Assembly: GCF_002224285.1 (NCBI RefSeq)
Contig: NZ_CP022436.1
Span: forward strand, 4,712,001 to 4,776,000
Source: Arthrobacter sp. YN
GTDB taxonomy: Bacteria; Actinomycetota; Actinomycetes; Actinomycetales; Micrococcaceae
DNA: 64,000 nt
Reading direction: 5' to 3'
The notes under the pieces were generated by a model, which was given only the letters and a program-made list of their open reading frames with translations, was not told the origin of the DNA and did not search any database. Shown here piece after piece: positions 1 to 64,000 of the stretch. The translations under genes were made by a program, and so were the position numbers. Each line of letters starts with the position of its first letter. The first letter of the stretch is position 1.

Positions 1-780
1 CTCGATGTGCGACACGAACCGTTCCTTCAGGAGGTCCACCACCTCGCGGTCTCCTGTCAGGGAGTCCTTGCCCTCCGCCACCACGTAGTCAAAGTGCTCC
101 ACGGACCCGGCCCTGCGGAAGAGGTCGATGAGTCGCTGAATACGATCCCGGATCCGCTGTTTGTCCTCCGCTTTCCCGGACCGGCCCACGCTCAGGGAAA
201 TGCGGAACGTCCCTTCGTTCATCAGGCGCGAGGCGCTGTCCAGGACGTCTGCCCATTCGCCTTCCATCAGCTTCCCTGAGAGGCGCTCCGCGGGAAGCGC
301 GAACTCGAAACGGCTCACTTCAAGCCGGGTGAGGATTTCCTCGATATCCTCCCTCACCACTGGAACCAGGATGGGCTCCAGTCCCAACATTCCCCCGAGG
401 TACTCCCCCATCCGGGATGCCCGGGGGCCGTTGCCGCTGGTGAGCACGGCTATGACGTTCCTTTTCAGGAACGCGAAATAGGTGGTCTCCAGGAGGTGGT
501 CGCCGGGAGCCAGCGGGAGTGGTTTACGCCGGCCAAGGGCGTCCCCGACACTCGGCAGGTTGGTGTCCCGGATGCGGTCCAACAACAGCACAGGATGAGG
601 CGAAGATGCCACCGACTGCGCGAGCAAAACAGTCCCGTCCACGCTGGTGAAATGCCGGTCCGTCGCGGAATCCTGGGCTTTCTTCAGGACTTCCGCCACC
701 CGGCGCGCCGGGAAGGGACGGCTGAGCTCGTCACCGTTCAGCTGTTCGATCCGCCAAAACTGCACACTGCGTCGTGCCAT
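1..780 (-). CDS. Unrecognised protein, N-terminal 260 residues (runs off the left edge)
   Basis: Reading the minus strand from an ATG at 780 gives an open frame to the window edge with no stop. It begins MARRSVQFWRIEQLNGDELS. The visible part is soluble, charged and mixed alpha/beta, with no signal peptide or membrane segment. It includes a stretch HLLETTYFAFLKRNVIAVL and a later helical, Arg/Lys-rich region. Codon use is typical of the genome, and the frame is open for 780 bases, which supports a real gene. I cannot name the family. The next gene upstream (878-1726) is on the same strand about 97 bases away, and a small GGCGG/CCGCC inverted repeat lies between them at about 846-858. Confidence 0.72.
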   Translation of the reverse strand, partial: MARRSVQFWRIEQLNGDELSRPFPARRVAEVLKKAQDSATDRHFTSVDGTVLLAQSVASSPHPVLLLDRIRDTNLPSVGDALGRRKPLPLAPGDHLLETTYFAFLKRNVIAVLTSGNGPRASRMGEYLGGMLGLEPILVPVVREDIEEILTRLEVSRFEFALPAERLSGKLMEGEWADVLDSASRLMNEGTFRISLSVGRSGKAEDKQRIRDRIQRLIDLFRRAGSVEHFDYVVAEGKDSLTGDREVVDLLKERFVSHIE

Positions 781-877
781 CCGTACTCCCCTGCCGTGGT
801 GGCTTTTACTTCGGATCCCAAGCTATCGGTGGGGTCCGACATTAAAGGCGGCCTCCGCCGTCGTGCGTTGCATCAGT

Positions 878-1726
878 TCACAAGCTGTACTTGGGCCCCT
901 CCGCAAAGAGTGCATCCATCTCGTCGTGGCTGCGCGTCCCGGCGAGGCCGGCCCAGTTGCCATCTCCCAGGATCTCCTTCGCAACCCGTGCCACCTTGGC
1001 GTAGGCAGCCTTGGCGGTGTTGCCGCCGATACTGACGCGACGGACGCCGGCGTCATGCAGTTCCAGCGGCGACGGCGCACCCACCCCCGCCAGCGCGTTC
1101 AGCGGCGCCGGTATGCGGCTGGAGAGTTCGTGGAGGACATGAAGATCCACGACGCCGGGCACGAAGACGCCGTCGGCGCCGGCAGTGAGGTAGGCCTCGG
1201 CACGCCGCAGCGTCTCGTCGAAAGCCGCATCCGGGAACTGTCCGGACAGGTAAGTGTCAGTGCGGGCATTGATGAACAGTGGGATCCCGCGGTCGTCGGC
1301 CGCGGCGCGGATGAGGGCTATACGGCGCGATTGCTCGGCGATGTCGGTGAGCGGTTCGGCAGCGGAGTCCTCGATGTTGATCCCCACAGCACCCTCGTCC
1401 AGGACGGCGTGGACGGTCGCCCTCAGTTCATCATCGGTGCGCCCGTAGCCCGTCTCGATGTCCGCGGTCACCGGCAGCGTGGTGGCGCCAACCACTCGTC
1501 CCAACGCGGCCATGGCCAGCCCCCACGGCACATGGTCACCGTCCCGGAACCCCAGGCTCCAGGAGACGGCCGAGCTTGAGGTGGCAATCGCCGTCGCCCC
1601 TGCTTCCTGGACAACGCGGGCGGAGGCGGCATCCCACACATTCACCAGCACCAGCGGCGCAGGCCCTGCATCATGGAGTTTGTGGAACTGTTCGGCCTTG
1701 GTCACGGATCCCCGGTGCGCTGTCAT
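878..1726 (-). CDS. Isocitrate lyase/PEP mutase superfamily lyase (oxaloacetate decarboxylase-like)
   Basis: A 282-residue TIM-barrel lyase starting MTAHRGSVTKAEQF. Family marks are the early NVWDAASARVVQEAG, the metal-binding ADIETGYG, INIEDS, FINARTDTYL and the late GADGVFVPGVVD. Members cleave or decarboxylate 2-oxo or 2-methyl acids (oxaloacetate, methylisocitrate, phosphonopyruvate) in the cytoplasm with Mg2+. The substrate here cannot be read from sequence. The methylisocitrate lyase signature KKCGH is absent, so the annotation stays at family level. It is divergent from the aminotransferase at 1832, which suggests shared control. The ATG at 1726 starts the conserved block; upstream extensions overlap the divergent gene. 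Confidence 0.85.
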   Translation of the reverse strand: MTAHRGSVTKAEQFHKLHDAGPAPLVLVNVWDAASARVVQEAGATAIATSSSAVSWSLGFRDGDHVPWGLAMAALGRVVGATTLPVTADIETGYGRTDDELRATVHAVLDEGAVGINIEDSAAEPLTDIAEQSRRIALIRAAADDRGIPLFINARTDTYLSGQFPDAAFDETLRRAEAYLTAGADGVFVPGVVDLHVLHELSSRIPAPLNALAGVGAPSPLELHDAGVRRVSIGGNTAKAAYAKVARVAKEILGDGNWAGLAGTRSHDEMDALFAEGPKYSL

Positions 1727-1798
1727 AGCTACATTCCAGCCTTTCCGGATCACGACGTAAAGCGCGGGCTGCCAAACTGGGAGAGATTCGAAAACAAC

Positions 1799-1817
1799 TG
1801 TTGCCTCATTAGCAACA
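1799..1817. promoter_or_regulatory. Inverted repeat TGTTGC-N7-GCAACA in divergent promoter region
   Basis: Perfect 6-bp arms separated by ctcatta lie just upstream of the aminotransferase ribosome binding site and 73 bp from the divergent lyase start. The position fits an operator or leader hairpin for one or both genes. No cognate regulator is adjacent, and function is inferred from position only. Confidence 0.4.
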
Positions 1818-1831
1818 TCGAGGAGTATCCT

Positions 1832-3145
1832 GTGACTGTGACCCACGAAACATTGGATGCCGGCGCAACGCTGCCCGCTGAAGCCATCGACGCCATTGAG
1901 CGGGCCGCCACGGCCGCTCACCCGCACGAGGAACTGTTCTCGGCGCGGGCCGCAAACATCAAGCAATCCGCTGTCCGGGACGTCTTCGACATCTCCATGC
2001 GGCCGGGCCTTGTCTCGCTCGCCGGAGGTAATCCCTACCTGCAGTCGCTGCCGCTGGAGAAGCTCGGCCACACCGCAGCCCGCATCATCGCCGAAGAGGG
2101 GATGACAGCCCTCCAGTACGGCGGCGGCCAAGGCACCGAAGAGCTTCGCCGGCAGATCTGCGACATCATGGCGGCCGAGGGCATCACCGATGCCGATCCC
2201 GGCAATGTGGTGATCACCGCGGGCTCGCAGTCCGCACAGGACGTGGCCACCAAAGTCTTCTGCAACCCCGGCGATGTTGTCCTGGTGGAAAACCCCACCT
2301 ACGTGGGTGCCTTGAACACGTTCGAGGCGTACCAAGTGGAGGTGGAGCCAATCGCCATGGACGACGACGGCCTGGTGCCTGAGCTTCTTGAGGCCAGGAT
2401 CGCGGCGCTTCAGTCGGAGGGCAAGAACATCAAGTTCCTCTACACAATCCCCAACTTCAACAACCCCTCCGGCATCACCTTGGCCGAGGACCGCAGGCAG
2501 CGGATCGTCGATATATGCCGCGACGCGAATATTATCGTCCTTGAAGATAATCCCTACGGGCTGCTGCGTTTCGATGGCCATCCCATCGCGCCGATGCGCG
2601 CGGCCAACCCGGACGATGTCATCTATCTCGGCTCCTTCTCCAAGATCTTCGCTCCCGGTCTTCGGATTGGCTGGGCTCTGGTGCCTGCGCACCTGCAGCG
2701 TCGCTTCTACCTTGCCTCCGAAGCCGTGACGCTCTGCCCGCCGCCCCTGAACCAGATGCTGGTCTCGGCATATCTCCGCGAGTACGACTGGGAGGGCCAG
2801 ATCGACACGTACCGCAAGCTCTACGCAGAGCGGTGCGAGGCCTTGCTCACCGCGCTCGACGAGTACATGCCGGAAGGCCTCACCTGGACCCGGCCGGACG
2901 GCGGATTCTTCGTGTGGGTCACCCTCCCCGATGGCGTGGATACGTACCCCTTGCTCGCGAAAGCAATCGACGCCGGCGTCGTCTTCATCCCCGGTGCAGC
3001 CTTCTCGCCGGCCGACGGCCCCTCCAACAAGCTCCGCCTGGCGTTCAGTGCAGTCCCGCCCGATACGATTGCCGAAGGCGTCCGCCGCCTGGCCCCAGTT
3101 TTGGCAGAAGCCATCACAGCCACCAATGAAGGAGCAGCACAATGA
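1832..3145 (+). CDS. PLP-dependent aminotransferase, class I/II (MocR/LysN-like fold type I)
   Basis: 437-residue cytoplasmic aminotransferase. I chose the GTG at 1832 because GAGGAG lies six bases upstream; earlier in-frame codons lack a ribosome site and overlap the divergent lyase. Fold-type-I marks are YGGGQGTEELRRQI, the NFNNPSG (NPTG-type) motif, EDNPYGLLRF and the PLP lysine in GSFSKIFAPGLRIGW. The closest known types are 2-aminoadipate/valine-pyruvate-like transaminases. There is no N-terminal winged helix, so it is an enzyme rather than a MocR regulator. Its stop overlaps the start of the universal stress protein (ATGA), so the two are co-translated. Confidence 0.9.
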   Translation: MTVTHETLDAGATLPAEAIDAIERAATAAHPHEELFSARAANIKQSAVRDVFDISMRPGLVSLAGGNPYLQSLPLEKLGHTAARIIAEEGMTALQYGGGQGTEELRRQICDIMAAEGITDADPGNVVITAGSQSAQDVATKVFCNPGDVVLVENPTYVGALNTFEAYQVEVEPIAMDDDGLVPELLEARIAALQSEGKNIKFLYTIPNFNNPSGITLAEDRRQRIVDICRDANIIVLEDNPYGLLRFDGHPIAPMRAANPDDVIYLGSFSKIFAPGLRIGWALVPAHLQRRFYLASEAVTLCPPPLNQMLVSAYLREYDWEGQIDTYRKLYAERCEALLTALDEYMPEGLTWTRPDGGFFVWVTLPDGVDTYPLLAKAIDAGVVFIPGAAFSPADGPSNKLRLAFSAVPPDTIAEGVRRLAPVLAEAITATNEGAAQ

Positions 3146-3570
3146 CCGGAGTTGTGATTGTCGGAGTAGACGGCAGCGAGACGGCAATGAGGGCAGCACA
3201 GGCCGCCCAGCAGTTGGCCATCGGCCTCGGAGCCAGCCTGCGCGTTGTCAGCGCTTTCGACAGCAACCGTACTGAGGTGGTTGAGATCGGCACCGACAAG
3301 TGGATTGTGTCCGACGCCGCCGAAGCGGAAACCGTGGCCCGCACCGTGGCGGAACGGCTCTCCCACGAAGGTCTTGAGGTCACCTACTCCGCAGCCCGCG
3401 GCAAGCCCGGCGAAGCCCTGGTGAAGGAAGCCGAATTACAGGACGCCCTGCTCATCGTGGTGGGGAACCGGCGCATGCAGGGCCTGGGCCGCGTACTCGG
3501 CAGCGTGGCCAACACCGTGGCCCACACTGCACCTTGCGACGTCTACATCGCCAAGACCGACCAGCCTTAA
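3142..3570 (+). CDS. Universal stress protein (UspA family)
   Basis: 142-residue single-domain UspA protein. The N-terminal VIVGVDGSETAMRAAQAA and C-terminal GNRRMQGLGRVLGSVANTV form the ATP-binding signature (G-x2-G-x9-G-S/T). Such proteins bind ATP/AMP in the cytoplasm and support survival under stress. The start overlaps the aminotransferase stop by four bases, so it is the second gene of a two-gene unit, followed at once by a hairpin terminator. Confidence 0.92.
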   Translation: MTGVVIVGVDGSETAMRAAQAAQQLAIGLGASLRVVSAFDSNRTEVVEIGTDKWIVSDAAEAETVARTVAERLSHEGLEVTYSAARGKPGEALVKEAELQDALLIVVGNRRMQGLGRVLGSVANTVAHTAPCDVYIAKTDQP

Positions 3571-3587
3571 AGCGAGCTGAATCACGG

Positions 3588-3626
3588 CGCCGGGTGGGGA
3601 GCCTCACCCGGCGTTTGGCGTCTTTT
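3588..3626 (+). terminator. Rho-independent-type terminator after the usp gene
   Basis: Arms CGCCGGGTG (3588-3596) and CACCCGGCG (3605-3613) pair perfectly around an eight-base loop, then a short T-rich tail (tttggcgtctttt). It lies 18 bases past the usp stop. Confidence 0.8.
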
Positions 3627-3715
3627 GAGCCATCCCCTGAAGTCATCGTTATAAAATCGAGATGCCCCCAATGGCGCGTGCCACCTCCACCATCCGACTT
3701 CAGGGGATCATTTTC

Positions 3716-4054
3716 TTGCTTACTTTGCAGCCGCGCCAGCGCGTGGGACACGACATTCTGCTTGCCCGCCACGGCAACAACATCAGCACCATGCGCTACG
3801 ACCGCAGCAACGATCGCATCATCGCGATGCTCGACGACGGCTCCTGGGACAGCGCTCCCAACATGATCACCCCGGGTCTTGATATGCCGGAGACTATGGG
3901 CAGTGTGTTCCGTAAGGACTGGCGCTTCCTGTCCGTGGCATGCGTTGCCATGGTCACCGTCGCCGCCGTCGCCATGGGCATCAGCGTGGAGATGGCCAAC
4001 CACATGTCCACCACCGAACTCCAGGCGCTGCTGGTCAGCTACCCGGCGTTTTAG
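3716..4054 (+). CDS. Small hypothetical protein with one C-terminal membrane segment
   Basis: 112 residues from a TTG at 3716, chosen because AGGGGA sits eight bases upstream; an ATG at 3662 in the same frame has no ribosome site. The first part is soluble (RVGHDILLARHGNNISTMRY). It is followed by one hydrophobic helix (FLSVACVAMVTVAAVAMGI) and a short tail. No family recognised. The stop overlaps the tail of the convergent permease gene by 20 bases, so the two transcripts are antisense at their 3' ends. The reading frame could be chance, but the ribosome site and membrane helix favour a gene. Confidence 0.55.
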   Translation: MLTLQPRQRVGHDILLARHGNNISTMRYDRSNDRIIAMLDDGSWDSAPNMITPGLDMPETMGSVFRKDWRFLSVACVAMVTVAAVAMGISVEMANHMSTTELQALLVSYPAF

Positions 4055-5438
4055 CTGAGACGGGATGCGGCTCCTCGAGAGGGGTCGCCTCGTCGAAATT
4101 CAGGGCGACATTGCCTCCGGCCCTCCCCCGGCGCACCACATAGATGGTTGCACCCGCCGCAAGCCACGCCGCTCCCAGCAGATACGTAAACCAGGCGAGT
4201 GACGTCCACAGCCACGCGATGAAGGCGAACCCCAGCAGCGGCATGGCCAGGTTCCGCAGCACGCTTTGGGGACCGCGCTTGCGCAAGTCAAAGAACAGCA
4301 CCTTGATGGTGGCCAGGTTGACCGCGGCGAAGGCGATCAAAGCCCCGAAATTGATCATGTAGACGGCTTGCTCCAAGGTGATGAACAAAGCAACCAGTGA
4401 GACTGCGGACACCAGCAGCGCAGCCACATGCGGCGTGCGAAAGCGCGGGTTCAGCGTGGCGAGGGCGCCGGGCAGGATCCTGTCCCGTCCCATGGCGTAG
4501 ATGACCCGGCTGACACTCATCTGGGCCGCCGTGCCGCAGAGAACAAGTCCCCCAAGGTTCACCACCACGAAGACCACCATCAGGACATCGCCGCCGGCAC
4601 GTTGCATGAGCTCCGTTCCTGCTGCATCAAGATTCTCAATGGCCCTCCACTCAGGAGCAATGAGGCTGCCCGCCACGGAAAACAGCGTGTAACCAACGCC
4701 CGCGAACAACGTGGACAAGATAATGCCGCGCGGCACGTCCCTCTTCGGGTTGCGCGCTTCCTCAGACAGCGTGGAGACGCCGTCGAATCCCAGGAACGCA
4801 AAGGACACAATCGCAGCGGCGGCCATGACTGGCGCAATTCCACCCTCCCCAAGAGTGAGGGGCCGGGTGATGTTCTCCACGGTCAGGTCCGGGGCGTTGA
4901 GGACTGCCAGCACCAGGAAGACAAGAATGACCACGATGGACGACGCCACCACAACGAAGTTCATCTTCTTGATCCACGCAACACCGATCACACTGAAGAG
5001 GCCTACCACCAGAAGACAAGCCAAGACTGCGAGCTGTGATGGTATGGCCGGCAACAGGCTGTTGAGATAGAGGCCGAAAAGCAGGAAGTTAACCATGGGC
5101 AGGAACAGGTAGTCCAACATCATGGCCCAACCCACCATGAAGCCGACAGGCTTGCCAAAAGCCCTTGACGCGTAGGCATACGCGCCGCCCGTGACAGGAA
5201 CGTTCCGTGCCATTTGCCCATAGCTATGGGCCGTAAAGAGCATGGCCACCAAGGCAGCTATATAGGCTGCTGGAAGATGCCCATCGCTGATCTCCGTACC
5301 GGGCCCATAGACCGCAACCACTGACAAAATCCCCATGGACGTCAACCCGAAGGCGACCAGTGACGGCAGGCCAAGGACCCGCTTGAGCGTTGGACCCGAG
5401 GGCGGGGCTTTGGTAGCACTTGCTGGGTTGCTGTACAT
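4035..5438 (-). CDS. APC-superfamily amino acid/amine permease
   Basis: 467-residue inner-membrane transporter with about twelve hydrophobic helices. The start MYSNPASATKAPPSGP at 5438 has GAGGAG eight bases upstream; a longer frame from 5531 is not needed. Family marks are the first-helix GLTSMGILSVVAVYGPG, MARNVPVTGGAYAYASRAFGKPVGF in TM2-3 and FLGFDGVSTLSEEARNP after TM6. The last is typical of the putrescine/ethanolamine/amino-acid permease group. It is divergent from the amidohydrolase at 5640, so it may import that enzyme's substrate or product. Exact substrate unknown. Confidence 0.9.
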   Translation of the reverse strand: MYSNPASATKAPPSGPTLKRVLGLPSLVAFGLTSMGILSVVAVYGPGTEISDGHLPAAYIAALVAMLFTAHSYGQMARNVPVTGGAYAYASRAFGKPVGFMVGWAMMLDYLFLPMVNFLLFGLYLNSLLPAIPSQLAVLACLLVVGLFSVIGVAWIKKMNFVVVASSIVVILVFLVLAVLNAPDLTVENITRPLTLGEGGIAPVMAAAAIVSFAFLGFDGVSTLSEEARNPKRDVPRGIILSTLFAGVGYTLFSVAGSLIAPEWRAIENLDAAGTELMQRAGGDVLMVVFVVVNLGGLVLCGTAAQMSVSRVIYAMGRDRILPGALATLNPRFRTPHVAALLVSAVSLVALFITLEQAVYMINFGALIAFAAVNLATIKVLFFDLRKRGPQSVLRNLAMPLLGFAFIAWLWTSLAWFTYLLGAAWLAAGATIYVVRRGRAGGNVALNFDEATPLEEPHPVSAKTPGS

Positions 5439-5518
5439 GGGCTTCTCCTCGATGCGATTCACATCACATAAATGAATGGTGATCATTAGAGTAGGCGCTC
5501 GATCGCCTTCTGCATAGA

Positions 5519-5614
5519 TTTGGTATCCCAAAACATCAGCGGAGTCTTTCGCCTTGGCCTAGGCTTTGGGCTTTTTTCTTGGTCACTACCGCCTCCGAGG
5601 TATTTTGGTATACC
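5519..5614. promoter_or_regulatory. Two TTTGGTAT(a)CC operator-like boxes in divergent promoter region
   Basis: TTTGGTATCCCAAA (from 5519) and TTTTGGTATACC (5603-5614, with the perfect palindrome GGTATACC at 5607-5614) are two copies of one motif about 85 bp apart between the permease and amidohydrolase starts. The GTATAC core resembles GntR-type operators. No regulator gene is adjacent, so the binding protein is unknown. Confidence 0.45.
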
Positions 5615-5639
5615 GTGGATTCAGCACTTGGGAGGCCTG

Positions 5640-6734
5640 ATGACAACATATTCACCAACCCACAAAGTGGATCAGAGCCGTGGTTTCGGCTGTCCGCCTC
5701 TCCTCACGACGCGGGGCTTCGTGGACGCACACATCCACCCGGATAAGACCACATGGGGTTCTGCATGGTTGCCCCGGCGGTCCGCCCTCACGTTGGCCGA
5801 CCTCATCAAAAACGATCTCCGCGCACAGCTGTCGTTCCAGGACAGCGTGGAGGAACGCTCCTTCGCGCTGATGAGGCAAGCTGTCCTCCATGGGACCATG
5901 GCGATGCGGGCGCACGTTGACGTCGCTACCCAGATCGGCCTCAGGAACATTCACGGCGTCAGGGCGGCCGCGGAACGCCTTGCACCCTTGCTCGACGTCC
6001 AAATCGTCGCTTTCCCGCAGTTCGGCCTCCTCAGTAATCCGGGCACGCTCAACCTCATGGAAGCGTCATTGGCTGAGGGGGCAGACTTGGTGGGCGGCCT
6101 TGACCCTGCTTCGCTGGACGGCGATCTGAATGGCCATTTGAAGGCGGTCTTTGGATTGGCGAACAAGCATGGCAGGGATGTGGACATCCACCTCCACGAC
6201 GCCGGACCGGACGGCTTGGCGCAATTGCGGGACATTGCTGAGCGCACGCGGGCGGAAGGCATGCAGGGCCGCGTCACCATCGGACACGCTTTTGCTCTTT
6301 GTGACCCTGCGCAACCCGGCCTCGAAGCCACCCTTGATGCCATGGCCGAGGCCGGAATGTGGATGGCGACGTGTGCCCTGGGCGCCGATCCGGTCCCTGT
6401 TCTGGATGTCATGGAAAGGCACGGGGTCAAAGTTGCGCTCGGCTCCGACGGAGTCCGGGACGCGTGGTCACCCTTTGGTACGGGGAGCATGATGGACCGC
6501 GCGCATCTGCTCGGATACCGCACTGGTGCTTCCACCGATGCCGAGCTGGAACGTTGCTTCAGGATCGCTACGTTTGCAGGCGCAGAGCTTGTGGGATCGG
6601 CGGCTGTGAGCGATTTCTCCGGTGCGGAATCAGGTGACCGTCTCGAATTCGCAGCAAACTCAATCCCCGAATTGGTGGTCGACCGGCCATCACCGCTGAG
6701 GGTTATCCGGGATGGGCGACAAGTGGTGATGTAG
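5640..6734 (+). CDS. Amidohydrolase, cytosine deaminase-like
   Basis: 364-residue metal-dependent hydrolase from the ATG at 5640 (GGGAGG just upstream). Metal and active-site marks are in CodA order: FVDAHIHPDK (HxH), DIHLHDAGPDG, TIGHAFAL, and GSDGVRDAWSPFGTGSM, which matches the cytosine deaminase Asp region. Such enzymes deaminate cytosine, isoguanine or related cyclic amidines in the cytoplasm. Here the substrate is not known. The protein is shorter than CodA because part of the N-terminal beta-sandwich is reduced. The divergent permease and shared operator-like boxes suggest one uptake/degradation unit. Confidence 0.82.
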   Translation: MTTYSPTHKVDQSRGFGCPPLLTTRGFVDAHIHPDKTTWGSAWLPRRSALTLADLIKNDLRAQLSFQDSVEERSFALMRQAVLHGTMAMRAHVDVATQIGLRNIHGVRAAAERLAPLLDVQIVAFPQFGLLSNPGTLNLMEASLAEGADLVGGLDPASLDGDLNGHLKAVFGLANKHGRDVDIHLHDAGPDGLAQLRDIAERTRAEGMQGRVTIGHAFALCDPAQPGLEATLDAMAEAGMWMATCALGADPVPVLDVMERHGVKVALGSDGVRDAWSPFGTGSMMDRAHLLGYRTGASTDAELERCFRIATFAGAELVGSAAVSDFSGAESGDRLEFAANSIPELVVDRPSPLRVIRDGRQVVM

Positions 6735-6751
6735 GCGGCAAGCCAGCAGTG

Positions 6752-7513
6752 CTAGAGCATCATGTCCTGCAACAACCACCACATGCCGGCGATCACCACG
6801 CCACCAAACAGCGAGCCAATGATGACCTGGCCCAAGGTGTGGGCACGCAGGACCAGCCGCGACCAGCCCACTGCCGGCACCAGGAGCAGCACAGGCAGCC
6901 ATGCGGGCCCAAACATCGCGACCACAATGACGGCCGCCGCAGCAAGGGCAGAAGCATGCCCGCTCATCTTCCAGACGGCGCTGACCACCGCCAGAATCCC
7001 GATACCACCGATGAGCGCGATGATCATCACCACGACACTGACCGGACCATGCATCAGTTGCAGCACCACCAGGCCGACCACCACCGACACCAAGGCCATG
7101 AGCAGCAGGGCCGGCCGTTGGCGCCGGTCGCTGACATGGTGGTCCGTGATCCTGCCCAGTTTGACCATCACCAGCACATAAGCCAGCGGCAGGACACACA
7201 CGAACAACGCGGCCAGGAGCCCGAACCACATGGTTCCCGGAAATCCGGGCTCGATCGCGGGGCTGATCAACAACAGCCCAAACACCACAATCGGCGGCTG
7301 GAACACCTCCGTCAGGACACGGGCAACTGCGCGCCACGGCCCCGTCACCAGTTGAGGGGGCACGTGGCCTGAGACGTTGGCGGACACCCCCGCGACGGGC
7401 GCGGCGTCCGGGTAGGGCGCTGCAGCGTCCGATTGAGACGCTGTACCCGGACGCGGCGAGACGTCCCTGTCAGTCAAGCAGCAGCGCCGGTTCTTCAAGA
7501 ATGGCTGCAACAT
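6752..7513 (-). CDS. PAP2-family (phosphatidic acid phosphatase-like) membrane protein
   Basis: 253 residues with about six membrane helices from the ATG at 7513; a TTG at 7477 is an alternative start. The phosphatase motifs are visible: [17 protein letters not shown] (Kx6RP), [14 protein letters not shown] (SGH) and [13 protein letters not shown] (SRxxxxxH). The last motif ends in Gln where classical PAP2 enzymes have Asp, a known variant in actinobacterial relatives. It probably acts on lipid phosphates at the membrane face. The gene overlaps the end of the E2 gene, so it is the last gene of the bkd transcript, but no functional link is evident. Confidence 0.75.
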
Positions 7514-9041
7514 CGGCCATGAACCGTGCCGACAGGTCGCCGTCCACCACGCGGTGGTCGAACGAACCGCCCAGCGTGGTGATCCAGCGGGGAATGACTT
7601 CGCCGTCCAGGACCCACGGCTTCTGCTTGATGGTTCCGAACGCGATGATGGCAACCTCGCCCGGGTTGATGATGGGCGTTCCGGTATCAATGCCCAGTGC
7701 ACCGATGTTGGTGATGGTCAGGCTTCCGCCCTGCATCTCCGCCGGCTGGGTCTTGCCTGCACGTGCCTTGGTGGCCAACTCGTTGAGCGCCAAGGCCAAC
7801 TCCTTGAGCGAGAGGTCCTGGGCGTCCTTAATGTTGGGGACCATGAGGCCGCGCGGGGTGGCGGCGGCAATGCCCAGGTTCATGTAGTGCTTCACCTGGA
7901 TCTCGGCGTTTCCGTTCCCGTCAGCATTATCCACCCATGTGGCGTTGACGCTGGGGTTGCGGGCAGCGGCCCAGATGACCGCTTTGGCCAGGATGAGCAG
8001 CGGCGAGACTTTGATGCCTTCGAAGTCCCGCGAGACCTTGAGTCGCTTGACGAACTCCATGGTGCGGCTGGCATCCACGTCCACAAAAATGCTGACGTGG
8101 GGAGCTGAGAACGCTGACTCCACCATGGCCTTGGCGGTCGCCTTGCGCACACCCTTGACGGGTAGACGCTCAACGCGCTGGTCCTGCGGTTTCTTGGACG
8201 CGCCCCAGAACGAGTCAGCCTGATCGTGTTCGGCATCGCGTTGCGCCTGGTAGCTGACCAGGTCCTCACGGGTCACCTCGCCGCGCTGGCCCGTGGCCAC
8301 GACGTCGGCGAGATCGATGCCCAGATCCCGGGCGAACTTGCGTACCGGAGGCTTGGCAAGGACCTTGTTGACCAGACCACTGATGGTGCCGCTGATGGCT
8401 GCGCCCCGGGAAGCGGCCATCGGCGTGCTCGCGGGCTGGGTTGCTTGCGCGGCCTGCGCCGGGGTAACCGGGGCTTGGGTGGCAGGCGCGACGGCGGTGC
8501 GTGGCGGCGTCGCGCGGTGGGAAGCCGGCGCTTCGGCCGACTGGGCTTCAAGAACTGCTTGGTGGTCCTGAACGGTACCTTCCGCATTCTCGGCGACCGT
8601 GGCTGCCTCTACCGAACCTGCCGGACGCTTACGCGCGCGGCGCTTGACGGCGTCGGCCTTCGGTCCCGAACCTACCAGCGGACCACCGGCCGGGCGGTTG
8701 TCATCGTGGCCGTCATCGGCGGGCAGCTTACCGTACAACGGCATCTCGACGGCGGGAGCTGCCGGCGCGGCATCGCCCCCTATGCCTTCCGTGCCGTCCG
8801 TGCCTTCGGCAACAGCGATGATTGCCGTGCCGACCTCCACCGTGATGCCCTCTTCCACCAGCAACTCCGTAACTGTGCCGGCGAAGGGCGACGGCAGCTC
8901 GACGAGGGACTTGGCGGTCTCGATCTCACACAGGACATCGTTGATCGCCACGACGTCGCCCGGCTTGACCTTCCAAGCCACTACCTCGGCCTCGGTCAGG
9001 CCCTCGCCTACGTCCGGCAGGTTGAATTTCTTTACAGTCAC
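7470..9041 (-). CDS. bkdC: Branched-chain 2-oxo acid dehydrogenase E2 (dihydrolipoyl acyltransferase)
   Basis: 523 residues from a GTG at 9041 (GAGGA five bases upstream). The order is a lipoyl domain with Lys44 in [11 protein letters not shown], a long Ala/Pro-rich linker (about 75-225), an E3/E1-binding domain with [19 protein letters not shown] (about 230-265), and the catalytic acyltransferase domain ending [15 protein letters not shown] with His496 and Asp500. It transfers branched-chain acyl groups to CoA, supplying primers for iso/anteiso fatty acids and degrading Val/Leu/Ile. It is the third enzyme gene after E1 alpha and E1 beta; no E3 gene is present. A pyruvate-specific complex is less likely, because actinobacterial PDH uses a fused AceE-type E1. 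Confidence 0.93.
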
Positions 9042-9131
9042 AGTGGTCCTCGGTTTCCGGTTGCCTGGCAGCGAAGCCGGGCAGGATCAGGCGGTTGGAT
9101 AGGCCGGTGGGCGCTCGTAGGCCTCTGGGCC

Positions 9132-10112
9132 TTAGTAGGCCAGTGAGCGGTCGAGCGCTTCGAGGATCTTGTCGATGTCCGGCAAGTAGTCCTCTTCCAC
9201 CTTGGCAACGGGATAGGGCATGTGGAATCCGCCCACCCGGATCACAGGAGCTTCAAGGTGCAGGAACGCCCGCTCGCTGATACGTGCCGCGATCTCACCT
9301 CCGATGCCTCCGAAGGTGGGGGCCTCGTGGGCGATGATCAGCCGGCCGGTTTTCTTGACCGAAGCTTCCACGGTGTCGAAGTCCAGGGGCGAGATGGAGC
9401 GGAGGTCGATCACCTCGATGCTCCGTCCATCCTCGGTGGCAGCGTTGGCGGCCGCCAAGGCCACGGGCACCAGCGGTCCGTAGGCCACGATGGTGGCGTC
9501 GGTACCCTCCCGGACAACGTGCGCCTTGAAGGGATCCTCCGAAAGGCCGGCATTCTCGACGTCCACTTCACCCTTGAGCCAGTAGCGGCGCTTGGGTTCG
9601 AAGAAGATGACGGGATCCTGGCACTCAATGGCTTTTTGGATCATCCAGTAAGCATCGTGGGCATTGGACGGCGAGATGATGCGCAGGCCGGCGGTGTGTG
9701 CGAACAGCGCTTCCGGAGACTCGGAGTGGTGCTCGATCGAGCCGATGCCCCCGCCATACGGAATGCGGATGACAACAGGCACGGTGAGTTTGCCGAGGCT
9801 GCGGGCATGGATCTTGGCCAGCTGCGTGGTGATCTGGTTGAAGGCCGGGTAGACAAAGCCATCAAACTGGATCTCGCACACCGGCAAATAGCCACGCAGG
9901 GCCAAGCCGATTGCCGTACCCACAATGCCCGATTCGGCCAACGGCGTGTCCAGGACGCGTTCGTCGCCGAATTCCTTGATGAGGCCATCGGTGACGCGGT
10001 AGACGCCGCCAAGGTGACCGATGTCCTCGCCCATGAGCAGGGACTTGGGATTATTCGTCAGCGATGCACGGAGACCCTCGTTGATGGCCTTCGCAATGGT
10101 CATGGTTACCAT
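9132..10112 (-). CDS. bkdB: Branched-chain 2-oxo acid dehydrogenase E1 beta subunit
   Basis: 326-residue transketolase-like beta subunit: MTIAKAINEGLRASL, GEDIGHLGGVYRVTDGL, LAESGIVGTAIGLALRG, IRIPYGGGIGSIEHHSES and the C-terminal transketolase domain RLIIAHEAPTFGGIGGEIA. It pairs with the alpha subunit to form the alpha2beta2 thiamine-diphosphate decarboxylase. The start overlaps the alpha stop as TGATG, so translation is coupled. A 90-base gap rich in taggcc repeats separates it from the E2 gene. Confidence 0.94.
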   Translation of the reverse strand: MVTMTIAKAINEGLRASLTNNPKSLLMGEDIGHLGGVYRVTDGLIKEFGDERVLDTPLAESGIVGTAIGLALRGYLPVCEIQFDGFVYPAFNQITTQLAKIHARSLGKLTVPVVIRIPYGGGIGSIEHHSESPEALFAHTAGLRIISPSNAHDAYWMIQKAIECQDPVIFFEPKRRYWLKGEVDVENAGLSEDPFKAHVVREGTDATIVAYGPLVPVALAAANAATEDGRSIEVIDLRSISPLDFDTVEASVKKTGRLIIAHEAPTFGGIGGEIAARISERAFLHLEAPVIRVGGFHMPYPVAKVEEDYLPDIDKILEALDRSLAY

Positions 10113-11305
10113 CAGTGAGCTGTCTCCTCATCGCTTTCGAAGCCGGCCGAGTACTCCTCGAACCAGGCCAGTTCCTCTGCAATCAGAGGGTGTTGTTCGG
10201 CGTAGACGCTGGCGAACGCATCCCGGATGTCCGGGACTTCAAGGCCATGCGTGGTGCTGCGGACATACTTGGCCAACTCATCGCCATCGGCTTTGACCTG
10301 ATCGAAGAAAGCTTCGTCCGCAAGCCCTTCGGCGCGCAGGTAACTCTCCAGGCGGTCCAGGGGGTCCTTCTCGCGCCAGGCAGCTTCCTCTGCGGATTCG
10401 CGGTACTTGGTGGGGTCATCGGCGGTGGTGTGTGCGCCGACCCGGTAGGTGTACGCCTCGATCAGCACAGGGCCGCGGCCTTCACGGGCATGCTCCAAGG
10501 CCCACTCGGTGACGGCGTGGACTGCGATGACGTCATTGCCGTCCACACGGATTCCCGGGAAGCCGTAGCCCTTGGCTCGATTGGCCAGCGGAACCTTGGT
10601 CTGGACTTCGGTGGGCACGGAGATGGCCCAGTGGTTGTTCTGGCAGAAGAACACCACCGGGGCGTCGTAGGACGCAGCAAAGACCATGGACTCGTGGACG
10701 TCGCCTTCTGAGCTGGCTCCATCACCGAAGTAAGCGATGACTGCGGCTTTGGGGTCTGTGGAGTCAGTTGCTGCGGCAAGCTTCTGGTCCCTCTGGATGC
10801 CCATGGCATAGCCAACTGCGTGCAGTGTCTGGGCTGCAAGGACCAGCGTGTACAGGTGGAAGTTGTTCTCACGGGGATCCCAGCCACCGTTGGACACACC
10901 GCGGAACTGCTTGAGCAGTTCGGCGAGGTCTACGTTGCGGACCAGCGCGACACCGTGTTCGCGGTAGGTGGGGAAGATGTAGTCTTGGGGCTGGCTTGCA
11001 TGGCCGGAACCGATCTGCGCGGCTTCCTGACCTGTCAGCGGCACCCACAGCGCCAACTCACCCTGGCGCTGCAAGGCGGTGGCTTCCTGGTCGAAACGAC
11101 GGATCCTGGCCATATCCGTGTAGAAAACACGCAACTTCTCGGGATCAATGCGCTTGGCGTAATCCGAGAACACTGGATCTGAACCCAGTTTTCCGTCAGG
11201 GCCTAGCAACTGAACCATTTCCACCGGTTCGCCTGGCGCGGCTGCTGCCGCGGAGGTTGCCGCGAGAGTGTCTTCCGTCCCGGGGGGCAGTTGTGTCGAG
11301 CCCAT
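10112..11305 (-). CDS. bkdA: Branched-chain 2-oxo acid dehydrogenase E1 alpha subunit
   Basis: 397 residues from the ATG at 11305, with AGGAG upstream. The thiamine-diphosphate motif is FGDGASSEGDVHESMVFAAS followed by NNHWAIS (GDG-x(25-30)-N). IRVDGNDVIAVHAVTEWA and EAYTYRVGAHTTADDPTKYR are typical of the E1 alpha family, here the branched-chain type. It decarboxylates branched 2-oxo acids and passes the acyl group to E2. First gene of the bkd operon; the only strong element upstream is the palindrome at 11358-11395. Confidence 0.94.
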   Translation of the reverse strand: MGSTQLPPGTEDTLAATSAAAAAPGEPVEMVQLLGPDGKLGSDPVFSDYAKRIDPEKLRVFYTDMARIRRFDQEATALQRQGELALWVPLTGQEAAQIGSGHASQPQDYIFPTYREHGVALVRNVDLAELLKQFRGVSNGGWDPRENNFHLYTLVLAAQTLHAVGYAMGIQRDQKLAAATDSTDPKAAVIAYFGDGASSEGDVHESMVFAASYDAPVVFFCQNNHWAISVPTEVQTKVPLANRAKGYGFPGIRVDGNDVIAVHAVTEWALEHAREGRGPVLIEAYTYRVGAHTTADDPTKYRESAEEAAWREKDPLDRLESYLRAEGLADEAFFDQVKADGDELAKYVRSTTHGLEVPDIRDAFASVYAEQHPLIAEELAWFEEYSAGFESDEETAH

Positions 11306-11357
11306 TCCGTCTCCTTGCTTGCCACGGCGGGTGCCGGGCAATGTCTGTCGCTGGGAT

Positions 11358-11395
11358 ATATGCCCGTTCCGGAATGTATTCCGGAACGGGCATAT
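11358..11395. repeat. Perfect 38-bp inverted repeat between hisC and bkdA
   Basis: Left arm ATATGCCCGTTCCGGAAT (11358-11375) and right arm ATTCCGGAACGGGCATAT (11378-11395) are perfect reverse complements around a two-base centre. The element lies 53 bp upstream of bkdA and 60 bp past hisC. It could end hisC transcription (no T-tract) or be a dyad operator for bkd. Confidence 0.85.
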
Positions 11396-11454
11396 TATTG
11401 GCTTTCGTCCCTTACTTTATCGGCAGTAAGTTGGGTTGGCGCATTTGTTAACCG

Positions 11455-12573
11455 CTAGGAACCCAGCGGTGCCTTTGTATAACCTGCACAGAGTTCCAAG
11501 AATCGGGTGTTGGCCTCGACCTCACCGATGCTTACCCGAACGCCCTCATTGGCGAAGGCCCGCACGGACAATGCTTGCTCTGCCGCCAAGGCCGCAAACT
11601 CGCCACTGTGCTCCCCAAGATTCAGCCAAACGAAGTTGCCTTGAGCCTCAGGAACAAACCACCCAAGGTCCCGGAGGCCGGTTGTGACACGGTCTCGCTC
11701 GTCCACCAGGCTTTGTACCCTTTCCACAACCTGATCGAAATTCTCGATGGAGGTAACGGCGGCGCGTTCTGCGATTTGGGAAACTGCAAAAGGAGTGGCG
11801 GTGACGCGGAGGTGCTGCGTGAGCAAGGGGCCCGAGACGCTGTATCCAACCCTCAATCCGGCCAGTCCGTGCGCCTTGGAGAAGGTCCTCAGCACCACCA
11901 CGTTGGGATAGTTGCGGTACAACTTGATGCCGTCCACCGCGTCTGAATCCCGAACGAACTCCTGATACGCCTCATCGATGACCACCACCACATGTGGGGG
12001 TACCGACTGGATGAAGCGCTCAGTTTCTTCTGCCGTGAGGATGGGCCCCGTGGGGTTGTTCGGGGTGCACAGGAGGATCACCTTGGTACGGACAGTGACG
12101 GCCGAGGCCATGGTCTCGAGGTCATGCCGTCCGTCAGCCAGCAATGGGATCTGGACACTGGCGGCACCTGCGAGGCCGACACAGATGGGGTATGCCTCGA
12201 AAGAACGCCAGGCGTAGATGACCTCGTCCTGCTTGCCGTCGTCGTTCTGCCCGGCAAACGTTGCGAGAATCTGGTTCAGCGCTCCAAGGCTGCCCGCACC
12301 AGTGACGACATCGTCGGCGGGGACATCGAGGAAGCCGGCAAGCGCGGTTCGCAGCTTGGTGGCGAGCGGATCCGGGTAGCGGTTGATATCGGACTGGTCA
12401 GCAATTGCCTGCAACACTGCAGGAATCGGAGGCAGCGGGTTTTCGTTGGACGACAATTTGTAGCTGGTGAGGCCCTCAATCGCAGCGGGGGGTTTACCTG
12501 CCGCGTACTTCGGTAGCCTGTCCACGACCGGGCGAGGGAGTACGCCCTCCGGTGCGTTGTCAGTAGTAGTCAT
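11455..12573 (-). CDS. hisC: Histidinol-phosphate / aromatic aminotransferase
   Basis: 372-residue PLP aminotransferase of the HisC family from MTTTDNAPEGVLPRP at 12573. Marks are LSSNENPLPP, GAGSLGALNQILATF, LCTPNNPTGPI, VVIDEAYQEF and the PLP lysine in LRTFSKAHGLAGLRVGY. It transaminates histidinol phosphate in histidine synthesis or aromatic 2-oxo acids. Actinobacteria usually keep a second hisC inside the his operon, so this stand-alone copy may be the aromatic form (pat). The neighbouring bkd genes give no clue. Confidence 0.82.
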   Translation of the reverse strand: MTTTDNAPEGVLPRPVVDRLPKYAAGKPPAAIEGLTSYKLSSNENPLPPIPAVLQAIADQSDINRYPDPLATKLRTALAGFLDVPADDVVTGAGSLGALNQILATFAGQNDDGKQDEVIYAWRSFEAYPICVGLAGAASVQIPLLADGRHDLETMASAVTVRTKVILLCTPNNPTGPILTAEETERFIQSVPPHVVVVIDEAYQEFVRDSDAVDGIKLYRNYPNVVVLRTFSKAHGLAGLRVGYSVSGPLLTQHLRVTATPFAVSQIAERAAVTSIENFDQVVERVQSLVDERDRVTTGLRDLGWFVPEAQGNFVWLNLGEHSGEFAALAAEQALSVRAFANEGVRVSIGEVEANTRFLELCAGYTKAPLGS

Positions 12574-12645
12574 GGCTTCAAGCCTACTTGGCTGCTTATG
12601 GCTAATGCTGAGCTGATTAACAGCTCCGTATGAAAGCATGGGCCC

Positions 12646-13074
12646 ATGGGTTCATTCATCATTCGCGTCCTCATTAACGGGCTTGCCCTGTGGGTGGCCA
12701 CCTGGCTCCTGCAAGGCATGGATATCACCACAAGCGCCACCGAGAAAGCCGCCACCAATGCAGGACTCACCCAAGGGGCCGACACCGCCGGCATCATCCT
12801 GGCGTACTTGTTCATAGGGCTGATCTTTGGTGTAGTGAACGCGGTCGTCCGCCCTCTGGTCAGGTTGCTGTCCCTCCCGGTAACCATCGTCACCCTTGGC
12901 CTGTTCACCATCGTGATCAACGCGGCGATGCTGTACCTCACTGCTTGGCTGAGTTCTTTCACGCCAGTACACCTCACACTCGACTCGTTCTTCTGGACAG
13001 CCATTCTGGCCTCACTCATCATCAGCATCATCTCGATGGTGGCAGGCCTGATACCTGGAGCCCGCAAGCGGTAG
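12646..13074 (+). CDS. Phage holin family / YvlD-like four-helix membrane protein
   Basis: 142 residues with four predicted membrane helices. The hallmark is GLIFGVVNAVVRPLVRLLSLPVTIVTLGLF (quoted in parts: GVVNAVVRPLVR and LPVTIVTLGLF), shared with the mycobacterial four-TM holin superfamily and Bacillus YvlD. A linker with Thr/Ala-rich residues separates helix 1 from helix 2. In chromosomes these are housekeeping membrane proteins of unknown function, not prophage lysis genes, and no phage genes are nearby. Divergent from hisC with a 72-bp gap. Confidence 0.85.
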   Translation: MGSFIIRVLINGLALWVATWLLQGMDITTSATEKAATNAGLTQGADTAGIILAYLFIGLIFGVVNAVVRPLVRLLSLPVTIVTLGLFTIVINAAMLYLTAWLSSFTPVHLTLDSFFWTAILASLIISIISMVAGLIPGARKR

Positions 13075-13085
13075 GAGCATCGCAC

Positions 13086-14438
13086 TTACCGCGTTCCGGC
13101 CCCCTTCTTCGTGGCCTGAACCGACGGCGGCGAATCCGGTTTCAGCGCCAACCGCGAAACCGGCATCGGCGCCCTTTCCATCCTGAATCGCGTCACTCTT
13201 GCCACCCCACTGGCACCCACAACCCCCGCGAATACGGCGGTCGAAGCGACCAGCGACTCGTCGTGGCTCGCGGCAACCAACTCTGCTCCTGCCGCATAAT
13301 TCTCCTGATCGTGTCCCGGGCCAAGGCCAGCGTCCTGGCCTTCGGGCGTCCTGACCTCGTCTGTCAGCGACACCGTCACCCTGTCTTTCGTATCGGCGTT
13401 TATATGGCCATCAATTCCCGGGACCCAGTCCTGCACATGTTCCAAGTGGAGTGAGGTGATGCCTGGCTCGGGAGTAATGCCGCCGACAGGGGCTCCGGCT
13501 GTCAACACATATTTGAGGTCGAACTCGCTGAGAAAGGCCTGGTTCCGGCTGAGGTTCATGGCGTGTATACCGCCTTGGCTGTGCCCCACCGCCACGACGT
13601 GGTCTCCGGCTTCTGCTCCGGCTTCGCGGAGGGCCTGGCCAACAGCCGGGATCACTTCCTCCGAATCGTAGGCAACAGCCTCCCCGATGCCATGGATATC
13701 CAGCGGATTCGTATTGGGTGAGTTGGGTTGAGTCCCAGGTATCAGCACCATCCAGGACGACGAGCCGTCCTGTTCGAACTGGATGACCTCGATCTCGCCG
13801 TCATTCCGGGCGTGAAGCCTCTCGAGTCGGCGAAGGCTTTCTGCCATTGAAGGCTCCACGCGTTCTACGGCTTGCTCAACTTTCTCGACCCTGACGTCTC
13901 TGGGTTGTAGGGCTTCCAGGAGCGGCGACTCCAGAATTCCGTGAAGGGTATCCCTCGTGCTCGTCCAAGGTGGAACCACTACTCCCCTGAGGACGTTGTG
14001 CGTCATGTCGCGGCCAGGAAACCATCCTGTTCCCGAGATCCTTAGCTCATCGAGACGCAGTTGCTGCCGGAAGCCGTTGCCTGCTTCTACTACCTCGTAA
14101 TCCCGGTGGCTGGCCCGAACACTCGCGCTGACCTCAACCAACTCCTGACGCACTTGCGCCACGTCCCTCCTGCTCCCGGCAATGGCGTCGGCGGCAGTGC
14201 GGCCGGTGTCGAGGGACTCGTACAGATACGGCTCGAGGTCGTCTTGGACCCGACGTGCCTCGTCTTCGATACCAAGGAGCTGTTGGACTACGTCGTCGAG
14301 CTGCGTTGCGCCCCGCAGAAGTTCCTCCAATTGGAAAGACATCCCTCCTACCCCGCCCCGTATGGTGAGAATTCCGTCCGGCGCCGGCGGTAAGGGTTGT
14401 GGCGCTTCACCGGCGCCCACTGGAGCTGAATCGGCCAT
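13086..14438 (-). CDS. Alpha/beta-hydrolase-like protein with helical N-terminus (possible secreted effector)
   Basis: 450 residues. The first ~110 are helical (FQLEELLRGATQLDDVVQQL and a long charged stretch), like the WXG/LXG modules of type VII substrates. A central region follows, then an alpha/beta hydrolase-type core with the nucleophile elbow VVAVGHSQGGIHAMN and an upstream SSSWMVLIPGTQPNS oxyanion strand. No Sec signal peptide is present. It overlaps by one base (TAATG) the small upstream gene at 14438-14749, so the pair is co-translated. Function is inferred: lipase/esterase-like, possibly exported with its partner. Confidence 0.65.
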   Translation of the reverse strand: MADSAPVGAGEAPQPLPPAPDGILTIRGGVGGMSFQLEELLRGATQLDDVVQQLLGIEDEARRVQDDLEPYLYESLDTGRTAADAIAGSRRDVAQVRQELVEVSASVRASHRDYEVVEAGNGFRQQLRLDELRISGTGWFPGRDMTHNVLRGVVVPPWTSTRDTLHGILESPLLEALQPRDVRVEKVEQAVERVEPSMAESLRRLERLHARNDGEIEVIQFEQDGSSSWMVLIPGTQPNSPNTNPLDIHGIGEAVAYDSEEVIPAVGQALREAGAEAGDHVVAVGHSQGGIHAMNLSRNQAFLSEFDLKYVLTAGAPVGGITPEPGITSLHLEHVQDWVPGIDGHINADTKDRVTVSLTDEVRTPEGQDAGLGPGHDQENYAAGAELVAASHDESLVASTAVFAGVVGASGVARVTRFRMERAPMPVSRLALKPDSPPSVQATKKGAGTR

Positions 14439-14749
14439 TACCGGCCCCGCTCACCGGAAACTGAAATGCTCTGGGAATGACGTAACACCAAGGCTGCGGC
14501 GGTGTCCATGGCCTCACGGGCACGCATCAGCGCGGAAGCATGCAGGGCAATGGTTGTCCGGTAGGCGCGTCCGGCGGGAGATTGCCAATCATCCATTTGG
14601 ATTCGTCGCAGGGACGTCAGAACAGCGTCCACATGGTCCACGCACGTCTTGATGCGCCACGCGAGCCGTTGGACTTCGTGGCTTCGGGAGGCACACTCCA
14701 GGGGGTCGAAAGTGGGCGGGTTGGCTGCAGGCATCAAGCCGACGCTCAT
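14438..14749 (-). CDS. WXG100-like small helical protein
   Basis: 103 residues from the ATG at 14749 (GGAG nine bases upstream; an ATG at 14764 is less well placed). It is all-helical and has a central RRIQMDDWQSPAGRAYRTT turn, that is, W-x-S-x-A-G between two helices. That is the layout of ESAT-6/WXG100 proteins (about 100 residues, helix-turn-helix with W in the hairpin). The canonical WxG is here WQS, so assignment is by pattern. Translationally coupled to the hydrolase that follows. No ESX core gene is in the window. Confidence 0.5.
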   Translation of the reverse strand: MSVGLMPAANPPTFDPLECASRSHEVQRLAWRIKTCVDHVDAVLTSLRRIQMDDWQSPAGRAYRTTIALHASALMRAREAMDTAAALVLRHSQSISVSGERGR

Positions 14750-14914
14750 GTCCGTATACTCCATTGGTTGTTCTGCTGATCGGTAGGTTCGACGCTACGG
14801 AGCGCCAGAACCCAACGGAAGCGATGACGTTGCGTATGTGGATAACCCGGGAGCCGTCCACATAGCGTCGTCACCGACTCGGGCACCCTTGCGGAACATG
14901 AAAGAATAGGCACC

Positions 14915-16321
14915 ATGGCTGAATCCCCTCGTGTGTCCCTCGCTTCCGAACCTCTCGCCCTTGGCGCCCTTGACGGCCGCTACCGTGCCGCCGTCGCGCC
15001 CCTCGTGGATTATTTGTCCGAGGCTGCACTTAACCGCGATCGCGTTCACGTCGAAGTCGAGTGGCTCATCCACCTGACCAGCCAGTCTGTACTGCCGGGC
15101 GCGGGTCCACTGTCCGACGAGCAAATCGCGCAGTTGCGTGCCATCGTCTCCGATTTCGACGCCGCCTCGGTCAACGAACTCGCCGAGATCGAGGCTGTTA
15201 CTGTCCACGACGTCAAGGCCGTGGAGTATTACATCGGCCGCCGCCTGCCCGCCATCGGCATCGAGAATCTCACCGCCATGGTGCACTTTGGCTGCACCTC
15301 GGAAGACATCAACAACCTCTCCTATGCCGTTGGCATCAAGGGCGCCGTGGAGAACGTGTGGCTCCCGAACGCCGCCGCCCTCGTTCAGCAGATCGAGGCC
15401 ATGGCGGAAGAGAACCGCGCTGTGCCCATGCTGTCCCGCACCCATGGCCAGCCCGCCACTCCCACCACGCTTGGCAAGGAACTGGCGGTCATCGCCCACC
15501 GCCTGAACCGCCAGCTGGCACGGATCGCCAAGACCGAGTTCCTGGGCAAGATCAACGGCGCCACCGGCACCTACGCCGCCCACGTCGCATCGGTCCCGAG
15601 TGCTGACTGGGAAGCCGTCGCCAAGACGTTCGTTGAGGGCCTGGGCCTCACGTGGAACCCACTCACCACGCAGATCGAAAGCCACGACTGGCAGGCCGAG
15701 CTCTACGCCGACATCGCGCGCTTCAACCGCATCCTGCACAACGTTTGCACGGACATCTGGAGCTACATCTCCATCGGCTACTTCCGCCAGATTCCGGTTG
15801 CCGGTGCCACGGGTTCCTCCACGATGCCGCACAAGGTCAACCCGATCCGTTTTGAGAACGCGGAAGCCAACCTTGAAATCTCCAACGGCCTCCTGGACAC
15901 CCTGGGTGCCACACTGGTGACCTCCCGCTGGCAGCGCGACCTGACGGATTCCTCGTCGCAGCGGAACATCGGTGTCGCCTTCGGCCACTCGCTGCTGGCC
16001 ATCTCCAACGTCGCCAAGGGCCTCAAAGCCCTCGACGTCGCCGAGGAAGTCCTCGCAGGCGACCTCGACACCAACTGGGAAGTCCTGGGTGAAGCCATCC
16101 AGATGGTCATGCGCGCAGAGGCCATTGCCGGCGTCGAGGGCATGGAAAACCCCTACGAACGGCTGAAGGACCTCACCCGCGGCCAGCGCGTGGACGGCGC
16201 CCGTATGCAGGAATTCGTGCAGGGACTTGGCCTCTCCACCGACGCCGAGGCACGCCTGCTCGCCCTGACCCCGGGCAAGTACACGGGCATCGCCGACAAG
16301 TTGGTGGACCACCTGCAGTAA
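14915..16321 (+). CDS. purB: Adenylosuccinate lyase
   Basis: 468 residues, the length of the actinobacterial long-form PurB. The signature SSTMPHKVNPIRFENAEANL, LSRTHGQPATPTTLGKELA and MVHFGCTSEDINNLSYA are all present. It converts SAICAR to AICAR plus fumarate and adenylosuccinate to AMP plus fumarate in purine synthesis. It stands alone, as is common in Micrococcales, and ends in a strong hairpin. Confidence 0.96.
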   Translation: MAESPRVSLASEPLALGALDGRYRAAVAPLVDYLSEAALNRDRVHVEVEWLIHLTSQSVLPGAGPLSDEQIAQLRAIVSDFDAASVNELAEIEAVTVHDVKAVEYYIGRRLPAIGIENLTAMVHFGCTSEDINNLSYAVGIKGAVENVWLPNAAALVQQIEAMAEENRAVPMLSRTHGQPATPTTLGKELAVIAHRLNRQLARIAKTEFLGKINGATGTYAAHVASVPSADWEAVAKTFVEGLGLTWNPLTTQIESHDWQAELYADIARFNRILHNVCTDIWSYISIGYFRQIPVAGATGSSTMPHKVNPIRFENAEANLEISNGLLDTLGATLVTSRWQRDLTDSSSQRNIGVAFGHSLLAISNVAKGLKALDVAEEVLAGDLDTNWEVLGEAIQMVMRAEAIAGVEGMENPYERLKDLTRGQRVDGARMQEFVQGLGLSTDAEARLLALTPGKYTGIADKLVDHLQ

Positions 16322-16336
16322 GACCAAACGCACGAC

Positions 16337-16373
16337 GACGGCGGGCCGGGGCTGGGTGCCTCGGCCCGCCGTC
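16337..16373 (+). terminator. Hairpin terminator after purB
   Basis: GACGGCGGGCCG (16337-16348) pairs with CGGCCCGCCGTC (16362-16373) around a 13-base loop. It begins 15 bases after the purB stop, and no U-tract follows. Confidence 0.75.
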
Positions 16374-16614
16374 GGCGTTAATCGTGTTTCCTCCCGGCTT
16401 CTCTCCCAAGACCGAGCGTGAGTTCTGAGACACGGCGTGTCGGGTCCTTCCAGTGCTTGAGCGGCTGATTGGCTGGGAATACATGAGGAGAAGCGCGGTG
16501 CGGCCAGTGCAAACCAGCACAGCCGGCGCACAAGCGCAGCGAGTGCGGCTGTGCGTATGACCGCGGGACCCTCTGTGGAAACGGACCAGTGACGAAGTAA
16601 GGAGCGGAGCACCC

Positions 16615-17277
16615 ATGAAGCTCCTGTTGATCAGGCACGGACAAACGCCCGGAAATGTTGCCGGCCAACTGGACACCGCCTTTCCAGGACCGGGACTGAC
16701 GGAACTCGGTGAGCGCCAAGCAGCGGCCCTCCCGGATGCGCTGGTGGACGAAGCCATCGAAGCGCTCTACACCTCCACGCTGCTGCGCACCCAGCGGACT
16801 GTCGCTCCTTTGGCGAAGGCCACAGGCTTGGAGCCAGCCATTCTGGAGGGGGTCCACGAGATTGAGGCGGGCGCCTTGGAGAAGAAAACGGACCATGAGT
16901 CGCACCTCCGCTACATGAGCACAGTCTTTGCCTGGACGGACGGCGACTTGGACGTCCGGATGCCGGGCGCTTTCACTGGACACGACTTCTTCGCCCGGTT
17001 CGATGCGTCCGTGGAGGAAGTTGCGGCCGCTGGACACTCCACGGCCGCGATCGTCAGCCATGGTGCCGCGATCCGCTGCTGGGCGGGACGCCGGGCGACG
17101 GACATCGACACTGTTTTCGCTCAAACCCATCAACTCCCGAATACCGGAATTGTGGCTCTCGAAGGCGACCCCCGGAATGGCTGGAAGGTGCTGCACTGGG
17201 ACCAGATCCCTGTGGGCGGAATGGCCTTGGCCGACCGAACCGCGGAGGACCCCACGGGCGAGGCCCGTCAGCCCTGA
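16615..17277 (+). CDS. Histidine phosphatase family protein
   Basis: 220 residues of the phosphoglycerate-mutase-like branch-1 superfamily. LLIRHGQTPGN at the N-terminus carries the phospho-accepting His, and TAAIVSHGAAIRCWAG near residue 145 the second His. AAGGAG lies upstream of the ATG at 16615. Such enzymes are acid phosphatases on small phosphorylated molecules; the substrate is not predictable. A second member of the family is at 59060-59653. It follows purB after a 293-bp gap with a terminator, so it is a separate transcript. Confidence 0.88.
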   Translation: MKLLLIRHGQTPGNVAGQLDTAFPGPGLTELGERQAAALPDALVDEAIEALYTSTLLRTQRTVAPLAKATGLEPAILEGVHEIEAGALEKKTDHESHLRYMSTVFAWTDGDLDVRMPGAFTGHDFFARFDASVEEVAAAGHSTAAIVSHGAAIRCWAGRRATDIDTVFAQTHQLPNTGIVALEGDPRNGWKVLHWDQIPVGGMALADRTAEDPTGEARQP

Positions 17278-17313
17278 TCGGCGCGGTTCTGATGCTAGCA
17301 GTCCTGATCCTTG

Positions 17314-17378
17314 GCGTTGCGAGGCCTGCTCTGCGCCCTACAACGCCTCCGGAGTGCGCAGAGCGGGCCTCACAACGC
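17314..17378. repeat. Long imperfect inverted repeat (23-bp arms)
   Basis: Arms 17314-17336 and 17356-17378 match at 21 of 23 positions; in RNA one mismatch becomes a G-U pair. The loop is 19 bases. The element lies in the 215-bp gap after the histidine phosphatase gene and could serve as its terminator or be a degenerate dispersed palindrome. Nothing else was recognised in the gap. Confidence 0.7.
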
Positions 17379-17492
17379 AGGAACGGCCAGCAATTCTCCC
17401 GACGCTTACGCGCAGGAAACACCGCGGTAACCACAACTCCCTAGGCTTAAGTCGCATAGACACCTCCCCGAAACCCGGCGAAAAGAGGCAAG

Positions 17493-17996
17493 ATGCAGAC
17501 CAACCCACGGCTCAACATCCGGCAGGTCACATGGGCCAACCCCGTGGGTGCTGACCTCCGGGCCGCACAGCAGGCTGAACTCGATGCACGGTTCGGCAGC
17601 ACGGACCATGAGCCCGGGCCTCCGCCGTCGGAAGCAGATACCGCCGTATTTGTTGTGGCGTACGAGAAATGCTCAGGTCAACCGCTGGGGTGCGGCGGGC
17701 TAAGGATGCTCGACGAGAAAACTGCGGAGATCAAGAGGCTGTACGTGGTCCCCTATGCCCGTGGTTCGGGAGTCGCGAGCTCCATCCTTGCCGCGCTTGA
17801 AGCCCAGGCGCATTCCCATGGGTTCAGCGTCATCGCAGCCGAGGCGGGGTCGGCCCAGTCTGACGGTCGAAGCTTCTACGAGAGCGCCGGTTTTGCTGCG
17901 GTACCGAATTTCGGCCCGTATGTTGGTGTCACCGAATCGTATTGCTACTCCAAGAGGATCGACTCCCACAGCGCATCGCACACAGCTATGGCGTAA
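17493..17996 (+). CDS. GNAT family N-acetyltransferase
   Basis: 167 residues. The acetyl-CoA-binding motif A is IKRLYVVPYARGSGVASSIL (R/Q-x-x-G-x-G/A pattern), followed by ALEAQAHSHGFSVIAAEAG and SFYESAGFAAVP. AAGAGG lies upstream of the ATG. It would acetylate a small amine or protein N-terminus; the substrate is unknown. It is a single-gene unit before the thioesterase. Confidence 0.88.
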   Translation: MQTNPRLNIRQVTWANPVGADLRAAQQAELDARFGSTDHEPGPPPSEADTAVFVVAYEKCSGQPLGCGGLRMLDEKTAEIKRLYVVPYARGSGVASSILAALEAQAHSHGFSVIAAEAGSAQSDGRSFYESAGFAAVPNFGPYVGVTESYCYSKRIDSHSASHTAMA

Positions 17997-18048
17997 CTCG
18001 GCGGCGCAACATCAAGCGGCCGCCGCCGCAGTTCGATAATCTCGGATT

Positions 18049-18483
18049 ATGGAAAAAGCAGACATCACCTTTCGCACCCGCAAATGGGTGCGGCCCGAGG
18101 ACCTCAACGCCAACGGCACGCTCTTTGGTGGCAGCCTGCTGAAGTGGATCGATGAAGAGGCCGCGATTTACGCCATCCTCCAGCTGGGCAATGGCCGGGC
18201 CGTCACCAAATACATCTCCGAGATCAACTTTGTGAGCTCGGCCGTGCAGGGTGACCTGATCGAGATGGGGCTGACGGCCAAGCGCTTCGGCCGCACCTCC
18301 CTGACCATGCGCGCCGAAGTCCGCAACATGATCACCCGCCAGCCCATCCTGACCATCGAGGAAATTGTCTTCGTGAACCTTGGCACCGACGGACGTCCGC
18401 AGCCACACGGCTACACGGAAATCACGTACGACCGGGACCGTATCCCCACGCACCACCTGACTGAAACGCTGGACGAGGACTGA
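18049..18483 (+). CDS. Acyl-CoA thioesterase, hotdog fold (YciA/BACH type)
   Basis: 144-residue single hotdog domain. The motif NANGTLFGGSLLKWIDEEAAI (quoted in parts: NANGTLFGG, KWIDEEAA) places the catalytic Asn and Asp as in YciA-type acyl-CoA hydrolases, and YISEINFVSSAVQGDLIEMG is the second conserved strand pair. It hydrolyses acyl-CoAs in the cytoplasm as a hexamer in known members. Its 5' gap to the GNAT gene is 52 bp and its 3' gap to the next gene 67 bp. Confidence 0.9.
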   Translation: MEKADITFRTRKWVRPEDLNANGTLFGGSLLKWIDEEAAIYAILQLGNGRAVTKYISEINFVSSAVQGDLIEMGLTAKRFGRTSLTMRAEVRNMITRQPILTIEEIVFVNLGTDGRPQPHGYTEITYDRDRIPTHHLTETLDED

Positions 18484-18550
18484 TCGAGTCGTCAAGAACA
18501 TTGGCTGCCCACCCGTTGAACCCCGCCCAGCGGCAGGGTAGAACGGAGGG

Positions 18551-18904
18551 ATGAGCGACGTGAACTCTTGGATGGACCAGTACGAACGCGCGTGGACCTC
18601 GAATGACCCTGCAGAAATCAGGGCACTTTTCACCGAGGACGCCGTCTACAACGACCGCCCCAACACGGCGAAACCATGGAACGGCCACGAGGAAATCGTC
18701 AAGGCGTGGGCCGACGCCGGTGACAAGCCGGAGGACTGGACCTTCGAATGGACGCTCCTGGGCAAGGACGGTGACACAGCGTTCGTCCAAGGCCTGACCA
18801 CGTACCTGAACGGTGACCCCACCTACGACAACCTGTGGGTCATCCGATTCGCTGAGGACGGCCGCGCCCGCGAATTCACGGAGTGGTACATGGCCCGCAC
18901 ATAG
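18551..18904 (+). CDS. NTF2-like / SnoaL-type protein
   Basis: 117-residue cone-shaped NTF2-like fold: WMDQYERAWTSNDPAEIRALFTEDAVYNDRP, the typical helix-strand opening, and later NLWVIRFAEDGRAREFTEWY. Members are small-molecule binding or isomerase-like proteins, and the ligand is unknown. The stop codon at 18902-18904 abuts the stop codon of the convergent lipoprotein gene with no base between. Confidence 0.85.
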   Translation: MSDVNSWMDQYERAWTSNDPAEIRALFTEDAVYNDRPNTAKPWNGHEEIVKAWADAGDKPEDWTFEWTLLGKDGDTAFVQGLTTYLNGDPTYDNLWVIRFAEDGRAREFTEWYMART

Positions 18905-19351
18905 CTAGCGGGGTTTGTACAGGACGTTGGGGTGGATCTGGGTCCAGCCGTCGTACTTCGGCTGGCCGGCATCCACACCATCGTTGATGAGCGTCGCTTG
19001 TGAATCGTCAAAGCCAGTCAGAGTGATGATTTCCTCGCCTGTCGCTACCGCTGCGCAACCTGCCCGCCACCGCCCCGGGAGTCCTACAGGCACCGAAATC
19101 AGGCAGGCGGACCCGCCGGTGGAACTCTTGGCCGCGAAGTACTCCACATCGTCGTACGTTGTCAGCAACCGGGCCGACCCCGCTTTGATGTCCGTGTCCA
19201 CACTGATAAGGCTCACGGTCTCCGGAAGCTCGTCCTCCGCCGTCGCTTCCCGTGCCAGGACATCCGGGCCGGTCGGTGACGAACAACCGGCCAGTCCGAG
19301 CACAGCAACTACGGCAACTACGGCAACTACAGCTAACCCACGACGATTCAC
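18905..19351 (-). CDS. Hypothetical lipoprotein
   Basis: 148 residues with a lipobox LAGC (Cys23) after an unusual (VVA)n hydrophobic helix. That helix is encoded by three tandem ggcaactac repeats (in plus-strand orientation around 19308-19334), so it may vary in length by slippage. The mature part contains a conserved Cys pair (GSACLISVPV...RAGCAAV), likely a disulfide. Lipid-anchored outside the cytoplasmic membrane; function unknown. The stop codon directly abuts that of the convergent gene. Confidence 0.8.
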   Translation of the reverse strand: MNRRGLAVVAVVAVVAVLGLAGCSSPTGPDVLAREATAEDELPETVSLISVDTDIKAGSARLLTTYDDVEYFAAKSSTGGSACLISVPVGLPGRWRAGCAAVATGEEIITLTGFDDSQATLINDGVDAGQPKYDGWTQIHPNVLYKPR

Positions 19352-19417
19352 GGCTCTGCCCCCTCAGGCTCTCGTTCCATCGAGCCTAGCCCATGGTCTT
19401 CCCCGGACAGTGGTACG

Positions 19418-20221
19418 TCAGTAGCTTTCGCGGTCGGCCGTTTCGGACACGGGAATGAACGTTGATGCGAACCCTTCCGACGCGCGGGCCAGCACAGCAA
19501 CATCGGCGCCGACCAGCACAAAGGAGGCACCGGCGTCGAGATACGCCCGCGCGGTTGACTCGTTGAAGGCGTTAACGCCAGCCGGTTTACCGGCCGCCTT
19601 CGCGGCTTCGAGGCAATGCTCGACGACGGCCCTCACCAAGGGATTTTCCTGCTGTCCCAGCAGGCCCATGGAGGCGGCGAGGTCCGACGGACCCAGGAAG
19701 ATGCCATCCACGCCGTCGACGGCCAGGATCTCTTCCACCGCCGACGCCGCAGCCTCGGATTCGATCTGGACCGTGAGGCTGATGGAATCCGAGGCCGACG
19801 CCAAGTAGTCGGGGACCCGGTTCCAGCGGGACGCCCGGGCCAACGCCGAGCCGACGCCCCGGACCCCATGGGGCGGATACCGGACAGCAGCCACCGCGGA
19901 GGCGGCCTCAAACGCCGAGTTCACCATGGGGATCAGCAGGTTCTGCACTCCGAGGTCCAGGTATTGCTTGATGACCACGGTGTCGTTGACGGGTGGCCGG
20001 ACCATGGCCTGCACCGGGTAGCCGCTCACGGCATGAAGCTGGGCGAGGATGGATTCCAGTCCGTTGGGGCTGTGCTCGGCGTCGATCAGGACCCAGTCCA
20101 AGCCGGAACCGGCGCAGATCTCCGCAACCAAGGGGCTACCGGAACACACCCACATGCCGGCGAGCGGCCGGCCCGCCTCAGTGAGTGCCGAGAAGAAAGT
20201 GGGGCCTAACTGAAGTGGCAT
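19418..20221 (-). CDS. hpaI: 4-hydroxy-2-oxoheptane-1,7-dioate aldolase
   Basis: 267-residue HpcH/HpaI aldolase with DWVLIDAEHSPNG, VQIESEAAASAVEEIL and the metal/phosphate-site loop IFLGPSDLAASMG. It cleaves 4-hydroxy-2-oxoheptanedioate to pyruvate and succinic semialdehyde, the last step of homoprotocatechuate degradation. GGGAG lies seven bases before its ATG, which is inside the last 16 bases of hpaH, so the two are coupled. Last gene of the hpa operon. Confidence 0.92.
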   Translation of the reverse strand: MPLQLGPTFFSALTEAGRPLAGMWVCSGSPLVAEICAGSGLDWVLIDAEHSPNGLESILAQLHAVSGYPVQAMVRPPVNDTVVIKQYLDLGVQNLLIPMVNSAFEAASAVAAVRYPPHGVRGVGSALARASRWNRVPDYLASASDSISLTVQIESEAAASAVEEILAVDGVDGIFLGPSDLAASMGLLGQQENPLVRAVVEHCLEAAKAAGKPAGVNAFNESTARAYLDAGASFVLVGADVAVLARASEGFASTFIPVSETADRESY

Positions 20222-20991
20222 GTCACAACTCCCAACGGTCCGTAGTCAGCGTGCACGGTATCACCTTTGTACACCCAGAGTGGGCGGGTAAACGAGCCCG
20301 CCAGGATGATATCTCCGGCCTTCATGGAGTCCCCGTGCGCGGAGATCTTGTTGGCCAGCCAATGCACCCCGTTGGCCGGATGATCCAGCACTCCGGCGGC
20401 CACTCCGGTCTCTTCCACGGTCTGGTTTTTGTACAGGATGGCTGACACCCAACGGAGGTCGACGGCGTCCGGCCGCACCGGCCGTCCGCCCACCACCATG
20501 GCGCCCATCGCGGCATTGTCCGAAATGGTGTCCACGATGGTCCGGCCCTCCATTTCGATCCTGGAGTCAAGGATCTCGAGGGCCGGAACCACGTAGTCGG
20601 TGGCGTTGAGGACGTCGAAGATGGTGCAGCCCGGCCCTTTCAGACCTGACTTGAGCACGAAGGCCAGTTCCACCTCAACCCGAGGATGGGTGTACTTGTC
20701 CCACTCCACGGAGCATCCGGTTTCCAGGACCATGTCATCGAAAATTGCACCGTAATCCGGTTCAGTGATGCCCGTGGCGGCCTGCATGGCTTTGGACGTG
20801 AGGCCGATCTTGCGCCCCACCAACGTGCGTCCGGCTTCCTCGTTCCGCCGCCTCCACAGTTGCTGCACGGCGTAGGAATCCTCCACCGTCATCTCTGGAT
20901 AGCGGGCGGTCAGGCGCGGCACCGGCTTGCGGTTCCGGCCGGCTTCGAGGAGCTCGTCGGCAATGGCTTCGATCGTCTTCGCGTCCAACAT
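20206..20991 (-). CDS. hpaH: 2-oxo-hept-4-ene-1,7-dioate hydratase
   Basis: 261-residue member of the hydratase/decarboxylase branch of the FAH superfamily: GRKIGLTSKAMQAATGI, the metal-site EVELAFVLKSGLKGPG, ATDYVVPALEILDSR and HPANGVHWLANKI. It adds water to 2-oxohept-4-enedioate to give the HpaI substrate. It lies three bases downstream of hpaD and overlaps hpaI by 16 bases. MhpD-type 2-keto-4-pentenoate hydratases are close homologues, but operon context selects HpaH. Confidence 0.92.
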   Translation of the reverse strand: MLDAKTIEAIADELLEAGRNRKPVPRLTARYPEMTVEDSYAVQQLWRRRNEEAGRTLVGRKIGLTSKAMQAATGITEPDYGAIFDDMVLETGCSVEWDKYTHPRVEVELAFVLKSGLKGPGCTIFDVLNATDYVVPALEILDSRIEMEGRTIVDTISDNAAMGAMVVGGRPVRPDAVDLRWVSAILYKNQTVEETGVAAGVLDHPANGVHWLANKISAHGDSMKAGDIILAGSFTRPLWVYKGDTVHADYGPLGVVTCHFS

Positions 20992-20994
20992 GGT

Positions 20995-22089
20995 CTAGAC
21001 CTGCGCCCCGAGCTTGAAGCCCTCTGCAGCTGCACCGGATGCGCCTTCGGGGCGGGTGTAGGAGAAGCCGTCGGCGCCCACGGTGACGGCCATTTCGGAC
21101 TTGTCCTCGCGCTCGATGATGGGCTGCGGGTTGCCATCCAGGTCCAGGACCAGGGAGGCCTCGGTGTACCAGGACGGGACGACGGGGTTGCCCCACCAGT
21201 CGCGGCGCTGGTTGTCGTGGACATCCCAGGTGACGGTGGGGTTGTCCGGGTCGCCTGTGTAGTAGTCCTGGGTGTAGATCTCCACGCGGTGGCCGTCCGG
21301 GTCCAGGATGTAGAGGTAGAACGCGTTGGACACACCGTGGCGTCCGGGGCCGCGTTCGATCCGGTCGGAGATGCGCAGGGCGCCCATCTTGTCGCAGATC
21401 TGGATGATGTTGTGCTTCTCATGCGTGGAGAACGCGATGTGGTGCAGGCGGGGCCCGTTGCCACCGGTCAGGGCGGTATCGTGCACGGTCTGCTTGCGGT
21501 GCATCCACGCGGCGTACGTGACGCCGTCGGAATCCTTGATGTCCTCGGAGACACGGAAGCCGAGGTCCTCCAGGTACTTGCGGCCGCGCGGGACGTCCGG
21601 GGTGACCTGGTTGAAGTGGTCCAGGCGGACCAGTTCGCCGGCGGAGTAGAGGTCGTAGCGCTGGGTGAGGCGTTCGACGTGCTCTACGTCGTAGAAGAAC
21701 TCGTAGGGGAAGCCCAGCGGGTCCTCCACGCGAACGGAGTCGCCCACACCCTTGGTGAAGCCTTCCTTGCGGCGCTCCACCCGGCAGCCCAGTTCGCGGT
21801 AGTAGGCCTCGGCGGCGTCCACCTCGGCCGGGGACTTCACGCGGTAGGCAAATGCTGCAGCGGCGGCAACAGGGCCCTTGCGGAGCACCAGGTTGTGGTG
21901 GATGAACTCCTCGAAGGAGCGCAGGTAGATGGTGTTCTCGTCCTCTTCAGTGACGTGCAGGCCCAGGAGGTCCACGTAGAACGCGCGGGACTTGGCCAGG
22001 TCCGTGACCACCAGTTCCAGATAGGCGCAGCGGACGATGTCCGGTGCCGGGACTGTGGGGGTGGCGATGGGGCCGGTGAAGTTGCTCAT
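20995..22089 (-). CDS. hpaD: 3,4-dihydroxyphenylacetate 2,3-dioxygenase (MndD-type extradiol)
   Basis: 364-residue vicinal-oxygen-chelate dioxygenase. The metal ligands can be placed at His158 (RLDHFNQ), His217 (LHHIAFSTHE) and Glu270 (GHRVEIYTQD). That is exactly +3 relative to His155/His214/Glu267 of Arthrobacter globiformis MndD and the Brevibacterium Fe enzyme (established knowledge). It opens homoprotocatechuate to 5-carboxymethyl-2-hydroxymuconate semialdehyde. Mn versus Fe cannot be told from sequence. It is separated from hpaE by a long hairpin. Confidence 0.95.
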   Translation of the reverse strand: MSNFTGPIATPTVPAPDIVRCAYLELVVTDLAKSRAFYVDLLGLHVTEEDENTIYLRSFEEFIHHNLVLRKGPVAAAAAFAYRVKSPAEVDAAEAYYRELGCRVERRKEGFTKGVGDSVRVEDPLGFPYEFFYDVEHVERLTQRYDLYSAGELVRLDHFNQVTPDVPRGRKYLEDLGFRVSEDIKDSDGVTYAAWMHRKQTVHDTALTGGNGPRLHHIAFSTHEKHNIIQICDKMGALRISDRIERGPGRHGVSNAFYLYILDPDGHRVEIYTQDYYTGDPDNPTVTWDVHDNQRRDWWGNPVVPSWYTEASLVLDLDGNPQPIIEREDKSEMAVTVGADGFSYTRPEGASGAAAEGFKLGAQV

Positions 22090-22123
22090 GGGATTCTCTC
22101 TTCGTTGAAAGGGGTCATTTGGA

Positions 22124-22190
22124 TGGAGTTTTTGTACAGATACGGCCCTTTAGAACGGGTTTTAGGGGCGTTATCTGTACAAAAACTCCA
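22124..22190 (-). promoter_or_regulatory. Long intercistronic hairpin between hpaE and hpaD
   Basis: TGGAGTTTTTGTACAGATA (22124-22142) and its perfect reverse complement (22172-22190) flank 29 bases, and a partly matched CCC/GGG extends the stem. The 19-bp AT-rich arms occupy almost the whole 104-bp gap. It is transcribed with the operon, 4 bases past the hpaE stop and 35 before the hpaD start. It may be an attenuator, an mRNA-processing or stability element, or a small palindromic insertion. Confidence 0.85.
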
Positions 22191-22193
22191 GGT

Positions 22194-23705
22194 TTAGGCG
22201 CCGAATTTCGGCGTATGAACGGATCCGAGCGTGATGTGCACGGCCTGCTGGTCGGTGTAGAAATCGATGGAACGGTAGCCGCCCTCGTGGCCCAGGCCGG
22301 AGGCTTTGACGCCGCCGAACGGGGTGCGGAGATCGCGGACGTTGTGGCTGTTGAGCCACACCATGCCGGCCTCGACGTTCTGGGAGAAGTTGTGGGCCCG
22401 GGTGAGGTTCTGGGTCCAGATATAGGCCGCCAGGCCGTACTTGGTGTTGTTCGCCAAGGCGAGGGCTTCGTCGTCGTTCTCGAAGGGCGTGATGGCCACG
22501 ACGGGACCGAAGATTTCCTCCTGGAAGATCCGGGCATCAGGCGCGACGTCGGCAAACACCGTGGGTGCGATGTAGTTGCCTTCCGGCAGGTGGTCGGGTC
22601 GGCCGCCGCCGGCCAGGAGCCGGCCTTCGGACTTGCCGATCTCCACGTAGGACGCCACCTTGTCGTAGTGCTCGGGGTGAACCAAGGCACCCACCTGGGT
22701 TTTGGGATCGTGGGGATCGCCCACCACGATGTTCTTGGCCCGGGCGGCGTACTTTTCGCAGAATTCGTCGTAAATGGCCCGCTCAACCAGGATGCGGGAA
22801 CCGGCGGTGCAGCGTTCACCGTTGAGGGAAAAGACCCCGAACAGCGCCGAATCGATCGCGGCGTCCAGGTCGGCATCGGCGAACACGACGCACGGGGACT
22901 TGCCGCCGAGCTCCATGGACAGGCCCTTGAGGTTGGCTGCGGCGTTGCGGAAGATGGTCTGGCCCGTGGTGGTCTCACCGGTGAAGGAGATCAGCGGCAC
23001 GTCCGGGTGCTTCACCAGGGCATCGCCGGCTTCTTCGCCCAGGCCGTTGACCAGGTTGAACACACCGTCAGGGAGGCCGGCGTCCTTGAAGATCTGTGCC
23101 CAGAGCGAGGCTGAAAGTGGCGTGAACTCGGCGGGCTTGAGGACTACGGTATTGCCGGTGGCCAGCGCCGGTGCAAGCTTCCAGGACTCCAGCATGAACG
23201 GGGTGTTCCACGGCGTGATCAGGCCAGCGACGCCGATCGGCTTGCGGTTCACGTAGTTGATCTGCGAGCCCGGGACCTTCATGGCGTCGTCGAACTGCGC
23301 CACGATCAGATCAGCAAAGAAGCGGAAGTTCTCCGCCGCGCGCAGCGCCTGGCCCTTGGCCTGGGTGATCGGCAGGCCGGTATCGAAGGTTTCGAGTTCG
23401 GCGAGGCGGGCTTCCTGGGCCTCGACGGCGTCGGCGATCTTGTTCAGCACCCGGGCGCGTTCGCGGGGCTTCATCTTCGGCCAGGGGCCATTGACGAACG
23501 CTTCACGTGCCGCCGCGACGGCGAGGTCGATATCTTCTTTCTGGCCGGCAGCAGCCGTGGCGTAGTTGCCGTTGGATACCGGGTCCAGGACGTCAAAGGT
23601 TTTGCCGGATACAGAATCAACGAACTCGCCGTTGATGAAGTGCTGGATGTGGGACGGCAGGTTCTCGGGGATGTAGTGCTTGGCGGTCTCTACTGAGGTC
23701 GTCAT
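22194..23705 (-). CDS. hpaE: 5-carboxymethyl-2-hydroxymuconate semialdehyde dehydrogenase
   Basis: 503-residue NAD-dependent aldehyde dehydrogenase with catalytic Cys299 in FSLNGERCTAGSR, general base Glu265 in LSMELGGKSP and Asn in ITPWNTPF. It oxidises the ring-cleavage semialdehyde to 5-carboxymethyl-2-hydroxymuconate. AGGA lies upstream of its ATG, 35 bases after the gntR stop. Operon position between gntR and hpaD supports the specific assignment over other ALDHs. Confidence 0.92.
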   Translation of the reverse strand: MTTSVETAKHYIPENLPSHIQHFINGEFVDSVSGKTFDVLDPVSNGNYATAAAGQKEDIDLAVAAAREAFVNGPWPKMKPRERARVLNKIADAVEAQEARLAELETFDTGLPITQAKGQALRAAENFRFFADLIVAQFDDAMKVPGSQINYVNRKPIGVAGLITPWNTPFMLESWKLAPALATGNTVVLKPAEFTPLSASLWAQIFKDAGLPDGVFNLVNGLGEEAGDALVKHPDVPLISFTGETTTGQTIFRNAAANLKGLSMELGGKSPCVVFADADLDAAIDSALFGVFSLNGERCTAGSRILVERAIYDEFCEKYAARAKNIVVGDPHDPKTQVGALVHPEHYDKVASYVEIGKSEGRLLAGGGRPDHLPEGNYIAPTVFADVAPDARIFQEEIFGPVVAITPFENDDEALALANNTKYGLAAYIWTQNLTRAHNFSQNVEAGMVWLNSHNVRDLRTPFGGVKASGLGHEGGYRSIDFYTDQQAVHITLGSVHTPKFGA

Positions 23706-23740
23706 CGTTGAAGTCCTAACTAGCGATCAGTGGTTGGTAG

Positions 23741-24427
23741 TTATTGCTTGGCTTGGGCCAGGTACGCGTCCAGGGTGGAAGCGCGGTGCTGGCGGGCTGC
23801 TTTTTCGATGGTGTCGGCGTCTGCACTGCTCTCGATGAGCTGCAGCAAAGCTTCGTGTTCGCGCACCGATTCCTGCGCGCGGCCGGGGACGAACCGGAAG
23901 GTCGAGGACCGGATGGAGGCCAGCCGGTTCCAGCCCCGGTGGACCAGGTCAAGAATGTGCGGGTTGGGGCAGTGCTCAAACAGGACGCTGTGGAAGTCCT
24001 GGTTCAAGGCGGTGAAGCGGACGGGATCAAAGTGCTCCAGGCACTCCCTCATTTCCTCGTTGACAGCACGGGCACGGGCAATGGAGACCGAGTCGATCAG
24101 CGGTGCGGACAACGCCGTGGCCGCACCTTCCACGATGCTCAGGGTCTGCATGGTGTACAGGTACTCGGTGGGGTCGATCCCGGACACCGTCGCGCCCACG
24201 TTCCGCTCGAACTTCACCAGCCCTTCGGCTTCCAGGCGGCGGATCGCTTCCCGCACCGGGACCACGCTGAAGCCCAAATCCTCGGCAATTTTGGCGAGCA
24301 CCAACCGGTAACCGGGCGTGTACGCGCCCTCTACGATCCTCGCCTTCACGGCGGCGTACGCCTGCTGCGACTTGCTTTGGGCTCCGGCGTTGTCGACGGC
24401 GGTACTTCCGACGGCGGTTTCAGTCAC
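23741..24427 (-). CDS. GntR-family regulator (FCD subfamily) of the hpa operon
   Basis: 228 residues from a GTG at 24427, overlapping the stop of the upstream gene by 8 bases. It has an N-terminal winged helix (LAKIAEDLGFSVVPVREAIRRLEAEGL) and an all-helical FCD ligand domain with NQDFHSVLFEHCPNPHI as the metal/ligand His region. It is co-transcribed with the catabolic genes. The palindrome ATCGTATACGAT upstream of the first gene fits the FCD operator pattern, so autoregulation with derepression by a pathway intermediate is likely (inference). Confidence 0.9.
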   Translation of the reverse strand: MTETAVGSTAVDNAGAQSKSQQAYAAVKARIVEGAYTPGYRLVLAKIAEDLGFSVVPVREAIRRLEAEGLVKFERNVGATVSGIDPTEYLYTMQTLSIVEGAATALSAPLIDSVSIARARAVNEEMRECLEHFDPVRFTALNQDFHSVLFEHCPNPHILDLVHRGWNRLASIRSSTFRFVPGRAQESVREHEALLQLIESSADADTIEKAARQHRASTLDAYLAQAKQ

Positions 24428-25922
24428 TGTGGGCTCCTTGCCGGCTTTGCCACTCCTGGAAGCGTGCCTGCCATTCCTTGTTCATCGGGTACAGCCCGTC
24501 CACGCTGTTGCCTTCCTGGACCATCTGGAAGATGAAGGTCTCTTCCTTCTCCTGCTGGATGCAGTCGTCCACGAGTTCCTCGGCGATGGCCGGCGGGATC
24601 ACCAGGATGCCGTCCGAATCGGCCACGATGATGTCCCCGGGCTGGACCGTGGCTCCGCCGCAGGCGATGGTGATGTCCGTGTCCCACGGAATGTGCCGGC
24701 GTCCGAGCACTGCGGGGTGCGGGTTCGCGAAATAGGTGGGCATCTCCAGGTCGGCCACGGCCGAGTAGTCGCGGACGCCGCCGTCGGTGATGATGGCCGC
24801 TGCCCCGCGGACCTGGGCCCGCAGCGCCAGGATGTCCCCCACGGTGCCGGTGCCCTTCTCGCCGCGGGCTTCCATGACCAGGATTTCGCCCTCGTTGACG
24901 GAATCGATGGCCCGCTTTTGGGCGTTGAAGCCGCCGCCGTGGGACTTGAAGAGATCCTCGCGGTTGGGCACGTAGCGGAGGGTCCGGGCCAGGCCCACCA
25001 CCTTGCGGTCCGGGCGTGTGGCCTGCAGGCCATCGATGCTCACATTGTTCAGCCCACGCTTGCGGAGCTGGGAGGACAGGGTAGCGGTCGCGACAGATTC
25101 GAGCTTCGCCTTCAGCTCCGGCGTCAGGACAGATGCAGTCTCTGCGGCAGGCAGACCAGCGGCTTCCCGCGATCCGTACGCCTCTTCCCGCTGGGTGTCA
25201 TCAGTCTTGGGCCGGGCACCAAAGTCCGCGAACGGCGTCGTGCCTTCCGTGACTGTGGTGGCCAGACGGCCGCTGCTGAAGTCACCACCGGTGACCTCAA
25301 TTTCGACGACGTCTCCGGGCTTGGCCACCGAGGCGCCGGCAGGGGTTCCGGTAAGGATGATGTCGCCCTCTTCGAGGGTGAGCAGCTGGGAAAGGTCCGC
25401 GACGAGCTGGGCGAAGGGAAAGAGCAGGTCCTCGGTGGTGTCGTCCTGGACGAGGTCGCCGTTGTGCCAGGCGCGGATCCTTAGGGCTGCGGGGTCCACC
25501 GCGTCGGCCGGGATCAGCGCGGGGCCAACGGGGGTGAAACCGTCGCCGCCCTTGGACCGGACGTTGGAGCCCTTGTCTGCGTAGCGGAGGTCGTAGACGC
25601 CGAGATCGTTGGACGCCGTGACCCACTCAACGTGGCTCCACGCGTCGTCCAACCCCACACGGCGGGCGGTCTTGCCAATCACCAAGGCGATTTCGCCCTC
25701 GTAGCCCAGCAGTTCACAACCGGCGGGACGCTCAACCGTTCCCGGAGCCCCGCTGGAACCGAGCGCCAGGGACGTGGGCGGCTTCAGGAAGTACGACGGC
25801 TGCTCAGGAGTGCGTCCGCGCTGAGCCGCTCGGCTGGGGTAGTTGATGTGGACGGCAATGACTTTGCGCGTCCGGGCCAGCATGTCCTGGCTGACTTCCT
25901 GGGTCCGGAACTCCAATGTCAC
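24420..25922 (-). CDS. hpaG: FAH-family isomerase fused to RraA-like domain (HpaG-type bifunctional protein)
   Basis: 500 residues from a GTG at 25922 (AGGAGG four bases upstream). Residues ~20-235 are a fumarylacetoacetate-hydrolase fold (CELLGYEGEIALVIGK with Glu75/Glu77, TASNDLGVYDLRYADKG, DIILTGTPAG). After a linker (~236-265), residues ~266-480 are an RraA/HMG-aldolase-like domain with GDILALRAQVRGAAA and the metal/oxyanion motif TDGGVRDYSA (Arg384, Asp385). In classical HpaG two FAH domains isomerise and decarboxylate 5-carboxymethyl-2-hydroxymuconate. Here the RraA domain, a family with oxaloacetate decarboxylase activity, may supply the decarboxylation. First gene of the operon. Confidence 0.88.
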   Translation of the reverse strand: MTLEFRTQEVSQDMLARTRKVIAVHINYPSRAAQRGRTPEQPSYFLKPPTSLALGSSGAPGTVERPAGCELLGYEGEIALVIGKTARRVGLDDAWSHVEWVTASNDLGVYDLRYADKGSNVRSKGGDGFTPVGPALIPADAVDPAALRIRAWHNGDLVQDDTTEDLLFPFAQLVADLSQLLTLEEGDIILTGTPAGASVAKPGDVVEIEVTGGDFSSGRLATTVTEGTTPFADFGARPKTDDTQREEAYGSREAAGLPAAETASVLTPELKAKLESVATATLSSQLRKRGLNNVSIDGLQATRPDRKVVGLARTLRYVPNREDLFKSHGGGFNAQKRAIDSVNEGEILVMEARGEKGTGTVGDILALRAQVRGAAAIITDGGVRDYSAVADLEMPTYFANPHPAVLGRRHIPWDTDITIACGGATVQPGDIIVADSDGILVIPPAIAEELVDDCIQQEKEETFIFQMVQEGNSVDGLYPMNKEWQARFQEWQSRQGAHSD

Positions 25923-25958
25923 GGCGCCTCCTCTTCCTCGAACTGCATCAAGTACGAA

Positions 25959-25970
25959 ATCGTATACGAT
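25959..25970. promoter_or_regulatory. Palindromic GntR operator ATCGTATACGAT upstream of hpa operon
   Basis: A perfect 12-bp palindrome 37 bp upstream of the first hpa start codon. It fits the FCD-type GntR pattern (TnGTnnACnA) and is the only such site at the head of the operon that contains a GntR gene. Confidence 0.65.
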
Positions 25971-26062
25971 AACTATGAGCCGTGAATGTGACCCGCGTCA
26001 ACCCCCTCCCTAAACCCAACTAAGATGCTGGCGCTGGAGCGCCGGCAGTGGGAAGGTGAGGC

Positions 26063-26683
26063 ATGGAGCGGGAGAACGAGCCGGAATTGCTGAGGTTTGC
26101 CAACGGCGCGGAGTGGGAGGAATGGCTCGCAGCGCATCACGACACCCATACCGAAGCCTGGCTGGTGATCGGCAAGAAAAATGCGGGCTCCGGGCTCATA
26201 AACATTCAGGACGCTTTGGACGGCGCCCTCTGTTTCGGCTGGATCGATGGCCAACGCAGGGGCCGTGACGGGGAGACGTTTCTGCAGAGGTATTCGCGGC
26301 GCCGCGAACGGAGCACCTGGTCGCAGGTGAACGTGGCCAAAGTGGCCCACCTCATCGAGGCGGGACGCATGCAGCCTGCGGGGTTCACGGAGATAGAGTC
26401 CGCTAAAGCCGACGGCCGCTGGGAGGCCGCTTACGTTTCACAGGCCCAGGCCGAGGTGCCCGAGGACCTGGGAGCGGCACTGGCAGCAAACCCGGCAGCC
26501 AAGGAGTCTTTTGAACGGCTGGGCAAGACCGATCGCTACCTCATCATCCTGCAGGTCCTGAAGATCCTGCAGGTCCTGAAGGCCCGCACGCCGGAGTCCC
26601 GCGATAAAGTCCTGGCGAAGGCAGTGCAGAAGCTGGCGGGAGGAATCCAGCCACCCTTACATACTGTCGGTGGCCTCCCGTAG
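26063..26683 (+). CDS. YdeI/OmpD-associated family protein
   Basis: 206 residues. The YdeI pattern is clear: EWEEWLAAHHDTHTEAWLVIGKK, DALDGALCFGWIDGQRR, TFLQRYSRRRERSTWSQVN and later DRYLIILQVLK...PESRDKVLAKAVQKL. The family is soluble and poorly understood; Bacillus YdeI affects resistance to antimicrobial peptides. An exact 18-bp tandem duplication (26546-26563 and 26564-26581) gives ILQVLKILQVLK in the C-terminal helix, which looks like a recent slippage event that stayed in frame. Confidence 0.85.
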   Translation: MERENEPELLRFANGAEWEEWLAAHHDTHTEAWLVIGKKNAGSGLINIQDALDGALCFGWIDGQRRGRDGETFLQRYSRRRERSTWSQVNVAKVAHLIEAGRMQPAGFTEIESAKADGRWEAAYVSQAQAEVPEDLGAALAANPAAKESFERLGKTDRYLIILQVLKILQVLKARTPESRDKVLAKAVQKLAGGIQPPLHTVGGLP

Positions 26684-26692
26684 GGTACCGGC

Positions 26693-27397
26693 ATGGACAT
26701 CATCCTTGTACCCGGTTTCTGGTTGGACGCGTCGTCATGGGAGGAGGTGACTCCCCCGCTGGTTGCGGCCGGACACACAGTTCACCCGCTGACCCTGCCC
26801 GGCTTGGAATCTGCTGATGCACCACGCGCCGGCATCGGTCTTCGGACGCACATCGACGCCGTGGTGGCAAAAGTGGACTCGCTGGAGGGCAACGTCATCC
26901 TGGTGGGCCACTCCGGCGGCGGCGCCATCATCCACGGCGCAGCCGACGCCCGCCCCGACCGCGTGGCCCGCGCCATCTACGTGGACAGCGGACCGCTTGG
27001 CGAGGGTGGGGTCATCAATGATGAACTGCCCGACGACGGCGACGACATCCCGCTGCCGCCGTGGGAGGCGTTCGAAGACGAAGACCTGGTTGACCTCACC
27101 GATGACCTGAAGGAAGCTTTCCGCGCCCGCGCCATCCCCGAGCCCAAGGGAGTGGCACTCGACCAGCAGCACCTGAGCGACGTCCGCCGGTACGACGTTC
27201 CGGCCACCATCATCGCGTGCCAGTTCCCGTCGTCGCTCCTCAAGGAATGGATGGACGCCGGGCACCCGTTCACCGCCGAGCTCGCACGGATCCGGGACGT
27301 GGACTACATCGACCTTCCCACGGGCCACTGGCCGCAGTTCACTAAGCCGAAGGAACTGGGAGAGGCGATCCTGACCGCGGCCGAGCGCGCCAAGTAG
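26693..27397 (+). CDS. Alpha/beta-fold hydrolase
   Basis: 234 residues with the nucleophile elbow ILVGHSGGGAIIHGAA (catalytic Ser in GHSGG), an N-terminal IILVPGFWLDASSWEEV oxyanion strand and the C-terminal catalytic His in DLPTGHWPQFTKP. It resembles the esterase/hydroxynitrile-lyase-like branch, acting in the cytoplasm on an unknown ester. It follows the YdeI gene after nine bases, so the two are probably co-transcribed. Confidence 0.88.
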   Translation: MDIILVPGFWLDASSWEEVTPPLVAAGHTVHPLTLPGLESADAPRAGIGLRTHIDAVVAKVDSLEGNVILVGHSGGGAIIHGAADARPDRVARAIYVDSGPLGEGGVINDELPDDGDDIPLPPWEAFEDEDLVDLTDDLKEAFRARAIPEPKGVALDQQHLSDVRRYDVPATIIACQFPSSLLKEWMDAGHPFTAELARIRDVDYIDLPTGHWPQFTKPKELGEAILTAAERAK

Positions 27398-27445
27398 CCC
27401 CCGACGTCGGCCCTCACCTGACGCCGCAGTCTTACGTCAAGGGCT

Positions 27446-27892
27446 TCAGGCCTTGGGCGGTGTGCTCGTGGCGGGCCCCTCCGGCGCCGCGCCACCCTCA
27501 TCCGCCCAGTCACTTCCGGTGGTGTCATCCCGGGCCGGGTCCGACACGACATCGGACTTGACCGTGGGGACGGTGGTGACTGTAGGGCCAGTGGAAGAGC
27601 TGCTGGCATAGGAGGGACCGGACCGCTGGTCCGCCTTCGGCGAGGTAATGCCGGGGAACATGGTCTCGGCCTTCTCCATCAGTTTCTTGCCGGCCTCATA
27701 GAGGTTGTGCAGGATGTCCGGAACCGACTCCTGGACAGCTTCAGTGGCATGGTGGACGTTCTCCTGGACGTCTGGATTCTTCCAGACCTTTTCAGTGCCT
27801 CCGCGGAGACGCCGATACACCTCCGGCCAGGACTTGGATCCCCAGACGTAGCCAACAGCCACTCCAACGGCGAACAATGCTTTCCCTTTCAC
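27446..27892 (-). CDS. YtxH-like hypothetical protein
   Basis: 148 residues from a GTG at 27892, preceded by AAAGGAG at eight bases; a GTG at 27928 lies 12 codons upstream. A short hydrophobic N-terminal helix (ALFAVGVAVGYVWGSKSW) is followed by amphipathic helix (NVHHATEAVQESVPDILHNL) and a disordered, Thr/Ser/Pro-rich acidic tail. The layout is that of YtxH/general stress small membrane-anchored proteins. Function unknown; the surrounding stress-type genes fit such a role. Confidence 0.6.
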   Translation of the reverse strand: MKGKALFAVGVAVGYVWGSKSWPEVYRRLRGGTEKVWKNPDVQENVHHATEAVQESVPDILHNLYEAGKKLMEKAETMFPGITSPKADQRSGPSYASSSSTGPTVTTVPTVKSDVVSDPARDDTTGSDWADEGGAAPEGPATSTPPKA

Positions 27893-28016
27893 AGGAATCA
27901 CTCCTTTCGAGGCGGTATTCTTCGACACTAGTCCCGGCGGGCACGACCTGTCACCTGAACATTGATGACGACAAGCTCAATAGCAATTTGCCGAAATTGA
28001 ACATTTGGAGTAACTG

Positions 28017-28256
28017 CTGTGCCAACCAGCGAATAACCGCGGGAAGTATCACCGGCGACAGGGGCCTCCAAGCCGGGGGCGCGGCGGGCAATCTGAAGCA
28101 GACCCCCGGCAGTCAGGTGGGAAAATCAAGGACGCCGCCAAGGGCATAGTGGACTCCCTCAAGGGCCACTGGAGCGCGGATCCCCGGCATTCCGGGCCCG
28201 CAAGCAAGGTTGAGCTAATAGTCAGGTTACTTGCTACTAGCCCCGGGAGCCGCTAG
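28017..28256 (+). pseudogene. Degenerate csbD-like gene (frameshifted, no clear start)
   Basis: In one frame the sequence reads GSITGDRGLQAGGAAGNLKQ, a CsbD hallmark. After a shift at the GGG run 28119-28121 it continues GKIKDAAKGIVDSLKGHW to a TAG at 28254-28256. One missing G would join the halves. Only about ten residues precede the conserved block and no start codon or ribosome site is present, so the N-terminus is lost too. Compare the intact paralogue at 37958-38188. The rest of the gap between 27893 and 28476 shows no other feature. Confidence 0.5.
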
Positions 28257-28476
28257 CGTTACTGGTGTAGTACCGAGACCGACCCAATCGGCAGGAGTGC
28301 TTTATTGGCTGCATTTCATAAATTCATCGGGGTTGCATAAACAGTTCCACTCCCCACATTCCATAGGGCCTCCAGGGGCCCCATTACGGTGCCTAAACCT
28401 CGGAACAGGCACCCGGTGAACTTACTCGCTTCATCACGTTCATGGAATTTCCATCAACAAGAAAGTAGGACCAAAA

Positions 28477-28746
28477 ATGGGTTTCTTTGGTTTTCTTCTG
28501 CTCGGCCTCCTGGCCGGCGCTATCGCTAAACTTATCCTTCCGGGCCGCCAGGGTGGCGGCTGGCTGATCACCCTCCTGTTGGGCGTCGTCGGCGCTCTCC
28601 TGGGCGGCTGGATCGGTGGCCTGATCTTCGGTACGGGCCTGCAGGAATTCTTCTCCCTGACCACGTGGCTCCTGGCTATCGGCGGCTCCATCATCGTGCT
28701 GCTGATCTACGGCCTGGTCACCAGCCGCAGGACCCACCATGGCTAA
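28477..28746 (+). CDS. GlsB/YeaQ/YmgE family stress membrane protein
   Basis: 89 residues, three hydrophobic helices, with the family pattern GLLAGAIAKLILPGRQGGGW and LLLGVVGALLGGWIGG. Members (transglycosylase-associated) are small membrane proteins induced by general stress; the biochemical role is unknown. TAGGA precedes the ATG. The stop overlaps the next gene by eight bases, so the pair is coupled. Confidence 0.9.
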   Translation: MGFFGFLLLGLLAGAIAKLILPGRQGGGWLITLLLGVVGALLGGWIGGLIFGTGLQEFFSLTTWLLAIGGSIIVLLIYGLVTSRRTHHG

Positions 28747-28999
28747 CAACCAGAACCGCGACGCCAACGGCGACGAACTCGAAGGCCAGTACTCTGAGGG
28801 CGACTACGGCGATTCCGGGGTATCCCCGGAGACTCTGAAGGAAGACGCCGGAGGCGACTACACCGCAGGGGACTACGCCGAGAAGACAGTCCCGTCGGCC
28901 GACGCTGAACTGGACGAACACAACACGGAAGACACTCCTAAGGACCGGCCCTTCTCATCCGAACCGGATGATGAAGCATCTGGCTCAAGTCGCCCGTAA
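28739..28999 (+). CDS. Acidic disordered small protein
   Basis: 86 residues, strongly acidic, with repeated GDY motifs (SEGDYGDSG, GGDYTAGDYAEK) and no hydrophobic segment; it is probably disordered. It starts within the last eight bases of the GlsB-type gene and ends just before a strong terminator. The coupled translation argues that it is real. No family recognised. Confidence 0.65.
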   Translation: MANNQNRDANGDELEGQYSEGDYGDSGVSPETLKEDAGGDYTAGDYAEKTVPSADAELDEHNTEDTPKDRPFSSEPDDEASGSSRP

Positions 29000-29043
29000 G
29001 TATGAACCGGTTGTCACTGAACCGGAAGTAACTGAATAACACC

Positions 29044-29082
29044 AAGGACCCGGAGTGCTGCAGCCGCAGCCTCCGGGTCCTT
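29044..29082 (+). terminator. Hairpin terminator after the GlsB unit
   Basis: AAGGACCCGGAG (29044-29055) pairs perfectly with CTCCGGGTCCTT (29071-29082) around 15 bases, 44 bases past the preceding stop. Confidence 0.85.
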
Positions 29083-29295
29083 GCGTTGCAGCGGATTCCG
29101 GCAACGGACGTGGTCCCGTTTCGGGGCTACGCTGCGCGGCATGCCGGGCGATCGGCACTGATCGCAGCGAGCCATCGAAGCGGAGCCCTGATATTTTCGG
29201 GCAAGGATAGGTGGGGCATCGGTCCCCAGCCCTGCGTAGCGTCAAGGGCAGGAATGACGACACGGTAGGGAAACACAACGAGGGAACAGGTCAGC

Positions 29296-30165
29296 ATGCA
29301 GGAGTGGAACCGGGCGATAGAGGAAATCGAGCAGGACCTCATGGCAGACATTGACGTGGGGACCTTGGCCAGGATCGCCTTGACGTCCGAGTATCACTTC
29401 CGGCGGATGTTCTCCTCCCTGGCCGGGCTGCCGGTTTCGGAGTACATCCGGAGGCGTCGCCTCACAGCGGCCACGGCGGAAATCATCGACGGCGGCACAG
29501 TCCTGGCCGTTGCTGTCCGCTACGGCTATGCCTCTGCCGAGGCGTTCACCCGTGCGTTCAAAGCCATGCACGGCCTCACGCCGTCTGAAGCGAGGCAAGC
29601 CGGCGCCGTGCTTCATTCCCAACCTCAGCTGAGGTTCCACCTGCGAGTCGAAGGGAATACCGACATGAAGCACCGTATTGAAGACAAATCCGCTTTCCGC
29701 CTTATTGGCCTGAAAGCCCGCGTCCCCCTGGTCCACGAAGGACCCAACCAGGCCATCATCGATTTTCAACGGAGCCTGGATCCTGCTGTCACCCAGCGCC
29801 TGCTGGGGCTGGCAGACGTGGAGCCGGCGGGCCCGCTGTCCGTCACTGACAACCTCGATGAGCAGCGGAGCGAGGGAAGTGAGCTGGACTATTGGCATGC
29901 CGTGGCGTCCAGCCAACCGGCACCGGAGGGCTTTGACGTCCTGGACGTTCCAGCGGGCTTGTGGGTGGTCTTCGAAACCGAGGGGAAGTTCCCGGAGGTC
30001 CTGCAAAGCATGTGGGCGGACGCAGCTACTGAATGGTTTCCGGCCAACCCTTACAGGTGGGCGCCAGGGCCGGAATTGCTCAGCGTCCAGGTGGAGGCAG
30101 GGGGCACCCACGGCCGCGGGCAGCTCTGGATTCCGGTGGAACGGGAGGAATCAGGGAAGCGGTAA
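29296..30165 (+). CDS. AraC-family regulator with GyrI-like effector domain
   Basis: 289 residues. The N-terminal double HTH of the AraC family (VGTLARIALTSEYHFRRMF and the second helix set with RYGYASAEAFTRAFKAMHG) occupies the first ~110 residues. A GyrI-like small-molecule domain (MKHRIEDKSAFRLIGLKA to LWIPVERE) fills the rest. This is the MarA/Rob-plus-GyrI layout of cytoplasmic drug- or stress-responsive activators. No partner gene is on the same strand; targets are unknown. Confidence 0.9.
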   Translation: MQEWNRAIEEIEQDLMADIDVGTLARIALTSEYHFRRMFSSLAGLPVSEYIRRRRLTAATAEIIDGGTVLAVAVRYGYASAEAFTRAFKAMHGLTPSEARQAGAVLHSQPQLRFHLRVEGNTDMKHRIEDKSAFRLIGLKARVPLVHEGPNQAIIDFQRSLDPAVTQRLLGLADVEPAGPLSVTDNLDEQRSEGSELDYWHAVASSQPAPEGFDVLDVPAGLWVVFETEGKFPEVLQSMWADAATEWFPANPYRWAPGPELLSVQVEAGGTHGRGQLWIPVEREESGKR

Positions 30166-30205
30166 AACCAGCACGGCGATCATGGGCGTCCTCCGGCCAA
30201 GCGGT

Positions 30206-31132
30206 TCACAATCCCTTGCCTCCCGTCACGGGAAGCACGGCTCCGGAAATGTAGGAGCCTTCATCCGAGGCGAGCAACACGTAGGCCGGAGCCAACTCAG
30301 CAGGCTGACCGGCCCTGCCCAGCGGCGTGTCCTGGCCGAACGTGGGAAGCTTGTCCGGCCATTCCGTGGCGGGAATCAGCGGGGTCCAGATGGGTCCCGG
30401 GGCCACCGCATTGACCCGGATTCCCTTGGGTCCCAGCTCTTCGGCCATGGCCTTGGTGAAGGCCACCTGGGCAGCCTTGGTCATGGCGTAGTCCACCAAC
30501 TGTGCCGAGGGGTTGAAGGCCTGGATGGAGGCCGTGACAATAATCGATGCACCTGGCCGGAGGTGTGGAATGGCCGCCTGCGCGGTCCAGATGAGCGAGT
30601 ACAGGTTGGTCTTGAAGACGCGGTCGAACTCCTCCGTGGGGATGGTTTCCAAGCCTTCACGGTTCTTTTGGTAGGCGGCGTTCAACACCACCACGTTGAG
30701 CCCGCCGAGTTCCTGCACGGTCCGTTCCACGATCTCCGCCGCGAACGCCTCGTCCCGCGCGTCGCCGGGCAAGAGGAGCACCTGCGAGCCGCACTCGCGG
30801 ATCCATTCCGCCGTCGACCTTGCGTCTTCTTCTTCCTCCGGCAGGTAGCTGATGGCTACCTTCGCGCCTTCGCGGGCGTAGGCGATAGCCACGGCAGCGC
30901 CGATTCCGGAGTCTCCGCCCGTGATGAGCGCAGTTTTGCCTTGCAGCCGGCCGTGTCCCACATAACTTTTCTCGCCGTGGTCCGGCTGGGGATCAAGGGG
31001 CCGGGTCAGGCCCGGTTGTTCCTGCTCCTGCTGCGGGAACTCGCCGGAGTGGTATCCGCGGCGGGGGTCCGCCGGCGGAGAGGTGAGTCGGTTCTGTGGC
31101 TGGCCGGAGTTGTCCGGATCATGATGAGTCAT
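30206..31132 (-). CDS. SDR oxidoreductase, general-stress (YdaD/YhxC) type
   Basis: 308 residues. A ~50-residue N-terminal extension rich in Pro/Gln/Arg is followed by the Rossmann core: ALITGGDSGIGAAVAIAY (NAD(P) loop), LNVVVLNAAY (NAG-type) and the catalytic YAMTKAAQVAF. The extension and the sequence PLGRAGQPAELAPAYVLLAS are typical of the Bacillus GS39/YdaD group of stress-induced dehydrogenases. AAGGA lies upstream of the ATG at 31132. Substrate unknown. Confidence 0.9.
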   Translation of the reverse strand: MTHHDPDNSGQPQNRLTSPPADPRRGYHSGEFPQQEQEQPGLTRPLDPQPDHGEKSYVGHGRLQGKTALITGGDSGIGAAVAIAYAREGAKVAISYLPEEEEDARSTAEWIRECGSQVLLLPGDARDEAFAAEIVERTVQELGGLNVVVLNAAYQKNREGLETIPTEEFDRVFKTNLYSLIWTAQAAIPHLRPGASIIVTASIQAFNPSAQLVDYAMTKAAQVAFTKAMAEELGPKGIRVNAVAPGPIWTPLIPATEWPDKLPTFGQDTPLGRAGQPAELAPAYVLLASDEGSYISGAVLPVTGGKGL

Positions 31133-31248
31133 GGTTGTTCCTTACCCGCATTCGGCGCCGCCTAACCGCGCTGACCGCTAATCGCGCCGAGCGCGCTAAT
31201 CGCACTTACCCCGCAATCCGTCCTACCCGCCATAACAGTCCGGAAAAA

Positions 31249-32049
31249 CTACGTCCGCAGGGTCCGTGCTTTGACCATCAGGAACAGGCCGTACGCGATC
31301 AGCCCCACTGCAACGGCAGCCAGCAGGTACACCCCATAGGGCTGCTCCCTGAGTGCCTTTAGCCCGCCGTCGAGCCCGGTTGACTGCTCGGGTTGTGCCC
31401 GCACCGATGCGATGACCACCAGCAGGCCAACCAGGAAGAGGGCGATCCCCTTGGCGATGTACCCCACCACGCCTACCCCCATTTGGAACTTCCGCACCGA
31501 ACTGTTGGAGGACAACGTGAGGTCCTTGGTGAATTTCCGGCGAAATCCCCGCACGGCGAAAACGATCCCCGTGATGGCGATGCCGGCACCCACGGCGACC
31601 AGCAGAAACACGCCAAACGGCGCCTTGAGGAGCGTGACCGTGAAGTCGCTGCTGGACTCCCGGCTGTTCTGGCCCTTGCCTGCAATGAAGGAGACGAGGG
31701 TGGTGGCGAGGGCGGCGAAGACGATCGCCTGCCCTATGGCGGACAACTTCTTGGTGATTTTGTCCGAGCCGTTCCGGTGGCCAAGGATGGCGTTTCCGAG
31801 TTGCCACAGTGCCAGCGCGGCGCAGGCCGCAAAGCAGGCCCAGAGCAGCAGCGGCCCATAGGGCTGGCTGGCGAGGGACGTCACGGCCCCGCTGACATCG
31901 GCTTCGCCGCTGCTTCCGAACGCGAGTTGGAGGGCGATGACGCCAATGAGCACGTGCAGGATTCCGCTGACCACGTACCCGCCGCGCGCAACAGCGGCGA
32001 AGGCCTGCGAATTCGACGCTTCCTCCGCCACATCGGCGGCCTTCCTCAT
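31249..32049 (-). CDS. DUF1206 six-helix membrane protein
   Basis: 266 residues with three repeats of a two-helix unit, each starting with a GY/GQA-type turn: ARGGYVVSGILHVLIGVIAL, SAIGQAIVFAALATTLVSF and VVGYIAKGIALFLVGLLVV. This triplicated layout defines DUF1206. Function unknown; it is widespread in actinobacteria and often near stress genes. Start at 32049, with AAGGAAGAG just before it. Confidence 0.88.
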   Translation of the reverse strand: MRKAADVAEEASNSQAFAAVARGGYVVSGILHVLIGVIALQLAFGSSGEADVSGAVTSLASQPYGPLLLWACFAACAALALWQLGNAILGHRNGSDKITKKLSAIGQAIVFAALATTLVSFIAGKGQNSRESSSDFTVTLLKAPFGVFLLVAVGAGIAITGIVFAVRGFRRKFTKDLTLSSNSSVRKFQMGVGVVGYIAKGIALFLVGLLVVIASVRAQPEQSTGLDGGLKALREQPYGVYLLAAVAVGLIAYGLFLMVKARTLRT

Positions 32050-32185
32050 CTCTTCCTTGATGACAAGCCTCCTTATTTATTGAGCTGCATCCATCGTCCC
32101 TTAAATGGCGCCGGGCAGGGTACCTCCCGAATGAGGAGGTGCCTGCCCGCTTTAAAGCTCCAGGGTTCCTGGGTCCGGACGACCC

Positions 32186-32374
32186 TTAAAAACCAACCAC
32201 CGACTGCGGCCAGATACTGCGCAGTCCCACACCCAGCGGGTTGAACTGCTCACGGACGGCCACACGCGTCTGGCCGAGAACCTCGCCGGCATGCCGGACG
32301 GCCTCTGCGGTGCCTGACAGAGCGTCGTGGACGACAGTGACGTTCGAGGACGGGGTGGAGATCTGGTCAGTCAT
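32186..32374 (-). CDS. Small hypothetical protein
   Basis: 62 residues from the ATG at 32374 with an AGGAAGGA ribosome site; an in-frame ATG-like start at 32428 adds 18 residues without one. Soluble, with one amphipathic helix (HDALSGTAEAVRHAGEVLGQ). No family recognised. Reality rests on the ribosome site and the open frame. Confidence 0.45.
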   Translation of the reverse strand: MTDQISTPSSNVTVVHDALSGTAEAVRHAGEVLGQTRVAVREQFNPLGVGLRSIWPQSVVGF

Positions 32375-32811
32375 TTGGGTGGTCCTTCCTGGAAGCTCCA
32401 TCAGCGGTTTGGCTGATGTTTCAACCATCGGACGCAGCCCTCAAGAAGGGCGCCGGGTCATCTCAAGATTCGCTCAAGATTCCGGGGGTCATTTTCAGAA
32501 GCTGACTGCACTGAAAGTCAGCGGCCGTCTGCACTGTGTCTTTGTGTCTTTGTGTCTTTGTGCCTGATAGAGGGTCCTTCAGGACGGCCTCTCTTGTAAG
32601 TATTTCTCAATAGTGGGGCGTGCCCGCCTGCCGCTTGGGCGTCCTACGAGGTAGGTCCCAAGCCAACCGCAACGGCGGGCTGGATCAGAGAGCCCAGGCG
32701 ACTTGACGAGATTTCAGTGCATGGCTATATTTTTTCTCGCAAGAAAAAAGTAAACGGAAGTTCCCCCGCTCAAAGTATGTGCAGTTGCCTGTTTGGGGGG
32801 AAGTACCGTTG

Positions 32812-33250
32812 CAGTAAGACCTGGTCATCGACAGCTTGAGAGGACCAGCGCACCACCAGCAATACCCGGGCCGTCAAGCAGCAGGAGACGGACACAGCAG
32901 TACCTGCAGTACCTGGTCATCGACAGCTTGAGACGACCAGCGAACCACCAGCAATACCCGGGCCGTCAAGCAACAGGAGACGGACACAGCAGTACCAGCA
33001 CCACCAGCAATACCCGGGCCGTCAAGCAACAGGAGACGGACACAGCAGTACCAGCACCACCAGCAATACCCGGGCCGTCAAGCAACAGGAGACGGACAGA
33101 GCAGTACCAGCACCACCAGCAGTACCTGGTCATCGACAGCTTGAGACGACCAGCACCACCAGCAGTACCTGGTCATCGACAGCTTGAGACGACCAGCGCA
33201 CCACCAGCAGTACCTGGTCATCGACAGCTTGAGAGGACCAGCGCACCACC
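32812..33250. repeat. Tandem array of two alternating hairpin-bearing units (A B A B B B A A A)
   Basis: Units A (43-48 bp; copies from 32812, 32907, 33120, 33163, 33208) and B (47-56 bp; from 32860, 32952, 33008, 33064) all open with CA(A/G)TAcc and nearly all close with CCACCAG. Each A unit holds the inverted repeat CTGGTC-N16-GACCAG, and each B unit holds CCGTC-N11-GACGG. B2 and B3 are identical, and B4 differs at one base. Unit lengths are not multiples of three, so the frame drifts and protein coding is unlikely. Confidence 0.9.
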
Positions 33251-33258
33251 CGTAACAT

Positions 33259-33304
33259 GGGGCGGGCAAGTTGAGAGCATTTTTACGCACTCCTTGCCCG
33301 CCCC
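33259..33304. terminator. Strong hairpin closing the repeat array
   Basis: GGGGCGGGCAAG (33259-33270) and CTTGCCCGCCCC (33293-33304) are perfect 12-bp arms around a 22-base loop containing a T-run. It sits eight bases past the last array unit, so it may terminate a transcript through the array in either direction. Confidence 0.7.
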
Positions 33305-33477
33305 GACCGTTCGGGTGCAAAGACGTAACGCTCTCGGTCAAAATATCCTGGCACGCATCTCCAGTAACCAAGAGTTTCGGAGCTTTACCCGAATGACGCG
33401 AGGCGCGTTAGCCGATCCTCCTACGGCGCACAATCGCCAGCGCAGTCAGCTTCTGAAAACGACACCGGGCCGGCACC

Positions 33478-35379
33478 TTAGAGGGCGAACACCACTTCAA
33501 GCACCTGGCCTGGACCCAAGGTGAGGCGGGCGGTGACTCTGGCGCCGTCGTCGAACAGTTCAAAAGCGGGAGAAGGCCCGACGGCGGGAGGAACCCAGGC
33601 GGGCGGCTCGCCGCCGAGGTACACCAGGGATGCGAAACAGCTGCGCTCCCCGGACAGCCTGCCTTCCAGATAGCTGCAGCTGGCAAAGGCGCCGAAAGGG
33701 GACACCCCTTGGGCCTGGTACGTGCCGCTGTCCGTGTAGCCATGGAGGGGCCAGATGGCCGTGTGCAGCCGACCGTCGTTAAGGCTGCCGCCGCTTTGCA
33801 TCGGATGATCACCCGCGAGCGCGTATCCGCCGTCCCGGACCGTGAGCCTGGAGCTGTCTGGCGCTTCCACTGCGTGCACCCGAAGTTCGTATCCACCTGC
33901 GGCGGCGGTCCCCGTCGCGGCACGCCAGTCCGAATCAGCGGGGTCCTCTGCATCGTTCCACACCGGGGCGTGCCAACTGGCTGCTTGCCCCGGCCCCGCC
34001 TGGAGCCGGTGGATCCGCGAGCGTCGGCTGGGTATCCCGGCGTCGTTGAGGATGGCGAAGTGGTTGTCCAGTGGGTCCTGGGTGAACAGCGGCGCTGTAT
34101 GGCTTGAATACGCGAGGCGGCGATAGAGGGGATCGTCCGGGCCCGGTGCGTAGTACTTGTCGCTGCCGTGATTAAGGAGGCGGGCGATCCCGTCGGCTGC
34201 GGTGGAATGGAGCAGGTAGTTGGGGGCCTCCGCGTGCTTCAGGCCGTCCGCCATTTCCAACGGCGCGGGCTCCTCAACGGCGGTCCATACCGGGTGGTCG
34301 GCGGGGAGGAGCAGTCCGACGAAGGCTTTGGACGTCCAGTACGGCGAGGCCGGCCCGGAGTATTCCTGGGTCATCGGTTCAAAAGCGCCGAGCCACCCCA
34401 GTGACGGCAAGCCGTCGTCGTAGGCCCCGCCGTCGAGGAAGTACTTGGCTGCGCCGCTGGCTATCCTGCGGGTCTGGCCTGGAGCCAGCGGCGTTGCGCA
34501 GATCGCCTCTCCCATGAAGAGGGGCGCAACGGCGGCGTAGCGGTAGATCAGGGAGCGGCCCTGGAACACCGGGGCACCGTTTGCGCCGAAGAACCTGGCA
34601 TGGTCCTCCAGGAATGCGGCGAGGCGGCGGCGGGAGACTTCCAGGCGTTGATCGGCTTGTGGATGCCGGCCGGCAGCAAACTCGGCCCACAGGATGGGGT
34701 AGAGGTGCATGGCCCAGCCGCAGTAGTAGTCGAAGAAGTCGCCGGTGCCGTCATTGTCTCCATCCCGGTACCAACCTCCGCCCGCGTACCAGTCGTCCAG
34801 CCTGTCCAGGCCGCGGTCTATCTGGGCTGCGTTGTACTCAAAGCCCGCACCGGCCAGGAATTCGGCGATCATCACCTGGAAGAGCACCCAGTTGTTGTCC
34901 ACGCACGTGCTGCGCGAGGAACCCTGCAGCCAGGCAGCCACCTGCTCCTGTTGCCCGGCGGACAGCGTGTCCCACAGCCAGGGTTTGGTGAGTTGGAGCC
35001 CCAGGACCACGGACGCGGCTTCCACCATGGGCTGGGAGCGGTCAGTGATGGGCAGCCAGGCTTCCGGCCCGTTCTGCTGCGTGCCGTGAAGGAGCCCCTC
35101 ACGGTAAAGGTCCAAATGACCGAAGGGATCGCTGCCCTTCTCCCCCGCCACCCGGAATGCCGCCAGCAGGAACGTCCGCGCGAAGCCCTCCAGTCCGTCG
35201 GACACAGCGCCCGACGACGACGGTCGGCCGCCCAGCCGGATGGCCGCCTTCAGCGGGGAGAAGTGGGGGCGCACCGCGAGGAGCTGCTGATCCGCGAAGG
35301 AAACCCAGTGCTCCCGCGTCCATCCGGTGATGGGGCTGAGGTCGAAATCCGGGGCGGGCATGGTGAAGCGGGTGGCCAT
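33478..35379 (-). CDS. DUF2264 domain-containing protein
   Basis: 633 residues from the ATG at 35379 (AGGAG upstream). It begins DLSPITGWTREHWVSFADQQL and shows the alpha/alpha-barrel pattern of DUF2264: DGLEGFARTFLLAAFRVAG, CVDNNWVLFQVMIAEFL, DWYAGGGWYRDGDNDGTGDFFDYY and PYWTSKAFVGLLLPADHP. The N-terminal half is a six-hairpin glycosidase-like barrel and the C-terminal part a beta domain. There is no signal peptide, so the substrate is probably an imported oligosaccharide. A GTGAAC box at 35449-35460 upstream matches those of the sugar ABC operon at 39.9-45.4 kb. Confidence 0.88.
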   Translation of the reverse strand: MATRFTMPAPDFDLSPITGWTREHWVSFADQQLLAVRPHFSPLKAAIRLGGRPSSSGAVSDGLEGFARTFLLAAFRVAGEKGSDPFGHLDLYREGLLHGTQQNGPEAWLPITDRSQPMVEAASVVLGLQLTKPWLWDTLSAGQQEQVAAWLQGSSRSTCVDNNWVLFQVMIAEFLAGAGFEYNAAQIDRGLDRLDDWYAGGGWYRDGDNDGTGDFFDYYCGWAMHLYPILWAEFAAGRHPQADQRLEVSRRRLAAFLEDHARFFGANGAPVFQGRSLIYRYAAVAPLFMGEAICATPLAPGQTRRIASGAAKYFLDGGAYDDGLPSLGWLGAFEPMTQEYSGPASPYWTSKAFVGLLLPADHPVWTAVEEPAPLEMADGLKHAEAPNYLLHSTAADGIARLLNHGSDKYYAPGPDDPLYRRLAYSSHTAPLFTQDPLDNHFAILNDAGIPSRRSRIHRLQAGPGQAASWHAPVWNDAEDPADSDWRAATGTAAAGGYELRVHAVEAPDSSRLTVRDGGYALAGDHPMQSGGSLNDGRLHTAIWPLHGYTDSGTYQAQGVSPFGAFASCSYLEGRLSGERSCFASLVYLGGEPPAWVPPAVGPSPAFELFDDGARVTARLTLGPGQVLEVVFAL

Positions 35380-35448
35380 GAGTCTCCTGCGGGGTAGTTC
35401 CAGCCTCATCACTTTAGGTGCCGCTGATCCGGAGCAGGCCCAGCTAAA

Positions 35449-35460
35449 CAATAGTGAACA
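35449..35460. promoter_or_regulatory. GTGAAC-type operator half-site upstream of the DUF2264 gene
   Basis: CAATAGTGAACA lies 70 bp upstream of the DUF2264 start. It resembles CACAAGTGAACT (39894-39905) and CAAAAGTGAACA (minus strand, about 41087-41098) near the DeoR/LacI-type regulator and the ABC operon, which suggests one regulon. Based on motif likeness only. Confidence 0.35.
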
Positions 35461-35602
35461 CCAGCATGTGGGGCAGCTCACACAAAATGCACCGTGAGGA
35501 TCTGCCCGATGGGTGCGTCTTCTTCATGACGGCGAAACAAACGCCGCAGCGAACCAAGCCGCAATGATTCATAGCCGCTTCCAACTGACAGGACTGATTG
35601 CC

Positions 35603-36121
35603 ATGACGATCCAGACGCACACCCCCGCAGAAGTTCCGGCCAAGAACAGCACGGCAGCGACCACCAACACCACCGCCACGCTTGACGCTGACGGTCCCGC
35701 ACTGAGCGCCCCCGCATTGAACAAGGGCAAGGACGGCCGCGGTGCCACAACCGTTGCCGACGGCGTCGTCGCCAAAATCGCCGGCATCGCCATCCAGGAA
35801 ATCCCGGGCGTCCACGCCCTCGGCGGCGGTGCTGCCCGCGCTATCGGCAACCTGCGCGAAAAAGTGGGCCAGAAGGACCTCACCCAGGGCGTCAGCGTCG
35901 AAGTGGGCCAAACCCAGGTGGCCGTGGATGTCACCCTGGTTGTTGAGTACCCGCACCCGCTCCAGGAAGTAGCGGACAACGCCCGCGACGCCGTCTACAA
36001 CGCCATCGAGGACCTGGTGGGAATGGAAGTCACCGAGGTCAACATCACCATCACGGACATCCACGTTCCCTCCGAGGACGCAGACATCGACGATGCCGGC
36101 CGTGAGCCGAGGGTCGCATGA
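35603..36121 (+). CDS. Asp23/Gls24 family envelope stress protein
   Basis: 172 residues from the ATG at 35603. A ~50-residue Ala/Thr-rich lead is followed by the Asp23 core: VVAKIAGIAIQEIPGVHALG, TQGVSVEVGQTQVAVDVTLVVEY and YNAIEDLVGMEVTEVNITITDI. Asp23 proteins are abundant in Gram-positive cells and assemble at the membrane through an AmaP anchor. First gene of a tight cluster: the stop overlaps the DUF2273 gene (ATGA). The N-terminal lead is unlike Staphylococcus Asp23 and may be disordered. Confidence 0.93.
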   Translation: MTIQTHTPAEVPAKNSTAATTNTTATLDADGPALSAPALNKGKDGRGATTVADGVVAKIAGIAIQEIPGVHALGGGAARAIGNLREKVGQKDLTQGVSVEVGQTQVAVDVTLVVEYPHPLQEVADNARDAVYNAIEDLVGMEVTEVNITITDIHVPSEDADIDDAGREPRVA

Positions 36122-36309
36122 ACCCCACCATCGCCGGCACGGCCATAGGAGCGGTCCTGGCGCTGGCAGGGCTGGCCTTTGGATTCTGGGGCCTCCTGCT
36201 GACGGCACTGTTCATGGGCGCCGGGGCTGTCCTGGGCCGCTCCGCCGAAGGAAAGCTTGACCTGCGCGGCGTGCTGGACGCGTTGCGGGGCAAGCGCTCC
36301 TCATCATGA
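36118..36309 (+). CDS. DUF2273-like small membrane protein
   Basis: 63 residues with two hydrophobic helices (IAGTAIGAVLALAGLAFGFW, LLLTALFMGAGAVLG) and a short basic tail. DUF2273 proteins are found next to asp23 and amaP in many Firmicutes and actinobacteria and are thought to help anchor Asp23. Start and stop both overlap neighbours by four bases. Confidence 0.82.
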   Translation: MNPTIAGTAIGAVLALAGLAFGFWGLLLTALFMGAGAVLGRSAEGKLDLRGVLDALRGKRSSS

Positions 36310-36680
36310 GCCGCGCCGGCCACACGCGCATCACCCAGCACGCTCTCCGGAAAACCCTGGAAGCCGTCACCGCCCAGGCGTTCCGGGTGCGCGCGGGAAA
36401 CGTGGCAGCCGAGCTGGACGACGACGCCGGCAGGCTCGGGGTCAGCCTCGCCGTCAAGCTGTCACTCCCGCCGCTTCTGGGACCGCGGAAAACCACAGGC
36501 ACCGTCTTCCAGCAGGCCCAGGCAGCACGAACACAGCTGGTGTCCCGAGGCCTGGAGCTGACCGGCTTGGAGATCGGCCGGGTGGACATCCGCCTCGCCG
36601 GTGCCAAGGAGCAACCCCGCACCAAGCAGCAATCCACGAAACAATCCACGGAACGAGTCGATGAAAGGAGAGTGCTGTGA
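36306..36680 (+). CDS. Asp23-like divergent paralogue
   Basis: 124 residues. ALRKTLEAVTAQAFRVRAGN, VSLAVKLSLPP, VFQQAQAARTQLVSRGLEL and LEIGRVDIRLAG follow the helix-strand order of Asp23 (helix, beta pair, helix, V-x-V-x-I strand). The N-terminal IAG signature is lost, so I call it Asp23-like on pattern only. The C-terminal tail is Lys/Gln/Thr-rich. It overlaps both neighbours by four bases. Confidence 0.6.
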   Translation: MSRAGHTRITQHALRKTLEAVTAQAFRVRAGNVAAELDDDAGRLGVSLAVKLSLPPLLGPRKTTGTVFQQAQAARTQLVSRGLELTGLEIGRVDIRLAGAKEQPRTKQQSTKQSTERVDERRVL

Positions 36681-37258
36681 GCCAGGACCGAACCCAGCGG
36701 CGGATGATCCGCCGGGAAACCCACTCTTCGCGGGCTCTCCCGTCCATCATTTCCGCCTGCGTCCTCATGGTCGTTTTCCTGTGGCTCGCAGTGGAAGCCG
36801 TGCTGTGGATCCTCAAGGACCAGCCGCTGTTGGCAAGCCCCGCGCAGATGCTCCAGTGGCTTGTGGACCTTCCCGTCACCACGCTCCCGGCGGGAATGGC
36901 AGCGGCCGGAGCGGGCCTTGGAATTCTGGGCCTGCTGCTGCTGGGACTTGCCGTGGGCAGGGGCCGGAAGGCCCGCCGCTCCTTGGCGAGCCGGCGCACC
37001 GCGGTGGTGGTGGACGACGACGTGATCGCCGCAGCTCTCTCCAACACCACCCGGCTCGCCGCCGGCCTTGCCCCGGGGCAGGTGACCACCACCGTCGGTG
37101 GACGGTCCGTACGCGTCCAGGTGCGTCCGACGTCGGGCGTTCCGTTGGACCTTGAGTCCGTCACAACAGTGGTCGACGGCGAACTGGCCGCCTTCGCGCT
37201 GGACCGCCGGACCTCATCGAGTGTCCGGGTATTGAACCAAGGAGCAGTGGGGCAATGA
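36677..37258 (+). CDS. DUF6286-like membrane protein of the Asp23 cluster
   Basis: 193 residues with two membrane helices (IISACVLMVVFLWLAVEAVLW; LLLLGLAVGRGRK region at ~75-95) and a C-terminal soluble domain with VQVRPTSGVPLDLESV. The basic lead RTQRRMIRRETHSS faces the cytoplasm. This layout is typical of the actinobacterial Asp23-cluster protein DUF6286. Coupled to neighbours by four-base overlaps on both sides. Confidence 0.75.
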   Translation: MSQDRTQRRMIRRETHSSRALPSIISACVLMVVFLWLAVEAVLWILKDQPLLASPAQMLQWLVDLPVTTLPAGMAAAGAGLGILGLLLLGLAVGRGRKARRSLASRRTAVVVDDDVIAAALSNTTRLAAGLAPGQVTTTVGGRSVRVQVRPTSGVPLDLESVTTVVDGELAAFALDRRTSSSVRVLNQGAVGQ

Positions 37259-37878
37259 GGCAAACAAACCGTGCACTGAACCGCATCCTGCTGGCCCTTC
37301 TGGGCCTTGCGCTGCTGGGAGCCGGCGCCGCAGTCATCGCGGCCGGAACCCTGCCCGGAGCAGCGGATACCTGGACAGCAGTGGCATCGTCCGTCCGCGA
37401 TTCCGCCAGGAACCTCCTGGGCACCGCACCTCTACCGGATCCCGTCCGGAGTTGGTGGGTGGCGGCAGGAATCGCCGTGTTGCTGGTGGGGGTCGCCCTC
37501 AGCGCAGCTTGGCTCGCCTCACAAGGCGGGGGACGCACTCCACGCCTCGCCGAGCAACGGGACGGGACCGACGTACGCGAGGGCACCCGCGGCCGGACAG
37601 TGGTGGACGTCGGGCTGGTCTCCACAGCCCTCCAGGAAGCCCTCAGCGGAAACCGGGACGTTCTGGCCACATCCGTTTCGGCGTGGGAGTCACGGCGGGG
37701 AACCGCCCTCCGGCTCCGCATGGAAGCCCGCAAGGGAAGCTCGCCACGGGAACTTGCCGACACCGCGGAAGAACTCATCCGCGAATTAGATGCCCTGCTG
37801 GGACATCCAATCCCCGTCCTGGTCCGAATAACCAGCGGCGCCCGAACCCAGGTGTCCGGATCGCGACGTACACGCTAG
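37255..37878 (+). CDS. AmaP-like Asp23 membrane anchor
   Basis: 207 residues with two N-terminal helices (ILLALLGLALLGAGAAVIAAG and VAAGIAVLLVGVALSAAWLAS) and a C-terminal soluble domain (DVGLVSTALQEALSGNRDVL, LRLRMEARKGSSPRELADTAEELIRELDALLG, IPVLVRITSG). This is the AmaP layout: two helices followed by an Asp23-like partner-binding domain. In Staphylococcus AmaP tethers Asp23 to the membrane (established knowledge); the same role here is inferred. Confidence 0.75.
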   Translation: MRQTNRALNRILLALLGLALLGAGAAVIAAGTLPGAADTWTAVASSVRDSARNLLGTAPLPDPVRSWWVAAGIAVLLVGVALSAAWLASQGGGRTPRLAEQRDGTDVREGTRGRTVVDVGLVSTALQEALSGNRDVLATSVSAWESRRGTALRLRMEARKGSSPRELADTAEELIRELDALLGHPIPVLVRITSGARTQVSGSRRTR

Positions 37879-37957
37879 CCGCTGGAACGCACTTCTCTCC
37901 ACCCAAACCATGCGCGGGCAGCACAGAGCACGCGCACTGAAAAGAAAAGGGAACACC

Positions 37958-38188
37958 ATGGGAATCAACGACAAGATCAACAACGCCGCCACCGAACACC
38001 TCGGCGCTGCCAAGGAAGGCGCCGGAAAACTGACCGGCGACCAGTCGCTGGAGCGTGAAGGCCAGCACGATCAGGCCCAGGCAAAGCTCCAGCAGGCAGG
38101 CGAGAAGGTCAAGGACGCTGCCGCCGACATCGGAGACAACATCAAGGAGGCGGCCCAGAAGCTCAAAGAGGGTTTCACCAAGAAGTAG
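37958..38188 (+). CDS. CsbD family stress protein
   Basis: 76 residues from the ATG at 37958 (AAAGGGA upstream). MGINDKINNAATEHLGAAKE, GKLTGDQSLEREG and QQAGEKVKDAAADIGDNIKE are the CsbD/LEA-like pattern: hydrophilic, helical, sigma-B-type stress induced in Bacillus. It lies 79 bp after the AmaP-like gene, inside the envelope-stress cluster. Confidence 0.92.
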   Translation: MGINDKINNAATEHLGAAKEGAGKLTGDQSLEREGQHDQAQAKLQQAGEKVKDAAADIGDNIKEAAQKLKEGFTKK

Positions 38189-38270
38189 GCCCCTCCCGGG
38201 CCGGCCCCGCAGCGATTGCGGGACCGGCCCCTTTCCACCATGACCCTCGACCCCACCGGGAAGGCAAAAC

Positions 38271-38855
38271 GTGACTGGTTCACCCGCGGCGCAGCACCAA
38301 CTGGACCTCGTTCCGGATGCCTTGCTGGCCGGCCGGGCAGCAGACGGCGACACGGCAGCTTTCGAAGCGCTTGCACGTCGCCACGGCCCTCTGATGCGCG
38401 CCACCGCCCGCCGGCTGACCGGCAGCCGCGCGGACGCCGATGACGTGGTCCAGGAAACGCTGGTGCAGGCCTGGAAGCAGCTGGACACCCTCCGGGAGCC
38501 TGGCGCCGTCAGAGGCTGGCTGTTGAGGATCCTGGGCAGCCGCAGCATCGACCACCTCAGGAAACGACGCCACCACGTGGATCTGGACGACGTGGAAAAC
38601 CAGCGCGATGACAGCCCCCGGACGAGGACCCAGGATCCAGAGAACAACGCTGTCAACGGCTCGCGGGTGGAAGCACTCAAGGCAGCGCTGGCCGCACTCC
38701 CCGAGGAACAACGACGCTGTTGGGTACTCAAGGAATTCAATGACCAGAGCTACGAGGAGATTGCGCTGACATTGAACATCAGCCCCGCCAGTGTCCGCGG
38801 CCGGTTGGCCCGGGCACGGATCACGCTCGCACGCACCATGGAGGAATGGCGATGA
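38271..38855 (+). CDS. RNA polymerase sigma factor, ECF type
   Basis: 194 residues from a GTG at 38271 with GAAGG upstream. Region 2 is AAFEALARRHGPLMRATARR and ADADDVVQETLVQAWKQLD (the -10 binding helix), and region 4 ends in SYEEIALTLNISPASVRGRLARAR (-35 helix). The stop overlaps the start of a zinc-finger anti-sigma-type gene (ATGA), the usual sigma/anti-sigma arrangement. It probably drives the Asp23 cluster, though no promoter could be assigned. Confidence 0.92.
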   Translation: MTGSPAAQHQLDLVPDALLAGRAADGDTAAFEALARRHGPLMRATARRLTGSRADADDVVQETLVQAWKQLDTLREPGAVRGWLLRILGSRSIDHLRKRRHHVDLDDVENQRDDSPRTRTQDPENNAVNGSRVEALKAALAALPEEQRRCWVLKEFNDQSYEEIALTLNISPASVRGRLARARITLARTMEEWR

Positions 38856-39484
38856 ACACCCCCAACGACACCCTCGAATGCGGGCACAGCCTTGCGGATC
38901 TCAGTGCCTACCTGGACACGGGACAGATTGACGATCCCGCGCACCTGGAGAGTTGCCCCGAATGCCAGGCCGCGTTGGCCTCCCTGCGCCACCTCTCCCA
39001 ACTCGGCGGAGATTTGCTCCGGTCCGACGTAACAGACGCGGGCTCAGGCAACGACGACTGGATGCAGTCCATTCTGGACAACCTGCGCTTGGAACTGCGG
39101 CCCGGACGGAGCATTCCCGTGCAGACGGAACACCCGGATGACACCCTTTGGGAATCCGAAGGAGCCATCTCCGCCCTGATCCGGTCCGTGGCCGATGCGC
39201 TCCCTGGGACAGCCGCCGGCAAGTGCCGGCTGCAGGGAGAGGTGACCACCATGGGAGCCCCCATCACCGTGGAGGTGGAAGTGGCGGTGGTGTACGGACA
39301 CCCCATGGAAGAACGCGCAGCCACCCTCCGCAACGAGCTGGCGAGGACCCTGGCAGTCCAGACCGAACTGAACATCCAGGCCATCAACATCACCGTGACG
39401 GACGTCCTCGAGCCGCCGGCACCGGCCCAGCCCACAGATGCCTCCGCCACCACCGATCCGCTGAACACGGAGGACCAGCCATGA
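38852..39484 (+). CDS. Zinc-finger anti-sigma N-terminus fused to an Asp23-type domain
   Basis: 210 residues from the ATG at 38852 (GGAGG upstream, ATGA overlap with the sigma gene). Residues ~8-50 carry the zinc anti-sigma motif His31-x3-Cys35-x2-Cys38 in AHLESCPECQAAL, with C10 and H12 before it. Residues ~95-190 follow Asp23: ISALIRSVADALPGTAAGK, TVEVEVAVVYGHPMEERAAT and LNIQAINITVTDVLEPP. No membrane helix is present. I infer an anti-sigma factor whose sensor part is an Asp23 fold, linking the envelope complex to sigma release. Confidence 0.8.
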   Translation: MNTPNDTLECGHSLADLSAYLDTGQIDDPAHLESCPECQAALASLRHLSQLGGDLLRSDVTDAGSGNDDWMQSILDNLRLELRPGRSIPVQTEHPDDTLWESEGAISALIRSVADALPGTAAGKCRLQGEVTTMGAPITVEVEVAVVYGHPMEERAATLRNELARTLAVQTELNIQAINITVTDVLEPPAPAQPTDASATTDPLNTEDQP

Positions 39485-39843
39485 CGGAGTTTTTGGAAGC
39501 CGCGAACACTTCCCCTGCAGGCGGGTCGGCAGGCGAGTCAACCGCCCTGGCTGAGGAACTGCTCGGCCTCGTCCAGGCGGTAGACGGGGTCCACTCGGTC
39601 TATCCCGCCCAGCCGTTGTGGCAATCCATAGCCGGCGCCGCCCTGGCCGCGGTCACCGGAGAGACACTTCCCTTGATCGGTCTGACCGAGACCGCCGACG
39701 CACTTGCAGTGAAGGTCAGGATTGGAGTGAATGCTTCCCGTCCTGCTCCGGCTGTGACGCGCGAAGCAGCCGGGGCGATCCGCAGGCATCTTCTCCCCCG
39801 GGCTGCCGTCGTCGAGATTTCCGTGGTGAAGCTGGGCAGTTAG
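39481..39843 (+). CDS. Short Asp23-like protein ending the cluster
   Basis: 120 residues from the ATG at 39481, overlapping the previous stop by four bases. LAEELLGLVQAVDGVHSVYP, ALAVKVRIGVNASRPAPAVT and HLLPRAAVVEISVVKLG echo the Asp23 strand-helix-strand order in a shortened form. Soluble. No family name is certain. Last gene of the cluster; the ABC-operon regulator starts 79 bp on. Confidence 0.65.
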   Translation: MTEFLEAANTSPAGGSAGESTALAEELLGLVQAVDGVHSVYPAQPLWQSIAGAALAAVTGETLPLIGLTETADALAVKVRIGVNASRPAPAVTREAAGAIRRHLLPRAAVVEISVVKLGS

Positions 39844-39871
39844 GCCACAGGGGTCCAAGCCGCCGGTTCTG

Positions 39872-39904
39872 GTTCATAATGAACAAACTGAACACAAGTG
39901 AACT
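39872..39904. promoter_or_regulatory. Operator cluster upstream of the DeoR/LacI-type regulator
   Basis: The palindrome GTTCAT-A-ATGAAC (39872-39884) is followed by two more TGAAC half-sites at 9- and 10-bp spacing (39889, 39899). They end 18 bp before the regulator's ATG. Related half-sites recur at 41070-41093 before the solute-binding gene. Confidence 0.5.
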
Positions 39905-39922
39905 TGATAGGCGGACACCTGC

Positions 39923-41026
39923 ATGCTGACCGAGGATCGTCAACAGCTCATCCTCAGGGAACTCGCCCTGAACGGATCCCTCAATGCCAGCGAATTCGCG
40001 GCGAAACTGGGCACCTCGGGAATGACCGTGCGGCGGGACCTCGCAGTGCTCGCTGAGCAGGGCCTGCTGGAACGGGTCCACGGCGGCGCCATCCCAGTGG
40101 GCGGCAAGCCGTCGGCAGGACCCGCGACGCAGCCCTCCACGTCCTGGCGTCCTGGCGGGAGAAGGCCTTTGGCCACCATCGGGATGATCGTGCCGTCGGC
40201 GTCGTACTATTTCCCGGGCGTCATCCGCGGCGCTGAAGCCGCCGCGCAGGAAGCCGGCGTCCGCTTGGTGCTGGGTGTTACCAACTATTCGGACGCGGAA
40301 GAGCGGCGGCAACTGCGACGGCTCTACGAACACGGCGTGGATGGAATCCTCATCACGCCCAGCGGGCAGTCGTTGGCGGGCACCGAAACACTGGACCTGC
40401 TGGCCGAGGCGGAGGTGCCGGTGGTAGTGGTGGAACGGTCCATCGACGACGCACTGGACCACGGCCGGCTCGAAGCCGTGCGGAGCGACCATGTCCGCGG
40501 CTCGGAAATCGCCGTGAACCACCTCTTGAGCCTCGGACATCGGAAGATCGCTATTTGCCTGCGCGAGAACAGCCCCACCGCCCCGCAACTCATCGATGGC
40601 TTCCACCTGGCCATGCAGCGTGCCGGACAGGCCCGCGATGACTCAATGGTGCGTGCCATGTCCCGCGCCCAAAACGATCCCCAAGCCCACCGTGAACTGG
40701 TGGACCGGATCCTGGATTGGTGCGCATCAGCGGAGGTGACGGCCGCCGTCGTCCACACCGACGAGGACGCGCTCCAGTTCGTCAGCGCCTGCCTGGAACG
40801 GCAGATCCGCGTGCCGGAGGACTTCGCAATCGTCTCCTACGACGACGAGATCGCCGCCCTCGGCGCCGTCCCGCTCACCGCTGTGGCACCGCCAAAATAC
40901 GACGTCGGCCACCAGGCTTTGGTGATGTGCCTGAGCCGCATCGGGGCGCGGCGCGGAAGCACGTCCGCGCTGCAACGGGTGAACCTGTCCCCGGCGTTGG
41001 AAGTGCGCGGCTCCACGCAGGTTTAG
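39923..41026 (+). CDS. Transcriptional regulator: DeoR-type HTH plus LacI-type sugar-binding domain
   Basis: 367 residues. The first ~60 are a DeoR-family winged helix (RQQLILRELALNGSLNASEF, GTSGMTVRRDLAVLAEQGLL with VHGGAI). A Ser/Pro-rich linker is followed by a LacI/GalR periplasmic-binding-type domain (ATIGMIVPSASYYFPGVIRG, GVDGILITPSG, LSLGHRKIAICL, FAIVSYDDEIAALGAVPLT). Sugar binding would release DNA. It stands just upstream of the ABC transporter operon and probably represses it (inference). Confidence 0.9.
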   Translation: MLTEDRQQLILRELALNGSLNASEFAAKLGTSGMTVRRDLAVLAEQGLLERVHGGAIPVGGKPSAGPATQPSTSWRPGGRRPLATIGMIVPSASYYFPGVIRGAEAAAQEAGVRLVLGVTNYSDAEERRQLRRLYEHGVDGILITPSGQSLAGTETLDLLAEAEVPVVVVERSIDDALDHGRLEAVRSDHVRGSEIAVNHLLSLGHRKIAICLRENSPTAPQLIDGFHLAMQRAGQARDDSMVRAMSRAQNDPQAHRELVDRILDWCASAEVTAAVVHTDEDALQFVSACLERQIRVPEDFAIVSYDDEIAALGAVPLTAVAPPKYDVGHQALVMCLSRIGARRGSTSALQRVNLSPALEVRGSTQV

Positions 41027-41069
41027 CCTGCACGACGCACCCCACCCACCACCGAGACTGTTTACTTCT

Positions 41070-41093
41070 GTTCATTTTATTGATGATGTTCAC
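41070..41093. promoter_or_regulatory. Operator-like inverted half-sites before the sugar-binding protein gene
   Basis: GTTCAT (41070-41075) and GTTCAC (41088-41093), the same half-site as at 39872-39904, lie 83-106 bp upstream of the solute-binding gene. They occur in both promoter regions that flank the regulator. Confidence 0.45.
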
Positions 41094-41175
41094 TTTTGTG
41101 GATTTCATGGTGCCTAGTCCGAAAGTGCCCCCGAGCACCCTGACTTTCGCATCGTGAACTTCAAAGGAGAACATA

Positions 41176-42489
41176 ATGAAGCGTCGCCAGCTTCTGCTTG
41201 GAGCAGCCAGCCTCATGGCCAGTGCTGCACTCGTCACCGGCTGTGGCAGCACCCCGGCCGCCACGCCAACCCCCAGCCCGGTGGAAGACCCCAGCGGCAA
41301 CATCACGTTCTGGTCCTCCATGGCCGGTATGGACAAGGTGGCGGAAGCGTTCAACGCCAGCCAGGACAAGATCAAAGTCACGTTCGAAACCATCCCCAAC
41401 GGCGGAGCCGGGGGTTACGCCAAGCTCTCCACTGCCATCACCGCAGGCAATGGCCCCGACGTTGCCACCATTGAATATCCGCAGCTGCCCCAGTTTGTCA
41501 GCAACGGCCAACTGCAGCCGCTGGACGGCTACATCAACAAGGCTGAAACCGTGGACAAACACACGGATGAAACCAAGGCCCTGGTGCAGTTCGGCGAGCA
41601 GACCTATGCGCTACCCTACGATGCCGCGCCGATGATCATGTGGTACCGCAAGGACATGCTGGACAAGGCCGAGGTCTCCACACCCAAGACCTGGCAGGAA
41701 TTCGAGGAGGCCGGCAAGAAGCTCAAGGCCGTCGCCCCCGAAGCGCACCTGGCCAGCTTCAACCCGAACGAAGCTGCGCTGACTGCTGCACTGTCCTGGC
41801 AGGCGGGCGGCAAGTGGTTCGGCACCGAAGGCGACAGCTGGAAGGTGGGTGTCAACGACGAAGCCACCCGGAAAGTCGCCACGTACTGGCAGAAGCTGAT
41901 CGACCAGAAGATCGTCAAGGTCCAGCAGTCATTCAGTGACGAATGGTCCGCAGATCTGGCGAGCGGCGCCGTCGTCGGAGTCCTGGGTGCCAACTGGAGC
42001 GCCACCGGTATCCAAAAGCGGACGGAGGCCAGCGGCCAAAAGGGCCAGTGGATCGCTGCCGAGGTGCCCAACTGGGGCATGCCGGCGGACGCGTTCTACG
42101 GCGGCTCCAGCTTCAACATCACCAAGAGCAGCAAGAATCCGGCCGCTGCGGCGAAATTCATCGAGTTCCTTGCCACCAGCAAAGAGGCCATCACTGCCCG
42201 CGGCAACACCGGCTCTGCCTTCCTGGCCTACCCGGGCCTGACTCCCGTGGCGCAAAAAGCCTTCGACGCCAGCTACTTCGGCAACGACATCTACGAGGTC
42301 TTCGACAAGGCATATTCCACCATCACGCCGGGCTGGCAGTGGGGTCCCAACTGGGACATCACCAACACCGCACTCAAGGACGCCTACGGCACGCTGACCA
42401 GCGGCGGCAAGGTCCTGGACGCCGTCGATACCGCCCAGGACGCCACAGTGGCCGGGCTCAAGCAGAACGGCCTCTCCGTCAAGGAGTAG
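41176..42489 (+). CDS. Extracellular solute-binding lipoprotein, sugar ABC transporter
   Basis: 437 residues with a lipoprotein signal ending VTGC (Cys23). The family-1 solute-binding pattern is present: NITFWSSMAGMDKVAEAFNA, GGAGGYAKLSTAITAGNGPDV, YALPYDAAPMIMWYRKDML and LASGAVVGVLGANW. It captures an oligosaccharide or monosaccharide at the cell surface for the permeases that follow. AAAGGAG precedes the ATG. No ATPase gene is in the operon; a shared MsiK-like ATPase is usual in actinobacteria. Confidence 0.93.
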   Translation: MKRRQLLLGAASLMASAALVTGCGSTPAATPTPSPVEDPSGNITFWSSMAGMDKVAEAFNASQDKIKVTFETIPNGGAGGYAKLSTAITAGNGPDVATIEYPQLPQFVSNGQLQPLDGYINKAETVDKHTDETKALVQFGEQTYALPYDAAPMIMWYRKDMLDKAEVSTPKTWQEFEEAGKKLKAVAPEAHLASFNPNEAALTAALSWQAGGKWFGTEGDSWKVGVNDEATRKVATYWQKLIDQKIVKVQQSFSDEWSADLASGAVVGVLGANWSATGIQKRTEASGQKGQWIAAEVPNWGMPADAFYGGSSFNITKSSKNPAAAAKFIEFLATSKEAITARGNTGSAFLAYPGLTPVAQKAFDASYFGNDIYEVFDKAYSTITPGWQWGPNWDITNTALKDAYGTLTSGGKVLDAVDTAQDATVAGLKQNGLSVKE

Positions 42490-42549
42490 GCCCGCAGGGT
42501 GGGGTGGCTCCGAGCTTACGGAGCCGCCCTGCCAGCGAGGAGAACCATC

Positions 42550-43521
42550 ATGTCCATCCATGCCACAGCATCCACTTCACCCACACTGCCCGAGCCAACC
42601 AACGCCGTCGAACCCCGAAAACCGCGCAAACCCCGCGCAATGTCCGGAACCGGTGGCCGCACAGCCGCACTGTTCCTGACGCCGTTCTTCACCATTTTCG
42701 CCCTCGCCATGGTTGCGCCAGTGATCTACGCTATGGTGCTCAGCTTCTTCGCCCAGCAGAAGTCCGGACTCGGCTTCGGTGAGGCCAAGACCGCGTTCGT
42801 GGGCTTGGAAAACTACGTCCAGGTCCTGCAGTCCGAGAGCTTCGTTGGCGGCATCGGACGCCTCGCCCTGTACTGCCTGCTCTACATCCCCTTCATGGTG
42901 GGCGGCGCCCTGGCATTCGCGCTGCTGCTGGATTCGGCCGTCGCGCGGGCCAGGAAACTGTTCCAACTGCTCGTCTTCCTCCCCCACGCAGTGCCCGGTG
43001 TCATCGCCGCATTGATCTGGGCCTACCTCTACACGCCCGGTGTGAGCCCGATCGTCTCAGTCCTGGAAACCGGCGGAATCTCGCTGAACTTCCTGGACAA
43101 CCAGCTGATCCTGCCCTCCATCGTGAACATCGCCGTGTGGGAGTGGACGGGCTACAACGTGATTGTCCTCTTCACCGCGCTGCAGGCAGTGCCCCGGGAA
43201 ATCCTGGAAGCTGCCCGCGTAGACGGTGCCGGCGAGATCCGTGCAGCCATCAGCATCAAGCTGCCCCTGATCCTCCCGGCGCTGAGCGTCATCATGCTCT
43301 TCACCGTGATCGGCACGCTGCAGCTCTTCACCGAGCCGAACATCATCTCCAAGGCCACGGCATCAGTGACCAGCACGTGGGTGCCCAACATGTGGGCCTA
43401 CGACGCCGCGTTCAACCGCCACAACCTCAACCAGGCTGCGGCTGCCTCCATCATCATCGCGCTCATGGCCGCAGTCCTGTCCTGGGCCGTGACCCGCTTC
43501 AGTTCAAGGAACACAGCATGA
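42550..43521 (+). CDS. Sugar ABC transporter permease (MalF type)
   Basis: 323 residues from the ATG at 42550 (AGGAG upstream), with a basic Pro-rich lead and six membrane helices. The cytoplasmic EAA loop reads EILEAARVDGAGEIRAAISI, as in MalF/UgpA permeases. It forms the channel with the next gene's product; the start of that gene overlaps its stop (ATGA). Confidence 0.93.
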   Translation: MSIHATASTSPTLPEPTNAVEPRKPRKPRAMSGTGGRTAALFLTPFFTIFALAMVAPVIYAMVLSFFAQQKSGLGFGEAKTAFVGLENYVQVLQSESFVGGIGRLALYCLLYIPFMVGGALAFALLLDSAVARARKLFQLLVFLPHAVPGVIAALIWAYLYTPGVSPIVSVLETGGISLNFLDNQLILPSIVNIAVWEWTGYNVIVLFTALQAVPREILEAARVDGAGEIRAAISIKLPLILPALSVIMLFTVIGTLQLFTEPNIISKATASVTSTWVPNMWAYDAAFNRHNLNQAAAASIIIALMAAVLSWAVTRFSSRNTA

Positions 43522-44426
43522 GCACCTCCACGATCCACCGCCCGGTTACAGGGCAGGCACCGTCACAGACCAGGCGCCGGCACGCCCGCAACGGCGGCTT
43601 CGCGAGTACGTTCACCGTGAATGCCCTGCTCATCCTGGGCTGCGCCTACATGGTGCTTCCCGTGGTGTGGCTGTTCTTTGCCTCCACCAAGGACACCGCG
43701 GATCTCTACGGAACAGCCGCCTACGCTTTTGGTGAGCCGGCCTTCTTCGAGAACGTCCTGGCGGTTCTGAACCAGGACGGCGGGATGTTCCTCCGTTGGA
43801 TGGCCAACTCCATGTTCTACGCCGCTTTCGGAGCAATCCTTGGCGGCCTCATCTCCGTCATGGCCGGCTACGCGTTCGATAAATTCCACTTCCGCGGCAA
43901 GGACTCGTTCTTCGGGATCGTCCTGGTGGGCGTGCTGATTCCCAACACGGCCACGGTTCTGCCCATGTATCTGTTGGCCTCCGTTTTCGGCATCACCAAC
44001 ACCATCTGGGCCATCCTCATCCCGGTGCTCTGCAACCCGTTCGGGGTGTACCTGGCCAGGGTGTACTCGGCGGCCTATGTTCCCGCCGAGACCCTGGAGG
44101 CAGCCCGTGTTGACGGAGCCGGTCCCATCCGGTCCTTCTTCTCGCTGGGCCTGCCCATGATGATGCCCGGGTACATCACCATCGCCCTGTTCCAGTTTGT
44201 GGGCGTCTGGAACAACTTCATGCTCCCGCTGGTGATGCTCCAGGACCAGAAGCTGCTGCCCGTCAGCGTTGGCATCTCCATCTGGCAGGGTTATTCCATC
44301 CCCCAGCCCGAATTCACCCCCATGGTCATCACGGGTTCGCTGCTCTCGATCATCCCGCTGCTGCTCGCGTTCGTCATGCTGCAGCGGTTCTGGAAGTCCG
44401 GCCTCACCGCAGGGAGCGTCAAGTGA
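43518..44426 (+). CDS. Sugar ABC transporter permease (MalG type)
   Basis: 302 residues from the ATG at 43518, six helices, with EAA loop ETLEAARVDGAGPIRSFFSL and FYAAFGAILGGLISVMAGYAF typical of MalG/UgpE. Partner of the upstream permease. Its stop overlaps the GTG start of the dehydrogenase (GTGA). Confidence 0.93.
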   Translation: MSTSTIHRPVTGQAPSQTRRRHARNGGFASTFTVNALLILGCAYMVLPVVWLFFASTKDTADLYGTAAYAFGEPAFFENVLAVLNQDGGMFLRWMANSMFYAAFGAILGGLISVMAGYAFDKFHFRGKDSFFGIVLVGVLIPNTATVLPMYLLASVFGITNTIWAILIPVLCNPFGVYLARVYSAAYVPAETLEAARVDGAGPIRSFFSLGLPMMMPGYITIALFQFVGVWNNFMLPLVMLQDQKLLPVSVGISIWQGYSIPQPEFTPMVITGSLLSIIPLLLAFVMLQRFWKSGLTAGSVK

Positions 44427-45427
44427 CCTTGAATGTTGCCTTGGCCATGCCTGCCCACACGGCACGGGCGGTGTTTCCGCCCAGGAGCCTGGATCCTTTG
44501 GAGCCCGCGCTGACGCTGCTGAGCCGTGACCCCGTCCAGGACTTCACCACTCCGGAAGGCCGCGCCGTATTGAGGGAGGCCGACATCCTCATCACCGGTT
44601 GGGGGTGCCCGATGATCGACCACACCGTCCTGGATGCCGCACCCCGGCTGCGCTATGTCCTGCATGCTGCCGGCAGCGTCAAACACCACATCGGTGACGC
44701 CTGCTGGGAACGCGGCATCCAGGTCAGCTCCGCAGCGGACGCCAACGCCATCCCGGTGGCCGAGTACACCGTGGCCATGATCATCCTCGCCAACAAGCGC
44801 GTCCTCCAGATCGCCCGGTCCCTGCACGCCACCCGCACCGATGTCCTGGCTGAGCAACTCTTCCCGGACATGGGCAACTACCGGAAGCGCGTGGGCATCA
44901 TTGGGGCCTCGAAGATCGGCCGTCACGTCATCAGGCTGCTGGCTCCGTACGAGCTGGAGGTAGTGGTGGCGGATCCTTACCTCTCCCCCGAGGAAGCGGC
45001 TGTCCTGGGCGTCGGGCTCGCCAGTTTGGAGGAGCTGGTGGCAAGCAGCGATGTGGTCAGTCTCCACGCGCCGTCGCTGCCGTCCACCAGGAACCTCATG
45101 GACGCCGGGTTGATCGAGCGGATGCGACCGGGCACCACGTTCATCAACACCTCCCGCGGCGAGCTGGTGGACCAGGACGCATTGCTCGCGCGGGTGGAGC
45201 GCGGCGACCTCTACGCGATCCTCGACGTGACCACCCCGTGGGTGCTGCCCGCCGAATCCCGCTTCTACACGCATCCCAACGTGCTGCTCACCCCGCACGT
45301 GGCGGGGTCGTTGGGCAATGAGCTGGAGCGCATGGCGGCGAGCGCCGTGAACGAGGCACTGCGGTTGTCCCGTGGCGAAGCCCTGCGGTTCCCGGTGAGG
45401 CTGGAGGACCTGGCGTTTACCGCCTGA
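44423..45427 (+). CDS. D-isomer-specific 2-hydroxyacid dehydrogenase
   Basis: 334 residues from a GTG at 44423. The NAD fold is RVGIIGASKIGRHVIRLLAP (GxxxxG), and the catalytic set is FINTSRGELVDQDAL (Arg), the DVTTPW acid and the HVAGSLGNE His. Members reduce 2-oxo acids or oxidise 2-hydroxy acids in the cytoplasm. As the last gene of the sugar operon it may process a sugar acid derived from the imported compound. Confidence 0.9.
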   Translation: MTLNVALAMPAHTARAVFPPRSLDPLEPALTLLSRDPVQDFTTPEGRAVLREADILITGWGCPMIDHTVLDAAPRLRYVLHAAGSVKHHIGDACWERGIQVSSAADANAIPVAEYTVAMIILANKRVLQIARSLHATRTDVLAEQLFPDMGNYRKRVGIIGASKIGRHVIRLLAPYELEVVVADPYLSPEEAAVLGVGLASLEELVASSDVVSLHAPSLPSTRNLMDAGLIERMRPGTTFINTSRGELVDQDALLARVERGDLYAILDVTTPWVLPAESRFYTHPNVLLTPHVAGSLGNELERMAASAVNEALRLSRGEALRFPVRLEDLAFTA

Positions 45428-45461
45428 CCCACCGTTTGGAGGAACGCAAAGGCGAACAGCG

Positions 45462-45487
45462 CACGACGGCGACCTGCCGCCGTCGTG
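45462..45487. repeat. Dispersed palindrome, copy 1 (CACGACGGCG...CGCCGTCGTG)
   Basis: 10-bp arms around acctgc, 35 bases after the dehydrogenase stop and between convergent genes. Close relatives occur at 51280-51301 (inverted) and 58984-59005. All three lie just past stop codons, so this looks like a repeated terminator or REP-like element. Confidence 0.7.
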
Positions 45488-45514
45488 GGCTTGCCGCCTT
45501 TAAGGGTGGGCGCC

Positions 45515-46012
45515 TTAGCGCGAGTCCTTCTTGGCTTGGCGTTGGGCGCCTTGGGACCGGCTGGAAGCGTCGCGCTTCACGCCGCCCGTGGTCTTTTGAT
45601 GGGAGCGGGCCCGGCCCGAACCGGCGCCGGATTTGGCCCCTGCACCAGACGAAGCAGGCCCTGCGGACTTTCCGGCGCTGGCGCGTTCCAGCCGTTCGTC
45701 CTTCAGGGCTTCTGCGGCTTCGTGGGCCAGCCGGGCCAGTTCCGTGCTCACGATCGAGAGTGCTTCCTCGAACACGAACGCCCGGGCCCGGGCTTTGTCG
45801 GATTTGTTGGACGCAGCCCCGCGGCCGCCGGCCTCCAAGACCTCGTCAGCGGCCTTGCGTCGATAGTTGGTGGTGTATTTGTTGCGGGCCCGCCGAACCC
45901 GTTTGTGCAGTTTCAGCAGGCCTTCCTCATCGAGGAGCTCAAGCCTGGCTGGCTCCAATTCGCGAATCAAATCAAGTTGATCTTGCTTCAACACCCACAG
46001 ATATTGGTCCAT
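45515..46012 (-). CDS. Hypothetical basic protein with Ser/Ala/Lys-rich tail
   Basis: 165 residues. The first ~100 are helical and charged (LDLIRELEPARLELLDEEGL, RKAADEVLEAGGRGAASNKS, EEALSIVSTELARLAHEAAE). The C-terminal ~55 are low-complexity Ser/Ala/Gly/Lys/Arg. The layout resembles a small nucleic-acid-associated protein, but no family is recognised. It converges with the ABC operon. Confidence 0.65.
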   Translation of the reverse strand: MDQYLWVLKQDQLDLIRELEPARLELLDEEGLLKLHKRVRRARNKYTTNYRRKAADEVLEAGGRGAASNKSDKARARAFVFEEALSIVSTELARLAHEAAEALKDERLERASAGKSAGPASSGAGAKSGAGSGRARSHQKTTGGVKRDASSRSQGAQRQAKKDSR

Positions 46013-46089
46013 TTGCCGATACTTCCATACCTCCCTGACGAGGGATAGGGGGTTATGGAGTTCTCATCCGAAGCGGGGGATGAGTTTGT

Positions 46090-46995
46090 TTATTCGAAGA
46101 GTTCGGGGGCGGCCGTGAGCGCGACATAGGCCCAAACGTCCAGGCCGAGAGGCTCCAGGGCTTTGGCAACGGCCCGACGGACAGCGTCTTCTTCGCCCAC
46201 GTTCCATTCAGCGCCTGTGACGACGAAATCAACCTCGACGTAGAGCTTCCGCCCAACTTTTCCGGAGCGTATGAGCGGTTCCCCCAGCCCGAACTCTTTT
46301 CGGACACCCTGCACTGCGTCGGTGATGGCAGCATCGAGCTCCTGGGACGGCGCACCCTCCAGTAGTTCGTTCAACCCGGTCCGGATCAACCCGAGGGGGA
46401 TGTACGCAAGGATCAGGCAGGCCACCAGGACAAGGACCGGATCAACATAAAGGGCAACATCGTCCAGCCCCAGGTTCTGCAGGACCAATGCCACCGCGGC
46501 ACCCAGGAGCATCATGACGCTGAGGATGGCCCCGGCACGCCATTGCGCGATTTCGGCCACCACCAAGTCTGAGCCAGGTGCGGCCCGCCCCATCCACGCC
46601 GCGACGCCGAAACCAATGGCCGCCGTCGCAGCCCCGTAGATCGCGATGATGGCGGCGCTGACCGGCGAACCGCCGTCGCGTATGACAACCACAGCATCAC
46701 CCGCAGCCACCAGCAGCGTCCCGGCCACCGCCAGACCTTGGATCAGCACCACCAACGGGGTCAGGGCATCACGCCCGAACGGGAAACGACGCGTGGGACC
46801 ACCGGCGGACGCGGACGATGCCTTCAAGGAGATCGCGGTGAGGACCAGGCCAATGCCCATGTAGGCGCCGTCGAACACGATGATCCTGGTCCCGCTGAGG
46901 ACACCCAGGATGAGTGCCCCTGCCGCGGAGACAGCAGACACCCACAGCGAGACCCGCAGCGCGCGCCTCTCGGCCCCGACCTCTCCGGTCGGCAT
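46090..46995 (-). CDS. Cation diffusion facilitator (CDF) family transporter
   Basis: 301 residues from the ATG at 46995, which overlaps the preceding stop as TGATG. It has six hydrophobic helices (SLWVSAVSAAGALILGVLSG, FDGAYMGIGLVLTAISLKAS, and others) and a C-terminal cytoplasmic domain (EPLIRSGKVGRKLYVEVDFV, EDAVRRAVAKALEPLGLDVW). CDF proteins export Zn, Co, Mn or Fe. The usual His/Asp metal ligands of TM2 are replaced by FDGAY, so the metal, if any, is uncertain. Confidence 0.8.
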   Translation of the reverse strand: MPTGEVGAERRALRVSLWVSAVSAAGALILGVLSGTRIIVFDGAYMGIGLVLTAISLKASSASAGGPTRRFPFGRDALTPLVVLIQGLAVAGTLLVAAGDAVVVIRDGGSPVSAAIIAIYGAATAAIGFGVAAWMGRAAPGSDLVVAEIAQWRAGAILSVMMLLGAAVALVLQNLGLDDVALYVDPVLVLVACLILAYIPLGLIRTGLNELLEGAPSQELDAAITDAVQGVRKEFGLGEPLIRSGKVGRKLYVEVDFVVTGAEWNVGEEDAVRRAVAKALEPLGLDVWAYVALTAAPELFE

Positions 46996-48076
46996 CAGTC
47001 GTTCCCGGTGGCGAGGGCGTCCAGGAGGCGGATGAAGACCGCGATCCAACCATAAATGATCACGAACGCAATGAGTTCGAAGGCGGTGAGGTTGAAATAG
47101 CCCACCGGGTAGAACAGCACCAGTGACAAAATCAGGGCGGCGAGGAAGCTGCTGCACACCAGGAAGAACCGGCGGGAAGTCCGCGGAGCATGAACGGCGA
47201 AGCAAGCAGCAAAACGATGAACACCACGGCCATCCCGGAGGCAAACAGCGTATGAATCAGGAAACTGACGGACAGCGGGACCACGCCCACCCCTGCCAGC
47301 AGCAACCCCATGGCCACGAACGCACCCGAGCAGACTCCCGCGCTCCACGGGTTGACCAGCACCCCCTGGGCAATAAGGGAGCGAAGATCCCGGTCCAAAT
47401 ACACGGCGAAAGTGGTGATGAAGAAGCCCGCAACAATCAACGACAGATTGAACAGGCCGCTGGAAGCTCCGCCCAAAGTTCCGAGCTGGCTGAAGTGGTA
47501 CTCCCACCACTTGGGGTCCTGCGACGTCGCCATGCTGGCCACAATGCTCATCACCATGAACAGCACCAGGAGTCCGGACAGCTTGCGGGTGCTGATGTCA
47601 TACACCGAGAGGTAGATCCAGTACGCGGCAAGGCCGGAGGCAACGGCCATCCCCACGGTCGCCGCAAAGATATCAACCGTGAGTCCCTGGAAGCTCCGCT
47701 GCAGCAACAGGAAAACGGCGATGGTGGCGATCGCCGCGATCAGGGCATGGACCAAGGCCACCGTTGATGCGTCCACGATGAACTTCCACGGTGGAAGGCT
47801 CAGCCGCCAGCGTTGATCCGGAAGGTACCGCGAGCGCCAGTAGCCGGTGAACGCCGCCACCAGCCCGAGTACCAGAATGGCCCCCGCCGTCACCAGCCCC
47901 ACGGAGACGCCTCCCCACAGAGGTGGAGTGCGGCCGAAAAAAATGAGCAATGCTGCGAGTCCAGCGACCACCGCCGCCGAGGCTGCGGCCAGGAGGGCTT
48001 CGGACTCGTTCGCCAAGCGGCGCTGTCGGGTTATGGCGGGCTGCCGGGTTGTGATGTCCGACGCCGGTTCCGTCAC
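46995..48076 (-). pseudogene. DUF998-type membrane protein, frameshifted near the C-terminus
   Basis: From the ATG at 48076 the frame encodes an eight-helix-type membrane protein (ALLAAASAAVVAGLAALLIF, SGLLVLFMVMSIVASMATSQ, KWWEYHFSQLGTLGGASSG; DUF998-like) that goes out of frame at the CCC run at 47174-47176. Adding one C restores LRGLPRRFFLVCSSFLAALI and three more helices to a TGA at 46995-46997. That stop overlaps the CDF start (TGATG). The restored length is 360 residues. Start overlaps the upstream stop (ATGA). The coupling on both sides suggests the intact gene; either a recent deletion or a sequencing error. Confidence 0.8.
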
Positions 48077-48489
48077 GGTGCGGCTCTTCCGCCGGAAACG
48101 ATGTGGTCCTCCTGCCCCTCCACGGAGGGGTTACGGAGCCAGGCAACCGCATCCGTTTCCGAAGTGAAGAAGCGCGTGGGGCATGGCGGTTCTTGGACGG
48201 CCAACTGGTAGTCGGCAAGCATTCGGTCCACGGGGTTGTTTCCCAGCAGGGCAATCCTGGAGGCAGCACAGGGTTCAACGAAAACGTCGCGGGCTGAACG
48301 ACTGAGATGGGCTGTGTCCGCCATGGTCACCAGAAGGGGATACCTGCTGCCGGCGGCGAGCTCATTCACAGCCTCCACGGCGGCCAGGGCATTTGCTGCT
48401 TCGATGCGGACACCAGGTTTCCATGCCAGGAACATGACATCGCCTGTCTCGAATCCGATGACGTAATCGCAGGGATCCTTCTCAGCCAT
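48073..48489 (-). CDS. Hypothetical protein, STAS/SpoIIAA-like (DUF7793-type pattern)
   Basis: 138 residues from the ATG at 48489 (GGGAG upstream). GDVMFLAWKPGVRIEAANAL, AAVEAVNELAAGSRYPLLVT, DTAHLSRSARDVFVEP and RMLADYQLAVQEPPCPTRFF follow a STAS-like alpha/beta order seen in small actinobacterial regulatory or lipid-binding domains. The stop overlaps the DUF998 start. Function unknown; it heads a three-gene operon with the membrane protein and the CDF. Confidence 0.65.
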   Translation of the reverse strand: MAEKDPCDYVIGFETGDVMFLAWKPGVRIEAANALAAVEAVNELAAGSRYPLLVTMADTAHLSRSARDVFVEPCAASRIALLGNNPVDRMLADYQLAVQEPPCPTRFFTSETDAVAWLRNPSVEGQEDHIVSGGRAAP

Positions 48490-48559
48490 GGAAGTATCTC
48501 CCTCTCTGTGGGGCTGCCCCCGTGCGGGTTCCCGCTCCGGCAGGCCAGGCATCATCAGC

Positions 48560-49969
48560 TCAGCCCGCCGCTGGAGAGTCCGCGTTCTCGGACTCCTCTG
48601 CGGCTGTCTGCGCATAGGAGGCCGAGACCCGCCGGTAGACCGGGGTCAGGAAGGCAAGCAGTGCCACGGCAATCATGATGAGGCCGGCCACCAGGAACAC
48701 CAAGGCAATGCCGCGGGAAATCCCTTCGCCCAGCAGCGGTTCCAGTTGTGCTGCCCCCTCGGACGAACGGGCGTACGGGATGATCCAGAACTGGGCGATC
48801 GGGGCAATGAGGAACGCGGTGATGGGTGCGGCCGCCGACTCGAATGCCATGGCGAAGCCGAACACCCTTCCTTGGCGGGGCAGCGGAACCACCTTCTGGA
48901 TGACGGTCTGTTCGGCTGCTTCCACGACGGGAACCAACGCCATGTACAGCCAGATCCCCACGATGTAGAGCCAGGCCCATTCACGCAGCGTAAACACGGC
49001 ACCAATGAGGCCCATCAGCCCCACTGCGATGAGCATGGTCCGCAAGGGGTTGGGTCCGAGGCCGAACTTGCCGATCAGCGCGCCGCCCACCACAAAGCCG
49101 GTGGCTCCTATGGCGAAGACGGTTCCCCACATCTCCACGGAGAACATTTCCAGGCCGTAGGGGTCCATCAGCGCCATGTAGACGCCGCCGATGAAGTTGT
49201 TGAACGTGGAGAAGAGAATCAGTGCGAACAGTCCGGAAATTGCCATAACGGCGGCCCAGGAGCCCCGCAGGTCGAATCCACCTTCGGCGTCGGAGGCGGC
49301 TGCCCGTACTTCCTCCGGCAGGCGCAGCGTCAGCAGGTGTCCGAAGGCCAGCGCCGTCAGCACCAGGGCCACAACCACGGTCCACCCCATGCCCAGCAAC
49401 CCCACCGACAATCCGGACAGCACCGAGGTCACAATGAACATGAGCCCCTGCACCATGCCCACCAGCCCGTTGGCGTTGGCCCGGCGGTCAGGCTCTATCA
49501 GGATGGTGACCGTGGTGGACAACGCGATGTTGCGCATGTTCTCCACCACCGCGCCGATCAGGATGATCATGGTGAAGATCCAGAACCAGGGCTGCGTCAG
49601 GTCAAGCAGTGCTTGCTCGGGTGTCAGCAGGAACATGACCCCGGACAGCACGAACATCACCAGGGTGAACGCGGCGGCGAACCGCATCACGGCCAATTTC
49701 CTGTAACGGTCCACGAAGGTGCCGAAGCTGATGCTGGAGAGGGCAATCAACAGCATGTAAGCGCCGCCGATCACCCCCGTGGCAATCACGTTGCGGGTCT
49801 CCAGGTACACCCAGAAGGTCAGCGCGAACCAGAGATAGCTCGTGGTGATGTTGGCCATGGCTGTATTGACCAGGATCCCTGTGAAGGTGCGGGACCTTTG
49901 TGCCGGGGTTCGTAAGGAGAGATCGATATTGTCAGTAGACGCGGCGGTGGCCGGTTCCTGCTCGGTCAT
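48560..49969 (-). CDS. MFS transporter
   Basis: 469 residues, twelve hydrophobic helices, with the MFS loop 2-3 SFGTFVDRYRKLAVMRFAAA and IEPDRRANANGLVGMVQGL in TM5-6. The long central loop after TM6 (~220-240) and FGFAMAFESAAAPITAF in TM10-11 are typical of drug/enterobactin-type MFS pumps (MFS_3). An exporter is likely; substrate unknown. It is divergent from the sensor kinase at 50047, so the two may be linked. Confidence 0.88.
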   Translation of the reverse strand: MTEQEPATAASTDNIDLSLRTPAQRSRTFTGILVNTAMANITTSYLWFALTFWVYLETRNVIATGVIGGAYMLLIALSSISFGTFVDRYRKLAVMRFAAAFTLVMFVLSGVMFLLTPEQALLDLTQPWFWIFTMIILIGAVVENMRNIALSTTVTILIEPDRRANANGLVGMVQGLMFIVTSVLSGLSVGLLGMGWTVVVALVLTALAFGHLLTLRLPEEVRAAASDAEGGFDLRGSWAAVMAISGLFALILFSTFNNFIGGVYMALMDPYGLEMFSVEMWGTVFAIGATGFVVGGALIGKFGLGPNPLRTMLIAVGLMGLIGAVFTLREWAWLYIVGIWLYMALVPVVEAAEQTVIQKVVPLPRQGRVFGFAMAFESAAAPITAFLIAPIAQFWIIPYARSSEGAAQLEPLLGEGISRGIALVFLVAGLIMIAVALLAFLTPVYRRVSASYAQTAAEESENADSPAAG

Positions 49970-50046
49970 GCGTTCCAGTAAACCACCGGGTCCAACCTCC
50001 CGGTAGTATCGGCAGGGAATTCACGAGACTCTTGGGGGATTGTTTT

Positions 50047-51275
50047 ATGACGGAAATTCAGGGGCAGCTGTCCTTCACGAAGGACGCCGGCAGGGACTTG
50101 GAACTTCAGGAATATGGGCTTGATCCCGCCGTGGATTCAACCCTCCTGCCCAATGCCGCCGTCATGAGTGCCCTGCAGAACCTCGTGAGGCTGGCCACGG
50201 AACTGTGCGGCGCACCGTTTGGCGTAGTCAACATCATCAGCGCCGAGTACCAGCACCAGATCGGCGCCTGGGGCGTGGACCCGGGGGTCTGCTCCCGGGA
50301 AGACTCCATGTGCGCCAAGGTTTTCCTCTCCCGCGAGAGGACAGTGGTGGCGGACGCGTCCAAGGATCCGCGCTTCGCGGACAATCCCTTTGTCACCGGG
50401 GACATCGGCAAAGTCCGCTTTTATGCCTCTGTTCCCTTGCAAACAGAGTCCGGGTTCGTCCCCGGGACCCTGTGTGTTTTCTCCGATAAGACCCAGGAGC
50501 TGCGCCCCGAACAGGTCAGCATGCTGGAGGTCCTGGCCAAGCAAGTAGTGGAGTTGCTCGAGCTGCAGCACCGCACCGTCCAACTGGACCGCACCTACAC
50601 CGAGCTGAGGGAGAGCAACGCCAAACTCGCTGGATTTGCGGGCCGCGTCAGCCACGATCTCCGCATCCCGTTGACCACCATCCTCGGCTACGTGGAACTG
50701 GTGGAGGACGATCCCGACGTGGAACCTCAGAGCACCGCCGCAAAGTACCTGGACCGGATCGGTGCCAGCGGCCGCCGGATGCTCGGAATGCTGGAGGATG
50801 TCCTGAGCTACTCCCGCGTGGGCGGTGGCATCCAGCCCGCCCACGTTTCCCTGCGCGAGGTCACCGAGGAGGTTGCCCGGGACCTTGGCATCGAGAACGA
50901 TGGCATCGTGGAGGTCCAGGAGCTCAGGCTCCACGCGGACCGCGGCCAGCTCCGCACCCTGCTGCAGAACCTCCTGTCCAACGCCATGAACTACCGCAGC
51001 CCGGAACGCGACCTCCGGATCCGGATCAGCGGCGTTTCCAATTACCATGGGGCCACCATCTACGTTGCGGACAACGGCAAGGGCATCGCCCCGAGGACCG
51101 CGCCAAGGTCTTGGAACCGTTGGTGCGCCTACGGAGGCAGGGCGATGGTCCGGGTTCCGGTCTGGGACTGGCCACCTGCAGCAGCATCGCCAAAGCCCAC
51201 GGCGGCGACCTCACCCTCGCGGAAACCCCGGGCGGCGGAACCACCGTGGCAGTGAGCTTCCCTTCCGGAAGTTGA
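50047..51275 (+). pseudogene. GAF-domain sensor histidine kinase, frameshifted in the ATPase domain
   Basis: From the ATG at 50047 (GGGGGA upstream) the frame encodes a GAF domain (~40-165, with GVVNIISAEYQHQIGAWGVD and MCAKVFLS), a HisKA helix with the phospho-His in GRVSHDLRIPLTTILGYVEL and an HATPase part (LLQNLLSNAMNYR, DNGKGIAP). At the CCCC run 51089-51092 one C appears lost. The shifted frame gives EDRAKVLEPLVRLRRQGDGP, then GSGLGLATCSSIAKAHGGDL and a normal end (TGA 51273-51275). The restored length is 409. Soluble; senses a cytoplasmic signal. No response regulator is adjacent. Confidence 0.85.
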
Positions 51276-51279
51276 CGCA

Positions 51280-51301
51280 CGACGGCGGCAGGTCGCCGTC
51301 G
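51280..51301. repeat. Dispersed palindrome, copy 2 (inverted orientation)
   Basis: CGACGGCG-gcaggt-CGCCGTCG lies 4 bases past the restored stop of the kinase gene and in the 48-bp gap to the convergent Ser/Thr kinase. The loop is the reverse complement of copy 1's. Confidence 0.7.
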
Positions 51302-51324
51302 AGCGTTGGTCACCAGCGCGTGGA

Positions 51325-52721
51325 CTACTTGCCGTTGCCCTTTCCGTTCTCGGACTTCTTGTCGTTCTTGCCCTCGCTCTTCTGGCCCGCGAGGTCCTTG
51401 CCCGTGAGGGGCGCCTGGTCAACGGCGGGCTGGTCGGCAGGCGCTGGAACCTGCTCCGGGCGGGTTGCCTCCGAGAGGTCCACAACCTCTACCTGCGCGG
51501 TCTCACCTGGCACAGTGCCTGCCGGCACTGTCTGTGCAGGGACCGGATCAGCGAGCACCGGATCCACGGGCGCGGCCGGGCCGGCAGGACCGCTTGGCTG
51601 CGGCTCGGCCTGCGATACACCGGGATCTGCGGGCTGTGACGGATCGGCAGTGTTGTTGCCGAACGGGTTGATGCCCTGCGAGAAAATCAGCAGCGCAAGC
51701 GGGATGGTCACTGCTGCTGCCGCGACACCCTTGGCCGTCCTGGGTCGACGCCTGCCGAAGTCAAGGATGCTGGTGACCGTCGCCTGCTTCCGGGTCGACG
51801 AACGCTGCGGGCGTTTCGGGCGTTTCGGAAGCACTGTCGGCAGCAACGCAGTCCTTCGGCCGGACTGGATGCCTGCTTCGGCCAGCGACTGTTCCACATG
51901 GTGGGCGCCGGGACGCTTTTCGGGATCCATGTCCGTCATGGCTTCCAGGAGCTCCCTCAGCGGGCCGGGCAATTCCACGGGGACCTGTGGCGAACGATGC
52001 AGGCGCGCTGATGCCGTTTCAATGGGCGTCCCCGGGTATTCTGCCTTGCCGGTGAGGCATTCAAGGAGCACCAGGCCCAGCGAGTAGATGTCGCTCGCCG
52101 GGGTCAGATGCAAACCCTGGGCTTGTTCGGGACTCAGATACTGTGCCGTACCCACGGTGAATCCGGTGGCGGTCAGGCGGTTGTCGTTCATCACCAGCGC
52201 CACACCGAAGTCCGCCAACTTGACCGACTCCCCAGCCCGTCGTCGTCGGATACCAGAATGTTGGCCGGCTTGATGTCACGGTGGATGACGCCCTGCCCGT
52301 GAACCTGGGACAGGGCCCCGGCCAGCCGGATCCCTATGCGCGCGGTTTCGGGAACGGTGAGCGGTCCATCCGACAGCACGGCCCGCAGGTCCCGGCCTTC
52401 CGCCAGTTCCATGACCAGATAAGCGCGCTCTTCGTCGTTCCTGGTGTCCACGCCGGCATCGAATGCGGCCACGAGCCCTGGGTGGTCAAAGGCGGCGAGG
52501 AGCCGCATCTCGTTTTCCTGGCGGGCCCGGAATGACTCGTCGCCTGAGCCGGGCAGGAAGATCTTGATGGCCACCTCGCGGCCCAGCAGCAGATCTGTCG
52601 CACGGTAGACAGCCGACATGGCGCCCCGGCCAAGGACGGGCCCCAGCTGGTAGCGGCCGTCAAGTGTGTCGTCGATGGAATCAGGGACGGGGGAGTCCAC
52701 AGCCTCGTCAATGGTGCCCAC
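51325..52721 (-). pseudogene. PknB-type Ser/Thr protein kinase with membrane anchor, frameshifted
   Basis: Kinase core: GRYQLGPVLGRGAMSAVYRA (P-loop), EVAIKIF (Lys), HRDIKPANILV (catalytic loop), then a break at the GGGG run 52230-52233. One added G restores ESVKLADFGVALVM (DFG) in frame with GTAQYLSPEQAQGL. After the kinase domain come a basic linker, one membrane helix (GVAAAAVTIPLALLIFSQGI) and a Pro/Ala-rich extracellular tail, with no PASTA domains. I took the GTG at 52721 as start; earlier GTG/TTG codons at 52730 and 52784 are possible. The restored length is about 465. Confidence 0.82.
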
Positions 52722-52953
52722 GAATGTCACGTCCTTCAGGCATACCTGGAGCCTCGGACCCAACCGCTGTCCTTGCGTCACCAAGCAATGCCGTCAATCA
52801 AACTTTCACGATGGCCGCGCGGCCGAGCTGCTTCAGCCACGTGCGGCCCAGGCAAGGAGCCCGAACAGCATCATCCGGTTTCACCAGATAAGTCATCAGG
52901 ATACTGATTAAGGAACGGGAAGAACAATGCGGAGTGCTGCGTTACGGCGGAAA

Positions 52954-53595
52954 TCAGGCCTTGCGCACCTGATCCACCGCCGCCCGCAACGTACCCGCCG
53001 GCACGCCCAGGGACCATTCGGCAACGTCGGTAACGAACCGCATGAACGCTTCATAGTCGAAGGTTCCGGGGTTGTTGACGTAGGAGCCGACGCCGTCGAT
53101 CGCCACCCAGATCCGGATGCACGCCGCGAACGGGTCTTCCACGGCAAAGTCACCGGAGGCCACGCCATCCTCAATAAGGGTTGTGAGCCGGGTCCGGTCC
53201 AGGTATTCCTGCGCCAGCATGGCATCCGCCAACGCTGGCGTGAAGCGGCAGAGGTGCCTCGCATTGAGCCACAGCCGGGTGAGTTCCAAGGCGCCGCCGC
53301 CCTCGATGCGGGAAATCAGGTGGGCCATCCGCGCGAGGGGCGTTCCGCCGTCGGGAAATAACTCTTCCCGCTCTTCCGATACTGCCAGGACAAAGGCCGC
53401 GACCACCAGATCCTCGGCGGCCGGGTAGTAGTGGCTGATCAGGCCGGGCCGCACACCCAAGCGGTCCGCGACGGCGCGGAGGGTTATCCGTTCGAGCCCC
53501 TCACCCAGGGCAATCGAGGCGGCCTCAGCAAGGATTTCGGCTCGGCGCTCGTCAGGTAATTTTCGAACGCGTTGGGATGTGGGGCTTGACACCAT
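52954..53595 (-). CDS. TetR-family regulator
   Basis: 213 residues. HTH: RAEILAEAASIALGEGLERI and TLRAVADRLGVRPGLISHYY; the C-terminal ligand domain is helical (RMAHLISRIEGGGALELTRL). Divergent from the NCS1 transporter operon, with an array of CCAATAG/CTATTGG half-sites in the 112-bp gap. It probably represses that operon and itself, responding to the transported compound (inference). Confidence 0.9.
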   Translation of the reverse strand: MVSSPTSQRVRKLPDERRAEILAEAASIALGEGLERITLRAVADRLGVRPGLISHYYPAAEDLVVAAFVLAVSEEREELFPDGGTPLARMAHLISRIEGGGALELTRLWLNARHLCRFTPALADAMLAQEYLDRTRLTTLIEDGVASGDFAVEDPFAACIRIWVAIDGVGSYVNNPGTFDYEAFMRFVTDVAEWSLGVPAGTLRAAVDQVRKA

Positions 53596-53605
53596 GCCCC
53601 CCAGT

Positions 53606-53652
53606 CTATTGGATTAGTGACCAATAGCACGTTGGTCGCATGACCAATAGCA
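53606..53652. promoter_or_regulatory. TetR operator array, CTATTGG/CCAATAG half-sites
   Basis: CTATTGG (53606-53612) and CCAATAG (53621-53627) form one dyad. The direct repeat TGACCAATAGCA occurs at 53618-53629 and 53641-53652, with an inverted half TTGGTC at 53632-53637. Located between the divergent tetR and NCS1 genes, overlapping their promoters. Confidence 0.7.
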
Positions 53653-53707
53653 TCAATGGCCCGGTATCCCATCGTCGTGAGCCGGTCCTTGCCCGAGAGG
53701 AACAGCG

Positions 53708-58003
<4,296 letters not shown>

Positions 58004-58066
58004 AACCACCGCGCCGATCCAGAACGCCCGCTGCTCCGAATCACTTGCAAAGACCAGGAGCAGCAG

Positions 58067-58978
58067 GTGATCACGGAAGTTCTGCAGGAAGCGTCCCTAC
58101 CGGGCAGCGCAGTTTTTAGGCGGGAGGTGATTCCCACCCAACTGGGTCCGTGCGCTGTACGCGTTCAGGAAGCCCCGAGGAGGCGTGACCACATCGCCGA
58201 CGTCTACCTCCACGGTGCCGCGGGATCGTGGACAACCTTCCAACCACTGCTCCCCGGCTCCCGTGAACGCGACCAAATCCTCCTGGACCTGCCCGGCTGG
58301 GGTGACTCCACCGTAAATGCGCGGCTGGAGTCCGCTACCGTCGAGGCCATGGCGGGTGCCGTGGTCGAGGTTCTGGACAGCCTCGGTTACCGCACGTGGA
58401 ACCTGGTGGGCCACTCCATGGGTGGCGTCATTGCCTTGCATCTTGCTGCGGCGTGGCCTGAACAAACACGCAGCGTTGCGGCTATATCGCCCACGGCCTT
58501 CGGCGTTGCCCACTCTGTCCGGCATCCGTGGCGCGGGCTCGCGACGCTGCCGTGGTTTGTCGGGATGCTCCTGCTCATGCGTGCCATGGCAGCCCCGGGT
58601 GCCTGGGGCCTGGCCCTGATCCGGGGTGTCGGCGCCACTCCACTGATGCGGCTGCTGTTGTCGCCCCTCTTCGCGGACCCTGCGGCCATTCCGGCGGACG
58701 TCATCCGCGGGTTGGGACGCAACGCCCGCCCACGGGCCTTCTGCGCAGCAACGCGGGCCGTGGCGCAGTACGACTTTGCCCAGTGGAACGGCATCAGGTG
58801 TCCCATCCTTGCAATCCGCGGGGACAGCGATGCGTTCACTCCCCCATCCGATCTTGATCAGCTGGCCTCCGCTGGGCCGCATGTCAGGACCATGACAGTG
58901 CCGAACTGCGGCCACTTCGCGATTGCCGAGCAACCCACCCTCGTCACGGAACTGCTGGACGAACTGCGGCACCGCTGA
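58067..58978 (+). CDS. Alpha/beta hydrolase
   Basis: 303 residues from a GTG at 58067 with AGGAG nine bases upstream. DVYLHGAAGSWTTFQPLLPG (oxyanion loop), WNLVGHSMGGVIALHLAAAW (nucleophile Ser), IRGDSDAFTPP (Asp) and PNCGHFAIAEQP (His) complete the triad. An ester, lactone or C-C bond hydrolase of the epoxide-hydrolase/MhpC-like branch. It follows the amidohydrolase after 63 bp and may belong to the same operon. Confidence 0.88.
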   Translation: MITEVLQEASLPGSAVFRREVIPTQLGPCAVRVQEAPRRRDHIADVYLHGAAGSWTTFQPLLPGSRERDQILLDLPGWGDSTVNARLESATVEAMAGAVVEVLDSLGYRTWNLVGHSMGGVIALHLAAAWPEQTRSVAAISPTAFGVAHSVRHPWRGLATLPWFVGMLLLMRAMAAPGAWGLALIRGVGATPLMRLLLSPLFADPAAIPADVIRGLGRNARPRAFCAATRAVAQYDFAQWNGIRCPILAIRGDSDAFTPPSDLDQLASAGPHVRTMTVPNCGHFAIAEQPTLVTELLDELRHR

Positions 58979-58983
58979 ACGCC

Positions 58984-59005
58984 CGACGGCGACCTCCCGC
59001 CGTCG
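58984..59005. repeat. Dispersed palindrome, copy 3
   Basis: CGACGGCG-acctcc-CGCCGTCG lies 5 bases past the alpha/beta hydrolase stop, in the same orientation as copy 1 and with a near-identical loop. Confidence 0.7.
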
Positions 59006-59059
59006 TGCGCTTCCTTGCGTGACGTACGGAACTGCGGTCCCGCAGGTACGCAGGGCACA

Positions 59060-59653
59060 ATGGAAGGCATGACCCTCACAACTTTCGCCCTCGTCCGCCA
59101 TGGCCAGACCAACTGGAACGCGGAGCGCCGGTTGCAAGGGTCCACCGATATTCCGCTGAACGACGTCGGTCGCGGCCAGGCGCGCGAAGCCGTCGCCTTC
59201 CTGTCGGACCAGCCGTGGGACGCCGTGGTGTCCTCGCCGTTGGGCCGTGCCGCCGAAACTGCGGAGATCATCGCCGAAGGCCTTGGCTTGAAGGTTGCAC
59301 GGCTGGTTCCTGAGCTGACTGAACGCAGCTTTGGACCCGCCGAAGGGCTGCAGGCCGGCCCGGAACTGGAGGCCCTGCGCATCCCGGGCGGTTTCCGCGA
59401 CGGCGAAAGCGACGAAGCCGCCGCCGATCGAGGAATCGCAGCGTTGGAAGAACTCGCTCAAGAATTCGCCGGCAAGCGCGTCCTGGTGGTCGCGCACGGC
59501 ACGTTGATCCGACTGACTCTCAGCCGCGCGATCGGACGCACCTTGGACAGCGTCCAGAACGCGGTGCTAAACCTGGCCCACCACCACGTCACCGACGGCT
59601 GGCAGTTGGAGTACTTCAACGGCGAGCGCGTCACGGCCGACGTCGAGGCCTGA
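59060..59653 (+). CDS. Histidine phosphatase family protein (GpmB/CobC-like)
   Basis: 197 residues from the ATG at 59060; an in-frame ATG at 59069 is equally possible. LVRHGQTNWNAERRLQGSTD and VLVVAHGTLIRLTLSRAIG give the two active-site His regions, and VVSSPLGRAAETAEIIAEGL and LTERSFGPAEG are typical of GpmB/CobC-type phosphatases. It hydrolyses small phosphate esters, and the substrate is unclear. Followed by a terminator. Confidence 0.9.
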   Translation: MEGMTLTTFALVRHGQTNWNAERRLQGSTDIPLNDVGRGQAREAVAFLSDQPWDAVVSSPLGRAAETAEIIAEGLGLKVARLVPELTERSFGPAEGLQAGPELEALRIPGGFRDGESDEAAADRGIAALEELAQEFAGKRVLVVAHGTLIRLTLSRAIGRTLDSVQNAVLNLAHHHVTDGWQLEYFNGERVTADVEA

Positions 59654-59672
59654 TTGAGCGTCTTGCCCCAAG

Positions 59673-59706
59673 GAAAGGCGGCCGCCGGTTTCGGCGACCG
59701 CCTTTC
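59673..59706 (+). terminator. Terminator after the histidine phosphatase gene
   Basis: GAAAGGCGG (59673-59681) pairs with CCGCCTTTC (59698-59706). The inner GCCG/CGGC bases extend the stem with one bulge, and it lies between convergent genes. Confidence 0.8.
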
Positions 59707-59741
59707 ACCTGCCGACGGCTGAACCTTCGGCGGTGGGCAGC

Positions 59742-59996
59742 TTAGTAGTTGTAACCGAAGCTGCCGATGTACATCCGCTGGTACTTGTTCCAGTGGCACG
59801 GAGTAACCGCAGTTACCGACCCCCCATAAGCCTGAATCGCTGCACGGAGTTCTGCTGAACACGCAGCGTTGGTGGCCCTGACCACTTGGTAGGTGTTGTA
59901 ATCAGCGTGGGCTGGCGCGGCCATCACCAGCGCCCCTGCACTGAGGGAAATTCCCGCCACCGCTGTTGCAAGGACCGTTTTGAGCTTTTTCATCAT
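59742..59996 (-). CDS. Small secreted protein with two cysteines
   Basis: 84 residues. A Sec signal (MMKKLKTVLATAVAGISLSA, cleavage after AHA near residue 31) is followed by a mature part of about 53 residues with two Cys (NAACSAELR, VTPCHWNKY) and many aromatics (GSFGYNY end). No family recognised; it could be a small secreted peptide or inhibitor. The start overlaps the previous stop by one base (TAATG), so it is translated with the upstream membrane protein. Confidence 0.7.
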   Translation of the reverse strand: MMKKLKTVLATAVAGISLSAGALVMAAPAHADYNTYQVVRATNAACSAELRAAIQAYGGSVTAVTPCHWNKYQRMYIGSFGYNY

Positions 59997-60592
59997 TACC
60001 CCCTGTTGGACTGCCTTGAACCTCCCACACTAGGGGCACCTTCAACGCGCCGGGAATGGGCAGAGGTCCCCTGCCCGCCGCTCAGCGCGGCTTCCAGCAA
60101 GCGGTCGAAGCTGGACATTCCGTTCCGGGGATGGACTGCCGTGATCACTGCGCGCCACCTCGCCGGAGCATCTTCGTCACGCGCGAGGACCCGCTGTACC
60201 TGCAGCCGCAGGCCCGGCACTCCGCTAACGGCGATTGGCCACGACTCGCCGCTCCTGATGATCCGGTTGAGTTGCTTCACCGAGAGCCCGCAGCGGGAGC
60301 TGCCCGTCACCTCATCGATGGTGTCATTGACCCTCTTGGCGATTCCCCGAATGAACTTCCGCTGAGCTGCGATAACAGGAATCGTGAGAAGACCTGCGAA
60401 GACCACCGTGAACAGGGCGAGGGCTCCGATGCTTCTGAACGCGGGCGAAAAGACCATCAGAAGCAGCCCCAAAAGCAACCCCAGCACGCCGAAGATCACG
60501 AACTTGATGACTGGCTCGTCGCCCGACTTCCTTTCCCAATGAACCACTGTGACCGCGTCCTTGGGGCATGGTGGTTGCGCTGAATCTTTCAT
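59996..60592 (-). CDS. Hypothetical membrane protein, middle gene of a three-gene operon
   Basis: 198 residues with two adjacent membrane helices (FVIFGVLGLLLGLLLMVF and GALALFTVVFAGLLTIPVIA, residues ~30-75) and a C-terminal cytoplasmic domain rich in Arg. No family recognised. It overlaps the upstream coiled-coil gene by four bases (ATGA) and the downstream secreted-peptide gene by one, so the three are a coupled unit. Confidence 0.65.
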   Translation of the reverse strand: MKDSAQPPCPKDAVTVVHWERKSGDEPVIKFVIFGVLGLLLGLLLMVFSPAFRSIGALALFTVVFAGLLTIPVIAAQRKFIRGIAKRVNDTIDEVTGSSRCGLSVKQLNRIIRSGESWPIAVSGVPGLRLQVQRVLARDEDAPARWRAVITAVHPRNGMSSFDRLLEAALSGGQGTSAHSRRVEGAPSVGGSRQSNRG

Positions 60593-61155
60593 GGTCGGGG
60601 TCCCTTCACTTCCATGAGCGCTTCGGCCAGGACGACCGCTTCGCGGGCTTGCCTCAGATCGCTGAGCAATCCAAGGTCCGGGGTTGTAGCAGCGGCGCCG
60701 TTTGCGCCGGCAAGTTCATAGAGGGCGCTTTTCAGGTTGTGCCGGTCTTGCGACACTGCACGTGACGCCTGCAGTTTTGCCCTGCCGGCCTCCAGCTCAC
60801 CCAAGGACTTGTGGATGGCGTCACGGTGGTCTTGCAGCAGGTGCAACTTTTCGGTGATGCGCTCTGTCTGCGCGTGGTGAAGTGCCACCATTTTCACAGC
60901 TGTAGCGTGGAGTTCACGCAGAGCGGCATATGTCTCCGGTTCGCCGGCGCAGCGGTCAAGTTCCAGGGCGACCCTGGTCCGGCGTTGCTCCCATTTCAAG
61001 GAAGCACCCTGGTACTTCTCCACGAGCAACGAGACCGCGCCGAGTGCCTGGATGACGGATCGGAGCCGTGTGCTGAGACGGGCTGCGGCGTCGTCCAACC
61101 TCTCGATGAAGGCAGCGTAATTGTCCGGGGGCGGAAATTTGTCCTCTGGGTTCAT
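60589..61155 (-). CDS. Hypothetical helical (coiled-coil) protein
   Basis: 188 residues from the ATG at 61155 (GGGGGG upstream); an extension to 61251 has no support. Nearly all helical, with heptad-like runs (AAFIERLDDAAARLSTRLRS, YAALRELHATAVKMVALHHA, AIHKSLGELEAGRAKLQASR). No signal peptide or family. The general look is that of phage-tail/ESX-adjacent helical proteins, but I would not assign it. First gene of the coupled three-gene operon. Confidence 0.6.
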   Translation of the reverse strand: MNPEDKFPPPDNYAAFIERLDDAAARLSTRLRSVIQALGAVSLLVEKYQGASLKWEQRRTRVALELDRCAGEPETYAALRELHATAVKMVALHHAQTERITEKLHLLQDHRDAIHKSLGELEAGRAKLQASRAVSQDRHNLKSALYELAGANGAAATTPDLGLLSDLRQAREAVVLAEALMEVKGPRP

Positions 61156-61480
61156 GGGCCCCCCGCCCATCCCATCCGTGGTGCTGCATCTTCCCGCAGG
61201 AAGGCCTGGTCCCGCCCACTGAAGCGGGAGCCCGGCAAGGAAAACGCTCCCCAAACGCCCATGTCATGAGGATAGAGGCTTCGGGCCGCCGGTCATAGGC
61301 CCTGCTGTCGATGGTCCAGGCCTACGCCTGTGGCTGGTCGGAGCCGTCCTGCTTGGCGCCAATCGGCTGTTCACCGGGTAATCGTCGAATTGTGCAAAAG
61401 AAAGTCCCCGGTGCAATGGTTCGACATCAAGGCGCGAGGGGAGACTGGACAAGGACATCCAGACTACCCAGGAGTTATCA
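61156..61480. other. Gene-free gap between divergent units
   Basis: Contains the divergent promoters of the three-gene operon and the SDR gene. No open frame with a ribosome site, no strong hairpin and no repeat were recognised. Confidence 0.5.
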
Positions 61481-62185
61481 TTGCGCTCGGATCAATTGAG
61501 TGGAGTTCGTGTTGCCGTCACCGGCGCAACGGGCGGTATCGGAAGAGAATTGGTTCTGGCGCTTGTGGCGCTTGGCGCCGTTGTGGCGGCCACGGGGACC
61601 TCGGAAGAACGACTTACCGAACTGCGCGGCAGCCATGATGGCCTCCTCACCTATGCGGCAGACATCACGTCCGAAGCTGATGTAGCCGGCTTTTTTCATG
61701 AGATCGGTACCCGATGGGGCGGCGTCGATGCTGTCATCAACCTCGCCGGGACATCAATACCCGGCAAAATAGAAGAGATGCCGGCCGCCGATTTCCTGAA
61801 GATGCTGGAAGTCAACGTCATGGGTACGTTCTTGGCTTGCAAATACGCAATCCCGCTGCTCACCGACAATAAGGGCCTCGTCATTAACGTCAGTTCATTG
61901 GCGGGTTCACGTCCCAACGCGACGGCGCCCGGATATTGCACGGCGAAGGCCGCCGTTTCCATGTTCAGTGACGCGTTGGGGTTACAGATCAAAGACAGAA
62001 ACCTCAGGGTCAGCAACCTTTCGCCGGGAGGGGCCGACACTCCTTTTTGGGGTGACCGGCCCGTCAAGCGCGAAGCGCTGATGTCTCCGGCCGACGTCGT
62101 CTCGGCGATCCTCTTCGTTCTCGCAACGCCGCCACACGTCGTCGTACGGGAACTGAGTTTCGAATCCACCGGCCTTCCGCACTAA
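61481..62185 (+). CDS. SDR-family oxidoreductase
   Basis: 234 residues from a TTG at 61481 (GGAG six bases upstream). GVRVAVTGATGGIGRELVLA is the NAD(P) loop, VINLAGTS the second Gly motif and PGYCTAKAAVSMF the YxxxK site (Tyr and Lys as expected). Classical SDR; substrate unknown. It converges with the heparinase-type gene across a bidirectional hairpin. Confidence 0.9.
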   Translation: MRSDQLSGVRVAVTGATGGIGRELVLALVALGAVVAATGTSEERLTELRGSHDGLLTYAADITSEADVAGFFHEIGTRWGGVDAVINLAGTSIPGKIEEMPAADFLKMLEVNVMGTFLACKYAIPLLTDNKGLVINVSSLAGSRPNATAPGYCTAKAAVSMFSDALGLQIKDRNLRVSNLSPGGADTPFWGDRPVKREALMSPADVVSAILFVLATPPHVVVRELSFESTGLPH

Positions 62186-62206
62186 CTGCTCAAGAAGTAA
62201 CCGCAG

Positions 62207-62242
62207 TGAATAAACCCCTCGCAAGCCGCGGGGGTTTATTCA
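62207..62242. terminator. Bidirectional terminator between SDR and heparinase genes
   Basis: TGAATAAACCCC (62207-62218) and GGGGTTTATTCA (62231-62242) are perfect 12-bp arms around 12 bases, with T/A-rich outer ends that can serve both strands. Confidence 0.85.
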
Positions 62243-62297
62243 GTACGTCAGTTATTTCTCCCAGCACTTACTGCCGGTGGCGGGGCGCCGAAACCCC

Positions 62298-64000
62298 TCA
62301 GCTGGTTCGCTGTGCCGCACTGCCAGGAATAGCCCGAACCCGAAGCTTGGCGCTTGAGCCGGCCGGCGTTGACAAGCGGATGACGATACGACGCAGTCCT
62401 GGATTGGGCGAATCCTGGAGCTCACGCGCTCCGGAGACGTCCTCCACCGCAATGGTCGTTTCCGCCGAGGGTTCCACCATCAGCGCCAGCGACTGTCCGT
62501 CTTGAAGGAGCAGCAGTCCTTGGGGTGTCCGGCTTACTTCGGCCCCGGTGAGCCATTGCCAGGCTGCCTGAACCGGTTGGGATCCAGTTGTCCACTCATC
62601 GCTGATAAGAACTGTGTTGTCAGTATCCAGCAATACCGTCCGTTCAACCCGTGTGACCTGCCCGCTGTAAAGGGACGTCAGGTCTACCACGTTGGCCGGT
62701 ACTCCTGGCCGAGTGGCCAACACAGTAATTTCACCTTTGCCGGAAACATCCTGGGCCGCACCATTGAACCGCAAGATATTGTGCCCTTCAGGGCCTGCGC
62801 GGAAAGTATCCCAGCGGGTACTGCCTTGCGAATAGTCCCAAAGGGCGATCCCGGCAGCACGCATCCGGTCGTAGCTCTCCGTACCCGGATCCACTGCCCA
62901 GCGGACCCCGTCAGCCTCCAGAACGAAGCCTCCCACGTCCATATGAGCATGCGAATGTTGAGGGGAACCGCCTTTGATTGCAACGAAAGTGGCCCGTGGA
63001 TCGGTCCAACTTGATCGCATCACCGCTACTGGCAAAACTCCACCTGCTGTCCAATGATGTGAACGCATTTCATTTTTTGCGCTCAGTTCCGGATTCCACC
63101 AAAGAAGTTCACATGGCAGGAGTCGGTTGGGGCGGAGTGCTATCTCGTCCTCTGATGGCTGGGACAGACGTTGAATCTCCGCCAGCTCGTCGACCGCCAG
63201 ATCCAAGCGACCCAGTTCGCCGGCAAACCACAGCATGATGGGCTCATTCTGGTTCTCAACGTTGTAATCGGCGTAAGTGAATTCCAGACCCGTCGGTCCG
63301 GTCATTTGAAGCTTGAAGTCGGCGGATTCAAGAAAACCAGGCAGTTTTTCCAAGCCCCAACTGCCTCCCCCTGCAGAGCGCAGGGCCTCGATCAGAATGA
63401 CATGGAACGAGGTCCCGTAGGCCCAGTAACTCACACCTTCGGGATAAGACCCATCCGGGGCATAGACCTTTCCAGCGATCGGGACATTCCTGACAGCCCT
63501 GTTGACAATCCTTTCGGCCAGACCAGGATCACGTTCCGCGACAGCCAAGGCGCCCACACTCAGTCCGGCGTTGCAGACCTGATTCCAGTTATAGTCTCCA
63601 TCAACCCAACCATTAATGCCCTCCTCCGCGTTCAGCGAAGGTTCAAGGGCTTTTGTCCTGATCGCAGTGGCTATGTAGTCCCTTTCCTCCTCCGGGATCT
63701 CGTCGTAAAGCCAATCCAGGCCGATGCCCGCGGCCAGCGCAGCTTCACCAACACTCAGGAAGTGGCCAGTCCCCCAGTTCTTCAAAGCGGCCAACCCGCG
63801 GAGCTCATCCCGGGCCCGATCCAGGTAACGCGCATCGTCACTGAGACGGTAAGCCATGGCCAACGCAAGGATACGGCCCTGAACTTCACGCACGGGATAC
63901 AAAAGGATCGGAACGGATTCATAATCCACCGGACCAGCGCCGAGGACCTCCTCGGCTATCTGCCCGATCAACGCTTTGATCTTCCGGGAGACGTCGTCAT
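62298..64000 (-). CDS. Heparinase II/III family polysaccharide lyase (5' end beyond window)
   Basis: At least 567 residues; the frame is still open at the right edge (the TTG at 63971 is not a start, since DDVSRKIKA continues upstream). An (alpha/alpha) toroid comes first (ILALAMAYRLSDDARYLDRA, GYN-type WVDGDYNWNQVCNAGLSVGA). The heparinase beta domain follows: GGSPQHSHAHMDVGGFVLEA, WAVDPGTESYD and GHNILRFNGAAQDV. Members cleave uronic-acid polysaccharides such as heparin, alginate or exopolysaccharide by beta-elimination. The visible part has no signal peptide because the N-terminus is missing. Confidence 0.9.
   Translation of the reverse strand, partial: DDVSRKIKALIGQIAEEVLGAGPVDYESVPILLYPVREVQGRILALAMAYRLSDDARYLDRARDELRGLAALKNWGTGHFLSVGEAALAAGIGLDWLYDEIPEEERDYIATAIRTKALEPSLNAEEGINGWVDGDYNWNQVCNAGLSVGALAVAERDPGLAERIVNRAVRNVPIAGKVYAPDGSYPEGVSYWAYGTSFHVILIEALRSAGGGSWGLEKLPGFLESADFKLQMTGPTGLEFTYADYNVENQNEPIMLWFAGELGRLDLAVDELAEIQRLSQPSEDEIALRPNRLLPCELLWWNPELSAKNEMRSHHWTAGGVLPVAVMRSSWTDPRATFVAIKGGSPQHSHAHMDVGGFVLEADGVRWAVDPGTESYDRMRAAGIALWDYSQGSTRWDTFRAGPEGHNILRFNGAAQDVSGKGEITVLATRPGVPANVVDLTSLYSGQVTRVERTVLLDTDNTVLISDEWTTGSQPVQAAWQWLTGAEVSRTPQGLLLLQDGQSLALMVEPSAETTIAVEDVSGARELQDSPNPGLRRIVIRLSTPAGSSAKLRVRAIPGSAAQRTS

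What the first reader, a model, noticed from the sequence alone, without database searches (positions are those of the whole stretch)
32812..33250. Two-unit hairpin minisatellite (A B A B B B A A A) inside the element
Nine tandem units of two kinds alternate irregularly. All nearly share the same borders, but each kind has its own small inverted repeat (CTGGTC/GACCAG or CCGTC/GACGG). The two kinds differ inside yet are spliced at the same joints, as if whole hairpin cassettes were swapped or amplified. A strong 12-bp hairpin follows the last unit. This is not a CRISPR (no variable spacers), not coding, and not a simple one-unit minisatellite. It could be a structured RNA, a protein-binding array or a recombination substrate. 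This is the best candidate in the window for an undescribed element.
Basis: partly seen in the sequence, partly recalled or inferred. Interest (0 to 1): 0.75.

Follow-up and report, generated by a model that had tools for sequence, protein, structure and literature searches.

The report
Mobile tandem-hairpin small RNA gene
This stretch is one copy of a mobile gene, found in Arthrobacter and close relatives, that seems to make an RNA built from a variable string of two kinds of small hairpins, probably a decoy that soaks up some partner molecule in the cell.

Summary
In detail: nine hairpin units in the order ABABBBAAA (32821-33241), then a strong end hairpin. They belong to a larger unit: a sigma-70-type promoter (TTGACG-17-TATATT), a structured head, the array and the end hairpin. 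A pattern from the head alone, and then a covariance model, find it elsewhere; 37 distinct copies were parsed, from 21 Micrococcaceae genomes plus one plasmid record, all with a promoter match. Hairpins differ in number (3-16 by my parser) and order between copies, while the A loop hardly varies and the A stems change by compensation. No frame is conserved, Rfam has no match and neighbours differ, so a trans-acting non-coding RNA is the best reading. The window copy lies in a 978-bp non-autonomous Tn402/Tn5053-like transposon (25-bp terminal repeats, CCGGG duplication, empty site in a relative). Function is inferred: a multivalent decoy for an RNA-binding protein or an RNA. The partner is unknown; CsrA is unlikely in general (absent from 14 of 21 host genomes, this one included). 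Plus-strand transcription is favoured, not proven; folding energy and a terminator-like site point the other way. Five literature searches in a limited library showed no description.

The parts
32482..32486 (.). Target-site duplication CCGGG, left copy
   Evidence: Read; matches 33465-33469; arms extend through it
32487..32511 (+). Left terminal inverted repeat of the Tn402/Tn5053-like element
32563..32583 (.). Imperfect palindrome near the left border of homology to related copies
   Evidence: By eye; a member of the palindromes seen at the borders of other copies, not tested formally
32703..32731 (+). Promoter TTGACG, 17 nt, TATATT
   Evidence: 10 of 12 consensus matches, shuffles give 0.3 promoter-like sites on average; at the same spacing TTGACG in 36 and TATATT in 35 of 37 copies
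32753..32810 (+). Head stem-loop
   Evidence: Pattern hit, 0 in 100 shuffles; consensus structure
32821..33241 (+). Array of nine hairpins, ABABBBAAA, with A/C-rich linkers
   Evidence: stem compensation and loop conservation over copies
33259..33304 (+). End hairpin, probable 3' end or terminator (no T-run after it)
   Evidence: found in all 33 of the 37 copies not cut by a contig end, allowing two substitutions an arm; not reported as terminator-like on the plus strand
33403..33429 (.). Imperfect palindrome near the right end of the element
   Evidence: by eye
33440..33464 (-). Right terminal inverted repeat
33465..33469 (.). Target-site duplication CCGGG, right copy
   Evidence: relative G023 has the flanks side by side without the element

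Best explanation
The array is the body of a small-RNA gene of Micrococcaceae. A sigma-70-type promoter (32703-32731) drives a transcript of about 0.3-0.85 kb with a head stem-loop, a string of A and B hairpins on A/C-rich linkers, and a strong 3' hairpin. The RNA acts in trans as a multivalent decoy: the near-invariant A loop (G)GACAGCUUGA, and the B loop AAGYANNAGGA where present, bind one partner many times over and keep it from its usual targets; an RNA-binding protein is more likely than an RNA. Shown by sequence: the conserved unit, the promoter match, compensatory A-stem changes, A-loop conservation, no conserved frame, variable unit number, differing neighbours, and mobility (here as cargo of a non-autonomous Tn402/Tn5053-like transposon). 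Inferred: transcription, the plus strand, the decoy mode, the kind of partner.
For: 37 distinct copies parsed, all with a promoter match at fixed spacing; the first 24 came from a pattern, or BLAST hits, that did not use the promoter. A stems: 431 of 495 cells paired against 401.1 (sd 4.2) in column shuffles, 0 of 2000 as high; 7 of 9 pairs with double-sided change; slid registers pair 15-43%. G-U exceeds A-C 44 to 25 in A and 4 to 0 in B. Open plus frame through 1 of 29 complete arrays. Largest recurring neighbour group is umuDC beside 4 of 37 copies. No Rfam family.
Against: No transcript data. The minus strand folds further below its shuffles (z -7.3 against -3.1), and head plus T-run is terminator-like on the minus strand, while the plus-strand end hairpin lacks a T-run. 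No partner is identified. Related sequences can beat column shuffles without structure. Loop conservation is partly by the filter used to collect units, B stem pairing too. B is absent from 3 of 29 complete arrays.
Confidence: 0.5

Rival explanations
1. The RNA is a scaffold rather than a decoy: GCUUGA in A loops pairs with UCAAGC in B, within or between molecules, giving a compact or multimeric RNA.
For: 63 of 64 B units keep six pairable bases (G-U counted), the only frequent change (C to U) keeping the pair; a 6-nt match arises in 0.6% of shuffled loop pairs.
Against: 3 of 29 complete arrays have no B, among them G112, where one copy was found. The A loop is largely fixed by the unit filter.
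Confidence: 0.15
2. The array base-pairs with messenger RNAs through its loops or linkers and regulates them as an antisense RNA with many sites.
For: Conserved loops and largely unpaired A/C-rich linkers.
Against: No target search was made beyond the A loop itself: with one mismatch it has one place outside the array in the own genome, against 3 for the reversed control.
Confidence: 0.1
3. The RNA is read from the minus strand and ends at the head stem with its T-run.
For: Terminator-like site at 32772-32751 minus; lower folding z on the minus strand; four copies lie just 3' of umuC on that strand.
Against: Promoter with conserved spacer on the plus strand; G-U bias favours plus; by eye no comparable promoter at the other end.
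Confidence: 0.1
4. The array works as DNA, as a protein-binding or centromere-like array of inverted repeats.
For: Tandem inverted repeats, several copies on plasmids.
Against: Loops are conserved while stems drift by compensation, often through G-U; promoter and head are fixed to it.
Confidence: 0.08
5. A neutral minisatellite in a decaying non-autonomous element.
For: Unit gain and loss; no transposase gene in the element.
Against: Promoter, head, A loop and stem pairing kept over 37 copies in varied places.
Confidence: 0.05

Closest known systems
CsrB/RsmZ-type sponge RNAs (description recalled)
   Same: Many repeated hairpins on one small RNA, suited to titrating a partner
   Different: CsrA is absent from 14 of 21 carrier genomes; the common A loop form GACAGCUUGA has no GGA; mobile; two hairpin kinds in variable order
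ANTAR-target RNAs (passages of PMC8164766)
   Same: Consecutive hairpins separated by linkers, known in actinobacteria including Arthrobacter
   Different: ANTAR hairpins have hexanucleotide loops with A1 and G4 and mostly lie at genes they control; here loops of 10-11 nt and varied neighbours
Type III toxin-antitoxin RNAs such as ToxI (recalled)
   Same: Promoter, tandem RNA repeats of about 35-45 nt, terminator
   Different: No recurring gene follows the array; a toxin family was not searched for
naRNA4 from REP325 of E. coli (passages of PMC6907758)
   Same: RNA from a repetitive palindromic array
   Different: There the source is a REP locus bound by HU; here a dedicated promoter and head, and no partner known
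STAXI motif (passages of PMC2864571)
   Same: Structured motif repeated two or three times
   Different: Pseudoknots, often with UUCG loops, near DNA-handling genes
Tn5053/Tn402 family (passages of PMC7765201)
   Same: 25-bp terminal repeats and 5-bp direct repeats around the window copy
   Different: No tni genes in the element; the RNA gene lies inside it

Membership tests
Tn402/Tn5053-like transposon, non-autonomous (the 978-bp element) | 25-bp terminal inverted repeats of the family | tested here: met
   Repeats at 32487-32511 and 33440-33464; the end resembles one next to annotated TniQ, TniB and Mu-type transposase genes in A. dokdonellae pDCT5, 91% over 33 nt. Of three plasmid regions opened one showed tni genes.
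Tn402/Tn5053-like transposon, non-autonomous (the 978-bp element) | 5-bp target duplication | tested here: met
   CCGGG on both sides; empty site in G023
Tn402/Tn5053-like transposon, non-autonomous (the 978-bp element) | tniABQ-res-tniR genes | tested here: not met
   No open frame for them fits in 978 bp; hence called non-autonomous, not a complete member
CsrA-titrating sponge RNA | CsrA in the host | tested here: not met
   PF02599 in 7 of 21 carrier genomes, not in the window's own; control rang in 3 of 14
CsrA-titrating sponge RNA | GGA in the loop (recalled) | tested here: inconclusive
   GGA in 93 of 154 A loops and in the B loops, absent from the 55 GACAGCTTGA loops
ANTAR-target RNA | Paired hairpins with hexanucleotide loops, A1 and G4 | tested here: not met
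   Loops of 10-11 nt; definition from passages
Type III antitoxin RNA | Adjacent toxin gene of the ToxN kind | not tested
   Neighbours do not recur, but no toxin family search was run
CRISPR array | Identical repeats with unique spacers | tested here: not met
   Linkers are themselves alike and two hairpin kinds alternate
Known Rfam family | Match at gathering score | tested here: not met
   Window: 0 at gathering score; ten loci with E up to 1: one chance-level match outside the array of L059
Protein-coding repeat | Conserved open frame through the array | tested here: not met
   Plus-strand frame open in 1 of 29, minus-strand in 13 of 29 complete arrays

The most novel reading that the evidence does not exclude
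A new class of mobile RNA: a promoter-driven string of interchangeable A and B hairpin modules whose loops pair with one another, so that the RNA assembles into a multivalent scaffold. Its valency is set by gaining or losing modules, and it spreads between chromosomes and plasmids both in palindrome-bordered units and as cargo of mini-Tn402 elements.
Probability: 0.15. Interest if true: 0.85.

Novelty: new variant of a known kind. Interest (0 to 1): 0.62.

Why it matters
If the reading is right, a gene that makes RNA and no protein is a travelling cargo in Micrococcaceae, with up to five copies found in one genome, and its valency changes by adding or losing hairpin modules. That offers a natural dose series (3 to 16 hairpins) for multivalent RNA decoys in actinobacteria, where such RNAs and their partners are little known (general knowledge), and points to an unknown partner that recognises the GACAGCUUGA loop.

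Tried and rejected
Coding array: rejected. CRISPR: rejected. Known Rfam RNA: none. tRNA or tmRNA: none in the window. Phage origin: no match for one copy (L062) in 50,697 phage records, none for the head pattern in viral contigs. CsrA sponge: rejected as a general reading. Cis regulation of one neighbour: rejected, neighbours vary (by a rough gene caller of mine). Folding energy does not settle the strand. Empty site for the G505 copy L100: homology in G424 runs to the border and stops, but my script did not find the anchor, so no empty site is shown. Whether the bordering palindromes are integron attC sites: judged unlike by eye against a recalled consensus, not tested.

Literature: searches (openly licensed PMC papers) list no description of this RNA; only titles and abstract starts were seen, apart from passages of PMC8164766, PMC2864571, PMC6907758 and PMC7765201. 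A 2017 survey of 224 candidate RNAs is not held. Absence from print is not established.

Rows dropped and limits: of 37 parsed copies, 4 are cut by contig ends and 4 hold runs of N, leaving 29 for frame and order counts. One model hit (L083, G190:C50) was not found by the script and is in no unit count. The loop filter admits at most one substitution in A and requires part of the 3' arm in B, so A-loop conservation and B pairing are partly by construction. Unit orders depend on the parser: differ for a few copies (L004, L047, L060). The 24 rows of alignment A1 were picked by the head pattern, so head invariance is by construction. One search stopped with an error, so B has no shuffle control.

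Full report
WHAT IS THERE. The nine units and their order ABABBBAAA are real. A units are a stem CTGGTCATC/GASGACCAG around the loop GACAGCTTGA; B units a stem CCGTC/GACGG around AAGCARCAGGA. Between them lie A/C-rich linkers of the type CAGYARYACC. A hairpin with 12-bp arms closes the array at 33259-33304.

THE TRANSPOSON. The array sits in a 978-bp element (32487-33464) with 25-bp terminal inverted repeats and CCGGG on both sides. Relative G023 has both flanks side by side without the element, and in G033, G034 and G008 homology to the left flank stops within a few bases of the border (G023 site printed). In Arthrobacter dokdonellae pDCT5 such an end lies about 0.1 kb from genes annotated TniQ, TniB and Mu-type transposase; two other regions opened showed no tni genes. 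Passages of PMC7765201 give 25-bp repeats and 5-bp direct repeats for the Tn5053/Tn402 family. The window element carries no tni gene. A second copy of the RNA gene (L053) lies in another such element of about 2.0 kb with CCAAC on both sides; L059 has one matching end; L071 and L091 each have one weaker end-like site. For the other copies neither search saw such ends within 4-6 kb of the sequence held. One copy (L095, G505) lies about 0.6 kb from a TniB- and TniQ-coding operon whose first gene is only weakly like a transposase (rve below its cut-off); no Tn402-like end was found there.

THE RNA GENE. Relatives of the interior define the true unit. BLAST found it on two Arthrobacter plasmids and in two other species. 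A head pattern gave 21 stretches in genome contigs, 20 titled Arthrobacter and 1 Paenarthrobacter, and none in viral contigs. All 24 copies then in hand had a promoter match 48-50 nt before the head. A covariance model of promoter plus head matched 11 of 206 genomes of the genus, 13 of 395 sampled from the family, in three genera, and 1 of 394 sampled from the class, the window's own. Together: 21 genomes plus the A. alpinus A3 plasmid record. 37 distinct copies were parsed; TTGACG is exact in 36, TATATT in 35. The end hairpin is in all 33 copies not cut by a contig end, four of them with runs of N. The distribution is patchy, as for mobile genes.

ARRAY VARIATION. By the parser complete arrays hold 3 to 16 hairpins: AAAAA (L038), twelve A (L070), ABABABABABA (L071), ABABABABAABABAAA (L090). 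L090 and L099 share about 790 bp upstream, beyond the usual border near 500 bp, so they probably mark one insertion in two species, with 16 and 13 units. All 29 complete arrays without N have A; three have no B.

STRUCTURE. Over 154 A units with 55 distinct arm pairs, 431 of 495 cells pair, against a shuffled mean of 401.1 (sd 4.2; 0 of 2000 as high); slid registers pair 15-43%; 7 of 9 pairs have double-sided changes. Relatedness can inflate such a test. The A loop has one of two forms in 148 of 154 units, in a set that the filter had limited to one substitution. B (20 distinct arm pairs, all 100 cells paired) shows no double-sided change, and its 3' arm was part of the filter. G-U exceeds A-C (44 to 25 in A, 4 to 0 in B). 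Conserved loops on drifting stems fit RNA hairpins better than DNA palindromes. The head cannot be tested for covariation, being the search key.

STRAND. Promoter, conserved spacer and G-U bias favour plus. Against it: the minus strand of the window copy folds further below its shuffles (z -7.3 against -3.1; L062 plus strand -4.7), the head with its T-run is terminator-like on the minus strand, and the plus-strand end hairpin has no T-run. I give plus about 0.85.

NOT CODING, NOT CIS. A plus-strand frame is open through 1 of 29 complete arrays, a minus-strand frame through 13 of 29. By my rough gene caller neighbours mostly differ; the largest recurring groups are umuD and umuC beside 4 of 37 copies (Pfam). 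A gene that keeps its form while its neighbours change is expected to act in trans.

HOW IT MAY WORK. Many copies of one loop on a long transcript suggest multivalent binding: a decoy. The classical pair CsrB and CsrA fails as a general reading, since CsrA is in 7 of 21 carrier genomes and not in this one. ANTAR targets fail on loop size. A second idea is loop-loop pairing: GCUUGA of A is complementary to UCAAGC of B, kept in 63 of 64 B units counting G-U, while shuffled loops give a 6-nt match in 0.6%; A-only arrays speak against it as a requirement.

OTHER MOBILITY. Groups of copies share sharp borders of homology other than the Tn402-like ends, about 500 bp or 130-140 bp upstream and up to about 150 bp downstream, at imperfect palindromes. 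Such palindromes occur in 4 of 11 genomes searched, and in ten loci examined no RNA unit lay near them. Which enzyme would use them is unknown.

NOVELTY. No Rfam 15 family matched in what was searched, and the listings of five literature searches show nothing like it, within a limited library. Multi-hairpin small RNAs are a known kind; the two-module variable array, its mobile life and its host group are new as far as I could see.

Noticed in passing
L036, L061, L062, L063, L052; L145, L151, L154, L155: Imperfect palindromes of the type CCCGGTRAAGGATCCYTCACCGGG border RNA units and also other repeated segments without the RNA (two segments about 1.36 kb apart in G033:C21). They look like the borders of palindrome-bounded mobile segments.
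   Followed up: partly
window 32732-32752: Just after the -10 box a T-run and an A-run face each other (TTTTTTCTCG, AAGAAAAAA), conserved in most rows of alignment A1: an operator, a first small hairpin, or a terminator tail for antisense transcripts.
   Followed up: no
32630-32702 and the same place in related copies: Sequence upstream of the promoter (AGGTAGGTCCCGAGCCAACC type) is conserved in many copies, suggesting a regulator site.
   Followed up: no
L135, about 160 bp after the end hairpin of copy L090: A second, partly degenerate head followed by an A hairpin lies right behind the first unit.
   Followed up: no
L005 3767-3800 (G000:C1:4112766-4112799): A lone Tn402-like end elsewhere in the window's own chromosome, 97% like the window's left end over 34 nt, next to a probable NUDIX-type gene (name by eye, no family search); no tni gene seen among the listed frames.
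   Followed up: partly
window 32535-32565: Three and a half copies of an 8-bp repeat TGTGTCTT just inside the left end of the element.
   Followed up: no
L003, L004, L060, L140: Four copies lie directly 3' of and convergent with umuDC genes, two of these loci being on named Arthrobacter plasmids.
   Followed up: partly
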